From contig CP047423.1 in assembly GCA_014058405.1 (NCBI GenBank), positions 1,488,001 to 1,552,000 on the forward strand: 64,000 nucleotides of DNA, written 5' to 3'. Below the pieces are notes generated by a model. The model was given only the letters and a program-made list of their open reading frames with translations. It searched no databases and was not told the origin of the DNA. The translations under genes and the position numbers were made by a program. Shown here one piece after another: positions 1 to 64,000 of the stretch (position 1 is the first letter of the stretch; the number at the start of each line of letters is the position of its first letter). Source of the DNA: Candidatus Nitrospira kreftii (GTDB lineage Bacteria; Nitrospirota; Nitrospiria; Nitrospirales; Nitrospiraceae).

Positions 1-376
1 CAATTGCATCCCGGACCACGCCCATGACTTGCTGTAGAGGGCACCGTGTTTTGTTTGCATAAGGGCATTCATTGCATTTCTGATAGGCGGTCTTGCTGAC
101 ACACCCAATTGGTGCGAGCGGGCCATCGAGTAGGCGTATGACGTGACCAAGTGTGATCTCTCTGGGCTGCTTGATCAGGGCGTAGCCACCTTTGATACCC
201 CGTCGGCTAGCGACAAGCCCGGCTCGTTTGAGTGTGAGGAGAATCTGCTCCAAGAATTCAATCGGGATGTGTTGACGATCAGCAATCTCATGGCGCTGTA
301 AGGTCGTTTTCCCATGTGTGACCGTGAGTTCAAGCAAAGCCCTGAGGCCATATTCGCTTTTTTTAGACAGTTTCAT
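1..376 (-). CDS. Rrf2/IscR-family transcriptional regulator (3' end outside window)
   Basis: The minus strand reads 125 open codons from an ATG at 376 to the window edge, so the C-terminus is missing. The N-terminus MKLSKKSEYGLRALLEL is the typical Rrf2 winged-helix start. Further on a Cys cluster appears as CVSKTAYQKCNECPY followed by a fourth Cys (TRCPLQQV), the pattern that holds an Fe-S cluster in IscR, NsrR and RsrR-type members. Such proteins are DNA-binding sensors of Fe-S status, NO or redox state. It is divergent from glyQ with a 260-base gap. Its target cannot be deduced here; autoregulation is common in the family. Confidence 0.85.
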   Translation of the reverse strand, partial: MKLSKKSEYGLRALLELTVTHGKTTLQRHEIADRQHIPIEFLEQILLTLKRAGLVASRRGIKGGYALIKQPREITLGHVIRLLDGPLAPIGCVSKTAYQKCNECPYANKTRCPLQQVMGVVRDAI

Positions 377-551
377 GAAGGGTTCAATACACAACTAACT
401 TAGTCAACAATTGAAACAATAGGCGCAGGATAGGTAACCTGTCAAGTTGAAATTAGCCAGAGCACTTCAGGTGTGTCAGCCTTGATGGGTGAGCATCTTG
501 AGCTCGTCACGACTCTTCATATGCAACCATAAATATGGAGTGTCCTGTTCC

Positions 552-581
552 TTGACAGTGGAAAAGCATTCTTGCTAGCCT
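552..581 (+). promoter_or_regulatory. Putative sigma-70 promoter of the glyQ operon
   Basis: A perfect -35 TTGACA lies at 552-557, followed after 18 bases by TAGCCT (576-581), a weak -10. It sits 55 bases upstream of the glyQ GTG start in the divergent gap with the Rrf2 gene. The -10 match is only three of six, so this is tentative. Confidence 0.35.
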
Positions 582-636
582 GCAACCCTCTGATGTAAGT
601 ATCTACTCACTCTCTTCCGACCGATCAGTAGGTTCT

Positions 637-1572
637 GTGACTTTTCAAAACCTTATTCTTACCCTTTATCGATTCTGGGCGGATCAGGGTTGTGTTATCC
701 ATCAACCATATGACATGGAAATGGGTGCTGGGACTTTTCACCCAGCCACATTTCTACGGTCGCTTGGACCAGAGCCCTGGCAGGCCGCCTACGTTCAGCC
801 CTGCCGTCGACCAACCGATGGACGGTATGGTGAAAACCCCAACCGTCTTCAACACTACTATCAATATCAAGTTGTCTTGAAGCCTGCTCCTGACAACATT
901 CAGGAGTTGTATCTCGACAGTTTGGCTCAGCTCGGGATCAATCCCAAACATCACGACATTCGCTTTGTCCAGGATGATTGGGAATCTCCGACGTTGGGGG
1001 CGTGGGGACTGGGGTGGGAAGTACGGCTGGATGGGATGGAAATTACCCAGTTTACCTACTTTCAGGAGATTGGTGGAGTTGAACTAAGTCCGATCACGGG
1101 CGAAATCACCTATGGCACAGAGCGCATTGCGATGTACTTGCAGGAAGTGAATAACGTTTTTGATCTAAAGTGGAACGACAACGTTCTGTATAGGGACATT
1201 CATCACGAAACCGAAGTGCAAGGGTCTCGATACAACTTCGAGCAAGCAGACGTGGCAATGCTCATGCAGGCGTTTCAGTCGAATGAAGCGGAGTGCAAGC
1301 GATTGCTTGCGCAGGCCGACCAGCGCCTGACGTTGCCGGCCTATGACTACTGCATCAAGTCCTCCCATCTGTTCAACCTACTTGATGCCCGCGGGGCGAT
1401 CAGTGTGGCGGAACGGACGGGCTACATCGCCCGGGTGCGGGCACTGGCCAGACAATGTGCCGAGCGTTATCTCGACGAGCGAACGGCGATGGGACATCCA
1501 CTATTGAGTCTCGTAAATAGAAGCCTGAAGGCGGGTAGGCCTCGTTCGAAGGCCGGAGCAGACCGAACGTAA
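637..1572 (+). CDS. glyQ: Glycyl-tRNA synthetase alpha subunit
   Basis: This is the catalytic subunit of the alpha2-beta2 bacterial glycyl-tRNA synthetase, which activates glycine and charges tRNA-Gly in the cytoplasm. The 311-residue product begins at a GTG with the family-typical start [13 protein letters not shown], and [14 protein letters not shown] (residues 57-70) is the class II motif 2 region. The downstream TYFQEIGG and [13 protein letters not shown] segments are also family hallmarks. Length matches the family (about 290-310). glyS follows after 6 bases, so the two subunits are almost certainly cotranscribed. The last ~15 residues ([14 protein letters not shown]) are a basic extension beyond the conserved core. 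Confidence 0.97.
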
Positions 1573-1578
1573 CAAGTT

Positions 1579-3753
1579 ATGGCGACTCAACAGAAACCAG
1601 TACGCCGCCCCGCCGCACCGAAAAAAGGCAGAGGGACATCCGTACCTCCCGTGGCAGAGCTGTTGTTGGAAATCGGTGTGGAAGAACTTCCCTATCAGTT
1701 CATTTTGCATGCTCTTACTGAATTAAAAACGCAGGCCGAATTTCAATTTGCGGGTAACAGACTGTCGTTCAGTTCAGTGCAAACATATGGGACGCCGCGC
1801 CGACTGGTGTTGGTAGTGGAAGGTCTCAAAACCCACCAGGACTCTTTTATAACTGAAATCATAGGGCCATCCAAAAAGGTAGCATTCGATCAATCTGGTC
1901 AGCCGACTAAAGCAGCTATCATGTTCGCGAACGGAAAGGGTGTGCCTGTTGAGAGTCTTCAAGTAAAGCACCTCCCTGAACGAGGTGAGTATGTAGTTGC
2001 GGTCAAAGAAGATGAGGGCCGTCCTACCATTACGATCTTGTGTGAAACTTTACCAGGGGTCTTAGAAGATCTGTCATTTCCTAAGGCCATGAAGTGGAAC
2101 GAGACAGGTCTGCGTTTCGCGAGGCCTGTGCGATGGATCGTTGCCTTGTTCGGAGGAAAGGTGGTGCCGGTACAGATCGCCGGTATCAACGCCGGCAATC
2201 GGACGTTCGGTCATCGTGTGGTGGGCAGCGGAAAGCCTATTACTGTGAGTGATTTCAAGACTTACAACCAAGGGCTTGAACGGCAAGGAGTGATTGTTGA
2301 CCCGACACGTCGCCGAGAAACGATTCGCGAGCAAGTTGATCGTCTCTGCGCCAAAGCGGGCGTGGAGTTAAATACGGATAAGGCTCTCTTCGATCAGGCG
2401 GTGTATACCACGGAGTGGCCCTATGCCGTTCTTGGTAACTTCAGACCGGAGTATTTAGACATCCCTTCTGAAATTCTCATCACGTCGATGAAAGAGCATC
2501 AGGGATTCTTTTCGGTGAGGGACAAGAAGTCCGGTAAGTTGGCACCGCATTTTATCGCGATCGCTAACAATGCCCCCAAGAATATGTCGATCATTCGGAC
2601 AGGCAACGAGCGGGTATTGGCGGCACGGCTGGCAGATGCAAAGTTTTTCTTCGATGAGGATCAAAAGGTCACCTTGGAAGAACGTGCCAAGAAGCTCAGT
2701 GGAGTCACGTTTCACCAAAAGCTCGGCACGATGGCGCAAAAGCAAGAACGAATTGTAAAGCTGGTGTCGATCATTGCATCAGCACTCGATCTTGATGATC
2801 AGTTGATCACTCAATGCCGCAGAGCGGCGGCGCTGTGCAAAGCTGACCTTCTTACCGGTATCGTAGGAGAGTTCCCGGAACTCCAAGGCGTTTTGGGAGG
2901 GTATTACGCACAGCACGATGGAGAGTCGCGGGAAGTCTGTGAAGCTATACGTGATCAGTATATTCCGAGGGGGATGGATGGGGCGTTGCCGGAAACCATT
3001 GAGGGGCTAGTGCTGGGGCTAGCCGATCGGCTCGATACGATCGTGGCTTTTTTCCTGGCCGGCATCATTCCGAAAGGTTCAGAGGATCCGTTTGCTCTGA
3101 GGCGGCATGCTTTGTCGGTTGTTCGCATCATTCTTGAAGGTAAGATTCGGTTGGATTTGTACAAAGTAGTGGAAAAAGAAAAGGAAATCGTGGGAGAAAA
3201 CGGATCTTCAGTGGTGCATGATCCGTTCAGTTTCATCATCGAACGGTTTCGTTACTACATGGGGGTGACTGAGAACCTGCGGGACGATGTGATTCATGCA
3301 GTCACGGGTTACGATACCAAGGAATGTGACTTGGTCGACCTAGCTGGACGAATGCGAGCAATGCAAACGACCACATCGCTCCCGGAATTTGATCCGTTGA
3401 TGGTTGGATTCAATCGAGCCAACAACATTCTGAAAAAAGAAGGCGTGAAGAAGACGGAACTACCACCGGTGAATCCATCGTTGTTCCAAGATGACGCGGA
3501 GCGAGAATTGTATGCACAGCTGACATCAACCGAAGAACGTTTTGATGGATTTCTCAAGAAGCATCAGTACCAGGATGCCTTACAATGCTCGGTTCAACTG
3601 AAGCCGTACATTGATCGCTTTTTTGAGTCCGTGATGGTCAATGTGGAAGATCAGACATTGCGCAATAATCGTCTTTCGTTGCTCAGGCATGTAGTTGATG
3701 GTTTCTTTGGGAAGTTCGCGGACTTTTCTCAGATTGTGGTACAAGGACGGTAG
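1579..3753 (+). CDS. glyS: Glycyl-tRNA synthetase beta subunit
   Basis: This is the beta subunit of heterotetrameric glycyl-tRNA synthetase, which recognises tRNA-Gly and completes the enzyme formed with GlyQ. The 724-residue protein carries the conserved opening ELLLEIGVEELP near residue 30, preceded by a basic Lys/Arg/Pro-rich leader not needed in the family. The HD-like central part shows LLTGIVGEFPELQGVLGGYYA and ADRLDTIVAFF. A helical C-terminal anticodon-binding region (DALR-like) ends the protein. Length agrees with the usual 690-720. It lies 6 bases downstream of glyQ and is transcribed with it. Confidence 0.96.
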   Translation: MATQQKPVRRPAAPKKGRGTSVPPVAELLLEIGVEELPYQFILHALTELKTQAEFQFAGNRLSFSSVQTYGTPRRLVLVVEGLKTHQDSFITEIIGPSKKVAFDQSGQPTKAAIMFANGKGVPVESLQVKHLPERGEYVVAVKEDEGRPTITILCETLPGVLEDLSFPKAMKWNETGLRFARPVRWIVALFGGKVVPVQIAGINAGNRTFGHRVVGSGKPITVSDFKTYNQGLERQGVIVDPTRRRETIREQVDRLCAKAGVELNTDKALFDQAVYTTEWPYAVLGNFRPEYLDIPSEILITSMKEHQGFFSVRDKKSGKLAPHFIAIANNAPKNMSIIRTGNERVLAARLADAKFFFDEDQKVTLEERAKKLSGVTFHQKLGTMAQKQERIVKLVSIIASALDLDDQLITQCRRAAALCKADLLTGIVGEFPELQGVLGGYYAQHDGESREVCEAIRDQYIPRGMDGALPETIEGLVLGLADRLDTIVAFFLAGIIPKGSEDPFALRRHALSVVRIILEGKIRLDLYKVVEKEKEIVGENGSSVVHDPFSFIIERFRYYMGVTENLRDDVIHAVTGYDTKECDLVDLAGRMRAMQTTTSLPEFDPLMVGFNRANNILKKEGVKKTELPPVNPSLFQDDAERELYAQLTSTEERFDGFLKKHQYQDALQCSVQLKPYIDRFFESVMVNVEDQTLRNNRLSLLRHVVDGFFGKFADFSQIVVQGR

Positions 3754-3811
3754 GTCGAGTTGAACGGAAACAGATCGGCTCTCGCGAGGATCGGACAGAA
3801 CGGGAGTGGTC

Positions 3812-4303
3812 ATGGATCAGCCGATCACGGACGAATGCCGTCGGGCGGACAAGATCCGACGATTTTCTCTTGCGGTTTCGCTGGCGCTGATCGTGATTTG
3901 CAATGCTATTCTCCTGGCTGGGTTCAGACTGAGTGGCATCAATTTGGATGAATTGGTGAAGACCCAGGATCTATTCAATGCTAAGCAGGATGTGTGTCTT
4001 CGGCTGACCTGGCAGTCAGTACCGGGTGCGAACGAGCCGGTTCAGCTCTGTTCAGAATGGCTTAATCTTTCCGATCCTAGTGGAAAACCACATTACCTTC
4101 AGCCTGATACGAAGCTTAAGAAGGGACTTGACGGCCAGTACTATGTCGATCAAGGTGTTCAGGCTGACTATCGGCTCTTGCTGCTGATGCTGTTTGTCAC
4201 TGCTATTATCATCGGAGGCGTATGGGCGAAGTGGTTCTTGGTGAACCGCTATCGGCTCCGGTTGGAATCATCCGACGGTCGGGGTTCTTCACCCGCGCAT
4301 TGA
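3812..4303 (+). CDS. Small membrane protein of unknown function
   Basis: I do not recognise a family. The product of about 163 residues has one hydrophobic segment near the N-terminus (FSLAVSLALIVICNAILLAG) and another near the C-terminus (LLLLMLFVTAIIIGGVWAKWF). Between them is a polar, probably periplasmic loop of about 85 residues with two Cys. The ATG at 3812 is preceded by GGAGTGG; a GTG six bases upstream is an alternative start. It sits between glyS and ppdK in the same direction, and its 3' end lies 29 bases before the chosen ppdK start, so it is likely in the same transcript. Its role is unknown. Confidence 0.7.
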   Translation: MDQPITDECRRADKIRRFSLAVSLALIVICNAILLAGFRLSGINLDELVKTQDLFNAKQDVCLRLTWQSVPGANEPVQLCSEWLNLSDPSGKPHYLQPDTKLKKGLDGQYYVDQGVQADYRLLLLMLFVTAIIIGGVWAKWFLVNRYRLRLESSDGRGSSPAH

Positions 4304-4332
4304 TACGTATTCTTCTTGGAAGGAGAAGTCAC

Positions 4333-7164
4333 GTGGCAAAGAAATATGTTTACTATTTCGGCGACGGGAAGGCCGAAGGTACGTCGAACATGAAAGAACT
4401 GCTCGGAGGCAAGGGCGCCGGGTTGGCCGAGATGACGAACCTCGGGATCTCCGTTCCGCCGGGCTTTACGATCACGACCGAAGCCTGTATCGAATACTAC
4501 AAGCAGGGCAAAAAATACCCATCCAGAATGTGGGAGGCCACGTTGGCCGCCCTGAGACGTGTAGAGCGGTCGATGGGCATGGGGTTCGGCGATCCCGAGA
4601 AACCGTTGCTGGTGTCCGTGCGCTCCGGAGCCCGCGCATCGATGCCCGGCATGATGGACACGGTGCTCAACGTGGGGCTCACGCTCAAGACGGTCGAAGG
4701 GCTTGCTGCGAAGACGAAGAACGAGCGGTTCGCCCAAGACAGCTATCGCCGTTTCGTCACGATGTTCGGCAGCATCGTTATGGGGGTGCCCCGCGAACAT
4801 TTTGAAGCGATCCTGAACCACAAGAAAGAAGAAATGGGTGTGGCCCACGAGACACAATTGGACGCGCGGGCCTTGCGGGATCTCGTCGGACGATTCAAGT
4901 CCTTGATCAAGGAGGAAACCGGAAATGAATTTCCGGACGACCCAAACGAGCAGCTGCGGATGGCAATCAACGCGGTCTTCTCGTCGTGGAACGGTGCGCG
5001 CGCCATTACCTATAGACGGTTGAACGGCATTCCGGACCATTGGGGCACCGCCATCAACGTGGTCGCGATGGTGTTCGGCAACATGGGTGATACCAGCGGG
5101 ACTGGTGTGGCGTTCACCCGCGATCCGAATACCGGCGAGCATACATTCTTCGGGGAATGTCTGATGAATGCACAGGGTGAGGATGTCGTGGCCGGTATCA
5201 GAACGCCGCTCCCGGTCAGCGCGCTCGCGAAGAACGTCCCAGCGGCCTACAAGGAACTCGAACACACCTATAAGAAACTTGAAAAACATTATCGAGATAT
5301 GCTCGACCTGGAATTTACAATTCAGGAGGGCAATCTCTATATGTTGCAAACGCGTGTTGGAAAGCGGACCGGCATCTCTGCGGTCCGCATCGCCGTCGAG
5401 ATGGTCAATGAAGGCTTGATCACCAAGCGCGAGGCGGTGCAGCGGGTTGGTCCGGATCAGCTCGCGCAGTATCTCTATCCGATCTTCGATACCCAATCTG
5501 AAGCCAGTTCAACCCCATTGGGCAAGGGGTTGCCGGCCGGTCCTGGTGCGGCAGCGGGCAAGGTCGCGCTCACACCGGATCGCGCGGTCGAAATGAAGGC
5601 AGCTGGGCAGCGGGTTGTTCTGGTTCGCGACGAAACCAGTCCCGACGATATTCATGGCATGAATGCCGCGTCTGGATTTGTGACGGCGCGAGGAGGAATG
5701 ACATCGCATGCTGCGGTGGTGGCCCGACAGATGGGCAAAGTCTGCGTGGCCGGGTGCGAAGCGGTTGAAGTCATCGATGCCCAATCGGTACGGATCGGGT
5801 CAAAGGTATTTCACGAGGGGGACTACATCTCCGTCAACGGGTCGACTGGAAACGTCTATGACGGAGACATTCCCGTCATGGAATCCGAGATTATTCAGGT
5901 GGTGCAGGGAAAGCTGGATGCGAAGAAGTCGCAAAAATATCAGCTCTTCTCGACCATCCTCTCATGGGCGGACAGTGTGCGGACGATGAAAGTGCGGGCG
6001 AATGCTGATGTGCCGGACCAGGCTAAGATCGCCCGAGGGTTCGGTGCCGAAGGGATCGGGCTTTGTCGCACGGAACATATGTTCTTCGCCGAAGATCGAA
6101 TTCCGATCATGCAGAAGATGATTCTGGCCAGAACGAAAGGGGATCGGGAAAAGTATCTGGAGCAGTTGTTGCCGCTGCAGAAGCAGGACTTTATCGGGCT
6201 GTATCGCGAGATGGAGGGATTCCCGGTTACCATTCGCTTGCTCGATCCACCGTTGCATGAGTTTTTGCCGAAGCGTGAGGAACTGATGGTGGAGATCGCC
6301 CAGCTGGAGTTGACCGGCGAGGACGGGGCTAAGTTGGAAGAGCAGCGTCGTTTGCTTGCGCGTGTTGAAGAGTTGCATGAATTCAATCCGATGCTGGGGC
6401 TGCGCGGATGCCGGCTGGGTATTACCATGCCTGAGATCACGCGTATGCAAACGCGCGCCATTATCGAGGCGGCCTGCGAGCTGGCCAAAGAAGGCAAGAG
6501 AATCGTTCCGGAGATTATGATCCCGCTGGTGGGCATGGTAGCGGAAATGAAGTCGCAGAAGGATCTCATCCGCGAAGTCGCGCAAGAGACCATGAAGCGC
6601 TACAATGTGAAACTCTCGTATCTTGTCGGGACGATGATCGAGTTGCCACGAGCCACCGTGACTGCCGAACGGATTGCCGAAGAGGCCGAGTTTTTCTCGT
6701 TCGGGACGAATGACCTGACCCAGACGACGTTCGGCTTCTCTCGCGATGACGCCGCGAAGTTCATCGACCACTATCGAACGGTGAAGATTATGGATACGGA
6801 CCCATTCGCCACGCTCGACCGAGAAGGCGTGGGGTCGTTGATGAAAACGGCCATTGCAGGAGGACGTACGTCACGGCCAGGGATCAAGCTTGGTATCTGT
6901 GGCGAACATGGCGGCGATCCGAGTTCCGTCGAGTTTTGCCATCAGCTCGGGTTAGACTATGTGAGCTGTTCGCCTTTCCGTGTAGCCATTGCGCGGTTGG
7001 CGGCGGCACAGGCAGCAATCACCACAGCAGACGTCAAGCCGGCAGCATCCAAGAAAATTATGCCGGCGCGTGTAAAGAAGGTGAAAACTAAGAAGACATC
7101 GCAGTCTGTGAAGCAAGCCAAGCCGGCGCCTAAGAAGCCTTCAGGCAGCCGCAAGAAACGGTGA
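4333..7164 (+). CDS. ppdK: Pyruvate, phosphate dikinase with Lys-rich C-terminal tail
   Basis: PPDK interconverts pyruvate + ATP + Pi and PEP + AMP + PPi; in autotrophs of this type it makes PEP from pyruvate for gluconeogenesis. The GTG at 4333 is chosen because GGAAGGAGAAG precedes it and the product then begins AKKYVYYFGDGKAEG, the family start; an upstream in-frame ATG would add 37 unrelated residues. The N-terminal ATP-grasp domain is followed by the swivelling phosphohistidine domain (GGMTSHAAVVARQMG, catalytic His459) and the TIM-barrel PEP/pyruvate domain with GICGEHGGD (Cys856). Length is 943 residues. About 45 residues at the end, rich in Lys, Ala and Pro, go beyond the usual end of the family. 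ribD overlaps its stop by 4 bases. Confidence 0.96.
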   Translation: MAKKYVYYFGDGKAEGTSNMKELLGGKGAGLAEMTNLGISVPPGFTITTEACIEYYKQGKKYPSRMWEATLAALRRVERSMGMGFGDPEKPLLVSVRSGARASMPGMMDTVLNVGLTLKTVEGLAAKTKNERFAQDSYRRFVTMFGSIVMGVPREHFEAILNHKKEEMGVAHETQLDARALRDLVGRFKSLIKEETGNEFPDDPNEQLRMAINAVFSSWNGARAITYRRLNGIPDHWGTAINVVAMVFGNMGDTSGTGVAFTRDPNTGEHTFFGECLMNAQGEDVVAGIRTPLPVSALAKNVPAAYKELEHTYKKLEKHYRDMLDLEFTIQEGNLYMLQTRVGKRTGISAVRIAVEMVNEGLITKREAVQRVGPDQLAQYLYPIFDTQSEASSTPLGKGLPAGPGAAAGKVALTPDRAVEMKAAGQRVVLVRDETSPDDIHGMNAASGFVTARGGMTSHAAVVARQMGKVCVAGCEAVEVIDAQSVRIGSKVFHEGDYISVNGSTGNVYDGDIPVMESEIIQVVQGKLDAKKSQKYQLFSTILSWADSVRTMKVRANADVPDQAKIARGFGAEGIGLCRTEHMFFAEDRIPIMQKMILARTKGDREKYLEQLLPLQKQDFIGLYREMEGFPVTIRLLDPPLHEFLPKREELMVEIAQLELTGEDGAKLEEQRRLLARVEELHEFNPMLGLRGCRLGITMPEITRMQTRAIIEAACELAKEGKRIVPEIMIPLVGMVAEMKSQKDLIREVAQETMKRYNVKLSYLVGTMIELPRATVTAERIAEEAEFFSFGTNDLTQTTFGFSRDDAAKFIDHYRTVKIMDTDPFATLDREGVGSLMKTAIAGGRTSRPGIKLGICGEHGGDPSSVEFCHQLGLDYVSCSPFRVAIARLAAAQAAITTADVKPAASKKIMPARVKKVKTKKTSQSVKQAKPAPKKPSGSRKKR

Positions 7165-8279
7165 CGAACCGTCCGCGAGATCTCCACTATATGATTCTGG
7201 CGCTTCGTCTTGCGGCGAAGGGCCAGGGAACGGCAAGTCCGAATCCGATGGTCGGAGCCTTGATAGTTCGCCAAGGCCGAATCGTCGGCCAAGGGTTCCA
7301 CCTCCGACCAGGAACCCCTCACGCAGAAATTCTCGCGATCCAGCAGGCGGGCGAGCAGACCCGAGGTGGCACGCTCTATGTGACGCTGGAGCCGTGCTGC
7401 CATCTCGAGAAACGAACGCCCCCCTGTGTCCCTGAAATTCTTCGCTCCGGTGTCCGCCGTGTGGTGATTGCGATGCAGGATCCGAATCCATCCGTAAAGG
7501 GGAAAGGAGCTGCCTCGCTTCGGCGGGCCGGACTTTCAGTCACAATTGGGGTTGCTCAGCATGAGGCGGAGGAACTCAACAAAGCCTACTGCCATTGGAT
7601 GAAGACAGGCCGCCCCTATGTGACGCTCAAAGCAGGGATGACGCTTGATGGAAAGTTAGCTACAGCTTCCGGTGAGTCTCAATGGATTACAGGGGAGTTG
7701 TCCAGGAGAGACGGTCATCAACTCCGAGGTAACATGGATGCAGTGCTAGTAGGGGTGGGAACGGTTATAGCCGATGATCCTGCGCTAACAGCGAGAGCAG
7801 GAGTGCGATTAGATAGGTTAGCCGCACGGCAGCCCCTTCGCATTGTGGTCGATAGTAGACTGCGCACTCCGAACACAGCACAAGTCCTGGCACACCAGCA
7901 CAACACCAAAACGATTATTGCCACAACGGCTGCAGCCCCAGCGGCTCGACGATCGGTTCTGCAAAAGAAAGGCATAGATATTCTCACGTTGCCCGCTGTG
8001 CAGGGCCGTGTTTCATTGCGCGCTCTACTCACGCAACTCGGTCGGCGCGGTATCCTGTCCCTCCTTGTCGAGGGGGGAGGTGAGGTCAATGCAGCAATGC
8101 TGAAGGCCAAGTTGGTCGATCACGTTCGCCTCTATATAGCGCCGCTGCTGCTCGGCGGCCAAAATGCCAAGGGAGTGATCGGGGGAACGAGTCCGGCACG
8201 GCTGGCCGGTGCGATATCGTTACGGCATGTTGTGACACGGTTTGTGGGTCATGATGTTGTGGTGGAAGGAGATTTGTGA
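7161..8279 (+). CDS. ribD: Bifunctional riboflavin biosynthesis deaminase/reductase
   Basis: RibD performs two consecutive riboflavin steps: deamination of the pyrimidine from GTP cyclohydrolase II, then NADPH-dependent reduction of the ribose side chain. The 372-residue protein has the N-terminal cytidine-deaminase fold with zinc ligands His54 (in HAE), Cys79 and Cys89 (EPCCHLEKRTPPC). The C-terminal reductase domain starts near residue 150 (RPYVTLKAGMTLDGK, then ESQWITG). It starts at a GTG overlapping the ppdK stop (GTGA) and its own stop overlaps the next gene, so translation is coupled. ribE lies about 3.4 kb downstream in the same strand run. Confidence 0.95.
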   Translation: MTNRPRDLHYMILALRLAAKGQGTASPNPMVGALIVRQGRIVGQGFHLRPGTPHAEILAIQQAGEQTRGGTLYVTLEPCCHLEKRTPPCVPEILRSGVRRVVIAMQDPNPSVKGKGAASLRRAGLSVTIGVAQHEAEELNKAYCHWMKTGRPYVTLKAGMTLDGKLATASGESQWITGELSRRDGHQLRGNMDAVLVGVGTVIADDPALTARAGVRLDRLAARQPLRIVVDSRLRTPNTAQVLAHQHNTKTIIATTAAAPAARRSVLQKKGIDILTLPAVQGRVSLRALLTQLGRRGILSLLVEGGGEVNAAMLKAKLVDHVRLYIAPLLLGGQNAKGVIGGTSPARLAGAISLRHVVTRFVGHDVVVEGDL

Positions 8280-9568
8280 TCCTCTGGCTATGGAGTATCA
8301 TCCTGTCGGCATCCTTGGTGGGCAGTGTCGCCCTCGGTTTTGACGCAACCTCAACTCAATCGAACGAGAGCCTTAATTCACTCGTCTATCGATTCATCGA
8401 TACGGGTGATGCGAACGAAGCTGAACGTCTCTTGCAGGTTATTCTGGCTGATGAAAGGGCGGTGTCAGTCGACGTGGTTTCTCAGATCATAAGAGCGGAA
8501 GGAGCGTACCAGCGTCAACCTGTCGAGATTCTTCCTCGTGAACAGATCATCGTTCGTGGACATACCTATCCGTTGTCTGTATTCATCCCCGCGTCGTATC
8601 AGACTTCGAAGAGCTATGCCCTCATTGTGTGTCTGCATGGATACGGTTTTACTGGTGAAGAGTATTTGGAGCGGTGGCGACCTCGGTTGGGCGAGGGCTA
8701 TCTCTTGGCGTGCCCGACCTATCCGTCCGGTGCGTGGTTTACCAGGCATGCCGAGGAGTTGGTCTTGGAAACGATCCGAGAAGTCCGACGGCAGTACCAT
8801 ATCGATCCAAATCGGATCTTTCTCACCGGTATGTCGAATGGAGGGATTGGAGCGTGGCTGATCGGCATGCATCACGCTCCACTGTTTGCCGGCCTTGCGC
8901 CCATGGCCAGCGGATTGGATGATGTGTTACTGCCGTTTTTGGGGAATCTTCGCAATACGCCTGTGTATATCATTCATGGAGCCAAAGATCAGGTGATGCC
9001 GGTGAGGCTGAGCCAGGCAATCGTCCGCGAGTTGGAGACACTTGGCTATTCGCATGTGTACCGCGAGCATCAGCGCGAGCATCCCATCGCAGGCGGGCAC
9101 TATTTCCCGAAAGAAGAGCTGCCCGACCTTATCGCCTGGTTCAATAGCCAGCGTCGCGAGCCATTGCCTACAGAACTGACCGTTGTGCGCGATGCCAGCC
9201 ACTTTCAATCGTTCAACTGGATTCGGATCGACTCGACTGACTCCATCGCTGCGTTCTCGCAGGACTTGGTCGACAAGCGAGATGAACGAATTAAGCGTCG
9301 GGAATATGCCAAGGTAGATGCATCGATCCTAGGGACCGATCGCATTGAGGTAACCGCTGAGCGAGTTCAACGCTACAGCCTGTTCTTGAATGATCAGCTC
9401 ATCGACTTCTCTAAGCCGCTCACGGTCGTCACAAATGGGCGTCTCTCATTCAAGGGCGTTGTCGTGCCGTCGGTCGAAACATTGTTACGGCAGACCAAAC
9501 TACGACAGGACCCTCAACAGCTTTTTCCCGTCCATCTCACCATAGCCGTTGAAAAGCCCACCCCATGA
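8276..9568 (+). CDS. Secreted alpha/beta-hydrolase, esterase/phospholipase-like
   Basis: The 430-residue protein starts at a GTG overlapping the ribD stop. It has a signal peptide (WLWSIILSASLVGSVALG), so it acts in the periplasm or outside. The alpha/beta-hydrolase core is clear: an oxyanion HGYG motif (His121-Gly122), nucleophile elbow GMSNGG with Ser187, an acidic loop IIHGAKDQVMPV and a His in AGGHYFP. This resembles the predicted peptidase/PHB-depolymerase-like esterases of COG4099. About 150 residues after the His have no obvious family and may form an accessory beta domain. The substrate is unknown. It sits inside a run of overlapping genes between ribD and ribE but has no evident riboflavin role. 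Confidence 0.8.
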   Translation: MILWLWSIILSASLVGSVALGFDATSTQSNESLNSLVYRFIDTGDANEAERLLQVILADERAVSVDVVSQIIRAEGAYQRQPVEILPREQIIVRGHTYPLSVFIPASYQTSKSYALIVCLHGYGFTGEEYLERWRPRLGEGYLLACPTYPSGAWFTRHAEELVLETIREVRRQYHIDPNRIFLTGMSNGGIGAWLIGMHHAPLFAGLAPMASGLDDVLLPFLGNLRNTPVYIIHGAKDQVMPVRLSQAIVRELETLGYSHVYREHQREHPIAGGHYFPKEELPDLIAWFNSQRREPLPTELTVVRDASHFQSFNWIRIDSTDSIAAFSQDLVDKRDERIKRREYAKVDASILGTDRIEVTAERVQRYSLFLNDQLIDFSKPLTVVTNGRLSFKGVVVPSVETLLRQTKLRQDPQQLFPVHLTIAVEKPTP

Positions 9569-10380
9569 GCTTCGCTTGGCGAGTCACACGACGACACATC
9601 ATTGGAATAGTCATCGCTGGACTCGGAATGGGACTGTTTCTCTCTCCTGATCAGGGGAGGACGGAATCGTGTTCCGTCTTGCGTGATCATGCTGGGCTGA
9701 CATTTCCCGTTGAACGAGTGGATCTTGTCTGGACCTGTAAGCTACAACCCATTATTCAGAGCCATACGACTCAGAGCAAAGTAGGGCCTATCCGAACCTC
9801 CCTATCTGAATCGATGTATCAGCATCTCTTGGATCATCCTCCATTTACGGCAGCGTTGATTCGGCGACTCAATCTCGGCCGTTACAAGTCAGAGGCGAGA
9901 GGGCCAGGAAGATTTTGGGGAGATGACGGTGAGGGGACCAAAGGCATGGTTCAGCTGGTCTACGAGGACCTCGATTCACGTATTTATTATCTCGAAGGAT
10001 CGCATGAGAGTCGGCTGTTACCATATGTGACAGGAAAAGCGGTTGTGTTTCTCAGGACTGGGGTCGTCAGAGAGTCAAATAGCCACGAAGCAATAGATAG
10101 CATATTGGTCGCATACACCAAGTTGGATAATTGGTTTCTTGCTGGGGTGGTGTCTTTTCTCCATCCTCTTGTCGACAAGATTGTGAAGGGCAGATTGCAG
10201 AAGGGAGTGGAGACCGTCAATCGATTAGGTGTGGCGATGAGACAAGACCCTCAGCGGGTGCTATCTGAAGCCGCGAAGCCACCGTCGTTACCTGAAGCGC
10301 AGGTGGCATTCCTAATAAATACGCTAAGCACCGATCTAGACACTGAGAGAGCGCTTCCCCAGAACAGATCCCTCCCATGA
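9565..10380 (+). CDS. Exported protein of unknown function
   Basis: I do not recognise this 271-residue protein. Its start ATGA overlaps the previous stop and its own stop overlaps the next start, so it belongs to a translationally coupled chain. The N-terminus has two Arg-rich turns followed by a hydrophobic stretch (IIGIVIAGLGMGLFLS), consistent with a signal peptide or anchor. Two Cys (CSVLRDHAGL and VWTCKLQP) could form a disulfide in the mature protein. A hydrophobic patch around residue 190 (WFLAGVVSFLHPLVDKIV) may be a membrane-associated helix. It is probably periplasmic or inner-membrane attached. Confidence 0.7.
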   Translation: MSFAWRVTRRHIIGIVIAGLGMGLFLSPDQGRTESCSVLRDHAGLTFPVERVDLVWTCKLQPIIQSHTTQSKVGPIRTSLSESMYQHLLDHPPFTAALIRRLNLGRYKSEARGPGRFWGDDGEGTKGMVQLVYEDLDSRIYYLEGSHESRLLPYVTGKAVVFLRTGVVRESNSHEAIDSILVAYTKLDNWFLAGVVSFLHPLVDKIVKGRLQKGVETVNRLGVAMRQDPQRVLSEAAKPPSLPEAQVAFLINTLSTDLDTERALPQNRSLP

Positions 10381-11546
10381 CGACATCCCGCAGTTTCGTA
10401 CTGATTTGCACAGTCGGTATCTTTTGCTTCATCAGCTACAACATGGTGCGGATGCCCGCACTCTCCTTGTTCGCCGAATCGCTCGGCGCGAGCCCTGAAC
10501 GGATCGGTCTGATCGTGTCTGTTTCGACGTTGACGGGCGTGTTACTGAAACTGCCTTCCGGCGCACTCTCCGATATCTATGGCAGGCGGGTCTTGCTCCG
10601 GATCGGCGTGGTAGCATTCGGGCTGCCGCCCTTTCTTTATCCCTTCATCACAGACCTGGATGCATTGACGGCGCTCAGGTTTTTGCACGGCCTTGCAACG
10701 GCTATCTTCGCCCCAAGTGCTTTGGCGACCGTGGCGGAGCTCTATCGGGAACGGCGTGGCGCGGCGCTCGGGACCTATACGGCCTGTACGCAGTCCGGCT
10801 CTCTCTTGGGCCCTTTTCTGGGCGGGTACCTCATCCATTCGGCAGGGTTCTCTATGGCGTTTGTTACGGCCGGTGTCTTTGGCTGCATCGGTATGGTGCT
10901 GTTCTATAGCCTTCACCTCAATGTTGCAGCGCCAGATAGAAAGGAGGAGGGAACAGCTGTTGTATTGTCGGAAATGTGGAAAGGGTTTGCGGTTGTCGCC
11001 AAAAATAGGAAGGTGCTCATCACCAGCGTGACCGATGCAGCGAAGATGATTGCAAACGGGGCCTTGATGGCATTTTTGCCGCTGTACGGAATCGCAGCGG
11101 GATTGAATCCTGGCGAAGTAGGCCTATTGTTTACCGTCCAGGCGGTCACATCATTTTTCTCCAAGCCGATTATGGGACGGATTTCAGATCGAGTCGGCCG
11201 CCAGCCACTGATTATCCTTGGCCTCGTCATTTGCGCCGGCACCTTTGTCTGTATCCCGCACGTGTCGATGTTTCCTGTGTTGCTCATACTGTCTGCGGGA
11301 TTCGGTTTTGGTGAGGCGGTGGTGTCCTCGTCGTCCTCAGCGCTAGTCGCCGACAGTTCCGAGTATAAGAGACTAGGGGCTGGCATGGGTATGCAAGGGA
11401 CCATCATGGACATCGGGCATGCAAGTGGGCCACTCTTAGCTGGTGTGCTGATTGGAACTCTCAGTTATTCCGTCGCGTTTGCCATCATTGCAGGGATCCA
11501 ACTGTGGGCTGCAGGAATGTTCTGGGTTATGATGAAACGAACGTAG
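10377..11546 (+). CDS. Major facilitator superfamily transporter
   Basis: The 389-residue protein has about 12 hydrophobic segments and an MFS loop motif (GALSDIYGRR) between TM2 and TM3. The repeated counterpart PIMGRISDRVGRQP lies between TM8 and TM9. It is an inner-membrane secondary transporter, by resemblance a drug/metabolite exporter of the DHA1 or sugar-efflux kind; the substrate cannot be read from the sequence. The start ATGA overlaps the previous gene. Its position before ribE could suggest flavin or metabolite transport, but that is only positional. Confidence 0.85.
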   Translation: MTTSRSFVLICTVGIFCFISYNMVRMPALSLFAESLGASPERIGLIVSVSTLTGVLLKLPSGALSDIYGRRVLLRIGVVAFGLPPFLYPFITDLDALTALRFLHGLATAIFAPSALATVAELYRERRGAALGTYTACTQSGSLLGPFLGGYLIHSAGFSMAFVTAGVFGCIGMVLFYSLHLNVAAPDRKEEGTAVVLSEMWKGFAVVAKNRKVLITSVTDAAKMIANGALMAFLPLYGIAAGLNPGEVGLLFTVQAVTSFFSKPIMGRISDRVGRQPLIILGLVICAGTFVCIPHVSMFPVLLILSAGFGFGEAVVSSSSSALVADSSEYKRLGAGMGMQGTIMDIGHASGPLLAGVLIGTLSYSVAFAIIAGIQLWAAGMFWVMMKRT

Positions 11547-11588
11547 ACGCTGCTATGTTGATCACGGCTGCGATATAATGGACGCGCG

Positions 11589-11705
11589 ATGAAGGAGATT
11601 GCGACCGAGAACTTCGTGATCGGTGGGCTGGCTGGCTTAGGCGTTGTGGTGCTGATTGTGCTGTTTTTTTATGTGGTGAAACAGATCATCTTGAGGAAAG
11701 ACTGA
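11589..11705 (+). CDS. 38-residue single-span membrane protein
   Basis: An ATG at 11589 opens a 38-codon frame whose stop forms TGATG with the ribE start, so the two are translationally coupled. The peptide has a short acidic/polar N-terminus (MKEIATENF), one hydrophobic helix (LAGLGVVVLIVLFFYVV) and a basic end (KQIILRKD), an N-out/C-in topology. No family is recognised. The exact coupling and helix-like composition support expression, but the small size leaves doubt. Confidence 0.55.
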   Translation: MKEIATENFVIGGLAGLGVVVLIVLFFYVVKQIILRKD

Positions 11706-12358
11706 TGTTCTCCGGTATCGTCGAAGAAATGGGCGGAATTACCGTCGTGAGAAAAACGCTTGCGGGAACCAGACTCACGATTCTGGCCTCGACTGTGATG
11801 GACGACCTAAAGATAGGTGACAGCGTGAGTGTAAATGGAATTTGTCTCACGGTCGTTTCGAGAACCGAGCGCGATTTTTCCGTAGAGGTCTCGCCTGAAA
11901 CACTGGCGGTGACGACGCTCGGCGGCTTCGCCGTAGGCATGCCGGTCAATCTCGAAAGAGCGATGAAGCTCAATGAACGCATCGGCGGGCATCTCGTGGC
12001 CGGTCACGTGGATGGAGTGGGGGTGATCCGTAGTCGACAGCAAGATGTCAATGCGATTGTATTCACCATCGCAGCACCTCCAGAAATTCTGCGCTATTGT
12101 GTCGTAAAGGGTTCCATTACCGTCGATGGTATCAGCCTCACGATCAATGCGGTCACCGAGCACGGGTTCAGCGTCGCCATCATTCCGCACACGGCGAAGG
12201 TGACGATACTGGGCCTCAAACAGGTGAATGACACAGTGAATCTTGAATCCGACCTCATCGGCAAGTACGTCGAGCGTCTGCTCCAAGAGCGCGGCCAACT
12301 TCCGAAACCCACCATCAGCATCGATACAGACTACCTGCAGAAACGCGGGCTGATTTGA
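11705..12358 (+). CDS. ribE: Riboflavin synthase alpha chain
   Basis: This enzyme dismutates two 6,7-dimethyl-8-ribityllumazines into riboflavin and the pyrimidinedione. The 217-residue protein begins with the family signature MFSGIVEE and contains two similar lumazine-binding halves, marked by SVSVNGICLTV in the first and SITVDGISLTI in the second. Each half has its own V-x-G-I-x-L-T core. Length is typical (200-220). ribBA and ribH, which often follow in related operons, are absent here; a toxin-antitoxin module begins 180 bases downstream. Confidence 0.96.
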   Translation: MFSGIVEEMGGITVVRKTLAGTRLTILASTVMDDLKIGDSVSVNGICLTVVSRTERDFSVEVSPETLAVTTLGGFAVGMPVNLERAMKLNERIGGHLVAGHVDGVGVIRSRQQDVNAIVFTIAAPPEILRYCVVKGSITVDGISLTINAVTEHGFSVAIIPHTAKVTILGLKQVNDTVNLESDLIGKYVERLLQERGQLPKPTISIDTDYLQKRGLI

Positions 12359-12509
12359 GCCAATATCAGCACTCCTCACGGTGTTCTACTTCCGTACCGA
12401 CTGTGGGATAGCAGAGGGAGCTGGAGTCCTGTCTAGAACACAACTCAGAATGTTGCGACTCCCGCTGTTGCATTTGCATGTTACGCCACACTGAGATATC
12501 CTGTACGCA

Positions 12510-12519
12510 TATCATGATA
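12510..12519. promoter_or_regulatory. Putative antitoxin operator palindrome
   Basis: TATCATGATA is a perfect 10-base palindrome 20 bases before the antitoxin ATG, flanked by GATATC and GATATT. Ribbon-helix-helix antitoxins usually bind such short palindromes to repress their own operon. No experiment or conservation data are available here. Confidence 0.35.
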
Positions 12520-12539
12520 AGATATTCAGAGAGGACACT

Positions 12540-12776
12540 ATGGGAGCGATCTCGCTGAAACTACCAGAAGACGTTTTGGAAGCCAGTCGCCGCTGCGCGA
12601 ATACCCTCCATCTCTCCAGAGCCGCCTATATCCGTCGAGCGATCGAGCGCATGAATCGGCAGACGCAAGCAATACTCCGGGCGCGGCGTTTAGCCGAAGC
12701 CTCGAAGAAAGTTCGAAAGGAAAGCCTGCGCGTCAATCGTGAGTTTGCTGCCGTCGAACAGACTCCCGATGCTTAA
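12540..12776 (+). CDS. Ribbon-helix-helix antitoxin (MazE/CopG-like)
   Basis: The 78-residue protein opens with a beta strand and two helices in ribbon-helix-helix order (AISLKLPEDVLEASRRCAN, then SRAAYIRRAIERM), followed by a charged helical tail that would neutralise the toxin. GAGAGG stands 5 bases before the ATG. The stop overlaps the toxin start by 8 bases, the classic arrangement of a toxin-antitoxin pair. It should bind the MazF-like toxin and repress the operon. Confidence 0.85.
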   Translation: MGAISLKLPEDVLEASRRCANTLHLSRAAYIRRAIERMNRQTQAILRARRLAEASKKVRKESLRVNREFAAVEQTPDA

Positions 12777-13125
12777 TCGAGGAGAAGTGTGGCTGGCTGA
12801 TCTCAATCCTAAACGGGGGACCGAGCCGGGCAAAACGCGACCGGTTCTGATCGTTCAGGCCCAAGCCTTACTTGACGCGCAACATCCCTCCACGCTCATC
12901 GTTCCTCTAACGACTGTGCTGATTGATGGTGCTGAACCGTTGCGCATTCGTGTCCCTGCAGCAGGACGTCTTCGCCGCACATCCGATCTCCTGATCGATC
13001 AACTACGCGCGATCGACAATCGCCGTTTAGTCGAAGGCCCCTTGACCAAACTCTCAGCCACACTCATGAAGCGGATTCACGAGGCTGTCGTCGAAGTCCT
13101 CGACCTCGACCAGGATCGCAATTGA
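12769..13125 (+). CDS. MazF/PemK-family mRNA interferase toxin
   Basis: The 118-residue product shows the MazF fold start RGEVWLADLNPKRGTEPGKTRPVLIVQ, with the conserved Pro-Val after the KTR turn. Family features IVPLTT and SDLLIDQLRAID follow. Toxins of this family cut mRNA at short motifs. The ATG at 12769 inside the antitoxin's last codons is preferred; a GTG at 12739 would add ten residues. The gene is cotranscribed with its antitoxin. Confidence 0.9.
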   Translation: MLNRGEVWLADLNPKRGTEPGKTRPVLIVQAQALLDAQHPSTLIVPLTTVLIDGAEPLRIRVPAAGRLRRTSDLLIDQLRAIDNRRLVEGPLTKLSATLMKRIHEAVVEVLDLDQDRN

Positions 13126-13246
13126 ATTGAGATGGCGGAGCGGGAGTCAAAAGTCCAATGAGAGCGATGTTATGCGGTTTGAGAATTGATCCGTAAACGG
13201 CCTCATTTGAAAGACCGAACTTCCGTCAAAAGATAGGAAAAATCGA

Positions 13247-13753
13247 ATGGGAATGTTTTCTCGACTATTTAGTTCCCAAATGAAATACGATGACTCAGTG
13301 GAAAAACTGGTTCCAAGTGCACACACTCTAGCAGTATCATCCTTTACAAAATTCCTCGACTCCCATAGTGAACTGAAGAATGTCGATCCCAAAGAATGGG
13401 ATTTCTTTGTCACTGTGGCAGGTATTTCCGTTGGACTTACAGGTTTATCCGAAAAGGTGAGAAGTACAACCGAGTACAATAGGCTAACAAAGATACTATC
13501 GTCAAAGATCATAAAATGGAATAAACAGGGTGAACTTGCCCTGAGTGATCTGGTTACAGTAATGACGAAATATCGGGAAGAAATGATGCGCCTCCCTCCT
13601 GATGAATTCACCAAAATGTGGGCCGCGGTGATAGGAGCTTGGTGTCTTGCCAATCTTAAATTGGAAGTCCCAAGAGAACAACCCAGTAAGCTAATGACTG
13701 AGCTTGGGATGCTTCTCATCGTTTCATTTCACGATTGGTGGAGTTCCAAATAG
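13247..13753 (+). CDS. AT-rich orphan protein
   Basis: This 168-residue soluble protein matches no family I know. The N-terminus has several Ser/Lys and hydrophobic turns; the middle is helical with FFVTVAGISVGLTGLSEKV. The C-terminus contains FTKMWAAVIGAWCLANLKLEV. Its base composition is visibly richer in A and T than its neighbours, with codons such as ATA and AAA. That suggests recent acquisition along with the adjacent toxin-antitoxin modules. Confidence 0.55.
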   Translation: MGMFSRLFSSQMKYDDSVEKLVPSAHTLAVSSFTKFLDSHSELKNVDPKEWDFFVTVAGISVGLTGLSEKVRSTTEYNRLTKILSSKIIKWNKQGELALSDLVTVMTKYREEMMRLPPDEFTKMWAAVIGAWCLANLKLEVPREQPSKLMTELGMLLIVSFHDWWSSK

Positions 13754-14339
13754 TGGTTGCAGTGATCTTAAAAGAGAGAATTGGCCTTAAAGTTTGGGTT
13801 GCCCATTAGCTGGTAAGTCAAGTGGGCACAGACGTTCCCGTAAACCAGAAGTTCGGTGTTCTTCCTCGTCCGAGCTCGCGCGAAGGTTGGGGTCGAATTT
13901 TGAATCGTGCATCGCAGAAAAGAGGTGGCTCGATCGTGCCATGCACTGCTCAAGTACAGGCCTTGTTCACCAGCTACTTTTCTTTTCATGGCTCCACAAA
14001 CGTGGGGCGAGTCCCGATATCGAGCATCGGCACTCCACAACAGCCGCGCTATTGGACGACTCGATTCTTCGGGCCGTTGTCTATCGGATCACATGACTGT
14101 TACGAGATAACGACAGCGGCGATCAGCGAGAGACTGCCTCGCACATGCCGAGCAGAAGACTCTTTATCATGAGCAGACGGGAGCGTGACTCCACCCAGGC
14201 CTCACCAGAGCCCTTCCCCTACGTACATCAGTAATGATTATGTCGATTGATCCAGAGGTGGTGGGGGGCACGCGTGTGGATAACTAAGGGGGCGGATACC
14301 TTTTATATCACATCAAGACGACACGGAGGATCAGCTCTC
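13754..14339. other. 586-base stretch without a convincing gene
   Basis: Short frames exist on both strands but none has a good ribosome site or recognisable protein character, and they overlap one another. The stretch lies between the AT-rich orphan and the RelE toxin, so it may be the decayed remains of inserted DNA. I see no tRNA, repeat array or transposase fragment in it. Confidence 0.5.
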
Positions 14340-14651
14340 CTATCGGTTCCGGTGTTGTAACCGCCTGAGGGCCTCCTGATAGACCGCGAGATCTTCTCGC
14401 CTCCCAATGGCGACGACTTCGACCAGGATCTCGTGGTCGAGGATTCGGTACACGATGCGGATCGATTTTCTCGCGGCGTAGAGTTTGTAGTAGCCAGTGA
14501 GATCAAGACCTGCTCGATTGCCAAGATGTTCGCCGAGCCGTGGAGCGGTTTCGAGTTTTCTAAGCTGCTTCGCAACCGGTTCTTTCAGCGATCCGTCAAG
14601 CCGCCGAAAGTCATCCGCGGCCGGGGCAGTCAGGACGACGCTATACCGCAA
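14340..14651 (-). CDS. RelE/ParE-family toxin
   Basis: The 103-residue protein has the RelE-fold pattern RYSVVLTAPAADDFRRLD, a loop giving RAGLDLTGYYKLYAARKSIRIVYRI and a final strand EILVEVVAIGRRED. These give the basic surface used to bind and cleave ribosome-associated mRNA. It starts at a TTG at 14651 that lies inside the antitoxin's end, overlapping by 11 bases. This is a standard antitoxin-then-toxin pair. Confidence 0.88.
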   Translation of the reverse strand: MRYSVVLTAPAADDFRRLDGSLKEPVAKQLRKLETAPRLGEHLGNRAGLDLTGYYKLYAARKSIRIVYRILDHEILVEVVAIGRREDLAVYQEALRRLQHRNR

Positions 14652-14934
14652 GTCGTTGCTCCTTCAGCAACGACTCCAGCGGAACGGTTTTCTTTCCTTT
14701 CTTGCGTGCCCGCTGCGTGACAAGGCGATGGATCTCTATGTGTTCCAGGAGATCAAGCGCCTCCGCCATCTTTTCATAGTCATCCACCGGTAGGATCACA
14801 GCTTCCACCCGATTGTTTTTGAGAACGACCACTCGTCGCCGATGCTGAGCCTTCAGATCGGTCAGCACCTTTCCGAAGGAGCGCGCAACTCGAGATGCGC
14901 TGAGGATTTCTTCCTTCTTATAGGCCACGGCCAT
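14641..14934 (-). CDS. Phd/YefM-family antitoxin
   Basis: The 97-residue product reads KEEILSASRVARSFGKVLTDL, then RRRVVVLKNNRVEAVILPVDDYEKM. That is the Phd/YefM layout, an N-terminal DNA-binding fold and an acidic helical tail that caps the toxin. The ATG at 14934 is preferred because GAGG stands 6 bases upstream; an ATG 12 bases earlier lacks a site. It overlaps the RelE-like toxin and should autoregulate with it. Confidence 0.85.
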   Translation of the reverse strand: MAVAYKKEEILSASRVARSFGKVLTDLKAQHRRRVVVLKNNRVEAVILPVDDYEKMAEALDLLEHIEIHRLVTQRARKKGKKTVPLESLLKEQRLAV

Positions 14935-14958
14935 ATGGTACCTCATGAGTTAATCATA

Positions 14959-14976
14959 TGTGCAATATAGCGCACA
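14959..14976 (-). promoter_or_regulatory. Inverted repeat, putative antitoxin operator
   Basis: TGTGC and GCACA flank an AT-rich centre (18 bases in all) just upstream of the Phd-type antitoxin. The centre holds TATATT-like hexamers that could be the -10, so a bound repressor would cover the promoter. Confidence 0.4.
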
Positions 14977-15042
14977 ATTTTACGCAATCACAAGGATAAG
15001 AATTCGATGAGGCAAAGAAGTAAAGAGAGCGCCGATTTTTTT

Positions 15043-15276
15043 CTATGGCTGGTTCTTGGCAGACGAACGGTAGGCAAGGTGCAGGGCAATTCCCAGAATG
15101 ATAGAAAAAAACAGCCCAACGCCAAGCTGAAAATCGAAGCTCAGTGGTCCAACATAAATTTTATACAGCTGCAAAATGACCAGGGGGACGATCACCGCCA
15201 GAATGAGCACGATCATGTGTCGTCGCAAATAGATCGGCTCGCCTGGTTTGCGTCCACCTCTTCCCACTCTGGTCAC
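15043..15276 (-). CDS. Small membrane protein linked to acs
   Basis: The 77-residue protein has a basic start (RVGRGGRKPGEPIYLRRH) and two hydrophobic helices (MIVLILAVIVPLVILQLY and LGVGLFFSIILGIALHLAY), a hairpin in the inner membrane. It starts at a GTG overlapping the acs stop (GTGA), so it is translated after acs. No family is recognised. Position suggests a role with acetate activation or uptake, but this is only positional. Confidence 0.7.
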   Translation of the reverse strand: MTRVGRGGRKPGEPIYLRRHMIVLILAVIVPLVILQLYKIYVGPLSFDFQLGVGLFFSIILGIALHLAYRSSAKNQP

Positions 15277-17162
15277 TCCTCAATGGTCGAAATATCTCCC
15301 GGGTCTTGGCCCAGTTCTTTCGCTTTGAGGACACGGCGCATGATTTTTCCGGACCGAGTCTTGGGCAGTGACGGGACGATATCAATTTCAGACGGCACCC
15401 CAATTTTACCCAATTCTTTCAAGACTTGATCCTTGATCGACTTGATCAGCTCCGGACTTTCCTGTTCTCCCTGCTTCAAGATGATGAACGCCTTGATGGA
15501 TTCACCGACTGTCTTATGCGGTTTGCCGATCACCGCGGCCTCTGCGACGGCAGGATGACTGACCAAGGCGCTTTCAACCTCGGCGGTGCCAAGCCGATTG
15601 CCGGCAACCTTAATCACGTCATCGGCTCTGCCCATGAACCAAAAGTAACCGTCTGCGTCTTTATGACAGATGTCGCCAGCCGTATAGCAGTTGGGAATCG
15701 TATTCCAATAGGTTTTGTACCGCTCCGGGTCCTTGTAGATGGTGCGCATCATAGCGGGCCAAGGCTTTTTGATCACGGCAAATCCGCCTGCGTTTGCCGG
15801 TAGGCTGTTTCCTTGGCGGTCGACCACATCAGCCTCTATCCCCAGGAATGGACGCGTGGCTGATCCGGGTTTCAATGGCACGGTAGGAAGAGGAGTAATG
15901 AGGATGGATCCGGTTTCGGTCTGCCACCAGGTATCCATGATGGGTTTGTCTTCTCCTGTCGCACGATGAAACCACTCCCAGGCTTCTGGGTTGATCGGTT
16001 CTCCTACGCTGCCAAGGATACGGAGTGTCGAGAGATCAAATTTCTTTGGCCAGTCCTCGCCGTAGCGCATAAGCAGCCGAATCGCGGTTGGGGTCGTATA
16101 GAAAATCGAGACCCCATACCGTTCGATGAGATCCCACCAGCGGCCAGGATTCGGATAGTCGGGTTTGCCTTCTGCGGTCAGAATCGTGGCACCGTTGAGA
16201 AGTGGACCATATACGATGTAGCTGTGGCCTGTGACCCAACCAGGGTCGGCGACACAGAAGTAGACATCGTCGTCTTTCAAGTCAAACACATACTTCGTCG
16301 TCGTATAGGTGCCGACCATATATCCACCGTGGACGTGGACAACCCCCTTCGGACGACCGGTCGTGCCGGATGTGTAGAGAATATAGAGCGGCGCCTCCGC
16401 ATCCAATTGCTCAGCTTCGCAGACCGGCCGCTCACGCTCTAGCCACTCCTTCCAGTCGATTTCTTTGGGGGTGGTGAGGGGAATATTCTGGCTCTGCCGT
16501 TGCACGACAATCACGTGGTTGACCGATGGGCAAGTCTTCAGCGCTTCGTCCACGGCCGGTTTCAAGGGAATCGTCTTTCCACGGTCGAATCCGACATCAG
16601 CGGTGATCACCAGCTTGGCCTCTGCATCGTTGATACGATTGGCGAGGGCGGGAGCGCTGAACCCTGAATAGACGACACTGTGGATCACGCCGATTCTGGC
16701 GCAGGCCAGCATGGCGATGACTTGTTCCGGGATTTTCGGCAAATAGATGGTGACACGATCGCCTTGCTGAAGGCCAAGCTTCTTGAGGGCGTTGGCGCAA
16801 CGGTTCACCAGTCGGTGCAGTTCGGCATAGGTGAAGATGCGTTCCTGATCGTGTTCGCCCACCCAGATCAAGGCCACTTTGTTCTTCCGCCAGGTTTTGA
16901 TGTGGCGGTCCAGGCAGTTGTAAGCGATGTTGCATCGTGCGCCGACAAACCATTTCGCCCATGGATAATCCCACTCCAGGACCTTCCCCCAAGGAGAAAA
17001 CCACTCCAGCTCCTGAGCTTCACGGCTCCAAAATGCTTCAGGGTCGGCGATGGATTCTTTGTACTTGGTCTCGTAATCTTTGATATAGGCTGCGGCTATG
17101 GTCTTGGCGGTCGGCTGGTACGTCCGACTTTCCTTCAATAGGGTCTCAATCTTTTCGCTCAT
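15273..17162 (-). CDS. acs: Acetyl-CoA synthetase (AMP-forming)
   Basis: The enzyme joins acetate, ATP and CoA into acetyl-CoA via acetyl-AMP. The 629-residue product has the N-terminal Acs cap (EAFWSREAQELEWFSPW) and the adenylate-forming P-loop YTSGTTGRPKGVVHVHGGY. WWQTETGSI and the hinge GRADDVIKVAGNRLGTAEVE follow, and the C-terminal SGKIMRRVLK carries the acetylatable catalytic Lys. The ATG at 17162 gives the family start MSEKIETLL; longer upstream frames add 94 unrelated residues. In a chemolithoautotroph this permits acetate assimilation. A small membrane protein is coupled downstream. Confidence 0.95.
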   Translation of the reverse strand: MSEKIETLLKESRTYQPTAKTIAAAYIKDYETKYKESIADPEAFWSREAQELEWFSPWGKVLEWDYPWAKWFVGARCNIAYNCLDRHIKTWRKNKVALIWVGEHDQERIFTYAELHRLVNRCANALKKLGLQQGDRVTIYLPKIPEQVIAMLACARIGVIHSVVYSGFSAPALANRINDAEAKLVITADVGFDRGKTIPLKPAVDEALKTCPSVNHVIVVQRQSQNIPLTTPKEIDWKEWLERERPVCEAEQLDAEAPLYILYTSGTTGRPKGVVHVHGGYMVGTYTTTKYVFDLKDDDVYFCVADPGWVTGHSYIVYGPLLNGATILTAEGKPDYPNPGRWWDLIERYGVSIFYTTPTAIRLLMRYGEDWPKKFDLSTLRILGSVGEPINPEAWEWFHRATGEDKPIMDTWWQTETGSILITPLPTVPLKPGSATRPFLGIEADVVDRQGNSLPANAGGFAVIKKPWPAMMRTIYKDPERYKTYWNTIPNCYTAGDICHKDADGYFWFMGRADDVIKVAGNRLGTAEVESALVSHPAVAEAAVIGKPHKTVGESIKAFIILKQGEQESPELIKSIKDQVLKELGKIGVPSEIDIVPSLPKTRSGKIMRRVLKAKELGQDPGDISTIEE

Positions 17163-17207
17163 GGCGGTCGCGTCTCCTGCCTCAGCACAGTCCATCGTCG
17201 ACGCGTA

Positions 17208-17236
17208 ATTATGGAGAAAGTCTGAGACGCCTGCAA
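17208..17236 (-). promoter_or_regulatory. Putative sigma-70 promoter of acs
   Basis: On the minus strand TTGCAG (17236-17231) and CATAAT (17213-17208) are separated by exactly 17 bases. The -10 matches at five of six positions. It lies about 45 bases before the acs start. Confidence 0.45.
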
Positions 17237-17289
17237 CCATCCATTTCCTCCCGAACACTATAGTGATGCTCCTGCGCTCATCCGGTTTC

Positions 17290-17318
17290 TTGACACCGGT
17301 TGAGGCGGCAGATAGGCT
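17290..17318 (+). promoter_or_regulatory. Putative promoter of the caspase-like gene
   Basis: A perfect TTGACA (17290-17295), 17-base spacer and TAGGCT (17313-17318) stand 28 bases before the ATG at 17346. The -10 is weak (three of six). Confidence 0.35.
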
Positions 17319-17345
17319 GACCCCATCAACGATGCTGAGTAGGCT

Positions 17346-18719
17346 ATGAAAAATCCGTGGATCATCGTATTGGTTCTGCTTTTCGTGGTTGGGCAGTGGT
17401 TTGGGCCGTGCTCTCCTCATTCTATTTCTATCGCGCAGGCTCAATTGGGGAAGCCCGAAGGGCTCTATTACAAATCGTGGGCGATCATAATTGGGATTGA
17501 GAATTATGTGCTAGCACCGCCAATCGCCGGAGCGATCAATGACGCGAAGAAAGTCGCTGACACATTTCGGCAGTTAGGATTCGAAGAAGTTGTAGAGGTC
17601 TATGACAAGGACGCAAGCGCTCGACGGCTGCATCAGCTCTTAAACGACATGTTACCGAGAAAAGTTGGGCGCATGGATCGACTCGTGATTTTCTATGTGG
17701 GCCATACCGGCTCGATGCTAGACTCTGATGGGCAGGATCGAGGGTATCTTGTGCCGATCGACGCACCAATCAATAACCTGGCAAAGTCAGTCACAGTGGA
17801 ACAGCTCAAAGAGTTTACGAGGCGGTCCGCCTCGAAGCACACACTGTTGATTCTGGACGCTCCGATCTATGGATGGGAAACCACCATACCGCAGGAGCTT
17901 ACTCTGGAAGGGCGGCTCAGTCCGGAATCGGAGACCGAGCGCCGCGCGGTGCAAGTGATTAGTGCTGCCAGGAAGGGGGAAGTTTCGGCGCGCCCCTATA
18001 ACAGTAGTCGCTTTGTTCAGACTCTAGTGAAAGGACTGTCAGGAGCGGCGGATCTCGACAAGAACGGCTGGCTCATGGCATCCGAACTAGGCACCTATCT
18101 CGTCCAGCAAGTCGGAGCGGTGTCCAACGGCATGCAACTGCCGACCAGTCTACGCATTGAGGGCGATGGAGATACCGTGTTAGTCGAAGGACGTAAGGCT
18201 GCTTTTCTCCTGGGTGCCGAGCCCCAGACTCCGTCTGAACGACAACAGGAGGCAAAGGCTCAATACGAACGTGCCTTTGCGCTGCTCCAGGAGGGAAAGG
18301 CGACCGAAGAGGCACTCGAGCGATTAAATCGCGCGATTGCTTACGATCCCACCTATGGCGACGCCTATGTACTCAAGAGCTATGTTCGATTGGAAGTGCT
18401 CCAAGACCTTGATGAAGCCTTGAATGCCGGTCTGCTCGCTGTGGAGTATGCGCCAGGAAATCCAGATTCCTATTATACGCTTGGCTTAATCTACGAAAAG
18501 CGTGGCAAGTTTGCAGATGCTGAGGTGGCGTTCCAGCAAGCGTTGCGTGCGGACAACACCTATCAGGATGTGTACTTCGCTTTAGGGACGTTATATGCGG
18601 ATCACCTCAACGATCAGCAGAAGTCGGTCGAGGCATTTCGGCGGTACCTAGAGCTGGGCGGCGCCCATGATCGAGCTCGTGCAGTTGTGGGTCAAGCCGA
18701 TCGCACACCAAAGCCTTAG
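17346..18719 (+). CDS. Caspase-fold (peptidase C14) protein with TPRs, catalytic Cys missing
   Basis: The 457-residue exported protein has a signal peptide (WIIVLVLLFVVGQWFGPC) and a caspase-like domain: KSWAIIIGIENY, the His strand FYVGHTGS with His120, and the strand LLILDAPIYG at residues 168-176. Active caspase homologues read DACYSG here; Pro173 stands where the Cys should be, so proteolysis by the standard mechanism is not expected. Residues from about 290 form tetratricopeptide repeats (YGDAYVLKSYVRLE, PDSYYTLGLIYEKRGKFADA), a protein-binding module. It is probably a periplasmic scaffold or pseudo-enzyme. It ends 310 bases before a set of lipoprotein genes. Confidence 0.85.
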   Translation: MKNPWIIVLVLLFVVGQWFGPCSPHSISIAQAQLGKPEGLYYKSWAIIIGIENYVLAPPIAGAINDAKKVADTFRQLGFEEVVEVYDKDASARRLHQLLNDMLPRKVGRMDRLVIFYVGHTGSMLDSDGQDRGYLVPIDAPINNLAKSVTVEQLKEFTRRSASKHTLLILDAPIYGWETTIPQELTLEGRLSPESETERRAVQVISAARKGEVSARPYNSSRFVQTLVKGLSGAADLDKNGWLMASELGTYLVQQVGAVSNGMQLPTSLRIEGDGDTVLVEGRKAAFLLGAEPQTPSERQQEAKAQYERAFALLQEGKATEEALERLNRAIAYDPTYGDAYVLKSYVRLEVLQDLDEALNAGLLAVEYAPGNPDSYYTLGLIYEKRGKFADAEVAFQQALRADNTYQDVYFALGTLYADHLNDQQKSVEAFRRYLELGGAHDRARAVVGQADRTPKP

Positions 18720-18886
18720 TCTGTTTCTCCCCCTTTGAGATACCCCAGTCCGATCTTCACTGCACGACGGGTGATTTCCGCCCAGCGTGTTTGTGGATAG
18801 GCTGACAGGATCGCGGCGGTGGCCGGGTCCTGGATATCAAGATTTCTAATCCGAAGAATGCCGTCGTCAATCTGAATGTCTGCCAC
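18716..18886 (-). CDS. Small hypothetical protein, 56 residues
   Basis: A GTG at 18886 is preceded by AAGGAGGAGCT, a strong ribosome site. The frame runs 56 codons (MADIQIDDGILRIRNLDI... ending KGGETD) to a TAA that overlaps the last three bases of the convergent caspase-like gene. Composition is protein-like and soluble. No family recognised. The ribosome site is the main support. Confidence 0.6.
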   Translation of the reverse strand: MADIQIDDGILRIRNLDIQDPATAAILSAYPQTRWAEITRRAVKIGLGYLKGGETD

Positions 18887-18934
18887 AGCTCCTCCTTCTT
18901 ATCAACCGTAAGGAAGCTCGAAGCGAGCCTTGCG

Positions 18935-18963
18935 TTGACTGATTAAATACCCCATGTTAGCAT
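18935..18963 (+). promoter_or_regulatory. Putative promoter of the lipoprotein cluster
   Basis: TTGACT (18935-18940), a 17-base spacer and TAGCAT (18958-18963) give a reasonable sigma-70 promoter 65 bases before the first lipoprotein gene. The four lipoprotein genes that follow are closely spaced and could all use it. Confidence 0.45.
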
Positions 18964-19028
18964 GATCCAACATTTTTTACCTGTATTCTATGCCTACGGA
19001 AAAGTATTTAAACAGAAGGAGGATGGTC

Positions 19029-19595
19029 ATGCTCAGATCACAACTGCTTCCCTCAAAGCTGGTCGGCCTCAGTCTTACGGTCCTGCTGATGGGGACACTT
19101 GTGGCTTGTGGCGGTCCCCCGAAATGGGTCCAGCATGGATCCGGCGCCTTTAATGAAAAAGACAGCAAAGCTTTTTATGGAGTGGGAGCGGTATCCGGAG
19201 TACGCAATGCCCCGCTCGCATGGGATACGGCAGAGAATCGCGGTAGAGCAGAAATTGCCAAGACATTCGAAACCTATACCGGATACTTGATGAGAGATTA
19301 TGCCGCCTCAACAACGGCAGGCGATTTTACTCGGAATACCGAAGAGCAAAATGTCGAGAGAGCCATTAAGACCATCACGACCACGACGTTGAGTGGAGTT
19401 CGGAAAATGGACCAGTATCTAGATCCAAAGACTAACACATATTATGTCTTGACCAAGTTGAGTTTGGAAGATATGAAGAGCAATCTGGAACAGGCCAAAG
19501 AACTCAACAGCCAAGTTCGGGACTTCGTGCGGAAAAACGCGGATCGCTTGTTTGAGAGGCTGGAGAAAGAAGAAGAAAAGCGAGGCATCCAGTGA
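19029..19595 (+). CDS. LPP20-like lipoprotein
   Basis: The 189-residue product has a type II signal peptide ending in the lipobox LVACG, so the mature protein is lipid-anchored. The N-terminal mature part PPKWVQHGSGAF...FYGVGAVSGV followed by AENRGRAEIAKTFETY matches the LPP20/FlgT-N type domain (Trp start, GVG, then a helix of alternating Ala/Arg). The rest is helical and charged. The ATG at 19029 is favoured because AGGAGG lies 6-8 bases upstream. The next gene starts 40 bases after it. Function is unknown. Confidence 0.75.
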   Translation: MLRSQLLPSKLVGLSLTVLLMGTLVACGGPPKWVQHGSGAFNEKDSKAFYGVGAVSGVRNAPLAWDTAENRGRAEIAKTFETYTGYLMRDYAASTTAGDFTRNTEEQNVERAIKTITTTTLSGVRKMDQYLDPKTNTYYVLTKLSLEDMKSNLEQAKELNSQVRDFVRKNADRLFERLEKEEEKRGIQ

Positions 19596-19635
19596 TTGTT
19601 GTGAGACAGACCTTCACTCCTTGCGGAGGTGGATT

Positions 19636-20247
19636 GTGATTCAACGGCCCAATTCTTCTCTTCTGGTCATGATGACTACTGTCCTTGCATTGTCTGGCTG
19701 TGGACACGAAACAAAAGTGACTCGGGTCGACACGGGGGTCATCACTGATTTGAGCGGGAGATGGAATGATACGGATTCCCGGATGGTAGCGGAAGCCATG
19801 GTCAAAGATGCCCTTCAATACCCTTGGCTCGGGAATTTTGAAAAGTTGACGAAACGTCAACCCGTCGTTGTTGTAGGAACTGTCGTGAATAGTAGTCACG
19901 AACATATCAGCGTACAGACCTTTATCACGGATTTGGAACGAGAACTTACCAATTCTCAGAAAGTCACGTTTGTGGCCGGCAAAGGCGAGCGCGACGAGGT
20001 TCGAACCGAACGAAAAGAGCAGGCGATCTACGCGAGTGAAGAGACTCAGAAGGCCCCCGGGAAGGAAACGGGGGCCGATTTCATGATGAAGGGCACGATT
20101 GCCACCATTCTCGATGAAGCCGATGGGACCAAAGCGGTCTTCTATCAGGTTGACCTTCAGATGATTGATTTGGAGAGTAATGCTAAGGTCTGGTATGGGC
20201 AAAAGAAGATCAAGAAGGTGGTCGAAAAGAAGCGCACAGTCTTTTAG
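19636..20247 (+). CDS. LpoB-like lipoprotein (penicillin-binding protein activator family)
   Basis: The 203-residue protein has a lipobox LSGCG after a short signal peptide. The following domain shows TDLSGRWNDTDSRMVAEAMVKD, VVVVGTVVNSSHEHISVQTFITDLE and a late GADFMMKGTI...YQVDLQMIDLESNAKVWYG. That pattern is the LpoB/YcfM fold, whose E. coli member stimulates the peptidoglycan synthase PBP1b from the outer membrane. The GTG at 19636 has GCGGAGGTGG just upstream. In this genus the partner need not be a PBP. Confidence 0.8.
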   Translation: MIQRPNSSLLVMMTTVLALSGCGHETKVTRVDTGVITDLSGRWNDTDSRMVAEAMVKDALQYPWLGNFEKLTKRQPVVVVGTVVNSSHEHISVQTFITDLERELTNSQKVTFVAGKGERDEVRTERKEQAIYASEETQKAPGKETGADFMMKGTIATILDEADGTKAVFYQVDLQMIDLESNAKVWYGQKKIKKVVEKKRTVF

Positions 20248-20262
20248 CATCCTCGGACACTG

Positions 20263-21747
20263 TTGAGACCATTCCTCCCACGGTTGGCCCCCGAGGGTTC
20301 TGTGCAGTGGGGCGCCACCACTCTAATCTCCTCGGTCTTGTTTATTTTTATCATCATGTTTTTGACCGGGTGCGGTCCTTCGGTCAGTCACTACCTGTTA
20401 ATCGAACAAAGCTTACATGCCGGTGACCCGCACCGGGCTGCAGCTATCGTTGAGCAAACTGAGAAAGAGTACGGAGCGAAGGGGCGACTTCTGTATGCGA
20501 TGGATCGAGGTATGGTGTTGCAGTTGGCGGGACAGTACGAGCAAAGCAATGCGTCGCTCGACAGGGCCGAAGAGGAAATCGAGCGACTCTATACGAGGAG
20601 CATCCGATCTGAAACGGCCGCCTTTCTAACCAATGATAACGCCTTACCGTATGAAGGGGATGCCTACGAGCATGTGATGGTCAATGTGATCAAGGCCCTG
20701 AACTACGCGGCACAGGGGCAACTGCAAGAAGCTCTGGTTGAGGTGCGTCGTGTCGACCATCGCCTGAATGTGTTGGGTGATAGGATCAAGGAATCAGACA
20801 AGTATCGAAATGACGGATTTGCCCGATACCTGAGCGGCATCTTGTATGAGGCTGCCGGAGATCTTAACAATGCGTTCATTGCCTATCGGAATGCCTATGA
20901 GGCGTATGGTTCCATGCGTGGATGGTCGAAGATGTCCTCCCCTCTATCCTTGCGAGGAGACCTCCTGCGCACAGCTGAGGCGCTGGGCCTGATGACGGAA
21001 TTCGAGGCGTACCGACAGGCATTCCCAGATGTGGTATGGGACCCTGTTTCCTCTGTCCAGCAATCAGCTCAAGTCGTGATGATCAGCTATAATGGGCGGG
21101 CTCCCAGAAAAGAGGACCTGTTGCTCGATCTGCCGATCGGTCTTGATGCCGTACAGTTAGTTTTGCTAAATAGAGGAGTTTTCTATCATCCTTATCAGAG
21201 AAATCGCGTTACAGACAGCGTGCTCTACGGACTCAATGGACAGGTGGTTCGGGTAGCGATTCCACAATTAGTTCGACAAAAAACTCAGGTTCCGTTTGAA
21301 CAGATGACATTGACCGATTCGATTGGTCGTTCCGTGACCGTACGATCGGAGTTGGCTCAAAACGTGACCGCTCTGGCGGACAAGAGCCTATCAGAGCGTC
21401 TGCCGGCGATTACCGTGAAGGCACTCGCTCGAGCCGCGACCAAATTCGCGATGGCAGAGGGAATCACTCGAGGCGCCCAACATGCTGCGGGCAGGGATGC
21501 TGCTCCCTGGGTCGGACTTCTTGTGGAGCTGCTCACCAAGGGGATCGCAGTGGCGTCGGAAGAAGCCGATAAGCGAAGCTGGCAGACCTTACCTGATGAA
21601 ATTCACGTGGCCAGAGCGTGGGTCTCACCCGGTCAGTATCGCGTGTCCATTCAACCGTCTGGACACAGGTTGATGGGGATGGATGGACAGGCACTATCAC
21701 TGGTTGCCGGTCAGACAATGTTCATTATACAGCGTGTAATGCAATGA
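20263..21747 (+). CDS. COG3014-like TPR lipoprotein
   Basis: The 494-residue protein has a type II signal (VLFIFIIMFLTGCG) and then helical repeats resembling TPRs (GRLLYAMDRGMVLQLAGQYEQS, YLSGILYEAAGDLNNAFIAYRNAY). It ends in a beta-rich part (WVSPGQYRVSIQPSGHR). The combination matches the uncharacterised COG3014 family. The start used is a TTG at 20263; a GTG at 20302 would shorten the leader by 13 residues and also fits a lipoprotein signal. It sits 15 bases after the LpoB-like gene and overlaps the next gene by 4 bases. Confidence 0.75.
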   Translation: MRPFLPRLAPEGSVQWGATTLISSVLFIFIIMFLTGCGPSVSHYLLIEQSLHAGDPHRAAAIVEQTEKEYGAKGRLLYAMDRGMVLQLAGQYEQSNASLDRAEEEIERLYTRSIRSETAAFLTNDNALPYEGDAYEHVMVNVIKALNYAAQGQLQEALVEVRRVDHRLNVLGDRIKESDKYRNDGFARYLSGILYEAAGDLNNAFIAYRNAYEAYGSMRGWSKMSSPLSLRGDLLRTAEALGLMTEFEAYRQAFPDVVWDPVSSVQQSAQVVMISYNGRAPRKEDLLLDLPIGLDAVQLVLLNRGVFYHPYQRNRVTDSVLYGLNGQVVRVAIPQLVRQKTQVPFEQMTLTDSIGRSVTVRSELAQNVTALADKSLSERLPAITVKALARAATKFAMAEGITRGAQHAAGRDAAPWVGLLVELLTKGIAVASEEADKRSWQTLPDEIHVARAWVSPGQYRVSIQPSGHRLMGMDGQALSLVAGQTMFIIQRVMQ

Positions 21748-22883
21748 TCGACCTGCGTGGATCGATTCGCGGTCATGGGATGGCGATCAGCCTCTGTCTG
21801 TGTAGTGTGGCATTTATGATGAGCGGATGTACCTGGGTGCTTGGAAAGGGGAAGCCCACGTGGGTCGATGGTCGAACCTTGGAATATCCTTCTGCACAAT
21901 ATCTGACAGGGGTTGGACGAGCAGAGAATCGGAGGAGCGCCGAGGATCAGGCCTATGCGGCGGTAGCGCGCATCTTCAAAGCGGAAGTGGCTGCGCAGGC
22001 GAGAGACCAGGAGTCCTACGAGGTCATTGAAAATGATGACATCGCGAACACCAAACGGCGGCTGACGATCGACAGCGTGACGCGAGTATCGACCGAGAAG
22101 GTGCTTGAAAATGTCGGCATCATAGACAACTGGTATGACTCAGACCACGAGTTGCATTTCGCGCTGGCTGCGATGAATCGGTCGCAGGCTGAAGCATCGT
22201 TGCTGGACAAGGTTGTGGCGTTGGATCAGGCGATCACGGCGGAGATCACTGAGGCCCGGCAAGCAACCAACAAGCTTGTCAAGGTTCGTGCCCTCCGAAA
22301 GGCCGGTCGGAACATGATACTGCGAGAGGCCTATAACACAGATTTACGTGTGATTCGTCTCAGCGGGCAAGGGACTCCCTCCGCCTATCGAGCGAACGAG
22401 CTATTCCGCGAGTTGGAGCAATTTCTTGCTACGAATCTGGTGATTGCTGTACAAGTGTCGGGCGACCAGGCAGAGCTGGCCCAGCGTGCGCTCATCGAAG
22501 GGCTCCTTCGAGAGGGTCTGCACGTGGCGACGAAAGTAGGTGGGGCTGACGCCGACTCTCTGGAATTACTCGTCAGCGGCACCGTGCGACTCCTTCCCAT
22601 CGATGTGGGTGACCCACAGTTCACGTACGTTCGATGGTGCGGCGATTTCAAAGTTGTGGATTTTGCCACGCGACAAGTGGTTGGGACGGTTGCCCGTGGT
22701 GGAAGGGAAGGACACCTGACGCAGCATGAAGCGACTGCTAAGACGCTTCGTGTGATGCAGCAAGTAGTGTCGTCCGAAGTGGCGAAAGCCATCGCCGCAC
22801 ACATTTTCGACGACGATGCTCTTCAGGTCGCGACTGAATCGTCGTCCGGTTGTCCACGAGAAAAATCAACGGTGAGTCCGTGA
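21744..22883 (+). CDS. LPP20-domain lipoprotein, long form
   Basis: The start ATGA overlaps the previous stop. The 379-residue product has a lipobox FMMSGC and a mature start PTWVDGRTLEYPSAQYLTGVG followed by ENRRSAEDQAYAAVARIF. This is the same LPP20-type domain as in the first gene of the cluster. The second half (VIAVQVSGDQAELAQRALIE, LELLVSGTVRLLP) resembles a domain that forms periplasmic assembly platforms in FlgT-like proteins, but similarity is weak. It closes the four-lipoprotein set. Confidence 0.7.
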   Translation: MIDLRGSIRGHGMAISLCLCSVAFMMSGCTWVLGKGKPTWVDGRTLEYPSAQYLTGVGRAENRRSAEDQAYAAVARIFKAEVAAQARDQESYEVIENDDIANTKRRLTIDSVTRVSTEKVLENVGIIDNWYDSDHELHFALAAMNRSQAEASLLDKVVALDQAITAEITEARQATNKLVKVRALRKAGRNMILREAYNTDLRVIRLSGQGTPSAYRANELFRELEQFLATNLVIAVQVSGDQAELAQRALIEGLLREGLHVATKVGGADADSLELLVSGTVRLLPIDVGDPQFTYVRWCGDFKVVDFATRQVVGTVARGGREGHLTQHEATAKTLRVMQQVVSSEVAKAIAAHIFDDDALQVATESSSGCPREKSTVSP

Positions 22884-22908
22884 GTGAACGTTCATGTAGA
22901 AGGAGGCA

Positions 22909-23184
22909 ATGATCGTGAAAAAATCAGATGAACTGTCTGTCAGTCGTGCTCCACGCAGTCGGGGTAGAGGGCTGACCAAGTCCGGGCAAAAGGTTTCAAG
23001 CCGACTGGCGAAACGACGCTTGAATGACCGTCTGAAGGAAGACACCGTGTCGTTCAATCAGGGTAATTTGGCCGATACTTTTCGTAAGGAAGGGTATGAA
23101 GAGGTGCCACTCGATGAATTGCAGGACCGGCTCTCCAAGCTCCAAGGGCCGCTGGCCGAGATCATTCTGAAGGGGAGGGTATAA
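22909..23184 (+). CDS. Putative antitoxin of a PIN-domain module
   Basis: A 91-residue basic protein with AGGAGG upstream of its ATG. The N-terminal 45 residues are rich in Arg, Lys and Ser; the C-terminal part (GYEEVPLDELQDRLSKLQGPLAEIIL) is an amphipathic helix that could cap a toxin. It lies 5 bases before a PIN-domain gene, the order of VapB-VapC pairs. The family is not recognised, so the antitoxin call rests on position and size. Confidence 0.55.
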   Translation: MIVKKSDELSVSRAPRSRGRGLTKSGQKVSSRLAKRRLNDRLKEDTVSFNQGNLADTFRKEGYEEVPLDELQDRLSKLQGPLAEIILKGRV

Positions 23185-23189
23185 CAGAG

Positions 23190-23633
23190 ATGCCGTATTA
23201 CTATTTTGATTCAACCGCGCTGGTGAAGCGTTACAGTATGGAGCGAGGTACGCGGATCGTGAATAAGTTGATGGTGAAACGCGGGAAGGTGGCGATCGTT
23301 CCGACGTGGTCCGTCACGGACTTCTACGCGATCCTGTGTGCACGTGCACAAGAGGGAAAGATTACGCGGGATGATTGTTACTCTGTCTTGCATAAATTCG
23401 AGATCGAGTCCAAACAGGGGCTCTATCAGTTTATCACCCCGAGAGTAGAGACCTATCTTGCAACTAAGGAATTGGTCTTAGAGTATCCGTTCCTCCGATC
23501 GCCTCAAGTGATGCACCTAGCATTAGCCTTGGAGCTGAAGCCGTTACGACTAACTGTTGTCAGTGCGGACACGCAACTCTTAGCTGCGTCAAAAACCGCG
23601 GGGCTCCACATTATTAATCCGGCAGAGGACTAG
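23190..23633 (+). CDS. PIN-domain protein (VapC-like), altered acidic residues
   Basis: The 147-residue protein starts YYYFDSTALVKRYSMERG, the PIN N-terminus with the first catalytic Asp. It ends with VVSADTQLLAAS carrying the last Asp. Between them the usual Glu position falls in WSVTDFYAIL (Asp instead) and the usual DA-x-H-L-A reads SPQVMHLALAL, where Gln replaces Asp. Normal VapC uses four acidic residues to bind Mg2+ for RNA cleavage. The toxin may be weak or inactive. Confidence 0.75.
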   Translation: MPYYYFDSTALVKRYSMERGTRIVNKLMVKRGKVAIVPTWSVTDFYAILCARAQEGKITRDDCYSVLHKFEIESKQGLYQFITPRVETYLATKELVLEYPFLRSPQVMHLALALELKPLRLTVVSADTQLLAASKTAGLHIINPAED

Positions 23634-23663
23634 CAGTATCGATGGCTTTGGACAGTCTCGTGC

Positions 23664-24536
23664 TCAGCCGGTTCTGATATTGACTGGTCGCCCAGAAGTT
23701 ACCTCTTCCGAGGCTTGCTGAAGAAGGTCGAGAACAGCCCGGTTCCATCCGGCAGGGCCGATGTCTGGCGCACGAATGAGGTTTGGGAGATTGATGTCCG
23801 GATCATACGACCCGTCTGGCTTTTGCACCAACACTGGATGATCAACCGAAAGTAACAGAGGAAGATCGTTGAGGCTATCACCGATGCCGATGGTTTCGAA
23901 ATCCGGCAGGTCGCGTTCTCGTCCTTGTCGCTTGTAACAGCGGAGAAGAATTTCAGCGGCCCGCCCTTTGTCGTTATTTCCGGTCAAGTGAAAGAAGCGT
24001 CCCCCTCTCGTCCAGTTCAACCCGCGAGTCACAATCTGACGGCAGATTTCCTCGATCAGCTTCGGAGGACCGTTGACCAAGAACGGCTCATCAAACTCCC
24101 GAAGCATGGCCCGTAGCGCATCTTCACGCGAAAGCCCCGTCGTCGCCATGGTCTCATCGACCGAAAGGTCACCGAACCCTCGGAGTGGGGTTCCCACTGC
24201 ATCTTCAATTTGCCTCAATACGTCGCGGAGGAGGGCATAGGGTGTGCCTAACTCGATGACATGATACGAGGAACGGCGACGTGATCGTTCCGGCGTGAAG
24301 TCAAAAATCTCAAACGGGACATACACCGCCGCTCCGTTCTCAACGATAAAGGGGGCCTGGTGATCCAATTGTTCTCGAAGCGGTTCCATCTCGGCACGAG
24401 TCTTTCCTGAGACCAAAATGACCGGAATGTTCTTTGCGCGGAGCACGTCGATCGCCGGCTTTGCTTCGTCGAACGAGTACGTGGTGCTGTCTAAGAGCGA
24501 ACCGTCCAGATCCGTGAATAATAGGAACCGTGACAT
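23664..24536 (-). CDS. HAD-family glucosyl/mannosyl-3-phosphoglycerate phosphatase
   Basis: The 290-residue protein has HAD motif I FTDLDGSLLD, motif II VSGKTRAE and the acidic motif IV GIGDSLNDLPLL. The MPGP-type cap region lies between them (VENGAAVYVP, FFHLTGNNDKGRAAEILL). The family removes phosphate from mannosyl- or glucosyl-3-phosphoglycerate, giving mannosylglycerate or glucosylglycerate, compatible solutes against salt and heat stress. It follows the synthase and a membrane protein in one operon. The sugar specificity cannot be settled from sequence. Confidence 0.85.
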   Translation of the reverse strand: MSRFLLFTDLDGSLLDSTTYSFDEAKPAIDVLRAKNIPVILVSGKTRAEMEPLREQLDHQAPFIVENGAAVYVPFEIFDFTPERSRRRSSYHVIELGTPYALLRDVLRQIEDAVGTPLRGFGDLSVDETMATTGLSREDALRAMLREFDEPFLVNGPPKLIEEICRQIVTRGLNWTRGGRFFHLTGNNDKGRAAEILLRCYKRQGRERDLPDFETIGIGDSLNDLPLLLSVDHPVLVQKPDGSYDPDINLPNLIRAPDIGPAGWNRAVLDLLQQASEEVTSGRPVNIRTG

Positions 24537-24541
24537 AGGCG

Positions 24542-25249
24542 TTAAAGATGTCGTAAGTTTTCGTTGATCTGTGCCCGGGAATGTCTCCCCAGACGTCGTT
24601 CCAAGAACTCTTTTGCCAGCTCCTGTCCTCCCAACCCTAAGGCAAGAGCAGCAGCCAGCACAAGGCCTCCCCAGCTAATACCGAATCCAACGACGACGAT
24701 ATGCCGGGCAATCCTGAGTTGTTCGAGTGCCATGGCGATCGCCAACAACTGAATGCCCCATCGTGTTCCGAGAGCGACCCACTGAGCTGGCGGTATGCCT
24801 GCATTGACCGCGGCGATAAGCACGGCCTGAGAAGCAAAATTCGAGATGAGATAGCCGGCGATTCCGATGACGGCGGCGGTGATCACATGCGGAAGATACG
24901 ACAACAGCGAGCGGGCCGCTTCATTGATCGGCGTCACGTTGAGCGCACCAAGCGAAGCCGCAATGGCGAGCATCACGATGAGCCAATATGTGATACGGCC
25001 GATGATGTAAGACGGATCAGCTTTCATGCCCCCTCTCAGGAGCACCGCCGCAAGGCCGATGCGACCGCAGATCCGATCTAAACCGACGACGCGAAGCAGC
25101 CGTTCCATCAAATGGCCGATCCCCCACGCTACACCAAGGCCAGCAAGCAGAAGAATGAGCATAGACAGGAGATGAGGCACGATCGCGAGGAGGTATCCTG
25201 CGAGGTCAGCCACAGGTCCGAGTACTGTCTGTTCCCAGCTTGATGTCAT
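24542..25249 (-). CDS. Membrane protein with conserved TM-helix repeats (small mechanosensitive-channel-like)
   Basis: The 235-residue protein has about five hydrophobic segments (LLAIVPHLLSMLILLLAGLG; YWLIVMLAIAASLGAL; VITAAVIGIAGYLIS; WGIQLLAIAMALEQL; ISWGGLVLAAALALGLGG). The endings GLGGQELAKEF and TRWGIQLLAIAMALEQL resemble the TM_helix family of MscS-related channels but the C-terminal cytoplasmic cage is lacking. ATG at 25249 is used because GAGAGAGA precedes it. It lies between synthase and phosphatase genes of a compatible-solute pathway, so release of the solute on osmotic downshock is plausible but inferred. Confidence 0.75.
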   Translation of the reverse strand: MTSSWEQTVLGPVADLAGYLLAIVPHLLSMLILLLAGLGVAWGIGHLMERLLRVVGLDRICGRIGLAAVLLRGGMKADPSYIIGRITYWLIVMLAIAASLGALNVTPINEAARSLLSYLPHVITAAVIGIAGYLISNFASQAVLIAAVNAGIPPAQWVALGTRWGIQLLAIAMALEQLRIARHIVVVGFGISWGGLVLAAALALGLGGQELAKEFLERRLGRHSRAQINENLRHL

Positions 25250-25274
25250 GTCTCTCTCGTGATGTGGAGGTTGT

Positions 25275-26519
25275 TCATGAGACAAGCTGCGGTGTGTCGG
25301 CGGTGGGATTCCATGCATGGTCTTGTTCAACGGCATCCATCAGCCGTTGGAACATATCCGGTACGGCATGGGTCACACGGCTCCAATTCGAGATCATGGG
25401 AACACCCAGCGGATCTTCGAGAAAGCTGTCCGTTGCCAACGTCATCCCACGAAGGAAGACCTCCACGGCCTGGCGTTCTTCATGGCGATCAAAACGGAGG
25501 CTGTTGATCGCGGCATCATTTTCGTAGCGACTGATGGCCTCTTGGGCGGCTTGAAGGTAAGTGGCTCGCAACGTCTTGAGGGTGCTTTCAGAAAGAACCA
25601 ACCCTTCACTGGCCAAGTTGCGAAAAAGGGATTTAGTAATGTCGACGCACATTTTTAAAAGGCCGGCATCTGGATTGTGTGTCGACAGCGTTTGGTGTTT
25701 GTGTTCGTAGGCATCCGCGATGTCCACTTGGCAGATGCGCCGGAGTGCACAATTGCGGTATACCTCGGCCAGTACACCGATCTCCAACCCCCAATCGCCG
25801 GGAATTCGGTTGATCCAGGCCAGATCCCGCACCATGGCGAATTCACCTGCAAGCGGGTAGCGGAAACTGTCCAGAAACGAGAGGAGAGCATGGGGGCCAA
25901 CCAACAGTTGTAGGCTGCGGACCAAGGGCGTGATGAAGAGGCGCGTCACCCGGCCATGCATACGGTCCGTCACCCGACTGTAAAACCCTTTGCAAAATTC
26001 GTAAGCGAGGTTCGGGTTCGCAACGGGATAGCAGAGACGCGCCAGGTACTGACGGTCATAGCTCACAATGTCGCAGTCATGCAGGGCGATGACCTGACTC
26101 TGTCCTCTCGCCAGTACGTAACCATAGGCCGTCCAACATCCGCGTCCCTTGCCCTGTAGTCCGATATCGAGTTCGTGTGAGACCAGCGTGTTCAGGATCG
26201 CCTGGATCCTCGATCCGTCGTTCCAAATAACGCGGACTCGCTGGGGCAGCTGGGAAAAGAATTGCTTAGCGAACCGGAAATCCAGTGCGGAAGCCTGATC
26301 CAGAGAGATGACGATTTCATTGATATAGCGAACCTTGCTCAATGTCTCAACGATGCCCTTCAGGGCCGGCCGCTCTAGTTCCGCATAGAGGGAGGGAAGC
26401 ACTAAGGCGATGGGAGTCGTCTTCGCATACCGTTCAAGTTCCTCTTCCAGTTGCGCCGTGTTGGACCGACCGAGACGATGGAGGACGGTCACCACACCAT
26501 TTTGATAAAAGTCGGACAC
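25275..26519 (-). CDS. gpgS: Glucosyl-3-phosphoglycerate synthase
   Basis: This GT-A glycosyltransferase moves glucose from an NDP-sugar to 3-phosphoglycerate. The 414-residue protein shows ALVLPSLYAELERPAL near residue 40, GKGRGCWTAYGYVLARG, and the metal-binding motif HDCDIVSYDR. The late segments LAGEFAMVRDLAWINRIPGDWGLE and CQVDIADAYEHKHQ are characteristic of the GpgS family rather than MpgS. It starts at a GTG with GGAAAGGACATC upstream. The membrane protein and phosphatase follow on the same strand with gaps of 25 and 4 bases, so the three form one operon. Confidence 0.82.
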   Translation of the reverse strand: MSDFYQNGVVTVLHRLGRSNTAQLEEELERYAKTTPIALVLPSLYAELERPALKGIVETLSKVRYINEIVISLDQASALDFRFAKQFFSQLPQRVRVIWNDGSRIQAILNTLVSHELDIGLQGKGRGCWTAYGYVLARGQSQVIALHDCDIVSYDRQYLARLCYPVANPNLAYEFCKGFYSRVTDRMHGRVTRLFITPLVRSLQLLVGPHALLSFLDSFRYPLAGEFAMVRDLAWINRIPGDWGLEIGVLAEVYRNCALRRICQVDIADAYEHKHQTLSTHNPDAGLLKMCVDITKSLFRNLASEGLVLSESTLKTLRATYLQAAQEAISRYENDAAINSLRFDRHEERQAVEVFLRGMTLATDSFLEDPLGVPMISNWSRVTHAVPDMFQRLMDAVEQDHAWNPTADTPQLVS

Positions 26520-26763
26520 GATGTCCTTTCCGCTGAGCCGTAGACTCTAGCGACGGAAGCCAATTGCGCCCAAAGCCAAGGTGAGCGCGGAGTAGTACCA
26601 CTCGGCCCATTCTAATACAAGCTGGGAGAAAGTGCAGGGGGTATGCCATCACCGATCGTGACGAACGCCTGTGACTTCAGTCGGTTCGCTCGGAAGTGCC
26701 GAAGAATGTTTGAAGGACTCCTGATGGAGTGGAGGGAAAAGTAGGAAGAGGTGGGGGGGGTCC

Positions 26764-28425
26764 CTATGGCTTATCCGTCGAAAGTTTCTTCCCGAGACGA
26801 CGTGCCAATCGCACCATGCCAGGGGAACGGTCATTTGGGCTCAACAGAACGTTGAGGAGATGAAGCTGGCTTCCGTCTCCAAAGGCGGCGGCTAGACCCT
26901 GTTCAAATTCCCTCTGCGTACTCACTCGAGAACCTTTCCCGCCGCCGATCAACTCGCACACACGTTCATACTGCCATTCATGCACATCGTTGAAAGGGCC
27001 TTCCAAAATCTCTCGCTCTGTCGAATAACCCCGGTTATTGAGTAAGATGACAATTGGGGCCTGGCCATAGCGCACGCAGCTGGCTAACTCAGTTCCCGTC
27101 ATCTGAAACGCTCCGTCTCCTACCAAGACAATGGGCCGTAAACTGGGGTCGGCGAACGAAGCCCCTAGGGCAGCCGGAACGGCAAAGCCCATCGACGTGT
27201 AGTAGGCAGGAGACAGAAACTCAAACCGATGGCGCACATGTAGATCGGCCGCCGCGAAGAGCGATTCCCCCACGTCGGCGATCACGACGGTCTTTTCAGT
27301 GAGGACCGTATCCAGATGACGGAACAGCCCCTCCAGCGTGACGGGCGCATCCAAGTTCTGAACCGACGAAGTCGCGACGGCTCGAACCGGAAGCGGGCGT
27401 GGAGTATGAGAAAACGAGGGAAGCGGGGATCGTACCAGGCCCTGGACAAAATCCTGGAACTTGATCGATTCATACCGGTGGTGTTTGATGGCGACACGGT
27501 CAGCCGTCGCATGAATGGTCCGTCCTTCCGACAACAAGGGCGATCGTGCATCTAGGTCTTCCACATCAGATAAGATGGATCCCAGGATCAACAGACAGTC
27601 GGAGTCATTGATGAACTGCTGGACTTCTTCTCGGCCGATGAGTCCGCCGTACACGCCCACATAGAGCGGATGGTCTTCCCGAATGATTGATTTGCCGAGC
27701 AAGGTTGAGGCGATGGGGATATTGAGACGTTCGACCAAGCGGGCCAAGTCGTCCTGTAGCCCGAAGCGGCCCACTTCGGCGCCGACGAGCATAGCCGGCC
27801 GTTTCGCCGAGGCCAGCATGATCCGTACTTCGCTGAGCGCTTCCTCTAACGCGGCTGGGTCGCTCGGCGTATCTTCGATGCAGATCGGCTTCATTCCTCC
27901 AGTCAACGGACAGTGGACCATGTCGCGGGGGATTTCGATATAAATGGGGCGGCGGTAGCGAAGCAGGGCGGCAAAGGCTTGATCCATCTCGCGCTCAGCA
28001 GTCAGGGGATCGTCCAGCGTGACCGCAGCCACAGTCATCCGTTCGAACACCTCTCGCTGAGTGGCAAAATCTCGGACCATGTGATGTAAGTAGGGGGTGC
28101 GAGTTCGTTCAGACAGGCCTGGTGAACCGGTCAGGAGGACGACCGGCGACCGTTCGGCATAGGCGCAAGCGATGGCGTTGACGGTATTGAGCCCACCGAC
28201 GCAGTAGGTTACACAGACCGCACCGATCCCGTTGATTCGGGCATAGGCGTCCGCTGCAAACCCGGCGCAATCTTCTCGCGTCGTTCCCACGTGTTTAATC
28301 GGTGAGGCTTCGATCAATTGATAGAGGGAGAGGACATAGTCACCCGGAATGCCGAAGATATGGCGAACGCCGAGGCGATGCAGACGATCCAACACAGCGG
28401 AACCAATAGTGGCTTTGTCGCCCAT
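26764..28425 (-). CDS. ThDP-dependent 2-oxoacid decarboxylase (PDC/IPDC-like)
   Basis: The 553-residue protein has the three ThDP-enzyme domains. The N-terminal domain starts VLDRLHRLGVRHIFGIPGDYVLSLY and has the cofactor-activating Glu in TTREDCAGFAADAYAR. A His-His pair (YLHHMVRDF) sits where pyruvate and indolepyruvate decarboxylases keep their catalytic His residues. The C-terminal cofactor motif is VGDGAFQMTGTELASCVRYGQAPIVILLNN. It should convert a 2-oxoacid to an aldehyde; acetolactate synthases lack the HH pair. The substrate is open. It is divergent from the methyltransferase gene and 244 bases from the glucosylglycerate operon. Confidence 0.82.
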   Translation of the reverse strand: MGDKATIGSAVLDRLHRLGVRHIFGIPGDYVLSLYQLIEASPIKHVGTTREDCAGFAADAYARINGIGAVCVTYCVGGLNTVNAIACAYAERSPVVLLTGSPGLSERTRTPYLHHMVRDFATQREVFERMTVAAVTLDDPLTAEREMDQAFAALLRYRRPIYIEIPRDMVHCPLTGGMKPICIEDTPSDPAALEEALSEVRIMLASAKRPAMLVGAEVGRFGLQDDLARLVERLNIPIASTLLGKSIIREDHPLYVGVYGGLIGREEVQQFINDSDCLLILGSILSDVEDLDARSPLLSEGRTIHATADRVAIKHHRYESIKFQDFVQGLVRSPLPSFSHTPRPLPVRAVATSSVQNLDAPVTLEGLFRHLDTVLTEKTVVIADVGESLFAAADLHVRHRFEFLSPAYYTSMGFAVPAALGASFADPSLRPIVLVGDGAFQMTGTELASCVRYGQAPIVILLNNRGYSTEREILEGPFNDVHEWQYERVCELIGGGKGSRVSTQREFEQGLAAAFGDGSQLHLLNVLLSPNDRSPGMVRLARRLGKKLSTDKP

Positions 28426-28587
28426 TCTTCTTTATCCTCACGCAGAATGTGAAATGTGTCATCCTCAGGAAAACATACTGGCCGGGGTTCGTCAAGCAAT
28501 GAGCGTGTGGCGTTCGAGTTGACGCTAGCCGGTCCGTGACCATTCACGCAACAGAGTTCGTAACATCCTGGTATGGGAGAACAGATT

Positions 28588-29763
28588 ATGACATCCATGG
28601 CCCACGTCCGCCTCACTTCGATCCGTACCCCGGAGGGGCGGCCTCTCTGGCTCTTTGCCAGTCACGTTGGGCCGCTTACTGGTGAAGCAGCGGCCGGGGA
28701 CTTGGTCGATGTCCTGACCCCTAATGGACAATTTTACGGACGTGGTCTCTACAACCCTGCTTCGAAAATCCGCGTTCGCCTCCTGACATTTGAGGATGAG
28801 CCGATCGATGAGACGTTCTGGCGGGGAAGAATCCAGCAGGCGATCCGCTTACGGCAGCGCGTGGTTGCGCAATCCAATGCCTATCGGCTGATCTATGCCG
28901 AGGGCGATCGACTACCGGGGTTGATCGTGGATCGCTACGATCAGCTGCTGGTCATGCAGTGCCTCTCGTTCGGCATGGATAGTCGCAAAGAACTCATCGC
29001 CGACGTCCTGATGAAGGAATTGAATCTGACAAGGGTCTATCTACGGAACGAGGCCAAGAGCCGGCAACTCGAAGGATTGCCGCTTGAACGGAGATTTCTC
29101 TGCGGCAGCGGCCCGACACAGGTGGAGATTCAGGAAGGGAACGCGAAGTTTCTAGTCGATGTCGAGAAGGGACAGAAGACCGGCTGGTTTTGCGATCAAC
29201 GGGAAAATCGGTTGGCGGCGGCCAAGCTCGCGGCAGGAGCGGAGGTGCTGGAAGTATTCTGCCATACCGGTGCCTTCGGCATTCATGCCGCGCTCGCCGG
29301 AGCCGTCTCAGTGGAGGGCCTTGATGTTAGTCTAGACACACTGGCCATGGCCAAAACGCAGGCCGGGATGAACAAGGTAGCGGATCGCTGCATCTATCGC
29401 CAAGCCGATGCGTTCGAGGAGATGCGTAAGCTGGTGAAGGAGGGCCGACGCTATGACCTTGTGATCCTCGATCCTCCAGCCTTTGCCCGCAGTCAACAGG
29501 CCTTGGCTGGCGCGCTGACTGGGTATAAGGATGTCAATCTCTTGGGGCTGAAGCTGCTCAAGCCGGAAGGGTTTCTCGTGACCAGCTCCTGTTCTCATCC
29601 CGTCTCTGAGGCAGATCTCTGGAAGAGCATCCGCCTGGCAGCGCGCGACGCCAAACGAGACATTCGCTTGATCGAACAGCGGGGCCAAAGCGCCGACCAT
29701 CCCATCCTCGCCAGCATGCCCGAGACGCGGTATCTGAAGTGCTTCATCGTGCAGGTATTGTAG
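28588..29763 (+). CDS. RlmI-like class I SAM-dependent rRNA methyltransferase
   Basis: The product of about 391 residues has an N-terminal PUA-like part (HVGPLTGEAAAGDLVDVLTPNGQFYGRGLYNP), an EEHUD-like middle (RLIYAEGDRLPGLIVDRY) and a Rossmann methyltransferase. The latter shows VLEVFCHTGAFGIHAALAGA and the catalytic motifs LVILDPPAFARS and SSCSHPVSE. Such proteins make m5C in 23S rRNA (E. coli C1962). An in-frame ATG at 28573 is an alternative start; 28588 has GGGAGA at good spacing. Downstream is a 0.2 kb gap and then the helicase gene. Confidence 0.9.
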   Translation: MTSMAHVRLTSIRTPEGRPLWLFASHVGPLTGEAAAGDLVDVLTPNGQFYGRGLYNPASKIRVRLLTFEDEPIDETFWRGRIQQAIRLRQRVVAQSNAYRLIYAEGDRLPGLIVDRYDQLLVMQCLSFGMDSRKELIADVLMKELNLTRVYLRNEAKSRQLEGLPLERRFLCGSGPTQVEIQEGNAKFLVDVEKGQKTGWFCDQRENRLAAAKLAAGAEVLEVFCHTGAFGIHAALAGAVSVEGLDVSLDTLAMAKTQAGMNKVADRCIYRQADAFEEMRKLVKEGRRYDLVILDPPAFARSQQALAGALTGYKDVNLLGLKLLKPEGFLVTSSCSHPVSEADLWKSIRLAARDAKRDIRLIEQRGQSADHPILASMPETRYLKCFIVQVL

Positions 29764-29991
29764 GCATGACCTCGCTAATTGGTGAATCGTCCTGTTCTAT
29801 CCAATGGCATAAGGAGCTGATCCCCCAGTCCAATGGCAGTAATGATTACATTTATCGGTAAAGAGGGTATGCTTTACCCACAGTTAGGCCAAGAACAGCC
29901 AACAAGTACTGGCTTTGAGCGATTGAGCATTCAGAGATCGAGAGAGGAATGTGCAAGACATTGAGGATTGGCTTAGTTCTTGGGCGTAGAT

Positions 29992-32900
29992 ATGGCGCGA
30001 AAATATTTTCGGTCTTCCATACAAGAATTAGAGCTGTTGTTCAGGGATCAGAACGATAGCATCGACATTCTGCAGGCATTACAGGAGGAACTGACTCATA
30101 GGACAACGGATCGTGCAGCGAGGTTACGTAATCAGGTAATTGAGCGACTTACGGCATTGAGGAAAGAGTCGTCGCCGCAGAAGGAAACTTCGCATGAGCC
30201 TCCACCTGAACGGCCACACCAAAGCCAGCCGATGCCTCGCATGCATGAAGAGAAGTTAGCGTCTCGTCCTCCTAAACCACCCGATAGACCTTCGCCTGCA
30301 ACCGAATCTTTACGAGCAAAGCCGCCAACGGAACAACAACGACCCTTTCCACCTGTCAGTGATCGTCCAGAGGATATTCTTTCGGCGTGGACGGCATTGG
30401 AAGTTCTTTCTCCGCCAAACTATACCCGGCTTGAGGATTTGGCCAGTGGAGACCGGCGACGCGTCGCACTGCTGAACGAATCTGCGCTTCCGTGGGAACG
30501 TGGTGAGAAGTCACGACCGAACCAGCGTCTTTATTATCAGGTTGTTCTTGGCTCAATAAAAATGGAACCGGCGGTAGAGAGGCTCGTTGAGCGATACGCC
30601 GACACGTCTCCGGAGAAGAAAAACCCCACGGGCAAGGCCGTGCTTGCCATCGTCATGGTGAACCGTCAAGGACAACTTGTGGAATCACCGGCTATCGATA
30701 TTTCGAGTTTCGGCTGGGGTGTCATGTGTGCGTTGAAGGGCGAGCTGGCCGATCTGGCATCGTGGCCGAATGTTGAACCAAAGTTGGTCGAGAAAATCGA
30801 GAAGCAGCTTCTCGGGATGGCAGCAGGAAATGAAAACGAGGATGAACTGAGAAAGCGTCCGATCACGCGAACGGCACTGATGGCCGCCTATAATGCGCTT
30901 GTCCAGGAACTTGAATTACCGAGCGAATGGGTCGAGCCGCCAGAGTTCGCCATTCGCTCGTATACATATTTCAAGGACCTGAACCCACCAGAACCACTGC
31001 TCCTGAACAGTTTTTTCCTCAAAGATCTTATACTTGCTCGAGAACTTTGCTTGGAGGGTAAGGCAACGCCGAATCTCTGGCGTTATCTAGGCATGGATCG
31101 TCCGCAACCCGGTCTGGACTTATTGTGTGACACCACTGCCTTGGCAACGGCTGTGAGCCCTAGGTTCACACCGTTGGCGCGCTGGCCTGGGCCAGGGCGT
31201 CATCCTCTCGTCTTACTTCAGCAAGCTGCAGTCAACTCAGTGTTCCGAGAGACAAAGTCTGGTGGATTGCTCGGCATCAATGGCCCACCCGGAACCGGAA
31301 AGACGACGCTGCTTCGAGATCTGGTTGCTGGGATAGTTGCGAAACGAGCTGAGGCGATGGCGAAGTTCGATGATCCTGAGGAGGCATTTGAGCATTCCGG
31401 GCAACGGCTCAAAGCCGGCGATGGCTGGATTCACCTTTACCGGTTAAACCGATCTCTGTGTGGATACGAGATGCTGGTCGCATCATCAAACAACAAAGCT
31501 GTCGAGAACGTAAGTGCAGAAATCCCAGGGCTTAGCGCTATTGCTGACGATGCGCCGGAATTGCGTTACTTTAAAACGTTGTCAGATGCGCTCCATCGGT
31601 CTGAAACATGGGGGGCCATCGCTGCGGTGCTAGGTAACGCTCTGAATCGAAGCCGATTTAAGCAAGCCTTCTGGTGGGACGAGAATAGCGGACTGAACAA
31701 CTACCTACGAGCCGCCGCAGGTTCGGTCTGGGCAGTGGAGATGACTGACCAAGACACAGGTCTCGTTGCTCGACGAGTACCACATATTGTCGAGGCGGAA
31801 CAGCCGCCATCTAGCCGTGAAGAAGCACTTAGACGATGGAAGGGTGCGCGAAAGCGATTCCTGAGTGCTCTGGACAAGATCCAGAAGTGGGAGACACGCT
31901 TGGAAGGCCTACGCACGGATGTAGACCAACTGCCAATCTGGGCACAGGCAGAGGCCGACGCTGAGGCTAGGCGTGACGCTGCCACAGAAAAGGCGACACG
32001 AGTAGATTCAATATTAGCAATTGCTCGGCAGGCAGAAGCCGAAGCATCGCGTGAGCTTCAACATGCTAATCGAGAGCTTCGAGCACATGACCTGACAAAA
32101 CCAGGATTCTGGGCGCGCTTGTTCAAAACGCGCACTGCGCGTGAATGGTTGGACACGCTAGACGCTCTCCGTTCCAAGTATCGACTATTAGAGACACAGC
32201 ACACCAGAACTTCGACAGACTGCCATCGCGTTGAGGATGAGCTTCAGCGGGCCGTACGGGAACGGGAGAATATCGAGAAAGCGTGGCAAGCTGCCTGTGC
32301 ACAGCATCTGCAGGTGAAGGAACGACTCGCTGAGGCACAGCAGAAGTACGGAGTTGTCCTCGTGGATACGGCATTTTTTGAATTGAGTCATGACAAGCGG
32401 CATCAAATTACGCCATGGTTTTCTCCTGATGCCCAACGTCTTCGCGACGAGGTTTTTATTACCGCTATGGCGGTACACCGGTCCTTCATCGATGCCGCCG
32501 CCAAGCCATTGCGTCATAACCTCGGTGCACTTATGAACGCGTTCACTACGCAGATGTTACCGGGCGCCGAGAAGCAAGCGTTACTGCCGGACCTATGGGC
32601 GTCACTGTTCCTCGTTGTGCCGTTAGTTTCGACGACCTTTGCGTCCGTCAACCGAATGCTCGGCAAGCTACCTCTCGAAAGCCTTGGCTGGCTCCTTGTG
32701 GACGAGGCGGGTCAGGCATTGCCACAAGCTGCTGTGGGCGCGATCTTGCGAAGCCGTCGCGCTATTATTGTTGGTGACCCGGTGCAGATTGAGCCAGTGG
32801 TCGTGCTGCCCGACACGTTGACGAACGCCATCTGCCGTCGTTTTGGCGTGGACCCAGAGAAGTACGCTGCTCCAATGGCTTCCGTGCAGACCCTCGGCGA

Positions 32901-33546
32901 CGCTGCTTCAACCTACCGGAGTGAGTTCCAAACGAAAATGGGCAGTCGGAGTGTGGGCGTCCCGTTGCTAGTGCATCGGCGATGTTCAGAACCAATGTTT
33001 GGGATCTCCAATGCAGTAGCCTATTCTGGCATGATGGTGTCCGCGAAATCTCCCAAACCATCTCCCATCAGAGATGTGCTTGGCCCTTCCAGATGGATTC
33101 ACATCGAAGGCAGTGGTGAGGACAAATGGTGCCGAGAAGAGGGTGATGAGGTGCTACGCCTGTTGCGACAAATTGCCGCAGTTCACGTGTTGCCCGAGCT
33201 CTATCTCATCACGCCTTTTGTCATTGTTGCAGACCGGTTGCGCCAAATAGTACGCGATAGCGGAGTGCTCAACGGTTGGGTTGAAGAGGACCCTTGGCGC
33301 TGGACCAACGAGCGAATCGGTACAGTACATACGGTGCAGGGTCGCGAAGCTGAGGCGGTAATTCTTGCTTTAGGTGCTCCCTATCCAGCTCAAACCGGGG
33401 CCCGCGGCTGGGCTGGCGGACGGCCTAACTTGCTAAATGTGGCTGTTACTCGCGCAAAGGAAGTCATCTATGTCATTGGTAACCGAGAGCTATGGCGTGA
33501 AGCGGGTGTATTCCAAGAACTTGATAAACGTCTGCCGCAGGTATGA
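29992..33546 (+). CDS. Large SF1 (Upf1/Dna2-type) DNA/RNA helicase
   Basis: The 1184-residue cytoplasmic protein has Walker A GINGPPGTGKTTLLRDL near residue 430, motif II LLVDEAGQA near 902 and motif III VGDPVQIEPVV. The C-terminal motifs are VHTVQGREAEAVILALG and LLNVAVTRAKEVIYVIGN near 1146. This is the Upf1-like SF1 layout (AAA_11/AAA_12). An extra N-terminal 300 residues with a Pro-rich linker precede it, and a long coiled-coil insertion (about 620-790, rich in Ala, Glu, Arg) splits the first RecA domain, as in other large bacterial Upf1-like helicases. ATG 29992 is used; a TTG 12 bases upstream is possible. Many such orphan helicases belong to defence islands, but no partner is visible here. 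Confidence 0.85.
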   Translation: MARKYFRSSIQELELLFRDQNDSIDILQALQEELTHRTTDRAARLRNQVIERLTALRKESSPQKETSHEPPPERPHQSQPMPRMHEEKLASRPPKPPDRPSPATESLRAKPPTEQQRPFPPVSDRPEDILSAWTALEVLSPPNYTRLEDLASGDRRRVALLNESALPWERGEKSRPNQRLYYQVVLGSIKMEPAVERLVERYADTSPEKKNPTGKAVLAIVMVNRQGQLVESPAIDISSFGWGVMCALKGELADLASWPNVEPKLVEKIEKQLLGMAAGNENEDELRKRPITRTALMAAYNALVQELELPSEWVEPPEFAIRSYTYFKDLNPPEPLLLNSFFLKDLILARELCLEGKATPNLWRYLGMDRPQPGLDLLCDTTALATAVSPRFTPLARWPGPGRHPLVLLQQAAVNSVFRETKSGGLLGINGPPGTGKTTLLRDLVAGIVAKRAEAMAKFDDPEEAFEHSGQRLKAGDGWIHLYRLNRSLCGYEMLVASSNNKAVENVSAEIPGLSAIADDAPELRYFKTLSDALHRSETWGAIAAVLGNALNRSRFKQAFWWDENSGLNNYLRAAAGSVWAVEMTDQDTGLVARRVPHIVEAEQPPSSREEALRRWKGARKRFLSALDKIQKWETRLEGLRTDVDQLPIWAQAEADAEARRDAATEKATRVDSILAIARQAEAEASRELQHANRELRAHDLTKPGFWARLFKTRTAREWLDTLDALRSKYRLLETQHTRTSTDCHRVEDELQRAVRERENIEKAWQAACAQHLQVKERLAEAQQKYGVVLVDTAFFELSHDKRHQITPWFSPDAQRLRDEVFITAMAVHRSFIDAAAKPLRHNLGALMNAFTTQMLPGAEKQALLPDLWASLFLVVPLVSTTFASVNRMLGKLPLESLGWLLVDEAGQALPQAAVGAILRSRRAIIVGDPVQIEPVVVLPDTLTNAICRRFGVDPEKYAAPMASVQTLGDAASTYRSEFQTKMGSRSVGVPLLVHRRCSEPMFGISNAVAYSGMMVSAKSPKPSPIRDVLGPSRWIHIEGSGEDKWCREEGDEVLRLLRQIAAVHVLPELYLITPFVIVADRLRQIVRDSGVLNGWVEEDPWRWTNERIGTVHTVQGREAEAVILALGAPYPAQTGARGWAGGRPNLLNVAVTRAKEVIYVIGNRELWREAGVFQELDKRLPQV

Positions 33547-33639
33547 GTCAGTATACGGGAAAGCAATAAAGGGTCTGGCGTCTTTTATAGGTGGCTGCAC
33601 ATTGTTTCTAATTGAATAGCTATACTCATGCCGTTTCTT

Positions 33640-33850
33640 GCAGCTGAGCGAGTGGTAGAAGATGCACGGGGAAGTCTCTAGCGAGCCTGCCACGCACGCT
33701 GTAGGTGCTCCACTGCGGTTCAGTTTTTCACGCCCATACCAATCACGATGAGCAGCGCATAGCCCTGGTTCGTGCAGCCTTCGACCGGAGGCATCCTCTC
33801 TCCAGGCGTAACAGCCAACGCCGCCTGCTTTGCGTTGGACGGTGAGCATG
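33640..33850 (-). repeat. Diverged repeat copy 1 (includes a gene remnant)
   Basis: This stretch resembles 34380-34595 by eye along its whole length, including sequence after the stop codon of the gene in copy 2. The two copies are direct repeats on the same strand about 740 bases apart, with the zinc-ribbon gene between them. Confidence 0.55.
33720..33850 (-). pseudogene. Remnant of the 3' end of an exported-protein gene
   Basis: The minus strand encodes CSPSNAKQAALAVTPGE, then RMPPVEGCTNQGYALLIVIG and GVKN before a TGA at 33720-33722. That closely matches the C-terminus of the intact gene at 34462-35157 (CSPASAKQTAFPVTPGG, MPPVEGCTKQDYAVLIVIG). A stop codon occurs a few codons upstream, so only the last ~45 residues survive. 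It is a truncated duplicate, without start or ribosome site. Confidence 0.7.
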
Positions 33851-33947
33851 GCTTACCCACCGTCGACGGGGTCTAGCCCGTGGGACGGACGGTTGCTCCA
33901 TGAGCAATCTGAGAATGCAAAGTGTCCGTCCCCGTTGCTTCGGTTTC

Positions 33948-34121
33948 TTACTGCGCAGCAACGGTCTGGGACTCGCGGGCTGCCAGGCTCTTTCGGCGAT
34001 TGCTGGAAATAGTGCGGTCGATGATCGCCCCGCAGTTGATGCATTTCCAGGCATAGAACACGAGAAAGAAATCCGAGAACCGCTCTAACATCATCATCCC
34101 TTTACACTTCGGACAGTCCAT
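33948..34121 (-). CDS. Small zinc-ribbon protein, 57 residues
   Basis: The frame starts at an ATG at 34121 with TTAGGAGGGAGCT directly upstream, an excellent ribosome site. It encodes MDCPKCKGMMMLERFSDFF, later YAWKCINCGAIID and a polar tail. Two CxxC pairs (CPKC, CINC) spaced by about 23 residues form a rubredoxin-like zinc ribbon. It is too short for standard length cut-offs. Short zinc-ribbon proteins of this kind bind RNA, DNA or proteins; its target is unknown. Confidence 0.75.
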   Translation of the reverse strand: MDCPKCKGMMMLERFSDFFLVFYAWKCINCGAIIDRTISSNRRKSLAARESQTVAAQ

Positions 34122-34461
34122 AGCTCCCTCCTAAGGTGGTTACGTTCACAGCTACCACCAAAGTGAAGCAAAAGCTGCGCCAAATGTGCAGATGTCGGTA
34201 TTCCAATGATTTCGTAGATATGTATTTAAACTTAGCTAAGTATTGTTAAGTTATTGACTGTACGAGAGTGATCAATCCGTCAATGTCTTGTCAGGTTGTG
34301 CGTAGAGCAAAGGGGCGGGAATCTTTTCTCGTCGGCCATACATCACGTCTGATGCGAATAGCTCTAGCTATGCTGTTCCCGACTCTTCAATGAGTGGGAG
34401 GAGATGCACTGGGAGGTTTCCGGTAAGCCAGCTGCGTGCACTGTCGGTGCGTCACTGAGGC
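34122..34461. other. AT-rich intergenic stretch and second repeat edge
   Basis: This 340-base stretch upstream of the zinc-ribbon gene contains AT-rich sequence (34190-34260) that could hold its promoter. From about 34380 it carries repeat copy 2, which runs on into the next gene. I see no RNA gene or ORF of quality. Confidence 0.45.
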
Positions 34462-34595
34462 TCAGTTTCCCGCGCCTATACCGATCACGATGAGTACGGC
34501 ATAATCTTGCTTCGTGCAGCCCTCGACGGGAGGCATCGTGCCTCCTGGGGTAACGGGAAATGCTGTCTGCTTTGCGCTGGCCGGCGAGCATGAAC
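34380..34595 (-). repeat. Diverged repeat copy 2
   Basis: This copy contains the 3' end of the intact exported-protein gene and about 80 bases beyond its stop; it matches copy 1 at 33640-33850. The intact copy shows which gene the truncated one came from. Confidence 0.55.
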
Positions 34596-35157
34596 CACCA
34601 GCCCTCGCTGGTGTATAGCGTGCGGAACGGCAAGCCAGGTGCGTCACGTCATAGAGCGTCGCGCCTTGATCGAGCTCCCAGCGCCGGTCGCCATGGCTGT
34701 CGGCGGGATGAATCGTCAGCACAGACGTCATCTTGCGGGCGCCCGTGACCACATATTTGCCGGGAGGGAGGGGAATGGTCGGTTGCTCCATAATCAAGCC
34801 GTGTTCCTCCAGCCACCAGTTCGTCTCGTCGAATTGCCAGCGCGACGGGGCGACGCCACCGGTATCTTTCAACGATTGATAGCGGTTGAGCTTCACGCCT
34901 CGAGGACCTGGGTCCAGCGGCCATAAACCCCACCATTGTGCGCCGCTCCCGGAGGTCGCACCTGGCTCACCCAATGCGGCGATATACTGTGTCGAAATAC
35001 GCTTAAACTTTGTCTGGCCTCCGTCTGCCGCGTGCACCACCTGAGCCACCATGGCGATCGTCACCAGCAATGCCATCGTCAGGCAGACGCGACGGATGAA
35101 TTGCTGCCTGCTCCTCGGGCGCGTTGACACGTTATCTCGCGGTACCTGGGTGAGCAT
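34462..35157 (-). CDS. Exported protein of unknown function
   Basis: The product of about 231 residues has a long basic leader (RPRSRQQFIRRV) and hydrophobic signal (CLTMALLVTIAMVAQVVHA) with cleavage likely after AHA-like VHA. The mature part contains W-rich segments (GAQWWGLWPLDPGPRG, WQFDETNWWLEEHG), HPADSHGDRRWELDQG and three Cys near the end. The final IVIGIGAGN is hydrophobic. Family is unknown. A GTG at 35130 gives a shorter leader and an upstream start at 35259 is also possible; the ATG at 35157 has AGGAC before it. A truncated copy of its 3' end lies 0.7 kb away. Confidence 0.6.
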   Translation of the reverse strand: MLTQVPRDNVSTRPRSRQQFIRRVCLTMALLVTIAMVAQVVHAADGGQTKFKRISTQYIAALGEPGATSGSGAQWWGLWPLDPGPRGVKLNRYQSLKDTGGVAPSRWQFDETNWWLEEHGLIMEQPTIPLPPGKYVVTGARKMTSVLTIHPADSHGDRRWELDQGATLYDVTHLACRSARYTPARAGGSCSPASAKQTAFPVTPGGTMPPVEGCTKQDYAVLIVIGIGAGN

Positions 35158-35351
35158 TCTGATCGTCCTAAGTATTGCCATCATCGCGCCATGCTCATTT
35201 CTGGATGGATCAGCAACAACCAGATCACCACAATCTTGTACCAACTCAGCCATAAGCATATCCAGAGAGGCAGAAGCATCGAGATGTGGGAGTGGTGCTG
35301 GAAGAGAACGACGACTGACCCTGTGTGAGTCAGCTGCCGTTCAGTGAGGGA

Positions 35352-36365
35352 TTATTGTTCTTGAATGGCTGAGAGCAGCCATCGTCCATCCCGCACGCGC
35401 ATAAAGGTCCAGACTTCGCACGATTCGGTCGATGTATCTTCACTCCCCTCGATCAGGTGACCCGGCTCTCCGCGTGGGATCGTCGTGGAGACGGTATAAT
35501 CGCGGGCGTTCCAGCGTAGGTCCACGGTTGCATAGTCCCTATTGTCCTCGGACCAGGCTTCGCGCACATCTCCCTTGAGCAGCTCCACTCCTTCCACACG
35601 ATTCTGAACACCGCGACTGTGGTCTTCGGCCAGGGCGGTGCTGAAATAGCTGAGCATTTCTGGCGTGACACAGCGTTGCAATGCGGCCACATCTTGCGCG
35701 CTCCAGGCAGATTGAATGTCGATCAGTAGCTGCTGAAAGACAGCCTTATCATCAGTGGTGACGGTGTAGGCATGATCAGTGGTTGGTCTGTCGGCGCTGC
35801 CGGAGGACGAGATATCAAGGAGACTCCCCCTTGCGGCCGTGGTACCCGAAAGCCCGGTGAACACCGGGGCGGCGGTTCGTCGACTTCTCTTGAAAAAATA
35901 GAGCGCACCGGCCCCGACCAACATCAGCAGGAAGATCAGCCCGAATGAGTTGGATGACGCAGCCGGTTCTTCGCTGTCCGTCGTCTTGGCGTTGCTTTCG
36001 GTCGCGCTGAACAGCATGTGGCCGATCCAGGTTCCAGCCAATCCGCCGGCGATTCCGGCGAGCAACGGGTTGCGTTGAAACCACGAAGGGGATGTGGCTG
36101 GAGCGGGCTGGCCCATCGGACTGTTGGCCGTGGTATTTGGTGGCGTGGTCGTGGATGGCTTGGCGGTGGTGGATTGTTCAATGGGCTTGGCGCCGTTATC
36201 TTGATGAGTACGGGATCCACGGCTGCCCATGCCCATGGGTGAACTCTCACCACGAGCCCCACTCGAAAAACCTCCTCCCCCGCGCGCTTTTGCGAACGAG
36301 ACGGTGGGTAAGCCGATAAGGGAGGCGACGATGCAGATCGCGATGAACTTCGAACTTTTACTCAT
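35352..36365 (-). CDS. Tim44-like domain membrane protein
   Basis: The 337-residue protein has a signal peptide (FIAICIVASLIGLPTVSFA), a Gly-rich start (ARGGGGFSSGARG) and a Ser/Thr/Pro-rich linker. One or two hydrophobic spans follow (LLAGIAGGLAGTWIGHMLF; FGLIFLLMLVGAGALYFF), with the basic KRSRR after them. The C-terminal Tim44-like domain contains DKAVFQQLLIDIQSAWSAQD and WNARDYTVSTTIPRGEPGHL, ending EVWTFMRVRDGRWLLSAIQE. That fold binds hydrophobic ligands in the mitochondrial import machinery; bacterial members are uncharacterised. ATG 36365 has AAAGGA upstream. Confidence 0.8.
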   Translation of the reverse strand: MSKSSKFIAICIVASLIGLPTVSFAKARGGGGFSSGARGESSPMGMGSRGSRTHQDNGAKPIEQSTTAKPSTTTPPNTTANSPMGQPAPATSPSWFQRNPLLAGIAGGLAGTWIGHMLFSATESNAKTTDSEEPAASSNSFGLIFLLMLVGAGALYFFKRSRRTAAPVFTGLSGTTAARGSLLDISSSGSADRPTTDHAYTVTTDDKAVFQQLLIDIQSAWSAQDVAALQRCVTPEMLSYFSTALAEDHSRGVQNRVEGVELLKGDVREAWSEDNRDYATVDLRWNARDYTVSTTIPRGEPGHLIEGSEDTSTESCEVWTFMRVRDGRWLLSAIQEQ

Positions 36366-36825
36366 GGGTATCCTTTCACAACAGGGTGACACGTGCTGCG
36401 CAGAACAAGTCCATCTTAGCAGTTTAGGGGCAAGAAAACCTGAGATTCGCCGCCACGTCATATCAGGTACGCGATGACGAGTGTGGATGGTCCTCTTGTC
36501 GTGAGGCAAGAGTGCAAGATACCGCTATCTTACGTACCAACAGATCCGGTCAACATAGGCATGGCCGGACGATGGAACCCGGTGACCACTGGAACTACTG
36601 GCGTGAAACAGAAAATGTCCGGGGGAGTCTTTCTCGCGATGCCATGCTACCCAGGGTGTGTACAGAACATCTTTATTGAGCCACACGTAATCGCTCATCT
36701 GGTCGGCCCGATTTGCGTCGTTCGTTGTGAATCCCTACAATGACCTGCCGATTTGTTCGGTTTGTTCGTTCGTGGGCAGGGTGTGCACGACAGCTCATTT
36801 CTTCTCATCTTTTTCAGGAGACCTC
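36366..36825. other. 460-base gap between divergent genes
   Basis: Only a weak frame at 36474-36743 is present and it lacks a recognisable family or ribosome site. The stretch must hold promoters of the divergent Tim44-like and nitrobindin-like genes; I see no strong hexamers. Confidence 0.4.
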
Positions 36826-37389
36826 ATGGATTCGGATCTAACGAAGCAGCTTGGGCCGTTGGCTGCGTTGGCTGGTGTGTGGGAGGGGGACAAGGGTGCG
36901 GATGTGGCGCCGTCGGATGATCGAGGCACGGAGCTGAACAAATTTCGAGAGCGGATCACGTTTGAGCCGATTGGACAAGTGCGTAATCACGAGCAGGTAT
37001 TGTACGGCTTGCGGTATGCGACGGTGGCGCGACCGATTGGGGAGACCAATCCGTTCCATGAAGAGGTCGGCTACTGGCTATGGGACCCGGCCGAGCGGCA
37101 GGTACTCCGCTGCTTCATTGTGCCGCGTGGTGTGGCGCTGATTGCCGGCGGCACGGCGGAGCCGACGGACACAATCTTTTCGCTCGTCGCAGAGGCGGGA
37201 TCGACAACCTATGGAATTTGCTCGAATCGGTTCCTTGAGAAGGAGTTCAAGACGGTGCGTTACGAATTGACGGTGACGATTCTCGGCAAGAATCGGTTTC
37301 ACTACCGGGAGGATACACAACTTCACATGCCGAGCCGATCGGATCTGTTTCACCATTCGGATGAGAATACGCTCATGCGGGTGATGTGA
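36826..37389 (+). CDS. Nitrobindin-like heme-binding beta-barrel protein
   Basis: The 187-residue product has the FABP-like pattern of the nitrobindin/THAP4 family: LGPLAALAGVWEGDKGADVAP, then FREERI-type strands (ERITFEPIGQVRNHEQVLYGLRY) and HEEVGYWLWDPAERQVLRCFIVPRGVALIAGG. Family members bind heme and isomerise or scavenge peroxynitrite. The ATG at 36826 has CAGGAG 6 bases upstream; a longer upstream frame has no support. This would fit a nitrogen-oxide-exposed bacterium. Confidence 0.78.
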   Translation: MDSDLTKQLGPLAALAGVWEGDKGADVAPSDDRGTELNKFRERITFEPIGQVRNHEQVLYGLRYATVARPIGETNPFHEEVGYWLWDPAERQVLRCFIVPRGVALIAGGTAEPTDTIFSLVAEAGSTTYGICSNRFLEKEFKTVRYELTVTILGKNRFHYREDTQLHMPSRSDLFHHSDENTLMRVM

Positions 37390-37462
37390 TAATACTGGTT
37401 GGACCGTAGCACGGGCAGGAAAAATAACGGGCAAGCACATTCCTTAAAAAAGTAGCCAAACC

Positions 37463-38221
37463 ATGAGGGAGAGGGTTCCACCATTTACAGGTTCACAGGC
37501 GACGCTCTTGGCGCACTTCTTGTCGTCGCCGAAACGTCCTAAAGACACCTTGAGCTATCCTCAATTGGCCGGGTTCTTGTTCAGTCTGGGGAACGGGCCT
37601 GAGTTGATCCCGCCGTCGGAATGGATTCCTCTTGTCTTCAATGATCAAGAGGCTCTGTACGAGACCAAGGACGAAGCGGAACAGGTGCTCCAAGCTATGA
37701 TGGCGCTCTACAACGATTGCATCCGTGAACGAACCGGAGGAAGTGTGGCTCTCCCACCGGGGTGCGAGATCAGACCCTGGCCGATGGATAACCTGAGTGC
37801 CGACGCGCCGCTGAGTCAGTGGGCGCAAGGATTTGGGATGGGTTATGACTATCTTGCAGAGGTGTGGGACGAGTACACGCCTGATGAACTCGATGAGGAC
37901 TTCGGAGCTTTGCTGATGACGCTCAGCTTCTTTACGTCGATGAAACTTGCTGAGGTATACCATCAGGAAACAAAGGGGAAGAGGAGTCTGGAGCGGTTTG
38001 CCCAAACGGTGATTGAAATCTTCCCCGATGCGATGCGCGAGTATGCCCATCTAGGACGTGCAATCTATCAAGTGCGGCTCGAAGCGGGTGATCTCAATCT
38101 GGGGCCTTCGAGCCACACAAAAATCGGACGCAATGATCCCTGTCCTTGTGGTAGTGGGAAGAAATTCAAGAAGTGCTGTGGCCTGTCAGGAGTAACTGAT
38201 TCGAGTCCGATGTTCCACTGA
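37463..38221 (+). CDS. UPF0149 (YecA-type) protein with SEC-C zinc motif
   Basis: The 252-residue protein has an N-terminal UPF0149 helical domain ([44 protein letters not shown]) and ends with the SEC-C motif [20 protein letters not shown]. The CxCx8CC pattern binds Zn2+ and contacts SecB or the ribosome in other proteins. Comparable YecA proteins link SecA-type zinc motifs to protein targeting. Function in this organism is inferred only. Confidence 0.85.
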
Positions 38222-38290
38222 CATGCTGCGGCGCCACGAGTACTCGTCTCCGGCGAAGACAGGACGGTCGGTTTCGTCTATACTGCTCGC

Positions 38291-38518
38291 ATGTCAGGTC
38301 ATTCCGATTCCTCTCACGCCGGCTCCTTCTCGGCTGAGGCTCGTCGGACATTCTACGAGGGCCATCGTTCAATGGCCCTCTTCATGATCCTGATCGTGTT
38401 TTCGGCGCCCTTTGCCGGACTCTACGTGGCCGGCCTGTTTGGTGTGGCCATTGGGGTATTGGTTTCAGCCGCTGCCTATGTCCTCCTGCCATTCCTCTGG
38501 AGGTGGATTGTCGATTGA
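38291..38518 (+). CDS. Small membrane protein, 75 residues
   Basis: An ATG at 38291 begins a peptide with a polar start (SGHSDSSHAGSFSAEARRT) and two hydrophobic helices (MALFMILIVFSAPFAGLYVAG; GVAIGVLVSAAAYVLLPFLWRW). No family is recognised. It precedes a convergent prolyl-tRNA editing-type gene. Confidence 0.6.
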   Translation: MSGHSDSSHAGSFSAEARRTFYEGHRSMALFMILIVFSAPFAGLYVAGLFGVAIGVLVSAAAYVLLPFLWRWIVD

Positions 38519-38563
38519 TCCCGTGGATCAGCAGCTCCGTCCATCTTGACTGAACATGAGAGC

Positions 38564-38589
38564 CCAGGCTTCGCGGACTTCAAGCCTGG
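38564..38589. terminator. Hairpin between convergent genes
   Basis: CCAGGCTT and AAGCCTGG form an 8-base stem around a 10-base loop in the convergent gap. There is no T-run at the 3' side on either strand, so it is at best a weak terminator. Confidence 0.3.
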
Positions 38590-38659
38590 CGCGAGACGAA
38601 AAAAACCGTTACCCGCACCGCTGGCGAAGAGATGGAAGTCCCATCGCTGAGTGATCAGG

Positions 38660-39142
38660 TCAACACGTCGCCATCGGCTCGCGGTGGAACTCTGCCACCA
38701 CCGGAAACACCAATGCGGCAAAATCCCAGTAGCGCATGCGAATTGCTTCCGAATGGGTGCCGCCTTCAAAAATGAACTGTTCATCCCCGGTGAGCGACCG
38801 ATCAACATACACGGGAAGCCCATAGAGCGTCCCGAGGGGCGGCATCGCACCCAGCTCGCAGTCTGGGAAAAGTTCTTTGATCTCCTGTTCAGTCGCCAGT
38901 CGCACGCGGTGGGTCCCGAAAATCTTGCGAAGACATTGAAGATCCACTCGCCACCTCGCCGGCAGCACCGTCGTCACGAATTGCGTTTTCACCTTCACAA
39001 TCACGACCTTGGCCATCTGCTGCTCGGGCACGTGGAGTGTTTGAGCGACGACAGCGGCACGGAAGGCTTGAGGATGAGGTAGAACATCGTAATGCACGTG
39101 TTCTCGGTCAAGACGGGTTTTGACGGTCCGTGGAATGGGCAT
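38660..39142 (-). CDS. YbaK/EbsC-type aminoacyl-tRNA deacylase
   Basis: The 160-residue protein has the YbaK core: HVHYDVLPHPQAFRAAVVAQ, the active-site Lys in MAKVVIVK, LATEQEIKELFPDCELGAMPPLG and FEGGTHSEAIRM. These enzymes hydrolyse mischarged tRNA, such as Cys-tRNA-Pro. The ATG at 39142 follows CAGGAGGTGCATCC, a strong ribosome site; upstream frames have none. It is monocistronic. Confidence 0.88.
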   Translation of the reverse strand: MPIPRTVKTRLDREHVHYDVLPHPQAFRAAVVAQTLHVPEQQMAKVVIVKVKTQFVTTVLPARWRVDLQCLRKIFGTHRVRLATEQEIKELFPDCELGAMPPLGTLYGLPVYVDRSLTGDEQFIFEGGTHSEAIRMRYWDFAALVFPVVAEFHREPMATC

Positions 39143-39407
39143 GGATGCACCTCCTGTTGGTGGCCGACATCCGGAAGAAGGTCGCCGGTGGGTAAGAACG
39201 ATCGGGTACGGCTTGGGGGACGTGAAGATAATACGTGGGATAGTGCTCATGACTACGACTCTCCGTAGATCATGACGACGGGCGGTACAGCGTCATTATA
39301 GTCCGTTTGAAGGTTTGTGCAAGATCGTTGTGTGAATACGACAGGCCTTCACTGGTCAAACTTGGTGTGCCGGGGATCGTATTGTGAAAGGAATCTCAGA
39401 TGCTGAC

Positions 39408-40811
39408 CTACGCTGCTTGGCAATGGAGGTGTAGTCGATTTATTCCGTCGAGAGCTGCTGTTCGGTAGCACTCCGCCATCGTGGGGTAATTGAAGACGTT
39501 GTGGACGAAATACTCCACCGTTCCTCCATACGCCAAGACCGCTTGGCCGATATGAATCAATTCAGTGGCTCCCTGGCCGATAATATGAACGCCGAGGAGT
39601 GCATGGGTGTCGCGATGAAAGATCACCTTTAATAGACCGTGGAGCTCGCCGCTGATGTGGCCTCGCGCCATTTCTCGGAACTGAGCCCTTCCGGTGCCGT
39701 GCGGGACGCCGGCGGTTATGAGCTCCTCTTCGGTCTTTCCGACCATTGAGACCTCGGGAATGCTGTAGATGCCGTAGGGAATCACTTTGATCTCATGCGC
39801 ATCTGGAATCTGAAAGGCATGGCAGGTGGCGAGGCGCCCTTGTTCCATCGCGGTTGCGGCAAGTGCTGGGAAACCGATGACATCGCCTGCAGCATAGATG
39901 TGGGGGATCGCCGTTTGGTAATGGGCGTTGACGGGGAGCTGTCCTTGTCGATCGGTGGCCAGGCCGATGGCGGAGAGATTCAATGCTTCCGTATTGCCGA
40001 TTCGCCCCATGGTGTATAGCAACATGTCGGCCGTCACCGTTTCGCAATTAGAAAGTCGGACCATAGGGCGCCCCGATCCATCGATAACAACACCCAGGTG
40101 TTCTTGCCCGAGTTTGATCGTGACACCGTTCTCCTGCATCTGGGCATCGAGCGCCTGTGCGATCTCATGATCGAGAAAGCGCAACATCTGATTGCGCCGA
40201 TCAACGAGAGTGACTGTGATCCCGAATGCGGCCAGCATCGACGCATATTCAGCTCCGATGACACCGCCTCCGACGACGATGATGCTGGTAGGATGCTTGG
40301 TCGTACGCAGAAATGAGTCGGAGTCGCAGACGATCACATCGTCGAATGGTATTTCCGAGGGGCGGCGTGGTCGTGACCCTGTCGCGAGGACGATGATCGA
40401 GGCGCGGACGCGATCGACCGTTCCACCCAGTTGCGTGATACTCAACGTATGAGAATCGACAAAGCTCGCGGTACCCTGGAGAATCTCGATCTTGTTGCGC
40501 TGTAATTGGTGGCTGACCACACCGACTTCGGTTTCGATGACCTGGTCTTTGCGCGCCATCAAATCAGGAAGCGTCAGGCGTCTCGTGAGTTCCGCCCCCA
40601 GCTGAGGCAATCCACGGCGCCCCAATCCTTGAAGGTATTCGATGGTGTCTTTGAGGGTCTTGCTGGGCAATGTGCCGGTGTTGAGCGAGGTCCCACCCAA
40701 GTGCGGTGCCTTTTCGATGAGGGCCACTCGTTTAGATAGTTTCGCAGCTTGCACCGCTGCTTTCTGGCCGGCTGGTCCGCTGCCGATCACCACAATGTCA
40801 TAAGATCGCAT
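39408..40811 (-). CDS. sthA: Soluble pyridine nucleotide transhydrogenase
   Basis: The 467-residue flavoprotein has the FAD motif VIGSGPAGQKAA, a second dinucleotide motif IIVVGGGVIGAEYASM, TMGRIGNTEALNL and the dimerisation domain with HNVFNYPTMAECYRTAALDGINRL. Where lipoamide dehydrogenases have a redox Cys pair, this reads GGTSLNTGTLPSKTLK without Cys. That is consistent with SthA, which exchanges reducing equivalents between NADPH and NAD+ without a disulfide. The ATG at 40811 is the family start (MRSYDIVVIGSG). Confidence 0.88.
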   Translation of the reverse strand: MRSYDIVVIGSGPAGQKAAVQAAKLSKRVALIEKAPHLGGTSLNTGTLPSKTLKDTIEYLQGLGRRGLPQLGAELTRRLTLPDLMARKDQVIETEVGVVSHQLQRNKIEILQGTASFVDSHTLSITQLGGTVDRVRASIIVLATGSRPRRPSEIPFDDVIVCDSDSFLRTTKHPTSIIVVGGGVIGAEYASMLAAFGITVTLVDRRNQMLRFLDHEIAQALDAQMQENGVTIKLGQEHLGVVIDGSGRPMVRLSNCETVTADMLLYTMGRIGNTEALNLSAIGLATDRQGQLPVNAHYQTAIPHIYAAGDVIGFPALAATAMEQGRLATCHAFQIPDAHEIKVIPYGIYSIPEVSMVGKTEEELITAGVPHGTGRAQFREMARGHISGELHGLLKVIFHRDTHALLGVHIIGQGATELIHIGQAVLAYGGTVEYFVHNVFNYPTMAECYRTAALDGINRLHLHCQAA

Positions 40812-40996
40812 GAAGCCTCTCCGATGTGTCTTCTGCCAGTGTGCTGCAGGTACGATAACGTGGAGTCTTCCACTCGCCAAGCAAATAGCGGATGTTCGAA
40901 CGGAATTCACAGAGAGGTCTGGGCAGGTCAATCATGCTGAGGAGGCATGAATTCCGGTGCGACAGTCACCTCTTGAATGGGTACCGAACTGGTTGT

Positions 40997-41464
40997 ATGG
41001 TGAAGATTATGTCACCGGTTTTGGCCATAGGGTGGTCACTGCGGATCGGTGTGGTGGTGAGTGTGAGTCTGTGGGTTTCACTCTCTCATGCAGGCTCAAA
41101 GATCGACGGACATTCTCCGATCGGACCAGTCATCACCGGCATGACCGCAATTCCGGCTCTAGCAGGAGGAAGGGATGCGGAACTAACGCAGACGCCGTCC
41201 GCATCGCTGCCCGTCGAAAACATGCTCGTCCTGAGAACCCTTCCGAGTGTATCGAAGCAGATTTCTGTAGGAGGGACGACGCTTCTACCATTTATAGGGG
41301 CAGGGTTTGGAGGTGGTTATCTGACAGAGCTTGATCGTTCGCTCAACGCCGTGTCCTCTGGTTTATCCTCTTCCTTCAATGCCCCCAATGCCGGGCTGAA
41401 GAGCTTGGTTGGACAACAACTCATCCCGAACGAGGTCCAGTTGGGTATCCGGGTTCCCTTCTAG
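40997..41464 (+). CDS. Secreted hypothetical protein
   Basis: The 155-residue product has a signal peptide (VLAIGWSLRIGVVVSVSLWVSLSHA) and a Gly/Ser/Pro-rich mature part with SVGGTTLLPFIGAGFGGGYLTEL. The ending QLIPNEVQLGIRVPF resembles an outer-membrane-type C-terminal Phe but the protein is too short for a barrel. No family recognised. An ATG at 41009 is also possible. Confidence 0.55.
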   Translation: MVKIMSPVLAIGWSLRIGVVVSVSLWVSLSHAGSKIDGHSPIGPVITGMTAIPALAGGRDAELTQTPSASLPVENMLVLRTLPSVSKQISVGGTTLLPFIGAGFGGGYLTELDRSLNAVSSGLSSSFNAPNAGLKSLVGQQLIPNEVQLGIRVPF

Positions 41465-41543
41465 CCTGTCAACATTCCGACTCTGTTCCCTGCGATAGGT
41501 CTGCTTCAATGTGTAGGCCATGCTTGAGAACAAAGGAGTTCTT

Positions 41544-41690
41544 GTGAAAGCTGGCTATCGTTTGTTGTTGGTCGACAAAGACGGGGTGCTGGTCAGTGAA
41601 TTCCAACTGACCGAGAATGCCCTGGGTCAGCCAGAGGCGTTTGTCGCAGCGCTTCGGGAGTCGATCGAATCTGTAGAAGAAGAACTCTGA
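41544..41690 (+). CDS. Small acidic hypothetical protein, 48 residues
   Basis: A GTG at 41544 lies 5 bases after AAAGGAG, an excellent ribosome site. The frame encodes MKAGYRLLLVDKDGVLVSEFQL and ends SIESVEEEL. An upstream in-frame ATG at 41520 lacks a site. A strong terminator hairpin follows 24 bases after the stop, which supports a real transcript. Function unknown. Confidence 0.6.
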   Translation: MKAGYRLLLVDKDGVLVSEFQLTENALGQPEAFVAALRESIESVEEEL

Positions 41691-41714
41691 GAAAGTGCTA
41701 ACACGGAAGAAGGT

Positions 41715-41752
41715 CACGACGTGGGTAGGGTATCCCTATCCACGTCGTGTTG
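41715..41752. terminator. Bidirectional intrinsic terminator
   Basis: CACGACGTGGGTAGGG and CCCTATCCACGTCGTG form a 16-base stem with one mismatch and a 3-base loop, followed by TTGTTT on the plus strand. It sits between a plus-strand small gene and a convergent minus-strand gene. Confidence 0.75.
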
Positions 41753-41759
41753 TTTACGA

Positions 41760-42176
41760 TCAGTTTCCCACCTTCAGCAGCCAGCCATCGGCTTTGTCGC
41801 AGTCACTGGGGCCTTTGGCGAAGACCTCGACCCGGATGTACCGGCCTTTCGCGCTCTCGGGCAGCTTCCCCTTGACCAGGTACCCGTTCGTGATGGTGGT
41901 CACAGTGACGGGAACTTTTTCTTCCTTAATCTTTACGGTGATGGTTGGCCAGTTCGTGGTTTTGGAGGCAAGAAATGAAAATTCCGATCTTGGCGCCACT
42001 TCCACATTATTCTTCTCTGCTGAGAATGGGGTGGGCGTGAACGCGGAAAAATACACCTGAGTACAGGGGTCCGTGCTACCGGGGGCATAAGGACTCGCGT
42101 CGTATGCCCACACATTGCCGAACGAACCGCAGACACCGAGTGAAAACACAAGCTGGAGAAGAGTTCGCAAAGTCAC
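41760..42176 (-). CDS. Secreted hypothetical protein
   Basis: The 138-residue product starts at a GTG at 42176 with GAGAGG 7 bases upstream. It has a signal peptide (LLQLVFSLGVCGSFGNVWA) and a mature domain with two Cys (STDPCTQVYF and GPSDCDKADG) and several beta-strand-like segments (TITVKIKEEKVPVTVTTITNGYLVKG), which looks like a small immunoglobulin-like fold. The longer upstream frame has no ribosome site. Family unknown. Confidence 0.6.
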   Translation of the reverse strand: MTLRTLLQLVFSLGVCGSFGNVWAYDASPYAPGSTDPCTQVYFSAFTPTPFSAEKNNVEVAPRSEFSFLASKTTNWPTITVKIKEEKVPVTVTTITNGYLVKGKLPESAKGRYIRVEVFAKGPSDCDKADGWLLKVGN

Positions 42177-42888
42177 GGTTATGCCTCTCAATAATAAATG
42201 GTGGTAGATGATGAGACCGGCATTTATTAACCCGGCAATATTGTAACGCCTGAGATAGAAAAAACAACCCCCCTTACCATTTGAATCATGTAGGCCGTGC
42301 GGGGACGAGCGTTGGCCTGTCAGCGAGTGATTTGAATCTGAAGACGAGTTCATCTCGTATGTGGTGGGAGAGCCTTCGTTTGGTTGTTCTGCTGTGTAGT
42401 GGAGCCTGATCAGCGTTCATCACGCATGTAGTTAGGAGGAGCAGACCTTGTGCCATGCATTGGGAAGACGCGATCTTCTGAAGGGCTGATACGCTCTCCC
42501 AATCTCGCCCCTACCAGCTTTAGCATGCCAGTGCGCGCCTCGTCCCTGCAGCGCGTGCCTTGGGGTCAGGGCATCGTCCGCCCTGTGTTCGTAAGGCCTG
42601 CCTGCGGGACCTATCGGCCGAGGAACAAGTGCGGCTTGCCGGCCGCATAGGGGCGCTTCACGCTCGGGTGATTCCCCCTCTTTCGACCAGTTACAACCTC
42701 TAGGTAGTTTCGTGCAGAGTCCATTCGGCCGGGCGTTGGAGGCTGATGGAGACCACGAGTTCTTGACAGAGTACGGACAGTTTTTTAGACTCACGCACCC
42801 ATCTCATTAGGAATACAAATGCATCGGGAGTGTCCCCATGCTCTTGTCATCCGCTCGGCCTTTTACCCACGACAAAGGAGTGTGAACC
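42177..42888. other. 712-base gap with a promoter at its end
   Basis: No frame here looks coding: those present have skewed compositions and no start signal. The last 130 bases hold a promoter for the next operon. The middle (42450-42700) is GC-rich and may be a decayed gene. Confidence 0.4.
42763..42791 (+). promoter_or_regulatory. Sigma-70-type promoter of the RTX operon
   Basis: TTGACA (42763-42768), a 17-base spacer and TAGACT (42786-42791) lie 97 bases upstream of the first gene of the operon. The -35 is perfect and spacing optimal. Confidence 0.5.
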
Positions 42889-43212
42889 ATGAGCGAGCCT
42901 AACGACACCACCATAGCTCTCAATGTTCGCTTGAAACCGAGCGAGTCGTCAGCCCATCCACGCGCGACGAATTATACGAACGTCGGTGTGGCCCAGGGGA
43001 TGGCGTATCTCGACTTCGGCTTCATTGAGCCGGCGTTGCTGGCTGCTGTCGCGAAGACGGCCAAGGACGGTCAGGCGGCGCCGAAGGGATTGGACGGTCA
43101 CCTGGTTACCCGCGTGGCCATGGACCTCGGCTCCCTGGCGCGACTGCACCAGCAGATACAGCACGTCTTAGTAGGCTTGCGTGACTCTCAGAAGGCGAAG
43201 GGGGCGAAATGA
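42889..43212 (+). CDS. DUF3467-like small protein
   Basis: The 107-residue protein has TNVGVAQGMAYLDFGFIEP in the middle and VTRVAMDLGSLARLHQQIQHVL at the end, a pattern like DUF3467 proteins (short strand-rich domain then a helix). AAAGGAG precedes the ATG. Its stop overlaps the next start by 4 bases. Function unknown; position suggests a link to the RTX protein. Confidence 0.6.
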   Translation: MSEPNDTTIALNVRLKPSESSAHPRATNYTNVGVAQGMAYLDFGFIEPALLAAVAKTAKDGQAAPKGLDGHLVTRVAMDLGSLARLHQQIQHVLVGLRDSQKAKGAK

Positions 43213-43967
43213 TCAGCACTGGTAGTAGAACGGGTGGCGGCAGGAGGAACTATGGACCGCGGTGGCTTTTCTACGTCAGCAGTCTGTTTGCCTTTATGGA
43301 GATGAGTGCGTGCACGATGGTGGGCGCGCTGCCGTTTAGTGGGGATAGCTGGAAAGAAGAAGTCCTCCTGCATGACGGGAGCAAGATCATCGTTGAGCGT
43401 ACAGTTGAACGAGGTGGGCGGCATGAGGTCGGGCAGAAGCCACCGTATAAAGAGCAGCGCTTGCGTTTTACGATGCCTAGGACCACTCAGACCGTCACTT
43501 GGGAAGATCACTACAGCGATGATCTGGGCCAGGCCAATTTCCTGCCGATGGCGTTGGATGTTGTGGAAGGCACACCGTACCTCGTTGTCTATCCGATGGG
43601 CTGCCTATCGTACAACAAGTGGGGTCGACCCAATCCGCCCTATGTAGTCTTTCACTACCACGACAAGAAGTGGACGCGCACACCGTTGCAAGAGTTACCC
43701 ACAGACATCACGACACCCAACGTTCTTTTTTCACAACCCGACGTCGAGGTTGAACGATTCGGCAAGCGGGTGATTACGGCGGACATGATTAAAGGCGTGA
43801 TTGCGGGCTATAAACAGCCTGAATTCAAAACCATTCTGCGGACGCCGGTGAAGGCAGGATCAGAGGGATCCACGGCGAACTGCGAAGAAATGATTCACTA
43901 TAAATGTGGGTGGATTAATCCGCAGGGCACATTCGGACGAGAATACATGGACAGAACGTGCAAATAG
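43209..43967 (+). CDS. Exported protein of unknown function
   Basis: The 252-residue protein begins at ATGA overlapping the previous stop. It has a basic start (RTGGGRRNYGPRW) and a hydrophobic stretch (LFYVSSLFAFMEMSACTMVG) ending in a possible lipobox (MSAC). The mature part shows WKEEVLLHDGSKIIVERTVERGG and NFLPMALDVVEGTPYLVVYP. Two Cys near the C-terminus may form a disulfide. It ends 24 bases before the RTX gene, so it may serve its secretion or activity; no family is recognised. Confidence 0.6.
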   Translation: MISTGSRTGGGRRNYGPRWLFYVSSLFAFMEMSACTMVGALPFSGDSWKEEVLLHDGSKIIVERTVERGGRHEVGQKPPYKEQRLRFTMPRTTQTVTWEDHYSDDLGQANFLPMALDVVEGTPYLVVYPMGCLSYNKWGRPNPPYVVFHYHDKKWTRTPLQELPTDITTPNVLFSQPDVEVERFGKRVITADMIKGVIAGYKQPEFKTILRTPVKAGSEGSTANCEEMIHYKCGWINPQGTFGREYMDRTCK

Positions 43968-43991
43968 CAAATTTCGAGAAGGAGCATCGTT

Positions 43992-46900
43992 ATGATATCC
44001 CAGTTTGAGATCGATCGTGCCTTCATGGCCGGTGCTGCCTATTTTTCTACTCGTGATGCGATCAATAGATTTCCGGTGCCACATGGCTGGACGGAACGCA
44101 TTGAAAATCGAGTGAGGGATGACAGCAGTGGATTTGAGGCCAGGACGTTTCAAAAAGGCACCGAAATCGTCATCTCCTATGCCGGTACAGATCCTGGCGA
44201 TATTTTGGGGGACATTGCAGCGGATATCGGCTTAGGCACCGGTGTGGGCTCCGCCCAGCTCTTACAAGCAGCTGAATATTATTTACAAGTCCAGGCGGCT
44301 AACCCCAATGCCGCTATTACCTTCACTGGTCATAGTCTAGGCGGCGGGCTTGCCGCTCTCATGGGTGTGTTCTTCGGTAAGCGGGCGGTGACGTTTGATC
44401 AGGCGCCGTTTGCCAACTCGGCAGAGCGGAATCTGCTTACACCGGATGTGGCAGCCAATCTGAAAGCGAATTTGCTCGCTAATGGCCACACGGAAGCTGA
44501 ACTCACCGGCCTAACCGACTTCTTGCAACTCCGTGCTGCCATGGCCATGGGTGAGATCCCGAACTCCAGTTTAGTGACGAGCATCAATTTGTCCGGCGAG
44601 TTTCTGTCCGGTGTGCCCTATAACATCCTTGATCGTATCGGTCTCCCTGCCTACATCTCTACCAACGCGCCGGGGGTGTCCGGAGACGATCTCCACTCAC
44701 AGGCGCTGCTGACCGCATTCTTGCAGAGCATGCAAACGGCTCCGTCACAGCGGGCACTCAATGATGTGACCTATAAACTCACCGATCTGCTGGGGATGCT
44801 CTTCGCCAATAGTTTGTATGCGAGATCAACGGGCACGGCAAACACGACAGAGGAGAACTTCCTCGAGCGGCTGATCCGCCATGAAGTTGGGACGGGACCG
44901 ACACTGACTGCCGATCGAATGGTCACCCGCTTCACCAACGACCTCTGGAAGCTTGCGCAGGACGGCGGCTTGACGATGGCGGATGATTCCTTTGCAGCGG
45001 TGAAATTAGTCAGCCAGACGCTCATCGCCTTCGCGATGCAGAAGTACTACACCGAGACCCAGGCAAGCGCCGGATACCAGCAAGAACTCTTTACCAGTTT
45101 AAGCGCCGACGGCACCGGCACCGGTGGAATCCGATTCGATCTGGCGGATGTCGCTGCCAACCTCACTGACACCAAGGGATACACGCTCTATTTCCATAAC
45201 TATCTCGCCAACGCCTTTACTCCCGGCGATCGGGACCAGATTGAATCAGTACTGCCAGGGTTGCGCGATTGGTACGTGCAGGCGGGAGTGAGTGGGATGA
45301 GTGCGACGGACACGCAGAACCGTGGGGCGTTCCTGCTGGGCGGCATTGGTGGCGATACGTTGACCGGCGGGGCCGGCGCGGATCTGCTGGTTGGGAATAC
45401 TGGGGGTGACAGGCTGAACGGCGGTGGGGGCAATGATACCTTACTGGGCGGCGCCGGTTTCGACATCTATTCTTACACGACGGGGGATGGGCATGACCGC
45501 ATTGAGGACTCCGATGCGAGGGGAGCGATCTTTCTCAATAGCCACATGCTCGTGGGCGGCATCAAGAAAGCCGGGCAGGCCGATTGGGTCAGCTCTGATG
45601 GCACCATCACGTATCGCATGTCGGGGACAGATTTGATGGTCGAGCTGAACGGCTCGTCGATCATGACGGTGAACGAAAACTTTCAGAGCGGGCAGTTTGG
45701 GATTCGGTTGATCGATCGATCGAGTGCTCCAACGGACACGCCGCCAGTCGTGGATTATGCCAATGGGTTTACGACCGAAGTGCTCTATGCCAACGAGCAA
45801 ATATCCGGCTCGGTTGTCCTCGGTGGTTTCGGCGATAATTCTCAGAACTACGTCATTCATGGGTATGAAGGCGAAGAAGATTGGCACTTTAATCAAGGGA
45901 ACATCGGCAGTAATCAACTCTTTACCGCTCGGGGCAATGATGTCGTCTTTACCGCCAAGGGTCACGACCGCATCTCGGGAGGCGAAGGAAACGATATCTT
46001 ATGGTCTGGTGATGGAGATGATGTGGTACGGGGGGATGAAGGCGATGATGTCTTGAAAGCTGGTCGAGGCCGAGACTTTCTCGATGGTGGCGTTGGCAAC
46101 GACATCGTGCTGGCTGGGTCCGGCAAAGATGTGGTGTTGGGGGGCGAGGGGGCGGATCTCCTGTTTGGAGATGGCCTAACTCCAGATGTTGGGGGGGAGT
46201 TTGGTCCTGGCGGAAGCGTTGGTGATCCGGCTCTTATGGATGATGACTATTTAGATGGACAGAGTGGAACTGATTGGCTTTTCGGGTTTCTAGGCGACGA
46301 TGTGCTTATGGGTGGCGAAGGGGCGGACCACCTCTTCGGAGATATTGTGCCAGATGATAGCCCAGCTATCCAAACTCTCTATACCAGCGCGACATTTTAC
46401 TATGACTTGGTCGCGTTCGAGTCCTCGGATTACTGGTTCACCACTGTTGAAGGTGGAGCGGACTACCTCGATGGTGGTGACGGGAACGACATTCTGCAAG
46501 GGGATGGAGGGAACGATATTCTGCTGGGCGGCAGTCAGGACGATACATTGATCGGTGATGATGGCAGTATGGCCCGTGTTCAACAAGGCGATGACTTGCT
46601 TGATGGCGGGGACGGTGATGATCTCCTCTTCGGAGGTGGTGGTGACGATATCTTGAGCGGGGGTGAGGGGAACGATCAATTGATCGGGGACTATCTCAAT
46701 GCAAGCGGACTCAATCAAGGTCGAGACATCCTCGATGGTGGTGGAGGCAATGATCTCCTATTTGGTGGCGGCGGGGATGACGTCCTGAATGGCGGGGTTG
46801 ATAATGATGAACTGCAGGGAGGGGATGGATTCGATACGCTCTTTGGAGGTTTGGGGAACGACCGACTGTTCGGAGAGGACAAGGATGACCGCCTCTTTGG

Positions 46901-49900
46901 CGACGGTGGCGACGACGAGTTGTACGGCGGCGAAGGCAATGATGTGCTCCTAGGTGACGCGGGAAACGATCAACTCTTTGGAGGCGATGGGTTCGACGAA
47001 CTCTTTGGAGGTGATGGGGTTGATACGCTGAATGGCGGTGAGGGTAATGATGTGCTCGATGGCGGGATTGGCAACAATATTCTGTTCGGAGAGGCAGGGG
47101 ACGACCGGGTGCTCGGTGGCGTCGGCCATGACGATCTCTTTGGTGGAACTGGCCAGGATCATATCGATGGCGGCGCCGGCATTGACTATATTGAAGGTGG
47201 CACGGGCAACGACATGATCTACGGCGGGACAGGCGATGATCGGATTTATGGAGATGTGAATCCTAATCTGGCTCCACCGAACAGTTTCCCAATTGGCGGT
47301 GATGACGTGATTGACGGAGGGGAAGGAAACGACGACCTCCGAGGGGGCTTAGGGAACGATACCCTGTTTGGTGGGGTGGGTCATGATCTGTTGATCGGAG
47401 GAGACGGAGACGACATCCTCAACGGTGGTGTGGGAAACGATACGCTGCTGGGAGGAGGCACTGGGGCCGATGTAATCCATGGAGGTGAGGGAAACGATGC
47501 TCTCTATGCAGGGACTCGGGCATCGAGCGGAGGTGGTGGAGAAGGTAGTGAAGGCGGCGACGGGTTTGTGGCTTTATCTATGGTCGTACAAACCGTCGAT
47601 CAGCTGTTTGGAGACGAGGGTGATGACTATTTGAATAGTGGCAATGAGTACTTCAACACGAATAACTCGCGCTTAGTGGGCGGCGTGGGGAACGATATCT
47701 TCGTTATTGACGGTATGGCGGATGTGGTCGTCGAAGAGGCAGAGGAAGGAATCGATACGGTCGAAACCTTTATTAATTACAGTCTCCCCGACCATGTGGA
47801 AAATTTGACCTTTGCCGGGCTTCCTGGCCTGGTTGGTGTCGGCAACGCCCTCGACAACGTGATGCGAGGGCTGGGCCAAGGGACGCTGGATGGTGGTGCA
47901 GGGAACGATATCTTGATCGATGCGCAGATCTATCGTTTTGGGCGAGGCTCTGGCCAAGATATGATCATCGAACAGGACACCAGCAGCGCCCCATACTTTG
48001 CAGGGGGACCACAGGATATCATCCAGTTGGCCGCAGATCTGGCGCCCACCGATGTGAGCTGGAACCGGAGCGGTAACGATCTCGTTTTGACCATTACCGA
48101 CTCAATGGACCGGATTACCATTCCATCCTTCTATGCCGTGGCATTGAATCAGGGCGCCTACCGTTTTTCTCCAAATTTGTATTATCCGGAGACCACGATC
48201 AATGTATTCAGTGTGCCCTACTATGTGGCGCCTTCACAGATCGAGGCTTTCAAATTTTCGGATGGGACGGTCTGGACTGCCAGCGAGTTTAACGCAACAC
48301 AGTTAGGATCGTACGATGCCAATACCTATGTCTTTGGCCGAGGAGATGGAGTAGATGCCATTGTCGATTTTGACTTCACCGCCGAACAGACAACAGATGT
48401 GCTGCAGATGAGAGCCGGGGTGTTGCCGGAGGATGTGATTGTCAACCGAGTGGGAGATGATCTTGTCCTTGGGCTTGCCGGTACGGCAGACCAGCTCACT
48501 ATTGAGTCCTATTTTGCGTCGGTTTTTGTGGTCCCACCCTTTGCCAGCAGTGGACGGACGGTCCAGGCTTATCAGGTTGAGCTGATCCAATTTGCCGATG
48601 GCACATTCTGGGATGCCACGCTCATCGGTGGCATGGTGCCGACCCTCGGCACAGACGCGGACGATTTTCTCCTAGGAACCAGTCAGGACAACGAGATTTT
48701 AGGGCTTGGTGGTCATGATGCCTTGCTGGGACTTGAGGGGAATGACCAACTCGAAGGCGGGTCGGGCAACGACTATCTCGAAGGGAACGAGGGGACCGAT
48801 CTTTTGGATGGCGGCACAGGCTTCGACACTCTGCGCGGCGGCGCCGGTCACGACACGTATTTTTTCAACATTGGCGATGGAATCGACACAATCATGGATG
48901 TAGCCACTGCCGGCGAGGGTAACCGGATTCAATTCGGTGTGGGCATTACGCAGGGTGATCTCAGGTTTGCCCACGACGAGAGTGAACAGACTCTTTCCAT
49001 TCAAGTCGGCAGCAACGGAGCTGATCAGCTTGTGCTTATGAATTTCGATCCAACCGGCACCAATGGATCGCTTGTTGTCGGAACGCTTGGATTCGCAGAC
49101 GGCACTGAAGTAGTGCTGACTCGGCTATTGGGGCCCAGGATCACGGTATCAGGGACAGACAACGGTGATGTCATTGGAGGTACTGTCGGCGATGACGGCA
49201 TCGACGCTGGAAGTGGTGACGATACGGTCTATGGAAATGCCGGGAATGATCTCATCCTAGCCGGGGCTGGTATCGATTCAGTCGCGGGCGATGAAGGGGC
49301 TGACGTGATTTTCGGCGGGAGCGGGACCGACTATCTCTATGGTGGTGAGGGCGATGACGCGATCAATGGTGAAGAGGGCCACGACGTCGTCGTAGGCGAT
49401 GCGGGGAATGATGCCCTCTCGGGCGGTGACGGTAATGACACACTGAACGGCGGTGCGGGTGCCGATCAACTCTCTGGCGGCGAGGGGGATGACACGTTGT
49501 ATATCGATGCGGCCGATATTGTTGTCAGTGGCGGCGCGGGCTATGATGCCGTGACAGTGGTAGGGACCGAAGCGGTGATCTTTGACGCCGCCGGCGCAGA
49601 AGTGGAATTTGTGGCTGGAAACAGTGGAAACGATGTCGTTACGGCGGCGGGCAGTGTGACCGGGGTGACGTTCTATGGTGGCGAAGGAGACGATCACCTG
49701 ATCGGTGGGGATGGGAACGATGTGCTGGTTGGGCAAGCCGGAGCTGATACGTTGACTGGTGGAAGCGGGAATGATGTGCTCAACGGAGGTAATGGAGACG
49801 ATCACCTCAGCGGAGAGTTGGGGAACGATATGATCTATGGTGGAACCGGCAACGATCGGATTAGTGGCGGAGATGGCGACGACTCCGTGAGTGGTGAGGA

Positions 49901-50447
49901 CGGAGTCGATACGATCCTTGGCGGAAGTGGCGGTGACTATCTCTCCGGTGGTGACGGAGATGACGTCATTAGCGGAGATGACGGCAATGATACGCTGGTC
50001 GGCCACACAGGAGACGATACGATTGCTGGGGGTGTTGGAAACGATTATCTGGCCGGAGGCACCGGAAATGATGTGTACCTCTTTACTGAGGGAGATGAGG
50101 TCGACACAATCTCAGAAGATGATGCAACCGTGGGGAATGCCGATCGTTTAGCATTCGGTACGGCAACCGAGCCATTAGACCTGATTCTCAGCAGACAGGC
50201 GAACGATTTGAGGGTGGCGATTCATGGCACTAGAGATCAGGTGGCCATTGAGAACTGGTATCTTGGTGAAGCCCATCATGTGGAGACGATCCAGGCCGGG
50301 AATGGGCAGGCGTTGTTCAATACGCAGGTCGATCAACTGATTCACGCTATGGCTGCATTCACAGAGCAAACTGGCTTGACTTGGGACCAGGCTATTGATC
50401 AGCGGCCACAGGATGTCCAAGCCGTCTTGACGGCGAGTTGGCAATAG
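43992..50447 (+). CDS. RTX protein with N-terminal lipase fold, 2151 residues
   Basis: The N-terminal ~430 residues are a class 3 lipase-like alpha/beta hydrolase with nucleophile elbow FTGHSLGGG (Ser115). From about residue 455 on the protein is dominated by nonapeptide hemolysin-type Ca2+-binding repeats of the GGxGxDxLx kind, in several blocks (about 455-500, 670-1170, 1550-1610, 1720-1830, 1880-2040). HCBP-related spacer domains (QIEAFKFSDGTVWTASEFN, VELIQFADGTFWDATLIGG) lie between them. The C-terminus QVDQLIHAMAAFTEQTGL...VLTASWQ is a typical type I secretion end. Ca2+ binding outside the cell would fold the repeats. No ABC/membrane-fusion pair for type I secretion is next to it. GAGAAGGAG precedes the ATG. 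Confidence 0.92.
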   Translation: MISQFEIDRAFMAGAAYFSTRDAINRFPVPHGWTERIENRVRDDSSGFEARTFQKGTEIVISYAGTDPGDILGDIAADIGLGTGVGSAQLLQAAEYYLQVQAANPNAAITFTGHSLGGGLAALMGVFFGKRAVTFDQAPFANSAERNLLTPDVAANLKANLLANGHTEAELTGLTDFLQLRAAMAMGEIPNSSLVTSINLSGEFLSGVPYNILDRIGLPAYISTNAPGVSGDDLHSQALLTAFLQSMQTAPSQRALNDVTYKLTDLLGMLFANSLYARSTGTANTTEENFLERLIRHEVGTGPTLTADRMVTRFTNDLWKLAQDGGLTMADDSFAAVKLVSQTLIAFAMQKYYTETQASAGYQQELFTSLSADGTGTGGIRFDLADVAANLTDTKGYTLYFHNYLANAFTPGDRDQIESVLPGLRDWYVQAGVSGMSATDTQNRGAFLLGGIGGDTLTGGAGADLLVGNTGGDRLNGGGGNDTLLGGAGFDIYSYTTGDGHDRIEDSDARGAIFLNSHMLVGGIKKAGQADWVSSDGTITYRMSGTDLMVELNGSSIMTVNENFQSGQFGIRLIDRSSAPTDTPPVVDYANGFTTEVLYANEQISGSVVLGGFGDNSQNYVIHGYEGEEDWHFNQGNIGSNQLFTARGNDVVFTAKGHDRISGGEGNDILWSGDGDDVVRGDEGDDVLKAGRGRDFLDGGVGNDIVLAGSGKDVVLGGEGADLLFGDGLTPDVGGEFGPGGSVGDPALMDDDYLDGQSGTDWLFGFLGDDVLMGGEGADHLFGDIVPDDSPAIQTLYTSATFYYDLVAFESSDYWFTTVEGGADYLDGGDGNDILQGDGGNDILLGGSQDDTLIGDDGSMARVQQGDDLLDGGDGDDLLFGGGGDDILSGGEGNDQLIGDYLNASGLNQGRDILDGGGGNDLLFGGGGDDVLNGGVDNDELQGGDGFDTLFGGLGNDRLFGEDKDDRLFGDGGDDELYGGEGNDVLLGDAGNDQLFGGDGFDELFGGDGVDTLNGGEGNDVLDGGIGNNILFGEAGDDRVLGGVGHDDLFGGTGQDHIDGGAGIDYIEGGTGNDMIYGGTGDDRIYGDVNPNLAPPNSFPIGGDDVIDGGEGNDDLRGGLGNDTLFGGVGHDLLIGGDGDDILNGGVGNDTLLGGGTGADVIHGGEGNDALYAGTRASSGGGGEGSEGGDGFVALSMVVQTVDQLFGDEGDDYLNSGNEYFNTNNSRLVGGVGNDIFVIDGMADVVVEEAEEGIDTVETFINYSLPDHVENLTFAGLPGLVGVGNALDNVMRGLGQGTLDGGAGNDILIDAQIYRFGRGSGQDMIIEQDTSSAPYFAGGPQDIIQLAADLAPTDVSWNRSGNDLVLTITDSMDRITIPSFYAVALNQGAYRFSPNLYYPETTINVFSVPYYVAPSQIEAFKFSDGTVWTASEFNATQLGSYDANTYVFGRGDGVDAIVDFDFTAEQTTDVLQMRAGVLPEDVIVNRVGDDLVLGLAGTADQLTIESYFASVFVVPPFASSGRTVQAYQVELIQFADGTFWDATLIGGMVPTLGTDADDFLLGTSQDNEILGLGGHDALLGLEGNDQLEGGSGNDYLEGNEGTDLLDGGTGFDTLRGGAGHDTYFFNIGDGIDTIMDVATAGEGNRIQFGVGITQGDLRFAHDESEQTLSIQVGSNGADQLVLMNFDPTGTNGSLVVGTLGFADGTEVVLTRLLGPRITVSGTDNGDVIGGTVGDDGIDAGSGDDTVYGNAGNDLILAGAGIDSVAGDEGADVIFGGSGTDYLYGGEGDDAINGEEGHDVVVGDAGNDALSGGDGNDTLNGGAGADQLSGGEGDDTLYIDAADIVVSGGAGYDAVTVVGTEAVIFDAAGAEVEFVAGNSGNDVVTAAGSVTGVTFYGGEGDDHLIGGDGNDVLVGQAGADTLTGGSGNDVLNGGNGDDHLSGELGNDMIYGGTGNDRISGGDGDDSVSGEDGVDTILGGSGGDYLSGGDGDDVISGDDGNDTLVGHTGDDTIAGGVGNDYLAGGTGNDVYLFTEGDEVDTISEDDATVGNADRLAFGTATEPLDLILSRQANDLRVAIHGTRDQVAIENWYLGEAHHVETIQAGNGQALFNTQVDQLIHAMAAFTEQTGLTWDQAIDQRPQDVQAVLTASWQ

Positions 50448-50452
50448 ATGCG

Positions 50453-50914
50453 TTAGTCGCTCGGCGGTTCAAAGTGTCCGGAGGGGCGCTGTTGCCAGGG
50501 CACGGTGGCTTGTCGAGATTGTTTCACCAAACTGCGGAGACTCATTTCAGCGGCACGCAAGAGTTTGGGATCGCCGGCTTGCATGAGCGTCGTCAAAAGA
50601 ACATAGAGCGATCGATCTTCTTGCGATGCGGCTAGGATACGATCGGTTACCGGGTCGATGTGCGAAGGGTCCGGTGCATCACCCTCATCGGCGTCGGTGA
50701 ACAGGTGTGTAAAGGATTGCGGCTCATCAAACAGCCACGATGGAGGGATATGAAGTGCTCCCGCGAAGGCTTCGATCATGCCGGCTGTGGGGTCCGTTAG
50801 GCCCGATTCGATCTGTTCAAGAAGCGAGGTGGGAATACTTGCTGCGTCTGATAATAACTCGACAGACTGGTTTTTTGAGTGTCTCCAACTCTGAATGCGT
50901 CGGCCGATGGACAT
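50453..50914 (-). CDS. XRE-family helix-turn-helix regulator
   Basis: The 153-residue protein has an N-terminal HTH (SIGRRIQSWRHSKNQSVELLSDAASIPTSLLEQIESGLTDP), then LHIPPSWLFDEPQ, followed by a helical C-terminal part. The start at 50914 is preferred over a longer upstream frame. It converges on the RTX gene with a 5-base gap, so it may regulate the divergent gene at 51072 or neighbours. Confidence 0.8.
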   Translation of the reverse strand: MSIGRRIQSWRHSKNQSVELLSDAASIPTSLLEQIESGLTDPTAGMIEAFAGALHIPPSWLFDEPQSFTHLFTDADEGDAPDPSHIDPVTDRILAASQEDRSLYVLLTTLMQAGDPKLLRAAEMSLRSLVKQSRQATVPWQQRPSGHFEPPSD

Positions 50915-51028
50915 GGACCAGATGATACACAAAGGGAGGTCGAGCTTCAATGAATCGCGATTAAGATTGTAAATTGATAATATGTTTCAATGTGTTATGT
51001 GGAGTTTTCGCTTGAGTGTCAAATCGAG

Positions 51029-51034
51029 TATAAT
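51029..51034 (+). promoter_or_regulatory. Perfect -10 box upstream of the coiled-coil gene
   Basis: TATAAT stands 37 bases before the ATG at 51072. At 17 bases upstream of it the -35 would be TTTCGC, a poor match, so the promoter may need an activator or an extended -10. Confidence 0.45.
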
Positions 51035-51071
51035 ACGCGCAAGTTTCTTGTGTTGAAGGAGGGAGCGATTT

Positions 51072-51413
51072 ATGTTGGGAACAGATATTCGTGGCATCAT
51101 GGCTGAAGAAGAAGAGGTTCAGCGTCGCCAAGACGCACTCAAGTCTCTCGTGACGATGAGGGCCAAGCAGCTTCGGGAATCGTTAGACGAGCGAATCAAG
51201 CGCGCAAGGAACAGCGGGGATTGGACCCAGCTTTCAAAGGAAGAATGCGCCAATTTGCACAAGCGAGAAAAGGCCCACCTGAAATCTCAGCTTGAACAGT
51301 TGCAGTTCGAACAAAGTCGTACGCGAGGAAAGCTGACGGCACTGAAGCGAGCCAAGGCTCGGGCCCAGCGGATTCGCGCCGCGGAAGCGGCGTCCGAACG
51401 TAGGCGCCGGTGA
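51072..51413 (+). CDS. Basic coiled-coil protein of unknown function
   Basis: The 113-residue protein is almost entirely helical: EEEEVQRRQDALKSLVTMRAKQL, then a run of charged heptads (HLKSQLEQLQFEQ) and an Arg/Ala-rich end. GAAGGAGGGAGCG precedes the ATG, an optimal ribosome site. It is probably a small RNA- or membrane-associated protein; no family is recognised. The TrmH gene follows 55 bases later. Confidence 0.6.
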   Translation: MLGTDIRGIMAEEEEVQRRQDALKSLVTMRAKQLRESLDERIKRARNSGDWTQLSKEECANLHKREKAHLKSQLEQLQFEQSRTRGKLTALKRAKARAQRIRAAEAASERRRR

Positions 51414-51468
51414 TTGGCGGCTTTCTCCTTCTCAGTCTTATCCCTTTGGGAGCGATGTCGGGGCTCTA

Positions 51469-52293
51469 GTGGATGCAGTACCGCATCTCCGGGCCCTCAC
51501 TCGCGCCCAGGGCTCTCTGATCCGACGGCTTATTCGCGATAAGCACGTCAGATCGCAAGAGGGAGCGTTTGTTGTCGAAGGAACCAAGTCCTGCCTGGAT
51601 CTGATTGCTCGACACCCGCACGCTATTCGCAACCTGGTTCTGTCTCAAGGGTATCTCCGTGCTGAGATCGATGTAGATCGGCAGGTCCGATCCCAATTGC
51701 CCGCCTGTCAGTTTGTGTGTCCGGACACCGTGTTTGAAAAACTGACTGATGTTGCGATGCCGCAAGGGATGCTCGCGGTCGTCCGACAACCGCGATGGGA
51801 CGAAGCGCAGGTGCTCAAACAGTCAAGAGTATTGGGAATCTATGCGGATCGACTTCAAGATCCAGCTAACGTGGGAACTATTATAAGGACAGCCGCGGCG
51901 CTGAATCTTTCCGGGGTATGGCTGAGCGCCGAGTGTGCCGATCCCTTCAGTCCAAAGGTTGTCCGTGCCACTGTCGGCTCGATTTTAAACCTTCCGGTTT
52001 TTGAGAGGTGTCAGTTTCGAACATTTTCCTCGTATCGATGCGAAATGTACTCGGCGATCCTCCCATCGGCTGATATAGTCCCTATCAGGGCCATTCAGAA
52101 AGTTCCGAATCGTCTCGTGATCGCCGTCGGAAACGAAGGGGTGGGGCTGCCCTCGGACGTCGTCGCGGCATCTCACGTGAAATTTTCCATTCCACTCGCA
52201 GAGGGGATGGAGTCGTTGAATGTTGCTGCGACGGCGGCGATCTCGTCATTTTATTTTAGCGGATTGCCGCTTGACTCCATGATGAAGAAGTAG
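51469..52293 (+). CDS. TrmH-family (SpoU) RNA 2'-O-methyltransferase
   Basis: The 274-residue protein has the SpoU substrate-binding N-terminus (LIRDKHVRSQEGAFVVEGTKSC) and the knotted methyltransferase motifs DRLQDPANVGTIIRTAAAL (motif 1), LVIAVGNEGVGLP (motif 2) and FSIPLAEGMESLNVAATAAI (motif 3). It methylates the 2'-O of a ribose in rRNA or tRNA; RlmB- and TsnR-like members are closest. It starts at a GTG without a strong ribosome site. Confidence 0.85.
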   Translation: MDAVPHLRALTRAQGSLIRRLIRDKHVRSQEGAFVVEGTKSCLDLIARHPHAIRNLVLSQGYLRAEIDVDRQVRSQLPACQFVCPDTVFEKLTDVAMPQGMLAVVRQPRWDEAQVLKQSRVLGIYADRLQDPANVGTIIRTAAALNLSGVWLSAECADPFSPKVVRATVGSILNLPVFERCQFRTFSSYRCEMYSAILPSADIVPIRAIQKVPNRLVIAVGNEGVGLPSDVVAASHVKFSIPLAEGMESLNVAATAAISSFYFSGLPLDSMMKK

Positions 52294-52389
52294 AGAAACT
52301 TGAATGGGCCGCCGACATCTTTGAATAAGAGACGTCATCAGCCTACATATGGCTTTGTCTCTGTCGAGGTAGAGGGGTAGGAAACGACG

Positions 52390-53655
52390 ATGGCATTGGT
52401 GCTCGCTCTCCTGTGTGGGATCAACATCGCGATTGGCGTCGGCACGGCTTCTGCCGAGCCTGCGGCGCAGGTCTATAGTCTGGACATGATTATCGACCTA
52501 GCCTTGGCGAAGAATCCCGTCGTGTCGTCGGCAGAAGGCAACATTGAGCAACAAAAGGGTCAACAGACGGCGGCCGGTGCCTATCCTAATCCTACGGTGA
52601 CCGGCTTCGGTGGTCATGGAAACCTTCAGGATACAGGTCGGATTGGTATTGGACCGATTCTTGACCGACAGTCGGTCACCGAATACAACGTGATCGTTGG
52701 ACAACCAGTAGAATGGCCGGCGCTGCGGACCGCGCGGCAACGAGTAGCCGATCTCGGCCTCTCAACGGCCAACGTGGGCCTGTTGGAAACTCGATTGAAT
52801 TTATCAGCTCAAGTCAAGGCCGCGTTCTATGACCTCCTATTGGCCCAGCGGGGAGCCGACCTTGCGCGACAGAACTTGGATACTGTCGAGGGTGTGGCAC
52901 GGATCGTGAGGGCAAGGGTCAAATCGGGCGAGGCGCCTCAATTTGAATCCATCAAGGCGGAGGTGGAAGTCCTGAAAGCTGGGCAGCTGTTGGCGCGCGC
53001 GGACAATGTGGTTCGCATCAGCCGTGTGGTCGTCAACACCCTGACCGGTGGCGCGTTGGGGGCAACCTATGCGGTTCAGGGAGAATTTAGGATGGTTCCG
53101 CGGGATTTGCAGATCGAAGGGCTTATGGTCCGCATGATGGACCAGCATCCAGCCATTCAACGCTTGTTGAGCTCGGTGGAGCAATCGGACTGGAAGATCG
53201 AGTTTGAACGGCAGGCTCGCGTACCGACCGTGACCGTCAACGGCAGCTATTGGCGCGAAATTGGACGAGAAGCGGCTCAAGCAGGACTCTCAATTCCTGT
53301 GCCGCTTTGGTATCGGCGCCAGGGAGAAATCGCGGCATCGCTAGGGGCCAAGCGTCGTGAGGAGGCCGAGTTGCTGAGAACGCGTAATGAGTTGGGGCGG
53401 GCTGTCTATCAACATTATCAGGACGTCCGCACCACGGCCGAGTTGATTGAGGTATTCGATAAGGGGTTACTCAAACAAGCGCAGGAGGCGTTACGACTTG
53501 CGCAGTTCAGCTTTCAACAAGGCGCATCGAGTCTGCTGGAAGTGCTCGATGCCCAACGTGTGCAACGACAGATCTTGCTGGATTATGCCGAGGCGAGGCA
53601 CGCGCTGTCCGTCTCACTGGCACGCCTTGAGCAAGCCGTAGGGGGGACACTGTGA
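52390..53655 (+). CDS. Outer membrane channel of a heavy-metal RND system (CzcC/CusC-like)
   Basis: The 421-residue protein has a signal peptide (LALLCGINIAIGVGTASA) and long alpha-helices of the TolC fold. Two repeated halves appear: SLDMIIDLALAKNPVVSSAEGN and LRLAQFSFQQGASSLLEVLDAQRVQRQILLDYAEARHALS. Such proteins form the outer-membrane duct of a tripartite pump. The next gene overlaps its stop (GTGA), and the whole operon reads czcC-czcB-czcA. Confidence 0.85.
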   Translation: MALVLALLCGINIAIGVGTASAEPAAQVYSLDMIIDLALAKNPVVSSAEGNIEQQKGQQTAAGAYPNPTVTGFGGHGNLQDTGRIGIGPILDRQSVTEYNVIVGQPVEWPALRTARQRVADLGLSTANVGLLETRLNLSAQVKAAFYDLLLAQRGADLARQNLDTVEGVARIVRARVKSGEAPQFESIKAEVEVLKAGQLLARADNVVRISRVVVNTLTGGALGATYAVQGEFRMVPRDLQIEGLMVRMMDQHPAIQRLLSSVEQSDWKIEFERQARVPTVTVNGSYWREIGREAAQAGLSIPVPLWYRRQGEIAASLGAKRREEAELLRTRNELGRAVYQHYQDVRTTAELIEVFDKGLLKQAQEALRLAQFSFQQGASSLLEVLDAQRVQRQILLDYAEARHALSVSLARLEQAVGGTL

Positions 53656-54866
53656 ACGCCCGACCAGATTCAACGCCGCCGTCATCGCGATGGGCTCTCC
53701 CAGGTGTCTGTGGGCTTCTGTTTGGGTTGATGGTCCTCGAAGCGGGGTGTGATGGAACGCCGGGAGAGGTCGTAGCCAGTAAGTCGACCGCAGTCGTCTC
53801 CACACCAGGGCTCATCACACTGTCGGTCGAGGAATCGTCACGGGTGGGGCTCGTGGTTCAGCCGGCGGGACTCAGCGACTTTCGGACGCACCGGGATTTC
53901 CCTGCGATCGTTCAGCCCAATCAACACAACATGGCGGAGATTACGACGTTGGTTCGTGGGCGAGTCGTGGACGTGTATGCGGACCTTGGCCAAGAAGTCA
54001 AAGCGAATGCTCCGCTGGCGATTCTCTATAGTAGTGAATTAGGCCTCGCGCAGTCGGCGTATCTCAAGGCTCGGGCGAAACTCCACGTCGCCGAGCAAGC
54101 CTATGGCCGGGCTAAATTCTTGCTGGAGGAAAAGGTCATCGGAGAAGCGGAACTGCAACGTCGACATGCAGAATTGCTGAGTATCCAGGCCGAGGCCAAT
54201 GAGTCGCGTGATCGACTGAAGCTGCTCGGCATGAGTCTCGACGAATTGCGCCGTCTCGACCGGAGTCGTGAAATTCGGTCGGTTGTGCCGATCGTGGCCC
54301 CCTTCGCCGGTCGCATCATCGGGCGCAATCTGACGCGTGGTGAAGTCGTCGAGACCATCGAAAAGCTATTTGTGATCGCGGATCTCTCGGAAGTCTGGGT
54401 GCTCGCCAACATCCCGGAGAAGGATATTTCGTTTGTCCACTCCGTCCATGCGTCCGGTGGTATGCCGGTGGAGGTACAGGTCAATGCCTACCCCAAGGAA
54501 ACGTTCAGGGGCACCATCACGTATGTCGGAGATGTCTTAGATCCCGTGACGCGCACGATGCAGCTGAGGCTTGAATTGCCGAATCCAGACGGACGACTCA
54601 AACCTGAAATGTTCGCCACCATCAGACTCTTTTCAGAATCGCAGCCCGATCGATTGGCGGTACCGGAGACCGCATTGCAACGCGATCAAGGCCGCACCTT
54701 CGTCTTCGTGCAGCGCAGCGCGAGTGAGTATGAAATGCGCGAAGTCCACATCGGGGAATCCAACGGGGCGTTCACCTCCATCCTCGGCGGGCTGAACGAA
54801 GGAGAACCGATCGTGACGCACGGCGCCTTTGTCTTGAAATCCGAGTTGTTGAAGAAACCCGTCTAA
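53652..54866 (+). CDS. RND periplasmic adaptor subunit (CzcB/CusB-like), lipoprotein
   Basis: The 404-residue membrane-fusion protein has a leader ending in a lipobox (VLEAGC), so it is lipid-anchored. It then carries the adaptor domains: FRTHRDFPAIVQPN, RGRVVDVYADLGQEVKANAPLAILYS, a helical hairpin rich in Ala and Glu, and the beta-barrel VVPIVAPFAGRIIGRNLTRGEVVE, TITYVGDVLDPVTRTMQLRLELPN. It links the inner-membrane pump to the outer channel. Start GTG at 53652 overlaps the previous gene; the next gene's ATG overlaps its stop. Confidence 0.9.
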   Translation: MNARPDSTPPSSRWALPGVCGLLFGLMVLEAGCDGTPGEVVASKSTAVVSTPGLITLSVEESSRVGLVVQPAGLSDFRTHRDFPAIVQPNQHNMAEITTLVRGRVVDVYADLGQEVKANAPLAILYSSELGLAQSAYLKARAKLHVAEQAYGRAKFLLEEKVIGEAELQRRHAELLSIQAEANESRDRLKLLGMSLDELRRLDRSREIRSVVPIVAPFAGRIIGRNLTRGEVVETIEKLFVIADLSEVWVLANIPEKDISFVHSVHASGGMPVEVQVNAYPKETFRGTITYVGDVLDPVTRTMQLRLELPNPDGRLKPEMFATIRLFSESQPDRLAVPETALQRDQGRTFVFVQRSASEYEMREVHIGESNGAFTSILGGLNEGEPIVTHGAFVLKSELLKKPV

Positions 54867-57800
54867 TGGTCTCTCGCCTCCTCGACATGTCCCTGCGCCA
54901 GCGGATGCTTGTCATCATCTTTGCAATGATGATGGGCATGGGAGGAGTGTACGCATTTCGAACCATCCCCATCGACGCCTTTCCCGACGTGACCAGTGTC
55001 TTGGTTCAGGTGGTCACGAAGGCTCCAGGTCTCTCGCCGACTGAGGTCGAGCGCCTGGTCACGTACCCGATCGAGCTTCAGCTCGCAGGTGTGCCTGCCC
55101 TCACAGAAATGCGCTCTCTGACAAAGGTCGGTCTGTCGCTCATTACGATTGTCTTTGAAGATTCGATGGACATCAATTTGGCTCGACAATTGGTGCTCGA
55201 ACGATTGCTCGAAGTCGAGGAGCTCCTTCCGTCAGGGGCCGAACCCATGCTGGCGCCGAATAGTACGGGGCTGGGTGAAGTGTATCAGTATTATTTGGAG
55301 GACACACGCGGATCGGCGAGGAGCGAGGAAGCCGAGCACCAGAGTTTGATCGAACAGCGAACGATTCAAGATTGGGTCATTCGCCCTATTCTGAAAGGCA
55401 CGCCGGAAGTCATCGACGTCAATTCGATGGGGGGCTTCGTCAAGCAATATCAGGTGTTGGTTGAGCCTGGTCTGCTTCGAAAATATGGCCTGACTCTCGG
55501 TGAAGTCTTTGACGCGGTGGCCAGAAATAATGCCAATGCCGGCGGCAATATTCTGGAAAAGCATGACGAAAAATATATTGTGCGTGGGATCGGGCTGATT
55601 CGCTCGCTGAGCGACATTGAACGCATCGTCGTCAAGGAAACCGGTGGCACTCCGGTCTACATCTCTGATGTGGCCCACGTGGTGATCGACCATGCGGTGA
55701 GGCATGGGGCCACGGTGCTGAACGGTGAGCGTGAGGTCGTGAGCGGGATCGTGCTGATGTTGCGCGGCGGGAATGCTCGGGATGTCGTCGAAGGCATCAA
55801 AGGGCGCATCGACGACATTCACGCCAAGAATTTGCTGCCGAATGGATGGCGGATTGTCCCGTTTTATGACCGCATCGAACTGATCACGGCGGCACTGAAT
55901 ACCGTCTACAAGTCGCTGGCGGAAGGCGTGGCGCTCGTCGTCGTGGTGTTGTTCCTCTTCCTTGGGAACCTGCGCAGCGCGCTGATTGTCGTCGGGACCT
56001 TGGTCTTGGCGCCACTCGCCACGTTCATTGTCATGGGGCAGATCGGACTGACGGCCAACTTGATGTCTCTGGGAGGATTGGCCATCGCGATCGGTATGAT
56101 TGTGGATGGGTCGGTCGTCGTCGTTGAAAATGTGTATCGTCATCTCTCGCACCATTCGGCTGCCGCCATACCACGGCTTCAGCTTGTCACGCAATCGGTG
56201 AAAGAAGTCGGACAACCGGTCGTCTTTGGGATTCTGATCATTATCTTGGTATTTTTCCCTCTCCTGTCTCTTCAGGGGATGGAAGGCAAGATGTTCAAGC
56301 CACTTGCCTATACCATCATGATCGCGCTGCTCGTGTCGCTCGTGTTATCGCTCACACTATCGCCCGTGCTGTGTTCGTTGGTACTCAAACAGGGGAGTGA
56401 GGAAGATCCGTGGATCGTCCGACAAGCGAAGCGTCTCTATGCTCCGTCCCTTCGATGGGCGCTTGGACATCGGATCGTGGTGCTCAGTCTGGCCATCGGC
56501 GCGCTGATCGGCGCATTGGCCTTAGTGCCGTTTCTGGGAAGCGAATTTATCCCGATTCTGAACGAAGGATCATTGGCTCCACAAACCATTCGTCTCCCGA
56601 GTGTGTCGCTGCCGGCGTCGATTGAGATCGAAAAGCGCATGCAGCGGGCGATCATGGAGTTTCCGGAAGTGGAGATGGTCGTCTCGAAGATCGGACGAAC
56701 CGAGTTGGGGAACGATCCACAGGAACCGAACGAGAGCGATCCGGTCGTTCGGCTTCGGCCGCTGGACCAATGGACGACGGCGAAGACCAGGCCGGAGCTT
56801 GTTCAAAAGTTCCGTGAACGCCTGACCAGTGTGGCAGGAGCGACGTTTCTCATCAGCCAGCCGATCCAACAGCGCGTCGATGAATTGATTTCCGGTGTGC
56901 GCACGGAAGCCACCGTGAAGCTGTTTGGTGAAGATCTGGAGATCCTTCGAGACAAGGCGCAGGAAATCGCCGAGGTGTTGGAAACCGTCCGAGGAGTGCG
57001 GGATATCAAAGTGGAGCAGTTATATGGACAACCGTACCTGACGATTGATGTCGATCGAGGCAAAATTGCTCGGCATGGGATCAATGTGTCCGATGTCCGA
57101 GAGATCATCACGACCGCGATTGGTGGTGAAGCAGCGACACGCGTCTATGAAGGGCAGCAACGGTTCGATCTCATTCTACGGTTTCCAGAACAATATCGGG
57201 ACAGTGTGGAAGCGATCAGCAATATTCGAGTGAGCGATCATTCCGGCGCCTTGATCCCCTTGGCGGACTTGGGAACCGTACAGTTGGAAGAGGGGCCTGG
57301 GCGCATCAGTCGAGAGCAGCTTCAGCGGTATGTGTCGATCGGGTTCAACACATTGGGACGAGATATCGGCAGTCTGGTTGCGGAGGCGCAGCAGAAAATC
57401 GAGCAGCGTGTAGATCTTCCCATCGGGTATAGAGTGACATGGGGTGGATCGTTCGAGAATATGGAACGAGCCATGGCCAAACTGCAAATCATTGTTCCGA
57501 TCACGATTGGATTGATCTTCCTGTTGCTCTACTCGACCTTCAATTCTCTCCGTCAGGCGACCCTGATCATCTTGAATTTACCGTTTGCTATGATCGGAGG
57601 AGTCGTGGCGCTGTGGTTAACGGGAGAGTATCTCAGCGTGCCGGCGTCCGTCGGTTTTATCAACCTATTCGGCGTGGCCGTGCTGAACGGCATCGTGCTG
57701 GTCTCCTACATGAACAAACTCCGCGACGATGGCCATAGCCTGGATGAAGCGGTCACTTCAGGGGCTCTCCTGCGATTGCGCCCTGTACTGATGACCGCCT

Positions 57801-58093
57801 TGGTCGCGCTATTGGGCCTTGTTCCACTGGCCTTTGCGCAGGGGATCGGATCCGAAGTACAGCGACCACTTGCCATCGTAGTCATCGGCGGCCTCGTGAG
57901 TTCGACGCTGCTGACGCTGATCATGCTACCGGTCCTCTATCGCTGGCTGGAAGAGGGTTCGCAGGGAACGACACCCGTCGGCGATTCTCAGAGGAGAGCA
58001 ACAGGTGACTCGCATGATTCCGTCATGGTTACGCCTCTGGGCGACGGTGAGGCGAGACTTCCCCACCGTCCGGGCAGCGTACCGTCGACGTGA
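54866..58093 (+). CDS. Heavy-metal RND efflux pump (CzcA/CusA-type)
   Basis: The 1075-residue inner-membrane protein has the RND layout: 12 TM segments, two large periplasmic loops and the N-terminal IPIDAFPDVT. The TM4 segment reads GGLAIAIGMIVDGSVVVVEN; CzcA-type Zn/Co/Cd pumps start this motif with Asp (DFG...DGA...EN), whereas here the first position is Ala. The later Asp and the final Glu are kept. The pattern resembles CusA-like or less-studied HME subgroups, so the metal is not settled. The gene is coupled to the adaptor by a 1-base overlap. Confidence 0.92.
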   Translation: MVSRLLDMSLRQRMLVIIFAMMMGMGGVYAFRTIPIDAFPDVTSVLVQVVTKAPGLSPTEVERLVTYPIELQLAGVPALTEMRSLTKVGLSLITIVFEDSMDINLARQLVLERLLEVEELLPSGAEPMLAPNSTGLGEVYQYYLEDTRGSARSEEAEHQSLIEQRTIQDWVIRPILKGTPEVIDVNSMGGFVKQYQVLVEPGLLRKYGLTLGEVFDAVARNNANAGGNILEKHDEKYIVRGIGLIRSLSDIERIVVKETGGTPVYISDVAHVVIDHAVRHGATVLNGEREVVSGIVLMLRGGNARDVVEGIKGRIDDIHAKNLLPNGWRIVPFYDRIELITAALNTVYKSLAEGVALVVVVLFLFLGNLRSALIVVGTLVLAPLATFIVMGQIGLTANLMSLGGLAIAIGMIVDGSVVVVENVYRHLSHHSAAAIPRLQLVTQSVKEVGQPVVFGILIIILVFFPLLSLQGMEGKMFKPLAYTIMIALLVSLVLSLTLSPVLCSLVLKQGSEEDPWIVRQAKRLYAPSLRWALGHRIVVLSLAIGALIGALALVPFLGSEFIPILNEGSLAPQTIRLPSVSLPASIEIEKRMQRAIMEFPEVEMVVSKIGRTELGNDPQEPNESDPVVRLRPLDQWTTAKTRPELVQKFRERLTSVAGATFLISQPIQQRVDELISGVRTEATVKLFGEDLEILRDKAQEIAEVLETVRGVRDIKVEQLYGQPYLTIDVDRGKIARHGINVSDVREIITTAIGGEAATRVYEGQQRFDLILRFPEQYRDSVEAISNIRVSDHSGALIPLADLGTVQLEEGPGRISREQLQRYVSIGFNTLGRDIGSLVAEAQQKIEQRVDLPIGYRVTWGGSFENMERAMAKLQIIVPITIGLIFLLLYSTFNSLRQATLIILNLPFAMIGGVVALWLTGEYLSVPASVGFINLFGVAVLNGIVLVSYMNKLRDDGHSLDEAVTSGALLRLRPVLMTALVALLGLVPLAFAQGIGSEVQRPLAIVVIGGLVSSTLLTLIMLPVLYRWLEEGSQGTTPVGDSQRRATGDSHDSVMVTPLGDGEARLPHRPGSVPST

Positions 58094-58127
58094 TGGCGGA
58101 ACCAGGAGAGAGGGGGGCGACACAACT

Positions 58128-58490
58128 ATGAAGATGTGGAATGTGATGATGGGAGTGGTGTTGAGCCTCGCTCTTCTCTCCGTGGTCGGACCGCGCGAGA
58201 TTGCGGCACAGACGGATATTGACTCACGAAATGCCGACCACGTCAGTGGAAAACTGATTTTTGACCGGCATTGCGCAGGTTGTCATGGGCCAAAGGGTAA
58301 AGGGGATGGCTTTATGATGTTGGGGCCGGACCCGGCGAATCTTACGCGGCCGTCGACTACGCAAAAGTCCGATATGGCGCTGCTGAAAACCATCCATGAA
58401 GGAAAGTTCACCATGCCAGCCTGGAAACTTCGCTTGTCTGAGGAGGACAGTCGAGCCGTGTTGGCCTATATCCGGACACTCACGAAATAG
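58128..58490 (+). CDS. Periplasmic c-type cytochrome
   Basis: The 120-residue protein has a signal peptide (MMGVVLSLALLSVVGPREIAA) and a single heme motif CAGCH, with KGKGDGFMMLGPDPANL and a distal Met in FTMPAWKLRLSEEDSRAVLAYIR. This is a class I monoheme cytochrome. It sits 35 bases after the RND pump gene, so the two may be cotranscribed. The ATG at 58128 has GAGAGGGGGG upstream. Confidence 0.85.
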   Translation: MKMWNVMMGVVLSLALLSVVGPREIAAQTDIDSRNADHVSGKLIFDRHCAGCHGPKGKGDGFMMLGPDPANLTRPSTTQKSDMALLKTIHEGKFTMPAWKLRLSEEDSRAVLAYIRTLTK

Positions 58491-58831
58491 AGAGTTTGGG
58501 CTGAATCTTCTGCCTGAGGCACTCGGTTATTCCATATCGAGACGAATTCGCCGCCGTCCACTCTGTTCGATCGAACACCTGACTCCGACTGCGTTCATTA
58601 GTACTTGGCTCAAACCGGGTCGACGTAACATCCAGCCCATCGCCATTTTTGCACCGGTGCCGTAGGCGGAACCCTTCAGGATTCTACAAATAGAACCTCA
58701 TAACAAATTGTTTTTCAAGGAATATGCGTTAACATCAGATCAAGGTAAGACGGCACACATTGTGCTGCGGATATCAAGCAAGGCCACACGAGTGGCAGGC
58801 ATTCTTTTCTAACCATTTTCACGGAGGTCGT
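58491..58831. other. 341-base gap upstream of the Lys-rich gene
   Basis: Overlapping short frames here are shadows of no recognisable protein. A weak -35/-10 pair may lie near 58708-58735. No RNA gene or repeat seen. Confidence 0.35.
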
Positions 58832-59023
58832 ATGAAACGCATGTTCATGGCAGTGATGGCAGTGGCAGTGGCCTTCAGCGCCCCAGCCTTCGCCGGCGAG
58901 GATAAAAAAGAAGACAAGAAGGGCGGAAATGTTTTGTACGGCGATGAGAAGAAGGAAGAAAAGAAAGGTGGGCACGCGACCTATAGTGATGACAAGAAAG
59001 AGGAAAAGAAGGGGGGCCATTGA
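58832..59023 (+). CDS. Lys/Glu-rich periplasmic repeat peptide, 63 residues
   Basis: After a clear signal peptide (FMAVMAVAVAFSAPAFA) the mature ~42 residues are almost entirely three repeats of the form (E/D)(D/E)KKE(D/E)KKGG(N/H), separated by NVLYG and HATYS. ACGGAGGTCGT gives a good ribosome site. Function is unknown; Lys/Glu-rich, His-ended repeats could bind metal ions or polyphosphate. A terminator follows. Its position beside an efflux operon and a cytochrome suggests a periplasmic metal link. Confidence 0.65.
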   Translation: MKRMFMAVMAVAVAFSAPAFAGEDKKEDKKGGNVLYGDEKKEEKKGGHATYSDDKKEEKKGGH

Positions 59024-59082
59024 GCGAGTGCCCCAGGTAAGTACCCCCACATCATGGATCTAAGTGCAGGACGGTCCTGGCT

Positions 59083-59113
59083 TAGGGGCCCTCGACACTT
59101 TAGAGGGCCCCTA
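59083..59113. terminator. Intrinsic terminator
   Basis: TAGGGGCCCTC and GAGGGCCCCTA form an 11-base GC-rich stem with a 9-base loop between the Lys-rich gene and the convergent kinase gene. Flanking A and T residues allow termination in either direction. Confidence 0.65.
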
Positions 59114-59131
59114 AAAGTGTTCGTCGAAAGC

Positions 59132-61484
59132 TCAACGCGCTCGCGTTGACGATTTACGGTCGGGGATCGATTTCACTGCTGCCTGGATGGCCTGATACAA
59201 TTCTTCCACTGGTGCTTCTTTCGTGAGCAGGGTGACGGCACCCGCTTGGATCATGGCCTCCCGATGTCCCCTGTCCGCATTCACCGACAGTCCCACCACG
59301 ACCATGTCAGGAAAGTTCCCCTTGATCACGGTGGTCGCTTCGATGCCGTTGAGTTGTGGCATGTTCATGTCCATCAGCACGACAGTGGGCTGAAGCGTGT
59401 GCGCCAGCGTGATCGCTTCCGCGCCATTCGCCGCCTCGCCGATGACGTGAATATCCTGATACGCTTCCAGCATCGTGCGGAGGCCTTGACGAACCATGGC
59501 ATGATCATCCACGAGCAACAGACGAATCGTGGATGGATCGCCGGGAGCGGGATCCGCTTGCGAACGACGAGACGGAACCGGCCAATCACCACGTCGGACG
59601 CCTTGGGGTGCCACACGTTCAGTCAACGGCAACACCAGGCTCGCGCTCGTTCCCTTCTTGGGCGCTGAATGAATTTCAAACGAGCCGCCTAGGGCCCGCA
59701 TGCGTTCCTGGATACTATATAACCCAAACTTGGACGAGATCTCTTCATTCGGCAGTCCCGCTTCCGTTGCCGCGGTACCGTCGAATCCCTTCCCTTCGTC
59801 CGTCACGGTGATGCGGAGCTGGTCCATGCGCATGTCCATCGTGAGTGTGGCCTGTCCAGTACCGGCATGTTTGGCCGAATTGATCAGCAGCTCGCGCACC
59901 GATTGAAAGAGTAACACCCGTTGATCCTCCGGCAGGTTGATCAGGTGGTCATCGGGTACCTGGACGGTCACAGTGTGCGCATGTTTGGTCTTCATATACT
60001 CAGCGAGCCACGTGAGGCTGGCAGTCAGACCCTGATCGCGCAGGACTGGTGGACAGAGTTCCGCCACCAAGGTGCGGCTGTAGCTCAGCGCATCGGACAA
60101 GATCTCATCGACTTTTTGCAGGACCGCGTCCCAGGCAGGCTCACCGCGTGCGCGCTGCTTGCCCTGGCCGATCGTCATTTTCCCGACGATCAACATCTGC
60201 TGCAGATGGTCGTGCAGTTCAGTCGCCAGCCGCTTCCGTTCGCGCTGCTCGGCCAGGTTCAATTCTTTCGTCAGCGCGCGCAGGCGTTCCTGGGACTGCA
60301 CCAGATCGCGCGTGCGGTCCTCGACGAGCGCTTCGAGCTCCTGGGTCGATCGTTCCATACGCAACTGCGCTTCCTTTCGCTCCGTGATGTCGAGATTGAC
60401 CCCGACCATGCGGATGGCCCGGCCATTCGCATCACACAGCGTTTTGGCCTTCGCGTAGATCCAGCGCACGGCCCCATCCGGTCGCGCGATGCGATACTCG
60501 AAGGCGGAGGCCGTCGTGGGATCGTTCAACGACCGTTGACAACCAGCGTGAGCCGCTGCCAGATCGTCCGGATGCACGAGACGTCGCCAGGCCTCGGCCG
60601 TGCCGTCATAGCCTCCCACTGGCAGACCCCACATCCGTTCCAGTTCAGGGGACCAGACGCCTGTTTGTGCGAGGATATCCCAATCGAACACCCCGATGTT
60701 GGCCGCCGATTGAGCTAACCGCAGCCGGGCTTCACTCGCCTGAACGGCCGCTTCCAGTTTCAAGCCGGGGGTGATATCCAGCGCAATCCCACTTAGGGCA
60801 TAGGGTCGGCCCTGCTCGTCCCACAACAAGAACTTTTTGACCATCGAGGTATGGACACCGTCCGCTTGCGGGACCCGTTCCTCCACGGTCAGCAATCGTT
60901 CCGATTCCCACACCTGTTGGTCGTTGGCGATGAATTGCGCGGCCAGTTCCGGGGAAAACAGGTCGCGGTCCGTACGGCCAAGGGCCTGTTCGCGAGTCAC
61001 GCTCAACACCCGGGCGCACTCCTCGTTCATGAAGAGATATCGTCCGGCCGGATCCTTGATGAACATGGCCGCCGGCGCGTGGTTCAAGATCGATCGCCAT
61101 CGCGCCTCACTCTCGCGCAGGGTATCCTGGGTTCGATTGATACGGTCGATCAGCATCGTAATCGCCACGGTTTCCACGGCAAAGACACCGAGACTGACCC
61201 AGTAATAGCCAGCAGCGAGATGAAATTCATACAACGGCTCAATGAAGAGCAGGTCGGCGGCAAGCGTTGACAGTACGGACGCCAGGAGGCCCGGCCCCAC
61301 CCCCCCCGCGCCAGGCCGCGAGCATGACGGCCAAGAAGAACGTCAGGAAGGGAAACCCTGTTGGAATGATCGGGCGCAGGGCGACTCGGACACCCGTCGC
61401 GAGCGCGACGAGCAGAACTGCGAAGCCGTATCGAATAAGCCGGCTCTCGCCGAACCGGTTTGAGGGGAAGACGTTCAGCTGCAT
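59132..61484 (-). CDS. Hybrid histidine kinase-response regulator (DUF4118-PAS-PAS-HisKA_3-REC), frameshifted
   Basis: The reading frame is split at a run of eight G residues (minus strand, positions 61300-61307); removing one G rejoins it. The restored order is a four-helix DUF4118-like membrane sensor (GFAVLLVALATGVRVAL, FPFLTFFLAVMLAAW, LLASVLSTLAADLLF, YYWVSLGVFAVET), PAS (WRSILNHAPAAMFIKD), PAS/PAC (WSPELERMWGLP) and a HisKA_3 phosphoacceptor helix (QRERKRLATELHDHLQQML). An HATPase (ELLINSAKHAG, DEGKGFDG) and a C-terminal receiver (LLLVDDHAMVRQGLRTMLE, LMDMNMPQLNG, phosphoacceptor Asp) complete it. No DNA-binding output domain is present. It faces a paralogous hybrid kinase on the other strand. 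Confidence 0.8.
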
Positions 61485-61713
61485 CTGAGCCTTCAGTCCG
61501 GAAATTCCAGCACAGGTCGAGTGCGGTATGATAAGGCGATCGTGCGGAGGAGTCCACCTGTCCGTGAACCGTCTTCGGCGCATTCCACTTTGACCGATTG
61601 TTTACCGGCACAAAGCTAGTTTGGCCTGCTGAGTCCAACCACCCCTAGTATTCAAAAATCCCCTGTGGCATCCTTCCGCCCACCTCTCCCTTTCATTCTG
61701 CATGGAGGCACGT

Positions 61714-63314
61714 ATGATGTCAGAGACTCCCAGCACGTTTCTGCCGCACGGGCAATGCTTTCTATGGGACCCGAGTGTGTTATGGCTGAATGTGTCATCT
61801 GACGTGATCATCACCACTGCGTATTATCTGATCTCGGCGGCGTTGTTTTACTTCCTTTATAAACGCCATGATGTTCCGTTCAGATGGATGTTCATGCTGT
61901 TCGGCCTGTTCATTTTTGCCTGTGGCACGACGCACCTCATGCATGTGTGGACCGTCTGGCATCCGGACTACAGGGGAGAAGGCATCGTAAAGGCTGGGAC
62001 TGCGCTGCTGTCGATCTCCACTGGCCTGTTGCTGGTTCCCTTGCTTCCTCGAGCGATGGCCTTGCGGACCCCTCAAGAGCTGGAGGCGTTGAATGCGAGC
62101 CTGCGTGAGGTGTTGTGCGAGCGGCAGAAGGCGGTCGAGAATCTACAATCCTCCGAGGCGATGCTCATCCGTCGCAGCGAAGAATTGATTCAGCAACGAC
62201 ACCGGCTGCGGGAAATGGCCTCGCAGCTGACGTTGATCGAGCAACGCGAGCGACGACGACTGGCCACAGACCTCCATGATTACCTCGCTCAGATGCTCGT
62301 GGTATGCCGACTGAAGGTGTCCCGAGCCAAGAGGGCCCTTACCCCCCGCTAGTCGTTCTGTTAGATGAGCTCAACACCGACCTCGACCAATGCCTGCAAT
62401 ACACTCGGACGCTGGTCAGGGAGTTATGCCCCACGGCGCTGTACCAGACCGGTCTCGTCGGCGCGCTTCAGCAACTTGCTCTGGAATTCGAAAAATATGA
62501 TCTGCATATCATGGTCGTTGCCGAAGATCCCAATATTCCGCTGAGTGAGGATACGGCCATCTTGGTGTATCAAACCGTGCGGGAGCTGCTGTTCAATGTC
62601 TTGAAACACGCGAAGACCAATCGAGCCCAGGTGAGGGTCAGCTCAACACCTCAGCATGCCGTGGAAGTGGTCGTGGAAGATAATGGAAGCGGGTTTGATC
62701 CAGCAATCCTTCTGACCCGGTCCGCTCAAGGGTTTGGACTTCTCAGTATCCGGGAACGCATAGAAAGTCTGAACGGGCTCTTCGATGTCCGGTCAGCGCC
62801 CGGTGTCGGGACGACGACCACAATCGCGCTGCCCGTCACATCTGCCCCTGATGCTAGACCGTCTTCGACCGGCGGTGGCGTCACGATGGCGGTGGAGCCG
62901 GGTGGATCCGTGGCAACGTCGTCGAGTGAAGGCGCGATCACCGTCCTGCTGGTGGACGATCACGCGATCGTGCGACAAGGCTTGCGGTCCGTTCTGGAGG
63001 CCTATCCAGACATAGCCATTGTGGGTGAATCGTGTAACGGAGAAGAGGCGGTCAATGCCGTCCACCATCTTCGCCCATCGATCGTGGTGATGGACATCAA
63101 CATGCCGAAGATGGATGACATCGCAGCGACTCAGCACATCACCTCACAGTATCCGGACGTCGTCGTGGTGGGATTGTCCGTCAATGCGTGTGACGATGCA
63201 ACAACAGCGATTCTGACTGCCGGGGCTGTTGCCTTGATTGCGAAAGAGGCTGCGGTCGATCAATTGTATCCAACGATGCAGGATGCTCTTCGCGTAAAAC
63301 GTGCCAACATATAA
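61714..63314 (+). CDS. Hybrid histidine kinase with ethylene-receptor-like sensor, frameshifted
   Basis: Residues 1-125 are a three-helix domain closely matching the ethylene-binding domain of plant ETR1: Asp30, Tyr37, Ile40, Cys70 and His74 (ACGTTHLMHVW) stand at the same spacing as ETR1 Asp25, Tyr32, Ile35, Cys65 and His69, the copper- and ethylene-binding residues. The kinase that follows has a HisKA_3 helix (QRERRRLATDLHDYLAQML), HATPase (ELLFNVLKHAKTNRAQ, EDNGSGFDP) and a receiver (LLVDDHAIVRQGLRSVLEAY, VVMDINMPKMDDI). The frame breaks at six C (62342-62347); adding one C rejoins it. The ATG at 61714 has GGAGG upstream. It is divergent from the DUF4118 kinase. Confidence 0.85.
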
Positions 63315-63511
63315 CAACCACGGTCTCCCACGAGAACTCGATCGATTCGACCTATCGGGACTTGGGAGACGCACAATTGGAACGCCCGATTGCGGGATGC
63401 AGTGACGCGGCTGGAAACGTTTACAAAGGACGTTCTGAGGGGAGAGAATGACGTTCAGGTGCCACTTAGTGCCACCATCCTATCTAGACCTACCTGCAAG
63501 TCTGCGAAATA
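63315..63511. other. Spacer before the tRNA gene
   Basis: Short stretch after the kinase gene leading to tRNA-Phe; no gene or regulatory motif recognised. Confidence 0.3.
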
Positions 63512-63587
63512 TGGTGCCGAGGGACAGAATCGAACTGTCGACACCAGCCTTTTCAGGGCTGTGCTCTGCCAACTGAGCTACCTCGGC
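63512..63587 (-). tRNA. tRNA-Phe (GAA)
   Basis: The minus strand folds into a standard 76-base cloverleaf: acceptor GCCGAGG pairs with CCTCGGC, D arm GCTC/GAGC, anticodon stem CAGCC/GGCTG with loop CTGAAAA (anticodon GAA, Phe), and T arm GACAG/CTGTC with loop TTCGATT. The CCA end is encoded in the genome (63512-63514). Confidence 0.95.
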
Positions 63588-63784
63588 ACATTGCGCGGTA
63601 CGATCACCCGGCGCATCTTACCAAGGTGGATGGTTGAAGTTCCACATCTTTTGTACGGTCGAGGCCTAGGCTCGGTTGGCGTGAAGGAGAATTGAAATAC
63701 CTGTCCAGTACGTATCGGCTCGGGTATGATTTCTCGGGTTGCGACATCCGGTGCTTTCTAGCATAGTGCGGTAGGAGATCGATC

Positions 63785-64000
63785 ATGCCGTCTGTTCATC
63801 TCGTGACAGAGGAGGATGCCACTCCCACGATCGTCACCCGTGTACCGATTTCACCTGGCAAGGTCTGGAGCTATATCGGGACCAGTGCTCTATTGCTTGC
63901 GATGATCGGTACCTGGCTGGTCTGGTTTTCGGCCTTCGTCCAGCGAAGTCTTCACGAGGACGGCATTCGAGCGGCCTGTCAACGAGCGATGCCGGATCAG
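63785..64000 (+). CDS. Start of a membrane protein (cut by window edge)
   Basis: The ATG at 63785 has GTAGGAGATC upstream. The 72 residues visible include a polar N-terminus (LVTEEDATPTIVTRVPISPG) and one hydrophobic helix (IGTSALLLAMIGTWLVWFSAFV), then basic and Cys-containing sequence (IRAACQRAMPDQ). Probably the amino end of a sensor or transport protein; the rest is outside the window. Confidence 0.6.
   Translation, partial: MPSVHLVTEEDATPTIVTRVPISPGKVWSYIGTSALLLAMIGTWLVWFSAFVQRSLHEDGIRAACQRAMPDQ

Follow-up and report, generated by a model that had tools for sequence, protein, structure and literature searches.

A putative copper-site sensor kinase with an ethylene-receptor-type domain and a broken reading frame in Candidatus Nitrospira kreftii

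The residues that the plant receptor ETR1 needs to bind ethylene are said to have been listed by Wang et al. in 2006 as Asp25, Tyr32, Ile35, Pro36, Ile62, Cys65, and His69. ETR1 binds ethylene via Cu(I) at Cys65 and His69, with one copper per monomer (PMC6586836), and Asp25 sets the position of His69 and forms a pair with Lys91 (PMC11819568). Pro36 is among the seven residues essential for binding (PMC6586836; PMC11819568). Mutating it abolishes binding by ETR1 (cited in PMC6586836), and Never-ripe tomato, which is insensitive to ethylene, carries Pro36Leu (PMC6727826). Bacterial members of the ETR1_N family outside the cyanobacteria have already been described with a wide range of output domains (PMC7700396, PMC11819568). 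One of them, AzoEtr1 of Azospirillum, binds ethylene and keeps all seven residues (PMC11819568), so a member in a non-plant, non-cyanobacterial organism, as in the original prediction, is not in itself new. A literature search returned no report of ETR1_N in Nitrospira; this is weak evidence, as the main survey (Papon and Binder 2019) lay outside its scope.

The window (the whole 64,000-nucleotide stretch of Candidatus Nitrospira kreftii DNA that was analyzed) encodes one such domain (Table 1). Positions are those of the window throughout, and residues are counted from the ATG at 61714. Pfam ETR1_N matches over profile positions 2-97 of 97 (E = 2.9e-37, bit-score cut-off 27), and this is the sole match in the genome. 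The match is far beyond a chance pattern and the domain is real, which bears out the homology to the ETR1 transmembrane domain that had been claimed. A check for a better, unrelated membrane-domain match found none: the next Pfam match has an E-value of 0.19, and Pfam searched up to E = 1 gave no rival membrane family beyond ETR1_N.

Asp30, Tyr37, Ile40, Cys70, and His74 lie at the ETR1 spacing (7, 3, 30, 4), exactly as predicted, and the serine foreseen at the Pro36 position is Ser41. Equivalents of ETR1 Ile62, Ala31, and Lys91 are present too, beyond the residues originally listed. The Cys/His pair is thereby accompanied by the Asp25, Tyr32, Ile35, and Lys91 equivalents by which family membership was judged. 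We aligned 14 bacterial sequences, namely the window protein and 13 members from Nitrospira-group relatives, Azospirillum (including an A. brasilense domain of the AzoEtr1 type), cyanobacteria, and other proteobacteria. Asp30, Tyr37, Ile40, Ile67, Cys70, His74, and Lys93 are invariant in all 14.

An AlphaFold2 model (mean pLDDT 91) places helices at residues 20-50, 57-82, 86-116, and 120-160, and the first three correspond to the three transmembrane helices of the ETR1_N family. The invariant residues form one stripe per helix (30, 37, 40, and 44 on helix 1; 63, 66/67, 70, and 74 on helix 2), a pattern that, in the model, is as expected of a functional core. A PDB fold search with the model gave no match below E 0.4.

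Table 1. Features of the ETR1_N locus and its surroundings in window coordinates
Feature	Position	Strand	Details
Heavy-metal-efflux RND operon, then c-type cytochrome	52390-58490	+	Profile matches: OEP, CusB/CzcB-like adaptor, CusA/CzcA-family pump (TIGR00914, 1157 bits)
Divergent hybrid kinase, split	59132-61583	-	DUF4118-PAS-PAS-HisKA_3-HATPase-REC; DUF4118 halves in ORFs 61239-61583 and 59132-61300
C8 homopolymer at frame break of divergent kinase	61300-61307	.	
ORF1	61702-62352	+	216 aa (212 aa from ATG 61714): ETR1_N, coiled coil, first half of HisKA_3
ETR1_N three-TM ethylene-receptor-type domain	61777-62064	+	PF25487, 128.7 bits
Asp30, Cys70, and His74 codons	61801-61803; 61921-61923; 61933-61935	+	
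Continuous helix / coiled-coil linker, TM3 to HisKA_3	62065-62247	+	AlphaFold2 helix 120-160, pLDDT >90; model ends at 62196, inferred beyond
HisKA_3, first part	62248-62340	+	Profile positions 1-31 of 68; phospho-acceptor His codon 62275-62277
ORF2	62304-63314	+	Rest of HisKA_3, HATPase_c (62559-62840), receiver (62943-63269); no output domain
C6 homopolymer at frame break	62342-62347	+	ORF2 in -1 frame relative to ORF1

The kinase half is divided. ORF1 ends within HisKA_3 at a TAG codon (62350-62352), and with the break at 62342-62352 the hybrid kinase core and receiver do not share one frame. The fusion to a HisKA_3-type kinase and a receiver that had been described is thus two ORFs in this assembly, but it is intact in a relative of the same genus (G059), which encodes a 565-aa ETR1_N-HisKA_3-HATPase_c-REC protein in one frame. 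The original prediction was right that the HisKA/GAF arrangement of plants is lacking: Pfam finds no GAF domain and HisKA_3 in place of HisKA, and the locus does not have the plant-type ETR1_N-GAF-HisKA architecture. The H-box His, the N, G1, and G2 boxes, and the receiver Asp and Lys can all be read across the two ORFs. When the G059 protein is searched against the window by tblastn, the alignment follows ORF1 to residue 224 and then switches to ORF2, with 68% identity in the portion covered by ORF1 and 42% in that covered by ORF2. Between ORF2 and G059, differences at codon positions 1, 2, and 3 run at 0.44, 0.33, and 0.65. Codon constraint on ORF2 therefore persists, and the break would be recent or artefactual. 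Judged from the reading frames, it looks as the loss of a single base from a C7 run would make it.

The neighboring divergent kinase is broken as well: one ORF holds positions 1-46 of its DUF4118 profile and another holds 44-106, and the two adjoin at a C8 run. In G059, a second HisKA_3-HATPase-REC kinase lies within ~7 kb, with a core 56% identical to that of the divergent kinase in the window; the two loci therefore have in common a further kinase of this type in the vicinity. A coding-potential scan of 464 kb of the genome found 10 candidate frame breaks, of which only two fall on G/C runs, both at this locus, and the same 464 kb holds 83 G/C runs of at least 6 bases. A generally poor assembly was rejected as the cause on this count. 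Paired breaks in adjacent genes would be unexpected for random errors and favor somewhat a real co-inactivation, but a local sequencing error may also be the cause.

The ETR1_N domain is rare in the genus. A search of 79 genomes found it only in this genome (G000), G059, and G084, and in the whole order it occurs in 13 of 236 genomes. The proteins of G000, G059, and G357, which all combine the domain with HisKA_3 and a receiver, group together as one clade at 100/99 support. Within it, identity is 61-67% over ORF1 and 41-50% over the faster-diverging receiver and ATPase, and the conserved part is the sensor domain. The G357 protein (L057:9011-10354) runs from HisKA_3 directly into the receiver, its HATPase gone. 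The kinase half may thus be dispensable in two of the three relatives, given the missing HATPase there and the broken frame here.

In other members of the order, as well as in G316 from the same class, ETR1_N is often found alone in proteins of ~200 aa; a membrane PAS histidine kinase is then encoded directly downstream by its own gene, which sometimes overlaps the stand-alone one (L029:8460-11089, L060:9265-12530, L058, L061, L062/L081, and L071-L074). These pairs are apparently split receptors. In G038 (L028:10081-11037), the domain is otherwise clearly ETR1_N and the site is lost, with Asp replaced by Asn, Tyr by Phe, Pro by Val, Cys by Val, and His by Gln; it is a natural negative control. 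A distant three-TM domain scoring near the ETR1_N cut-off (21-30 bits) is found at the N-termini of Nitrospirota signaling proteins (L041, L042, L044, L047, L048, L050, L055, and L056). There HGxxE aligns with the CGxxH copper motif, which suggests a different metal or ligand.

The window protein keeps six of the seven ethylene-essential residues, with Ser for Pro36, and the Ser is found in all three clade genomes (3/3). Pro is also replaced in other Nitrospirota (by Ala or Thr), in a cyanobacterial copy from Kovacikia, and in a Deinococcus copy, all with the Cys/His pair kept. The copper site is therefore better conserved than the ethylene-specific set. Copper-dependent sensing of a small gas or hydrocarbon had been proposed for this domain, and the copper part of that proposal stands on the retained Cys/His site and Asp/Lys pair. 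From these residues copper-dependent sensing is likely. Ethylene is possible as the ligand but specifically doubtful because a clade-wide Ser replaces the essential Pro36.

On balance, we regard the gene as probably encoding an ETR1_N-family sensor kinase that detects a small molecule by means of Cu(I), its frame interrupted within HisKA_3 at the C6 run, either through a recent one-base frameshift or through an assembly error. Cu(I) would be bound within the three transmembrane helices by Cys70 and His74, both on helix 2, and Asp30 from helix 1 and Lys93 from helix 3 would lie beside the copper site. A small ligand arriving at the copper could alter helix packing, and the change would pass through the coiled coil to the NarX/DesK-type HisKA_3-HATPase core. 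The core would then phosphorylate itself and, in turn, its own C-terminal receiver. A further partner would have to take over the signal because the receiver has no output domain. As written in the sequenced genome, the product would be a sensor stub of 212-216 aa only.

On a minority reading, the protein is a true ethylene receptor that binds ethylene through Cu(I), and bacterial members tolerate Ser in place of Pro36. This reading can draw on the six retained residues and on the natural variability of the position, since Ser, Ala, or Thr occurs in Kovacikia, Deinococcus, and several Nitrospirota together with Cys/His. AzoEtr1 shows that a bacterial member can bind ethylene, but it has all seven residues (PMC11819568), Pro36 mutation abolishes binding in ETR1 (PMC6586836), Pro36Leu makes tomato insensitive (PMC6727826), and our literature search found no ethylene-binding member with a residue other than Pro at this position. 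It is unlikely that the clade's domain instead detects Cu(I)/Ag(I) as such, or another ligand, in the service of the adjoining heavy-metal-efflux RND operon (52390-58093, upstream of the ETR1_N gene). The copper site is intact where a residue needed for ethylene is lost, and in the window as in G357 a CusA/CzcA-family RND operon adjoins the ETR1_N kinase. Such pumps are common, however, and those of the window and G357 are not orthologous: they share 44% identity, against 53-59% between the window pump and three paralogues in its own genome. The G059 stretch that was read shows no pump, and the genes beside the plasmid-borne relatives encode response regulators instead of pumps. A conserved metal-efflux link was accordingly rejected, as other loci do not have such neighbors either, and a functional link between operon and receptor is suggestive at most. 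One CusA/CzcA paralogue, 59% identical to the window pump (G000:C1:2173625-2176786), aligns across two in-frame stops and is possibly another broken gene in this genome.

The frame breaks allow two further readings. Both divergent kinases may truly have lost their frames, leaving a decaying pseudogene pair and a system dead in this strain, an outcome that we consider conceivable rather than probable. Both genes break at G/C runs and are the sole two such frameshift candidates in the scanned sequence despite its many runs, and G357 has lost its HATPase. On the other side, ORF2 is stop-free over 336 codons with codon constraint present, and homopolymer miscounts, the commonest error of some sequencing methods, can mimic such breaks. 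Programmed or phase-variable frameshifting at the C6 and C8 tracts, which would switch both kinases on and off, is very improbable. G/C tracts do sit at the frame breaks of two divergent signaling genes, but a C6 tract is short for phase variation, and a conserved programmed shift is unlikely because neither G059 nor G357 breaks at this place.

ETR1_N relatives also occur in phages. Maribacter phage Molly_1 encodes one (QQO97550.1, L116:1432-2301; 60.9 bits), and the best viral structural match of our AlphaFold2 model, the top BFVD entry, shares its length of 289 aa and is apparently the same protein. A further 18 IMG/VR loci carry relatives, many of them stand-alone proteins of ~125 aa; the phage proteins scanned score 55-96 bits, the L126 stand-alone protein 66.6 bits. 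Seventeen of the 18 loci, and Molly as well, retain the equivalents of all four of Tyr32, Ile62, Cys65, and His69 (in L134 the Tyr32 region is unaligned), and Asp25, Pro36, and Lys91 vary. Six contigs place the gene in a lysis cassette (L126:4953-5333, L127, L129, L130, L131, and L133:3808-4176). In five related ones the gene order is GH108 endolysin, 157-aa membrane protein, ETR1_N, and small one-TM protein; the sixth, L133, has a phage lysozyme in place of the endolysin, and Molly has an amidase. Neither a PHROG family search with the phage ETR1_N proteins nor a literature search for reports of them in lysis cassettes gave a match. The protein seems to be a membrane component of lysis cassettes, with an ethylene-receptor fold, that has not been described before; it may represent a new type of phage lysis protein and is probably more novel than the original kinase finding.

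The contrast between the Ser clade and AzoEtr1 bears on whether the copper site alone suffices for ethylene or something else is sensed, and the same question arises from the other side for the phage proteins, in which the copper site is retained without any kinase. Our tentative suggestion is that ETR1_N serves generally as a membrane module with a copper site, older than ethylene perception and wider in use. The Pro36Ser clade would then sense something other than ethylene, and phages would use the fold, with Cys/His invariant, in lysis cassettes.

We assign the locus to the ETR1_N domain family, as a variant distinguished by the Pro36Ser clade and the HisKA_3/REC output. We do not classify it as an ethylene receptor because a defining feature of those, the complete set of seven residues, is not found. 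With plant ETR1/ERS1 (PF25487), it shares the three-TM N-terminal domain and the equivalents of Asp25, Ala31, Tyr32, Ile35, Ile62, Cys65, His69, and Lys91. Unlike them, it has Ser for Pro36, no GAF after the N-terminal domain, HisKA_3 rather than HisKA, and a frame broken in the assembly; the Cys4/Cys6 pair is missing, with a single Cys aligned at Cys6. AzoEtr1 is likewise a bacterial, non-cyanobacterial ETR1_N protein with the D/C/H/K residues and the same 40-residue Asp-Cys spacing (PMC11819568), and the window domain is 50% identical to an A. brasilense ETR1_N domain. In AzoEtr1, however, the set of seven residues is complete, a PAS domain is present, and the response regulator is separate, whereas the window protein has Ser36, no PAS domain, and a fused receiver. 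SynEtr1 of Synechocystis (slr1212) is also a bacterial ETR1_N histidine kinase, but it is a light receptor as well and has a different output (PMC11819568). The HisKA_3 and HATPase_c catalytic core is that of NarX/DesK-type sensor kinases, from which the window protein differs in its ETR1_N sensor and in being a hybrid with a NarL-type receiver that carries no DNA-binding domain.
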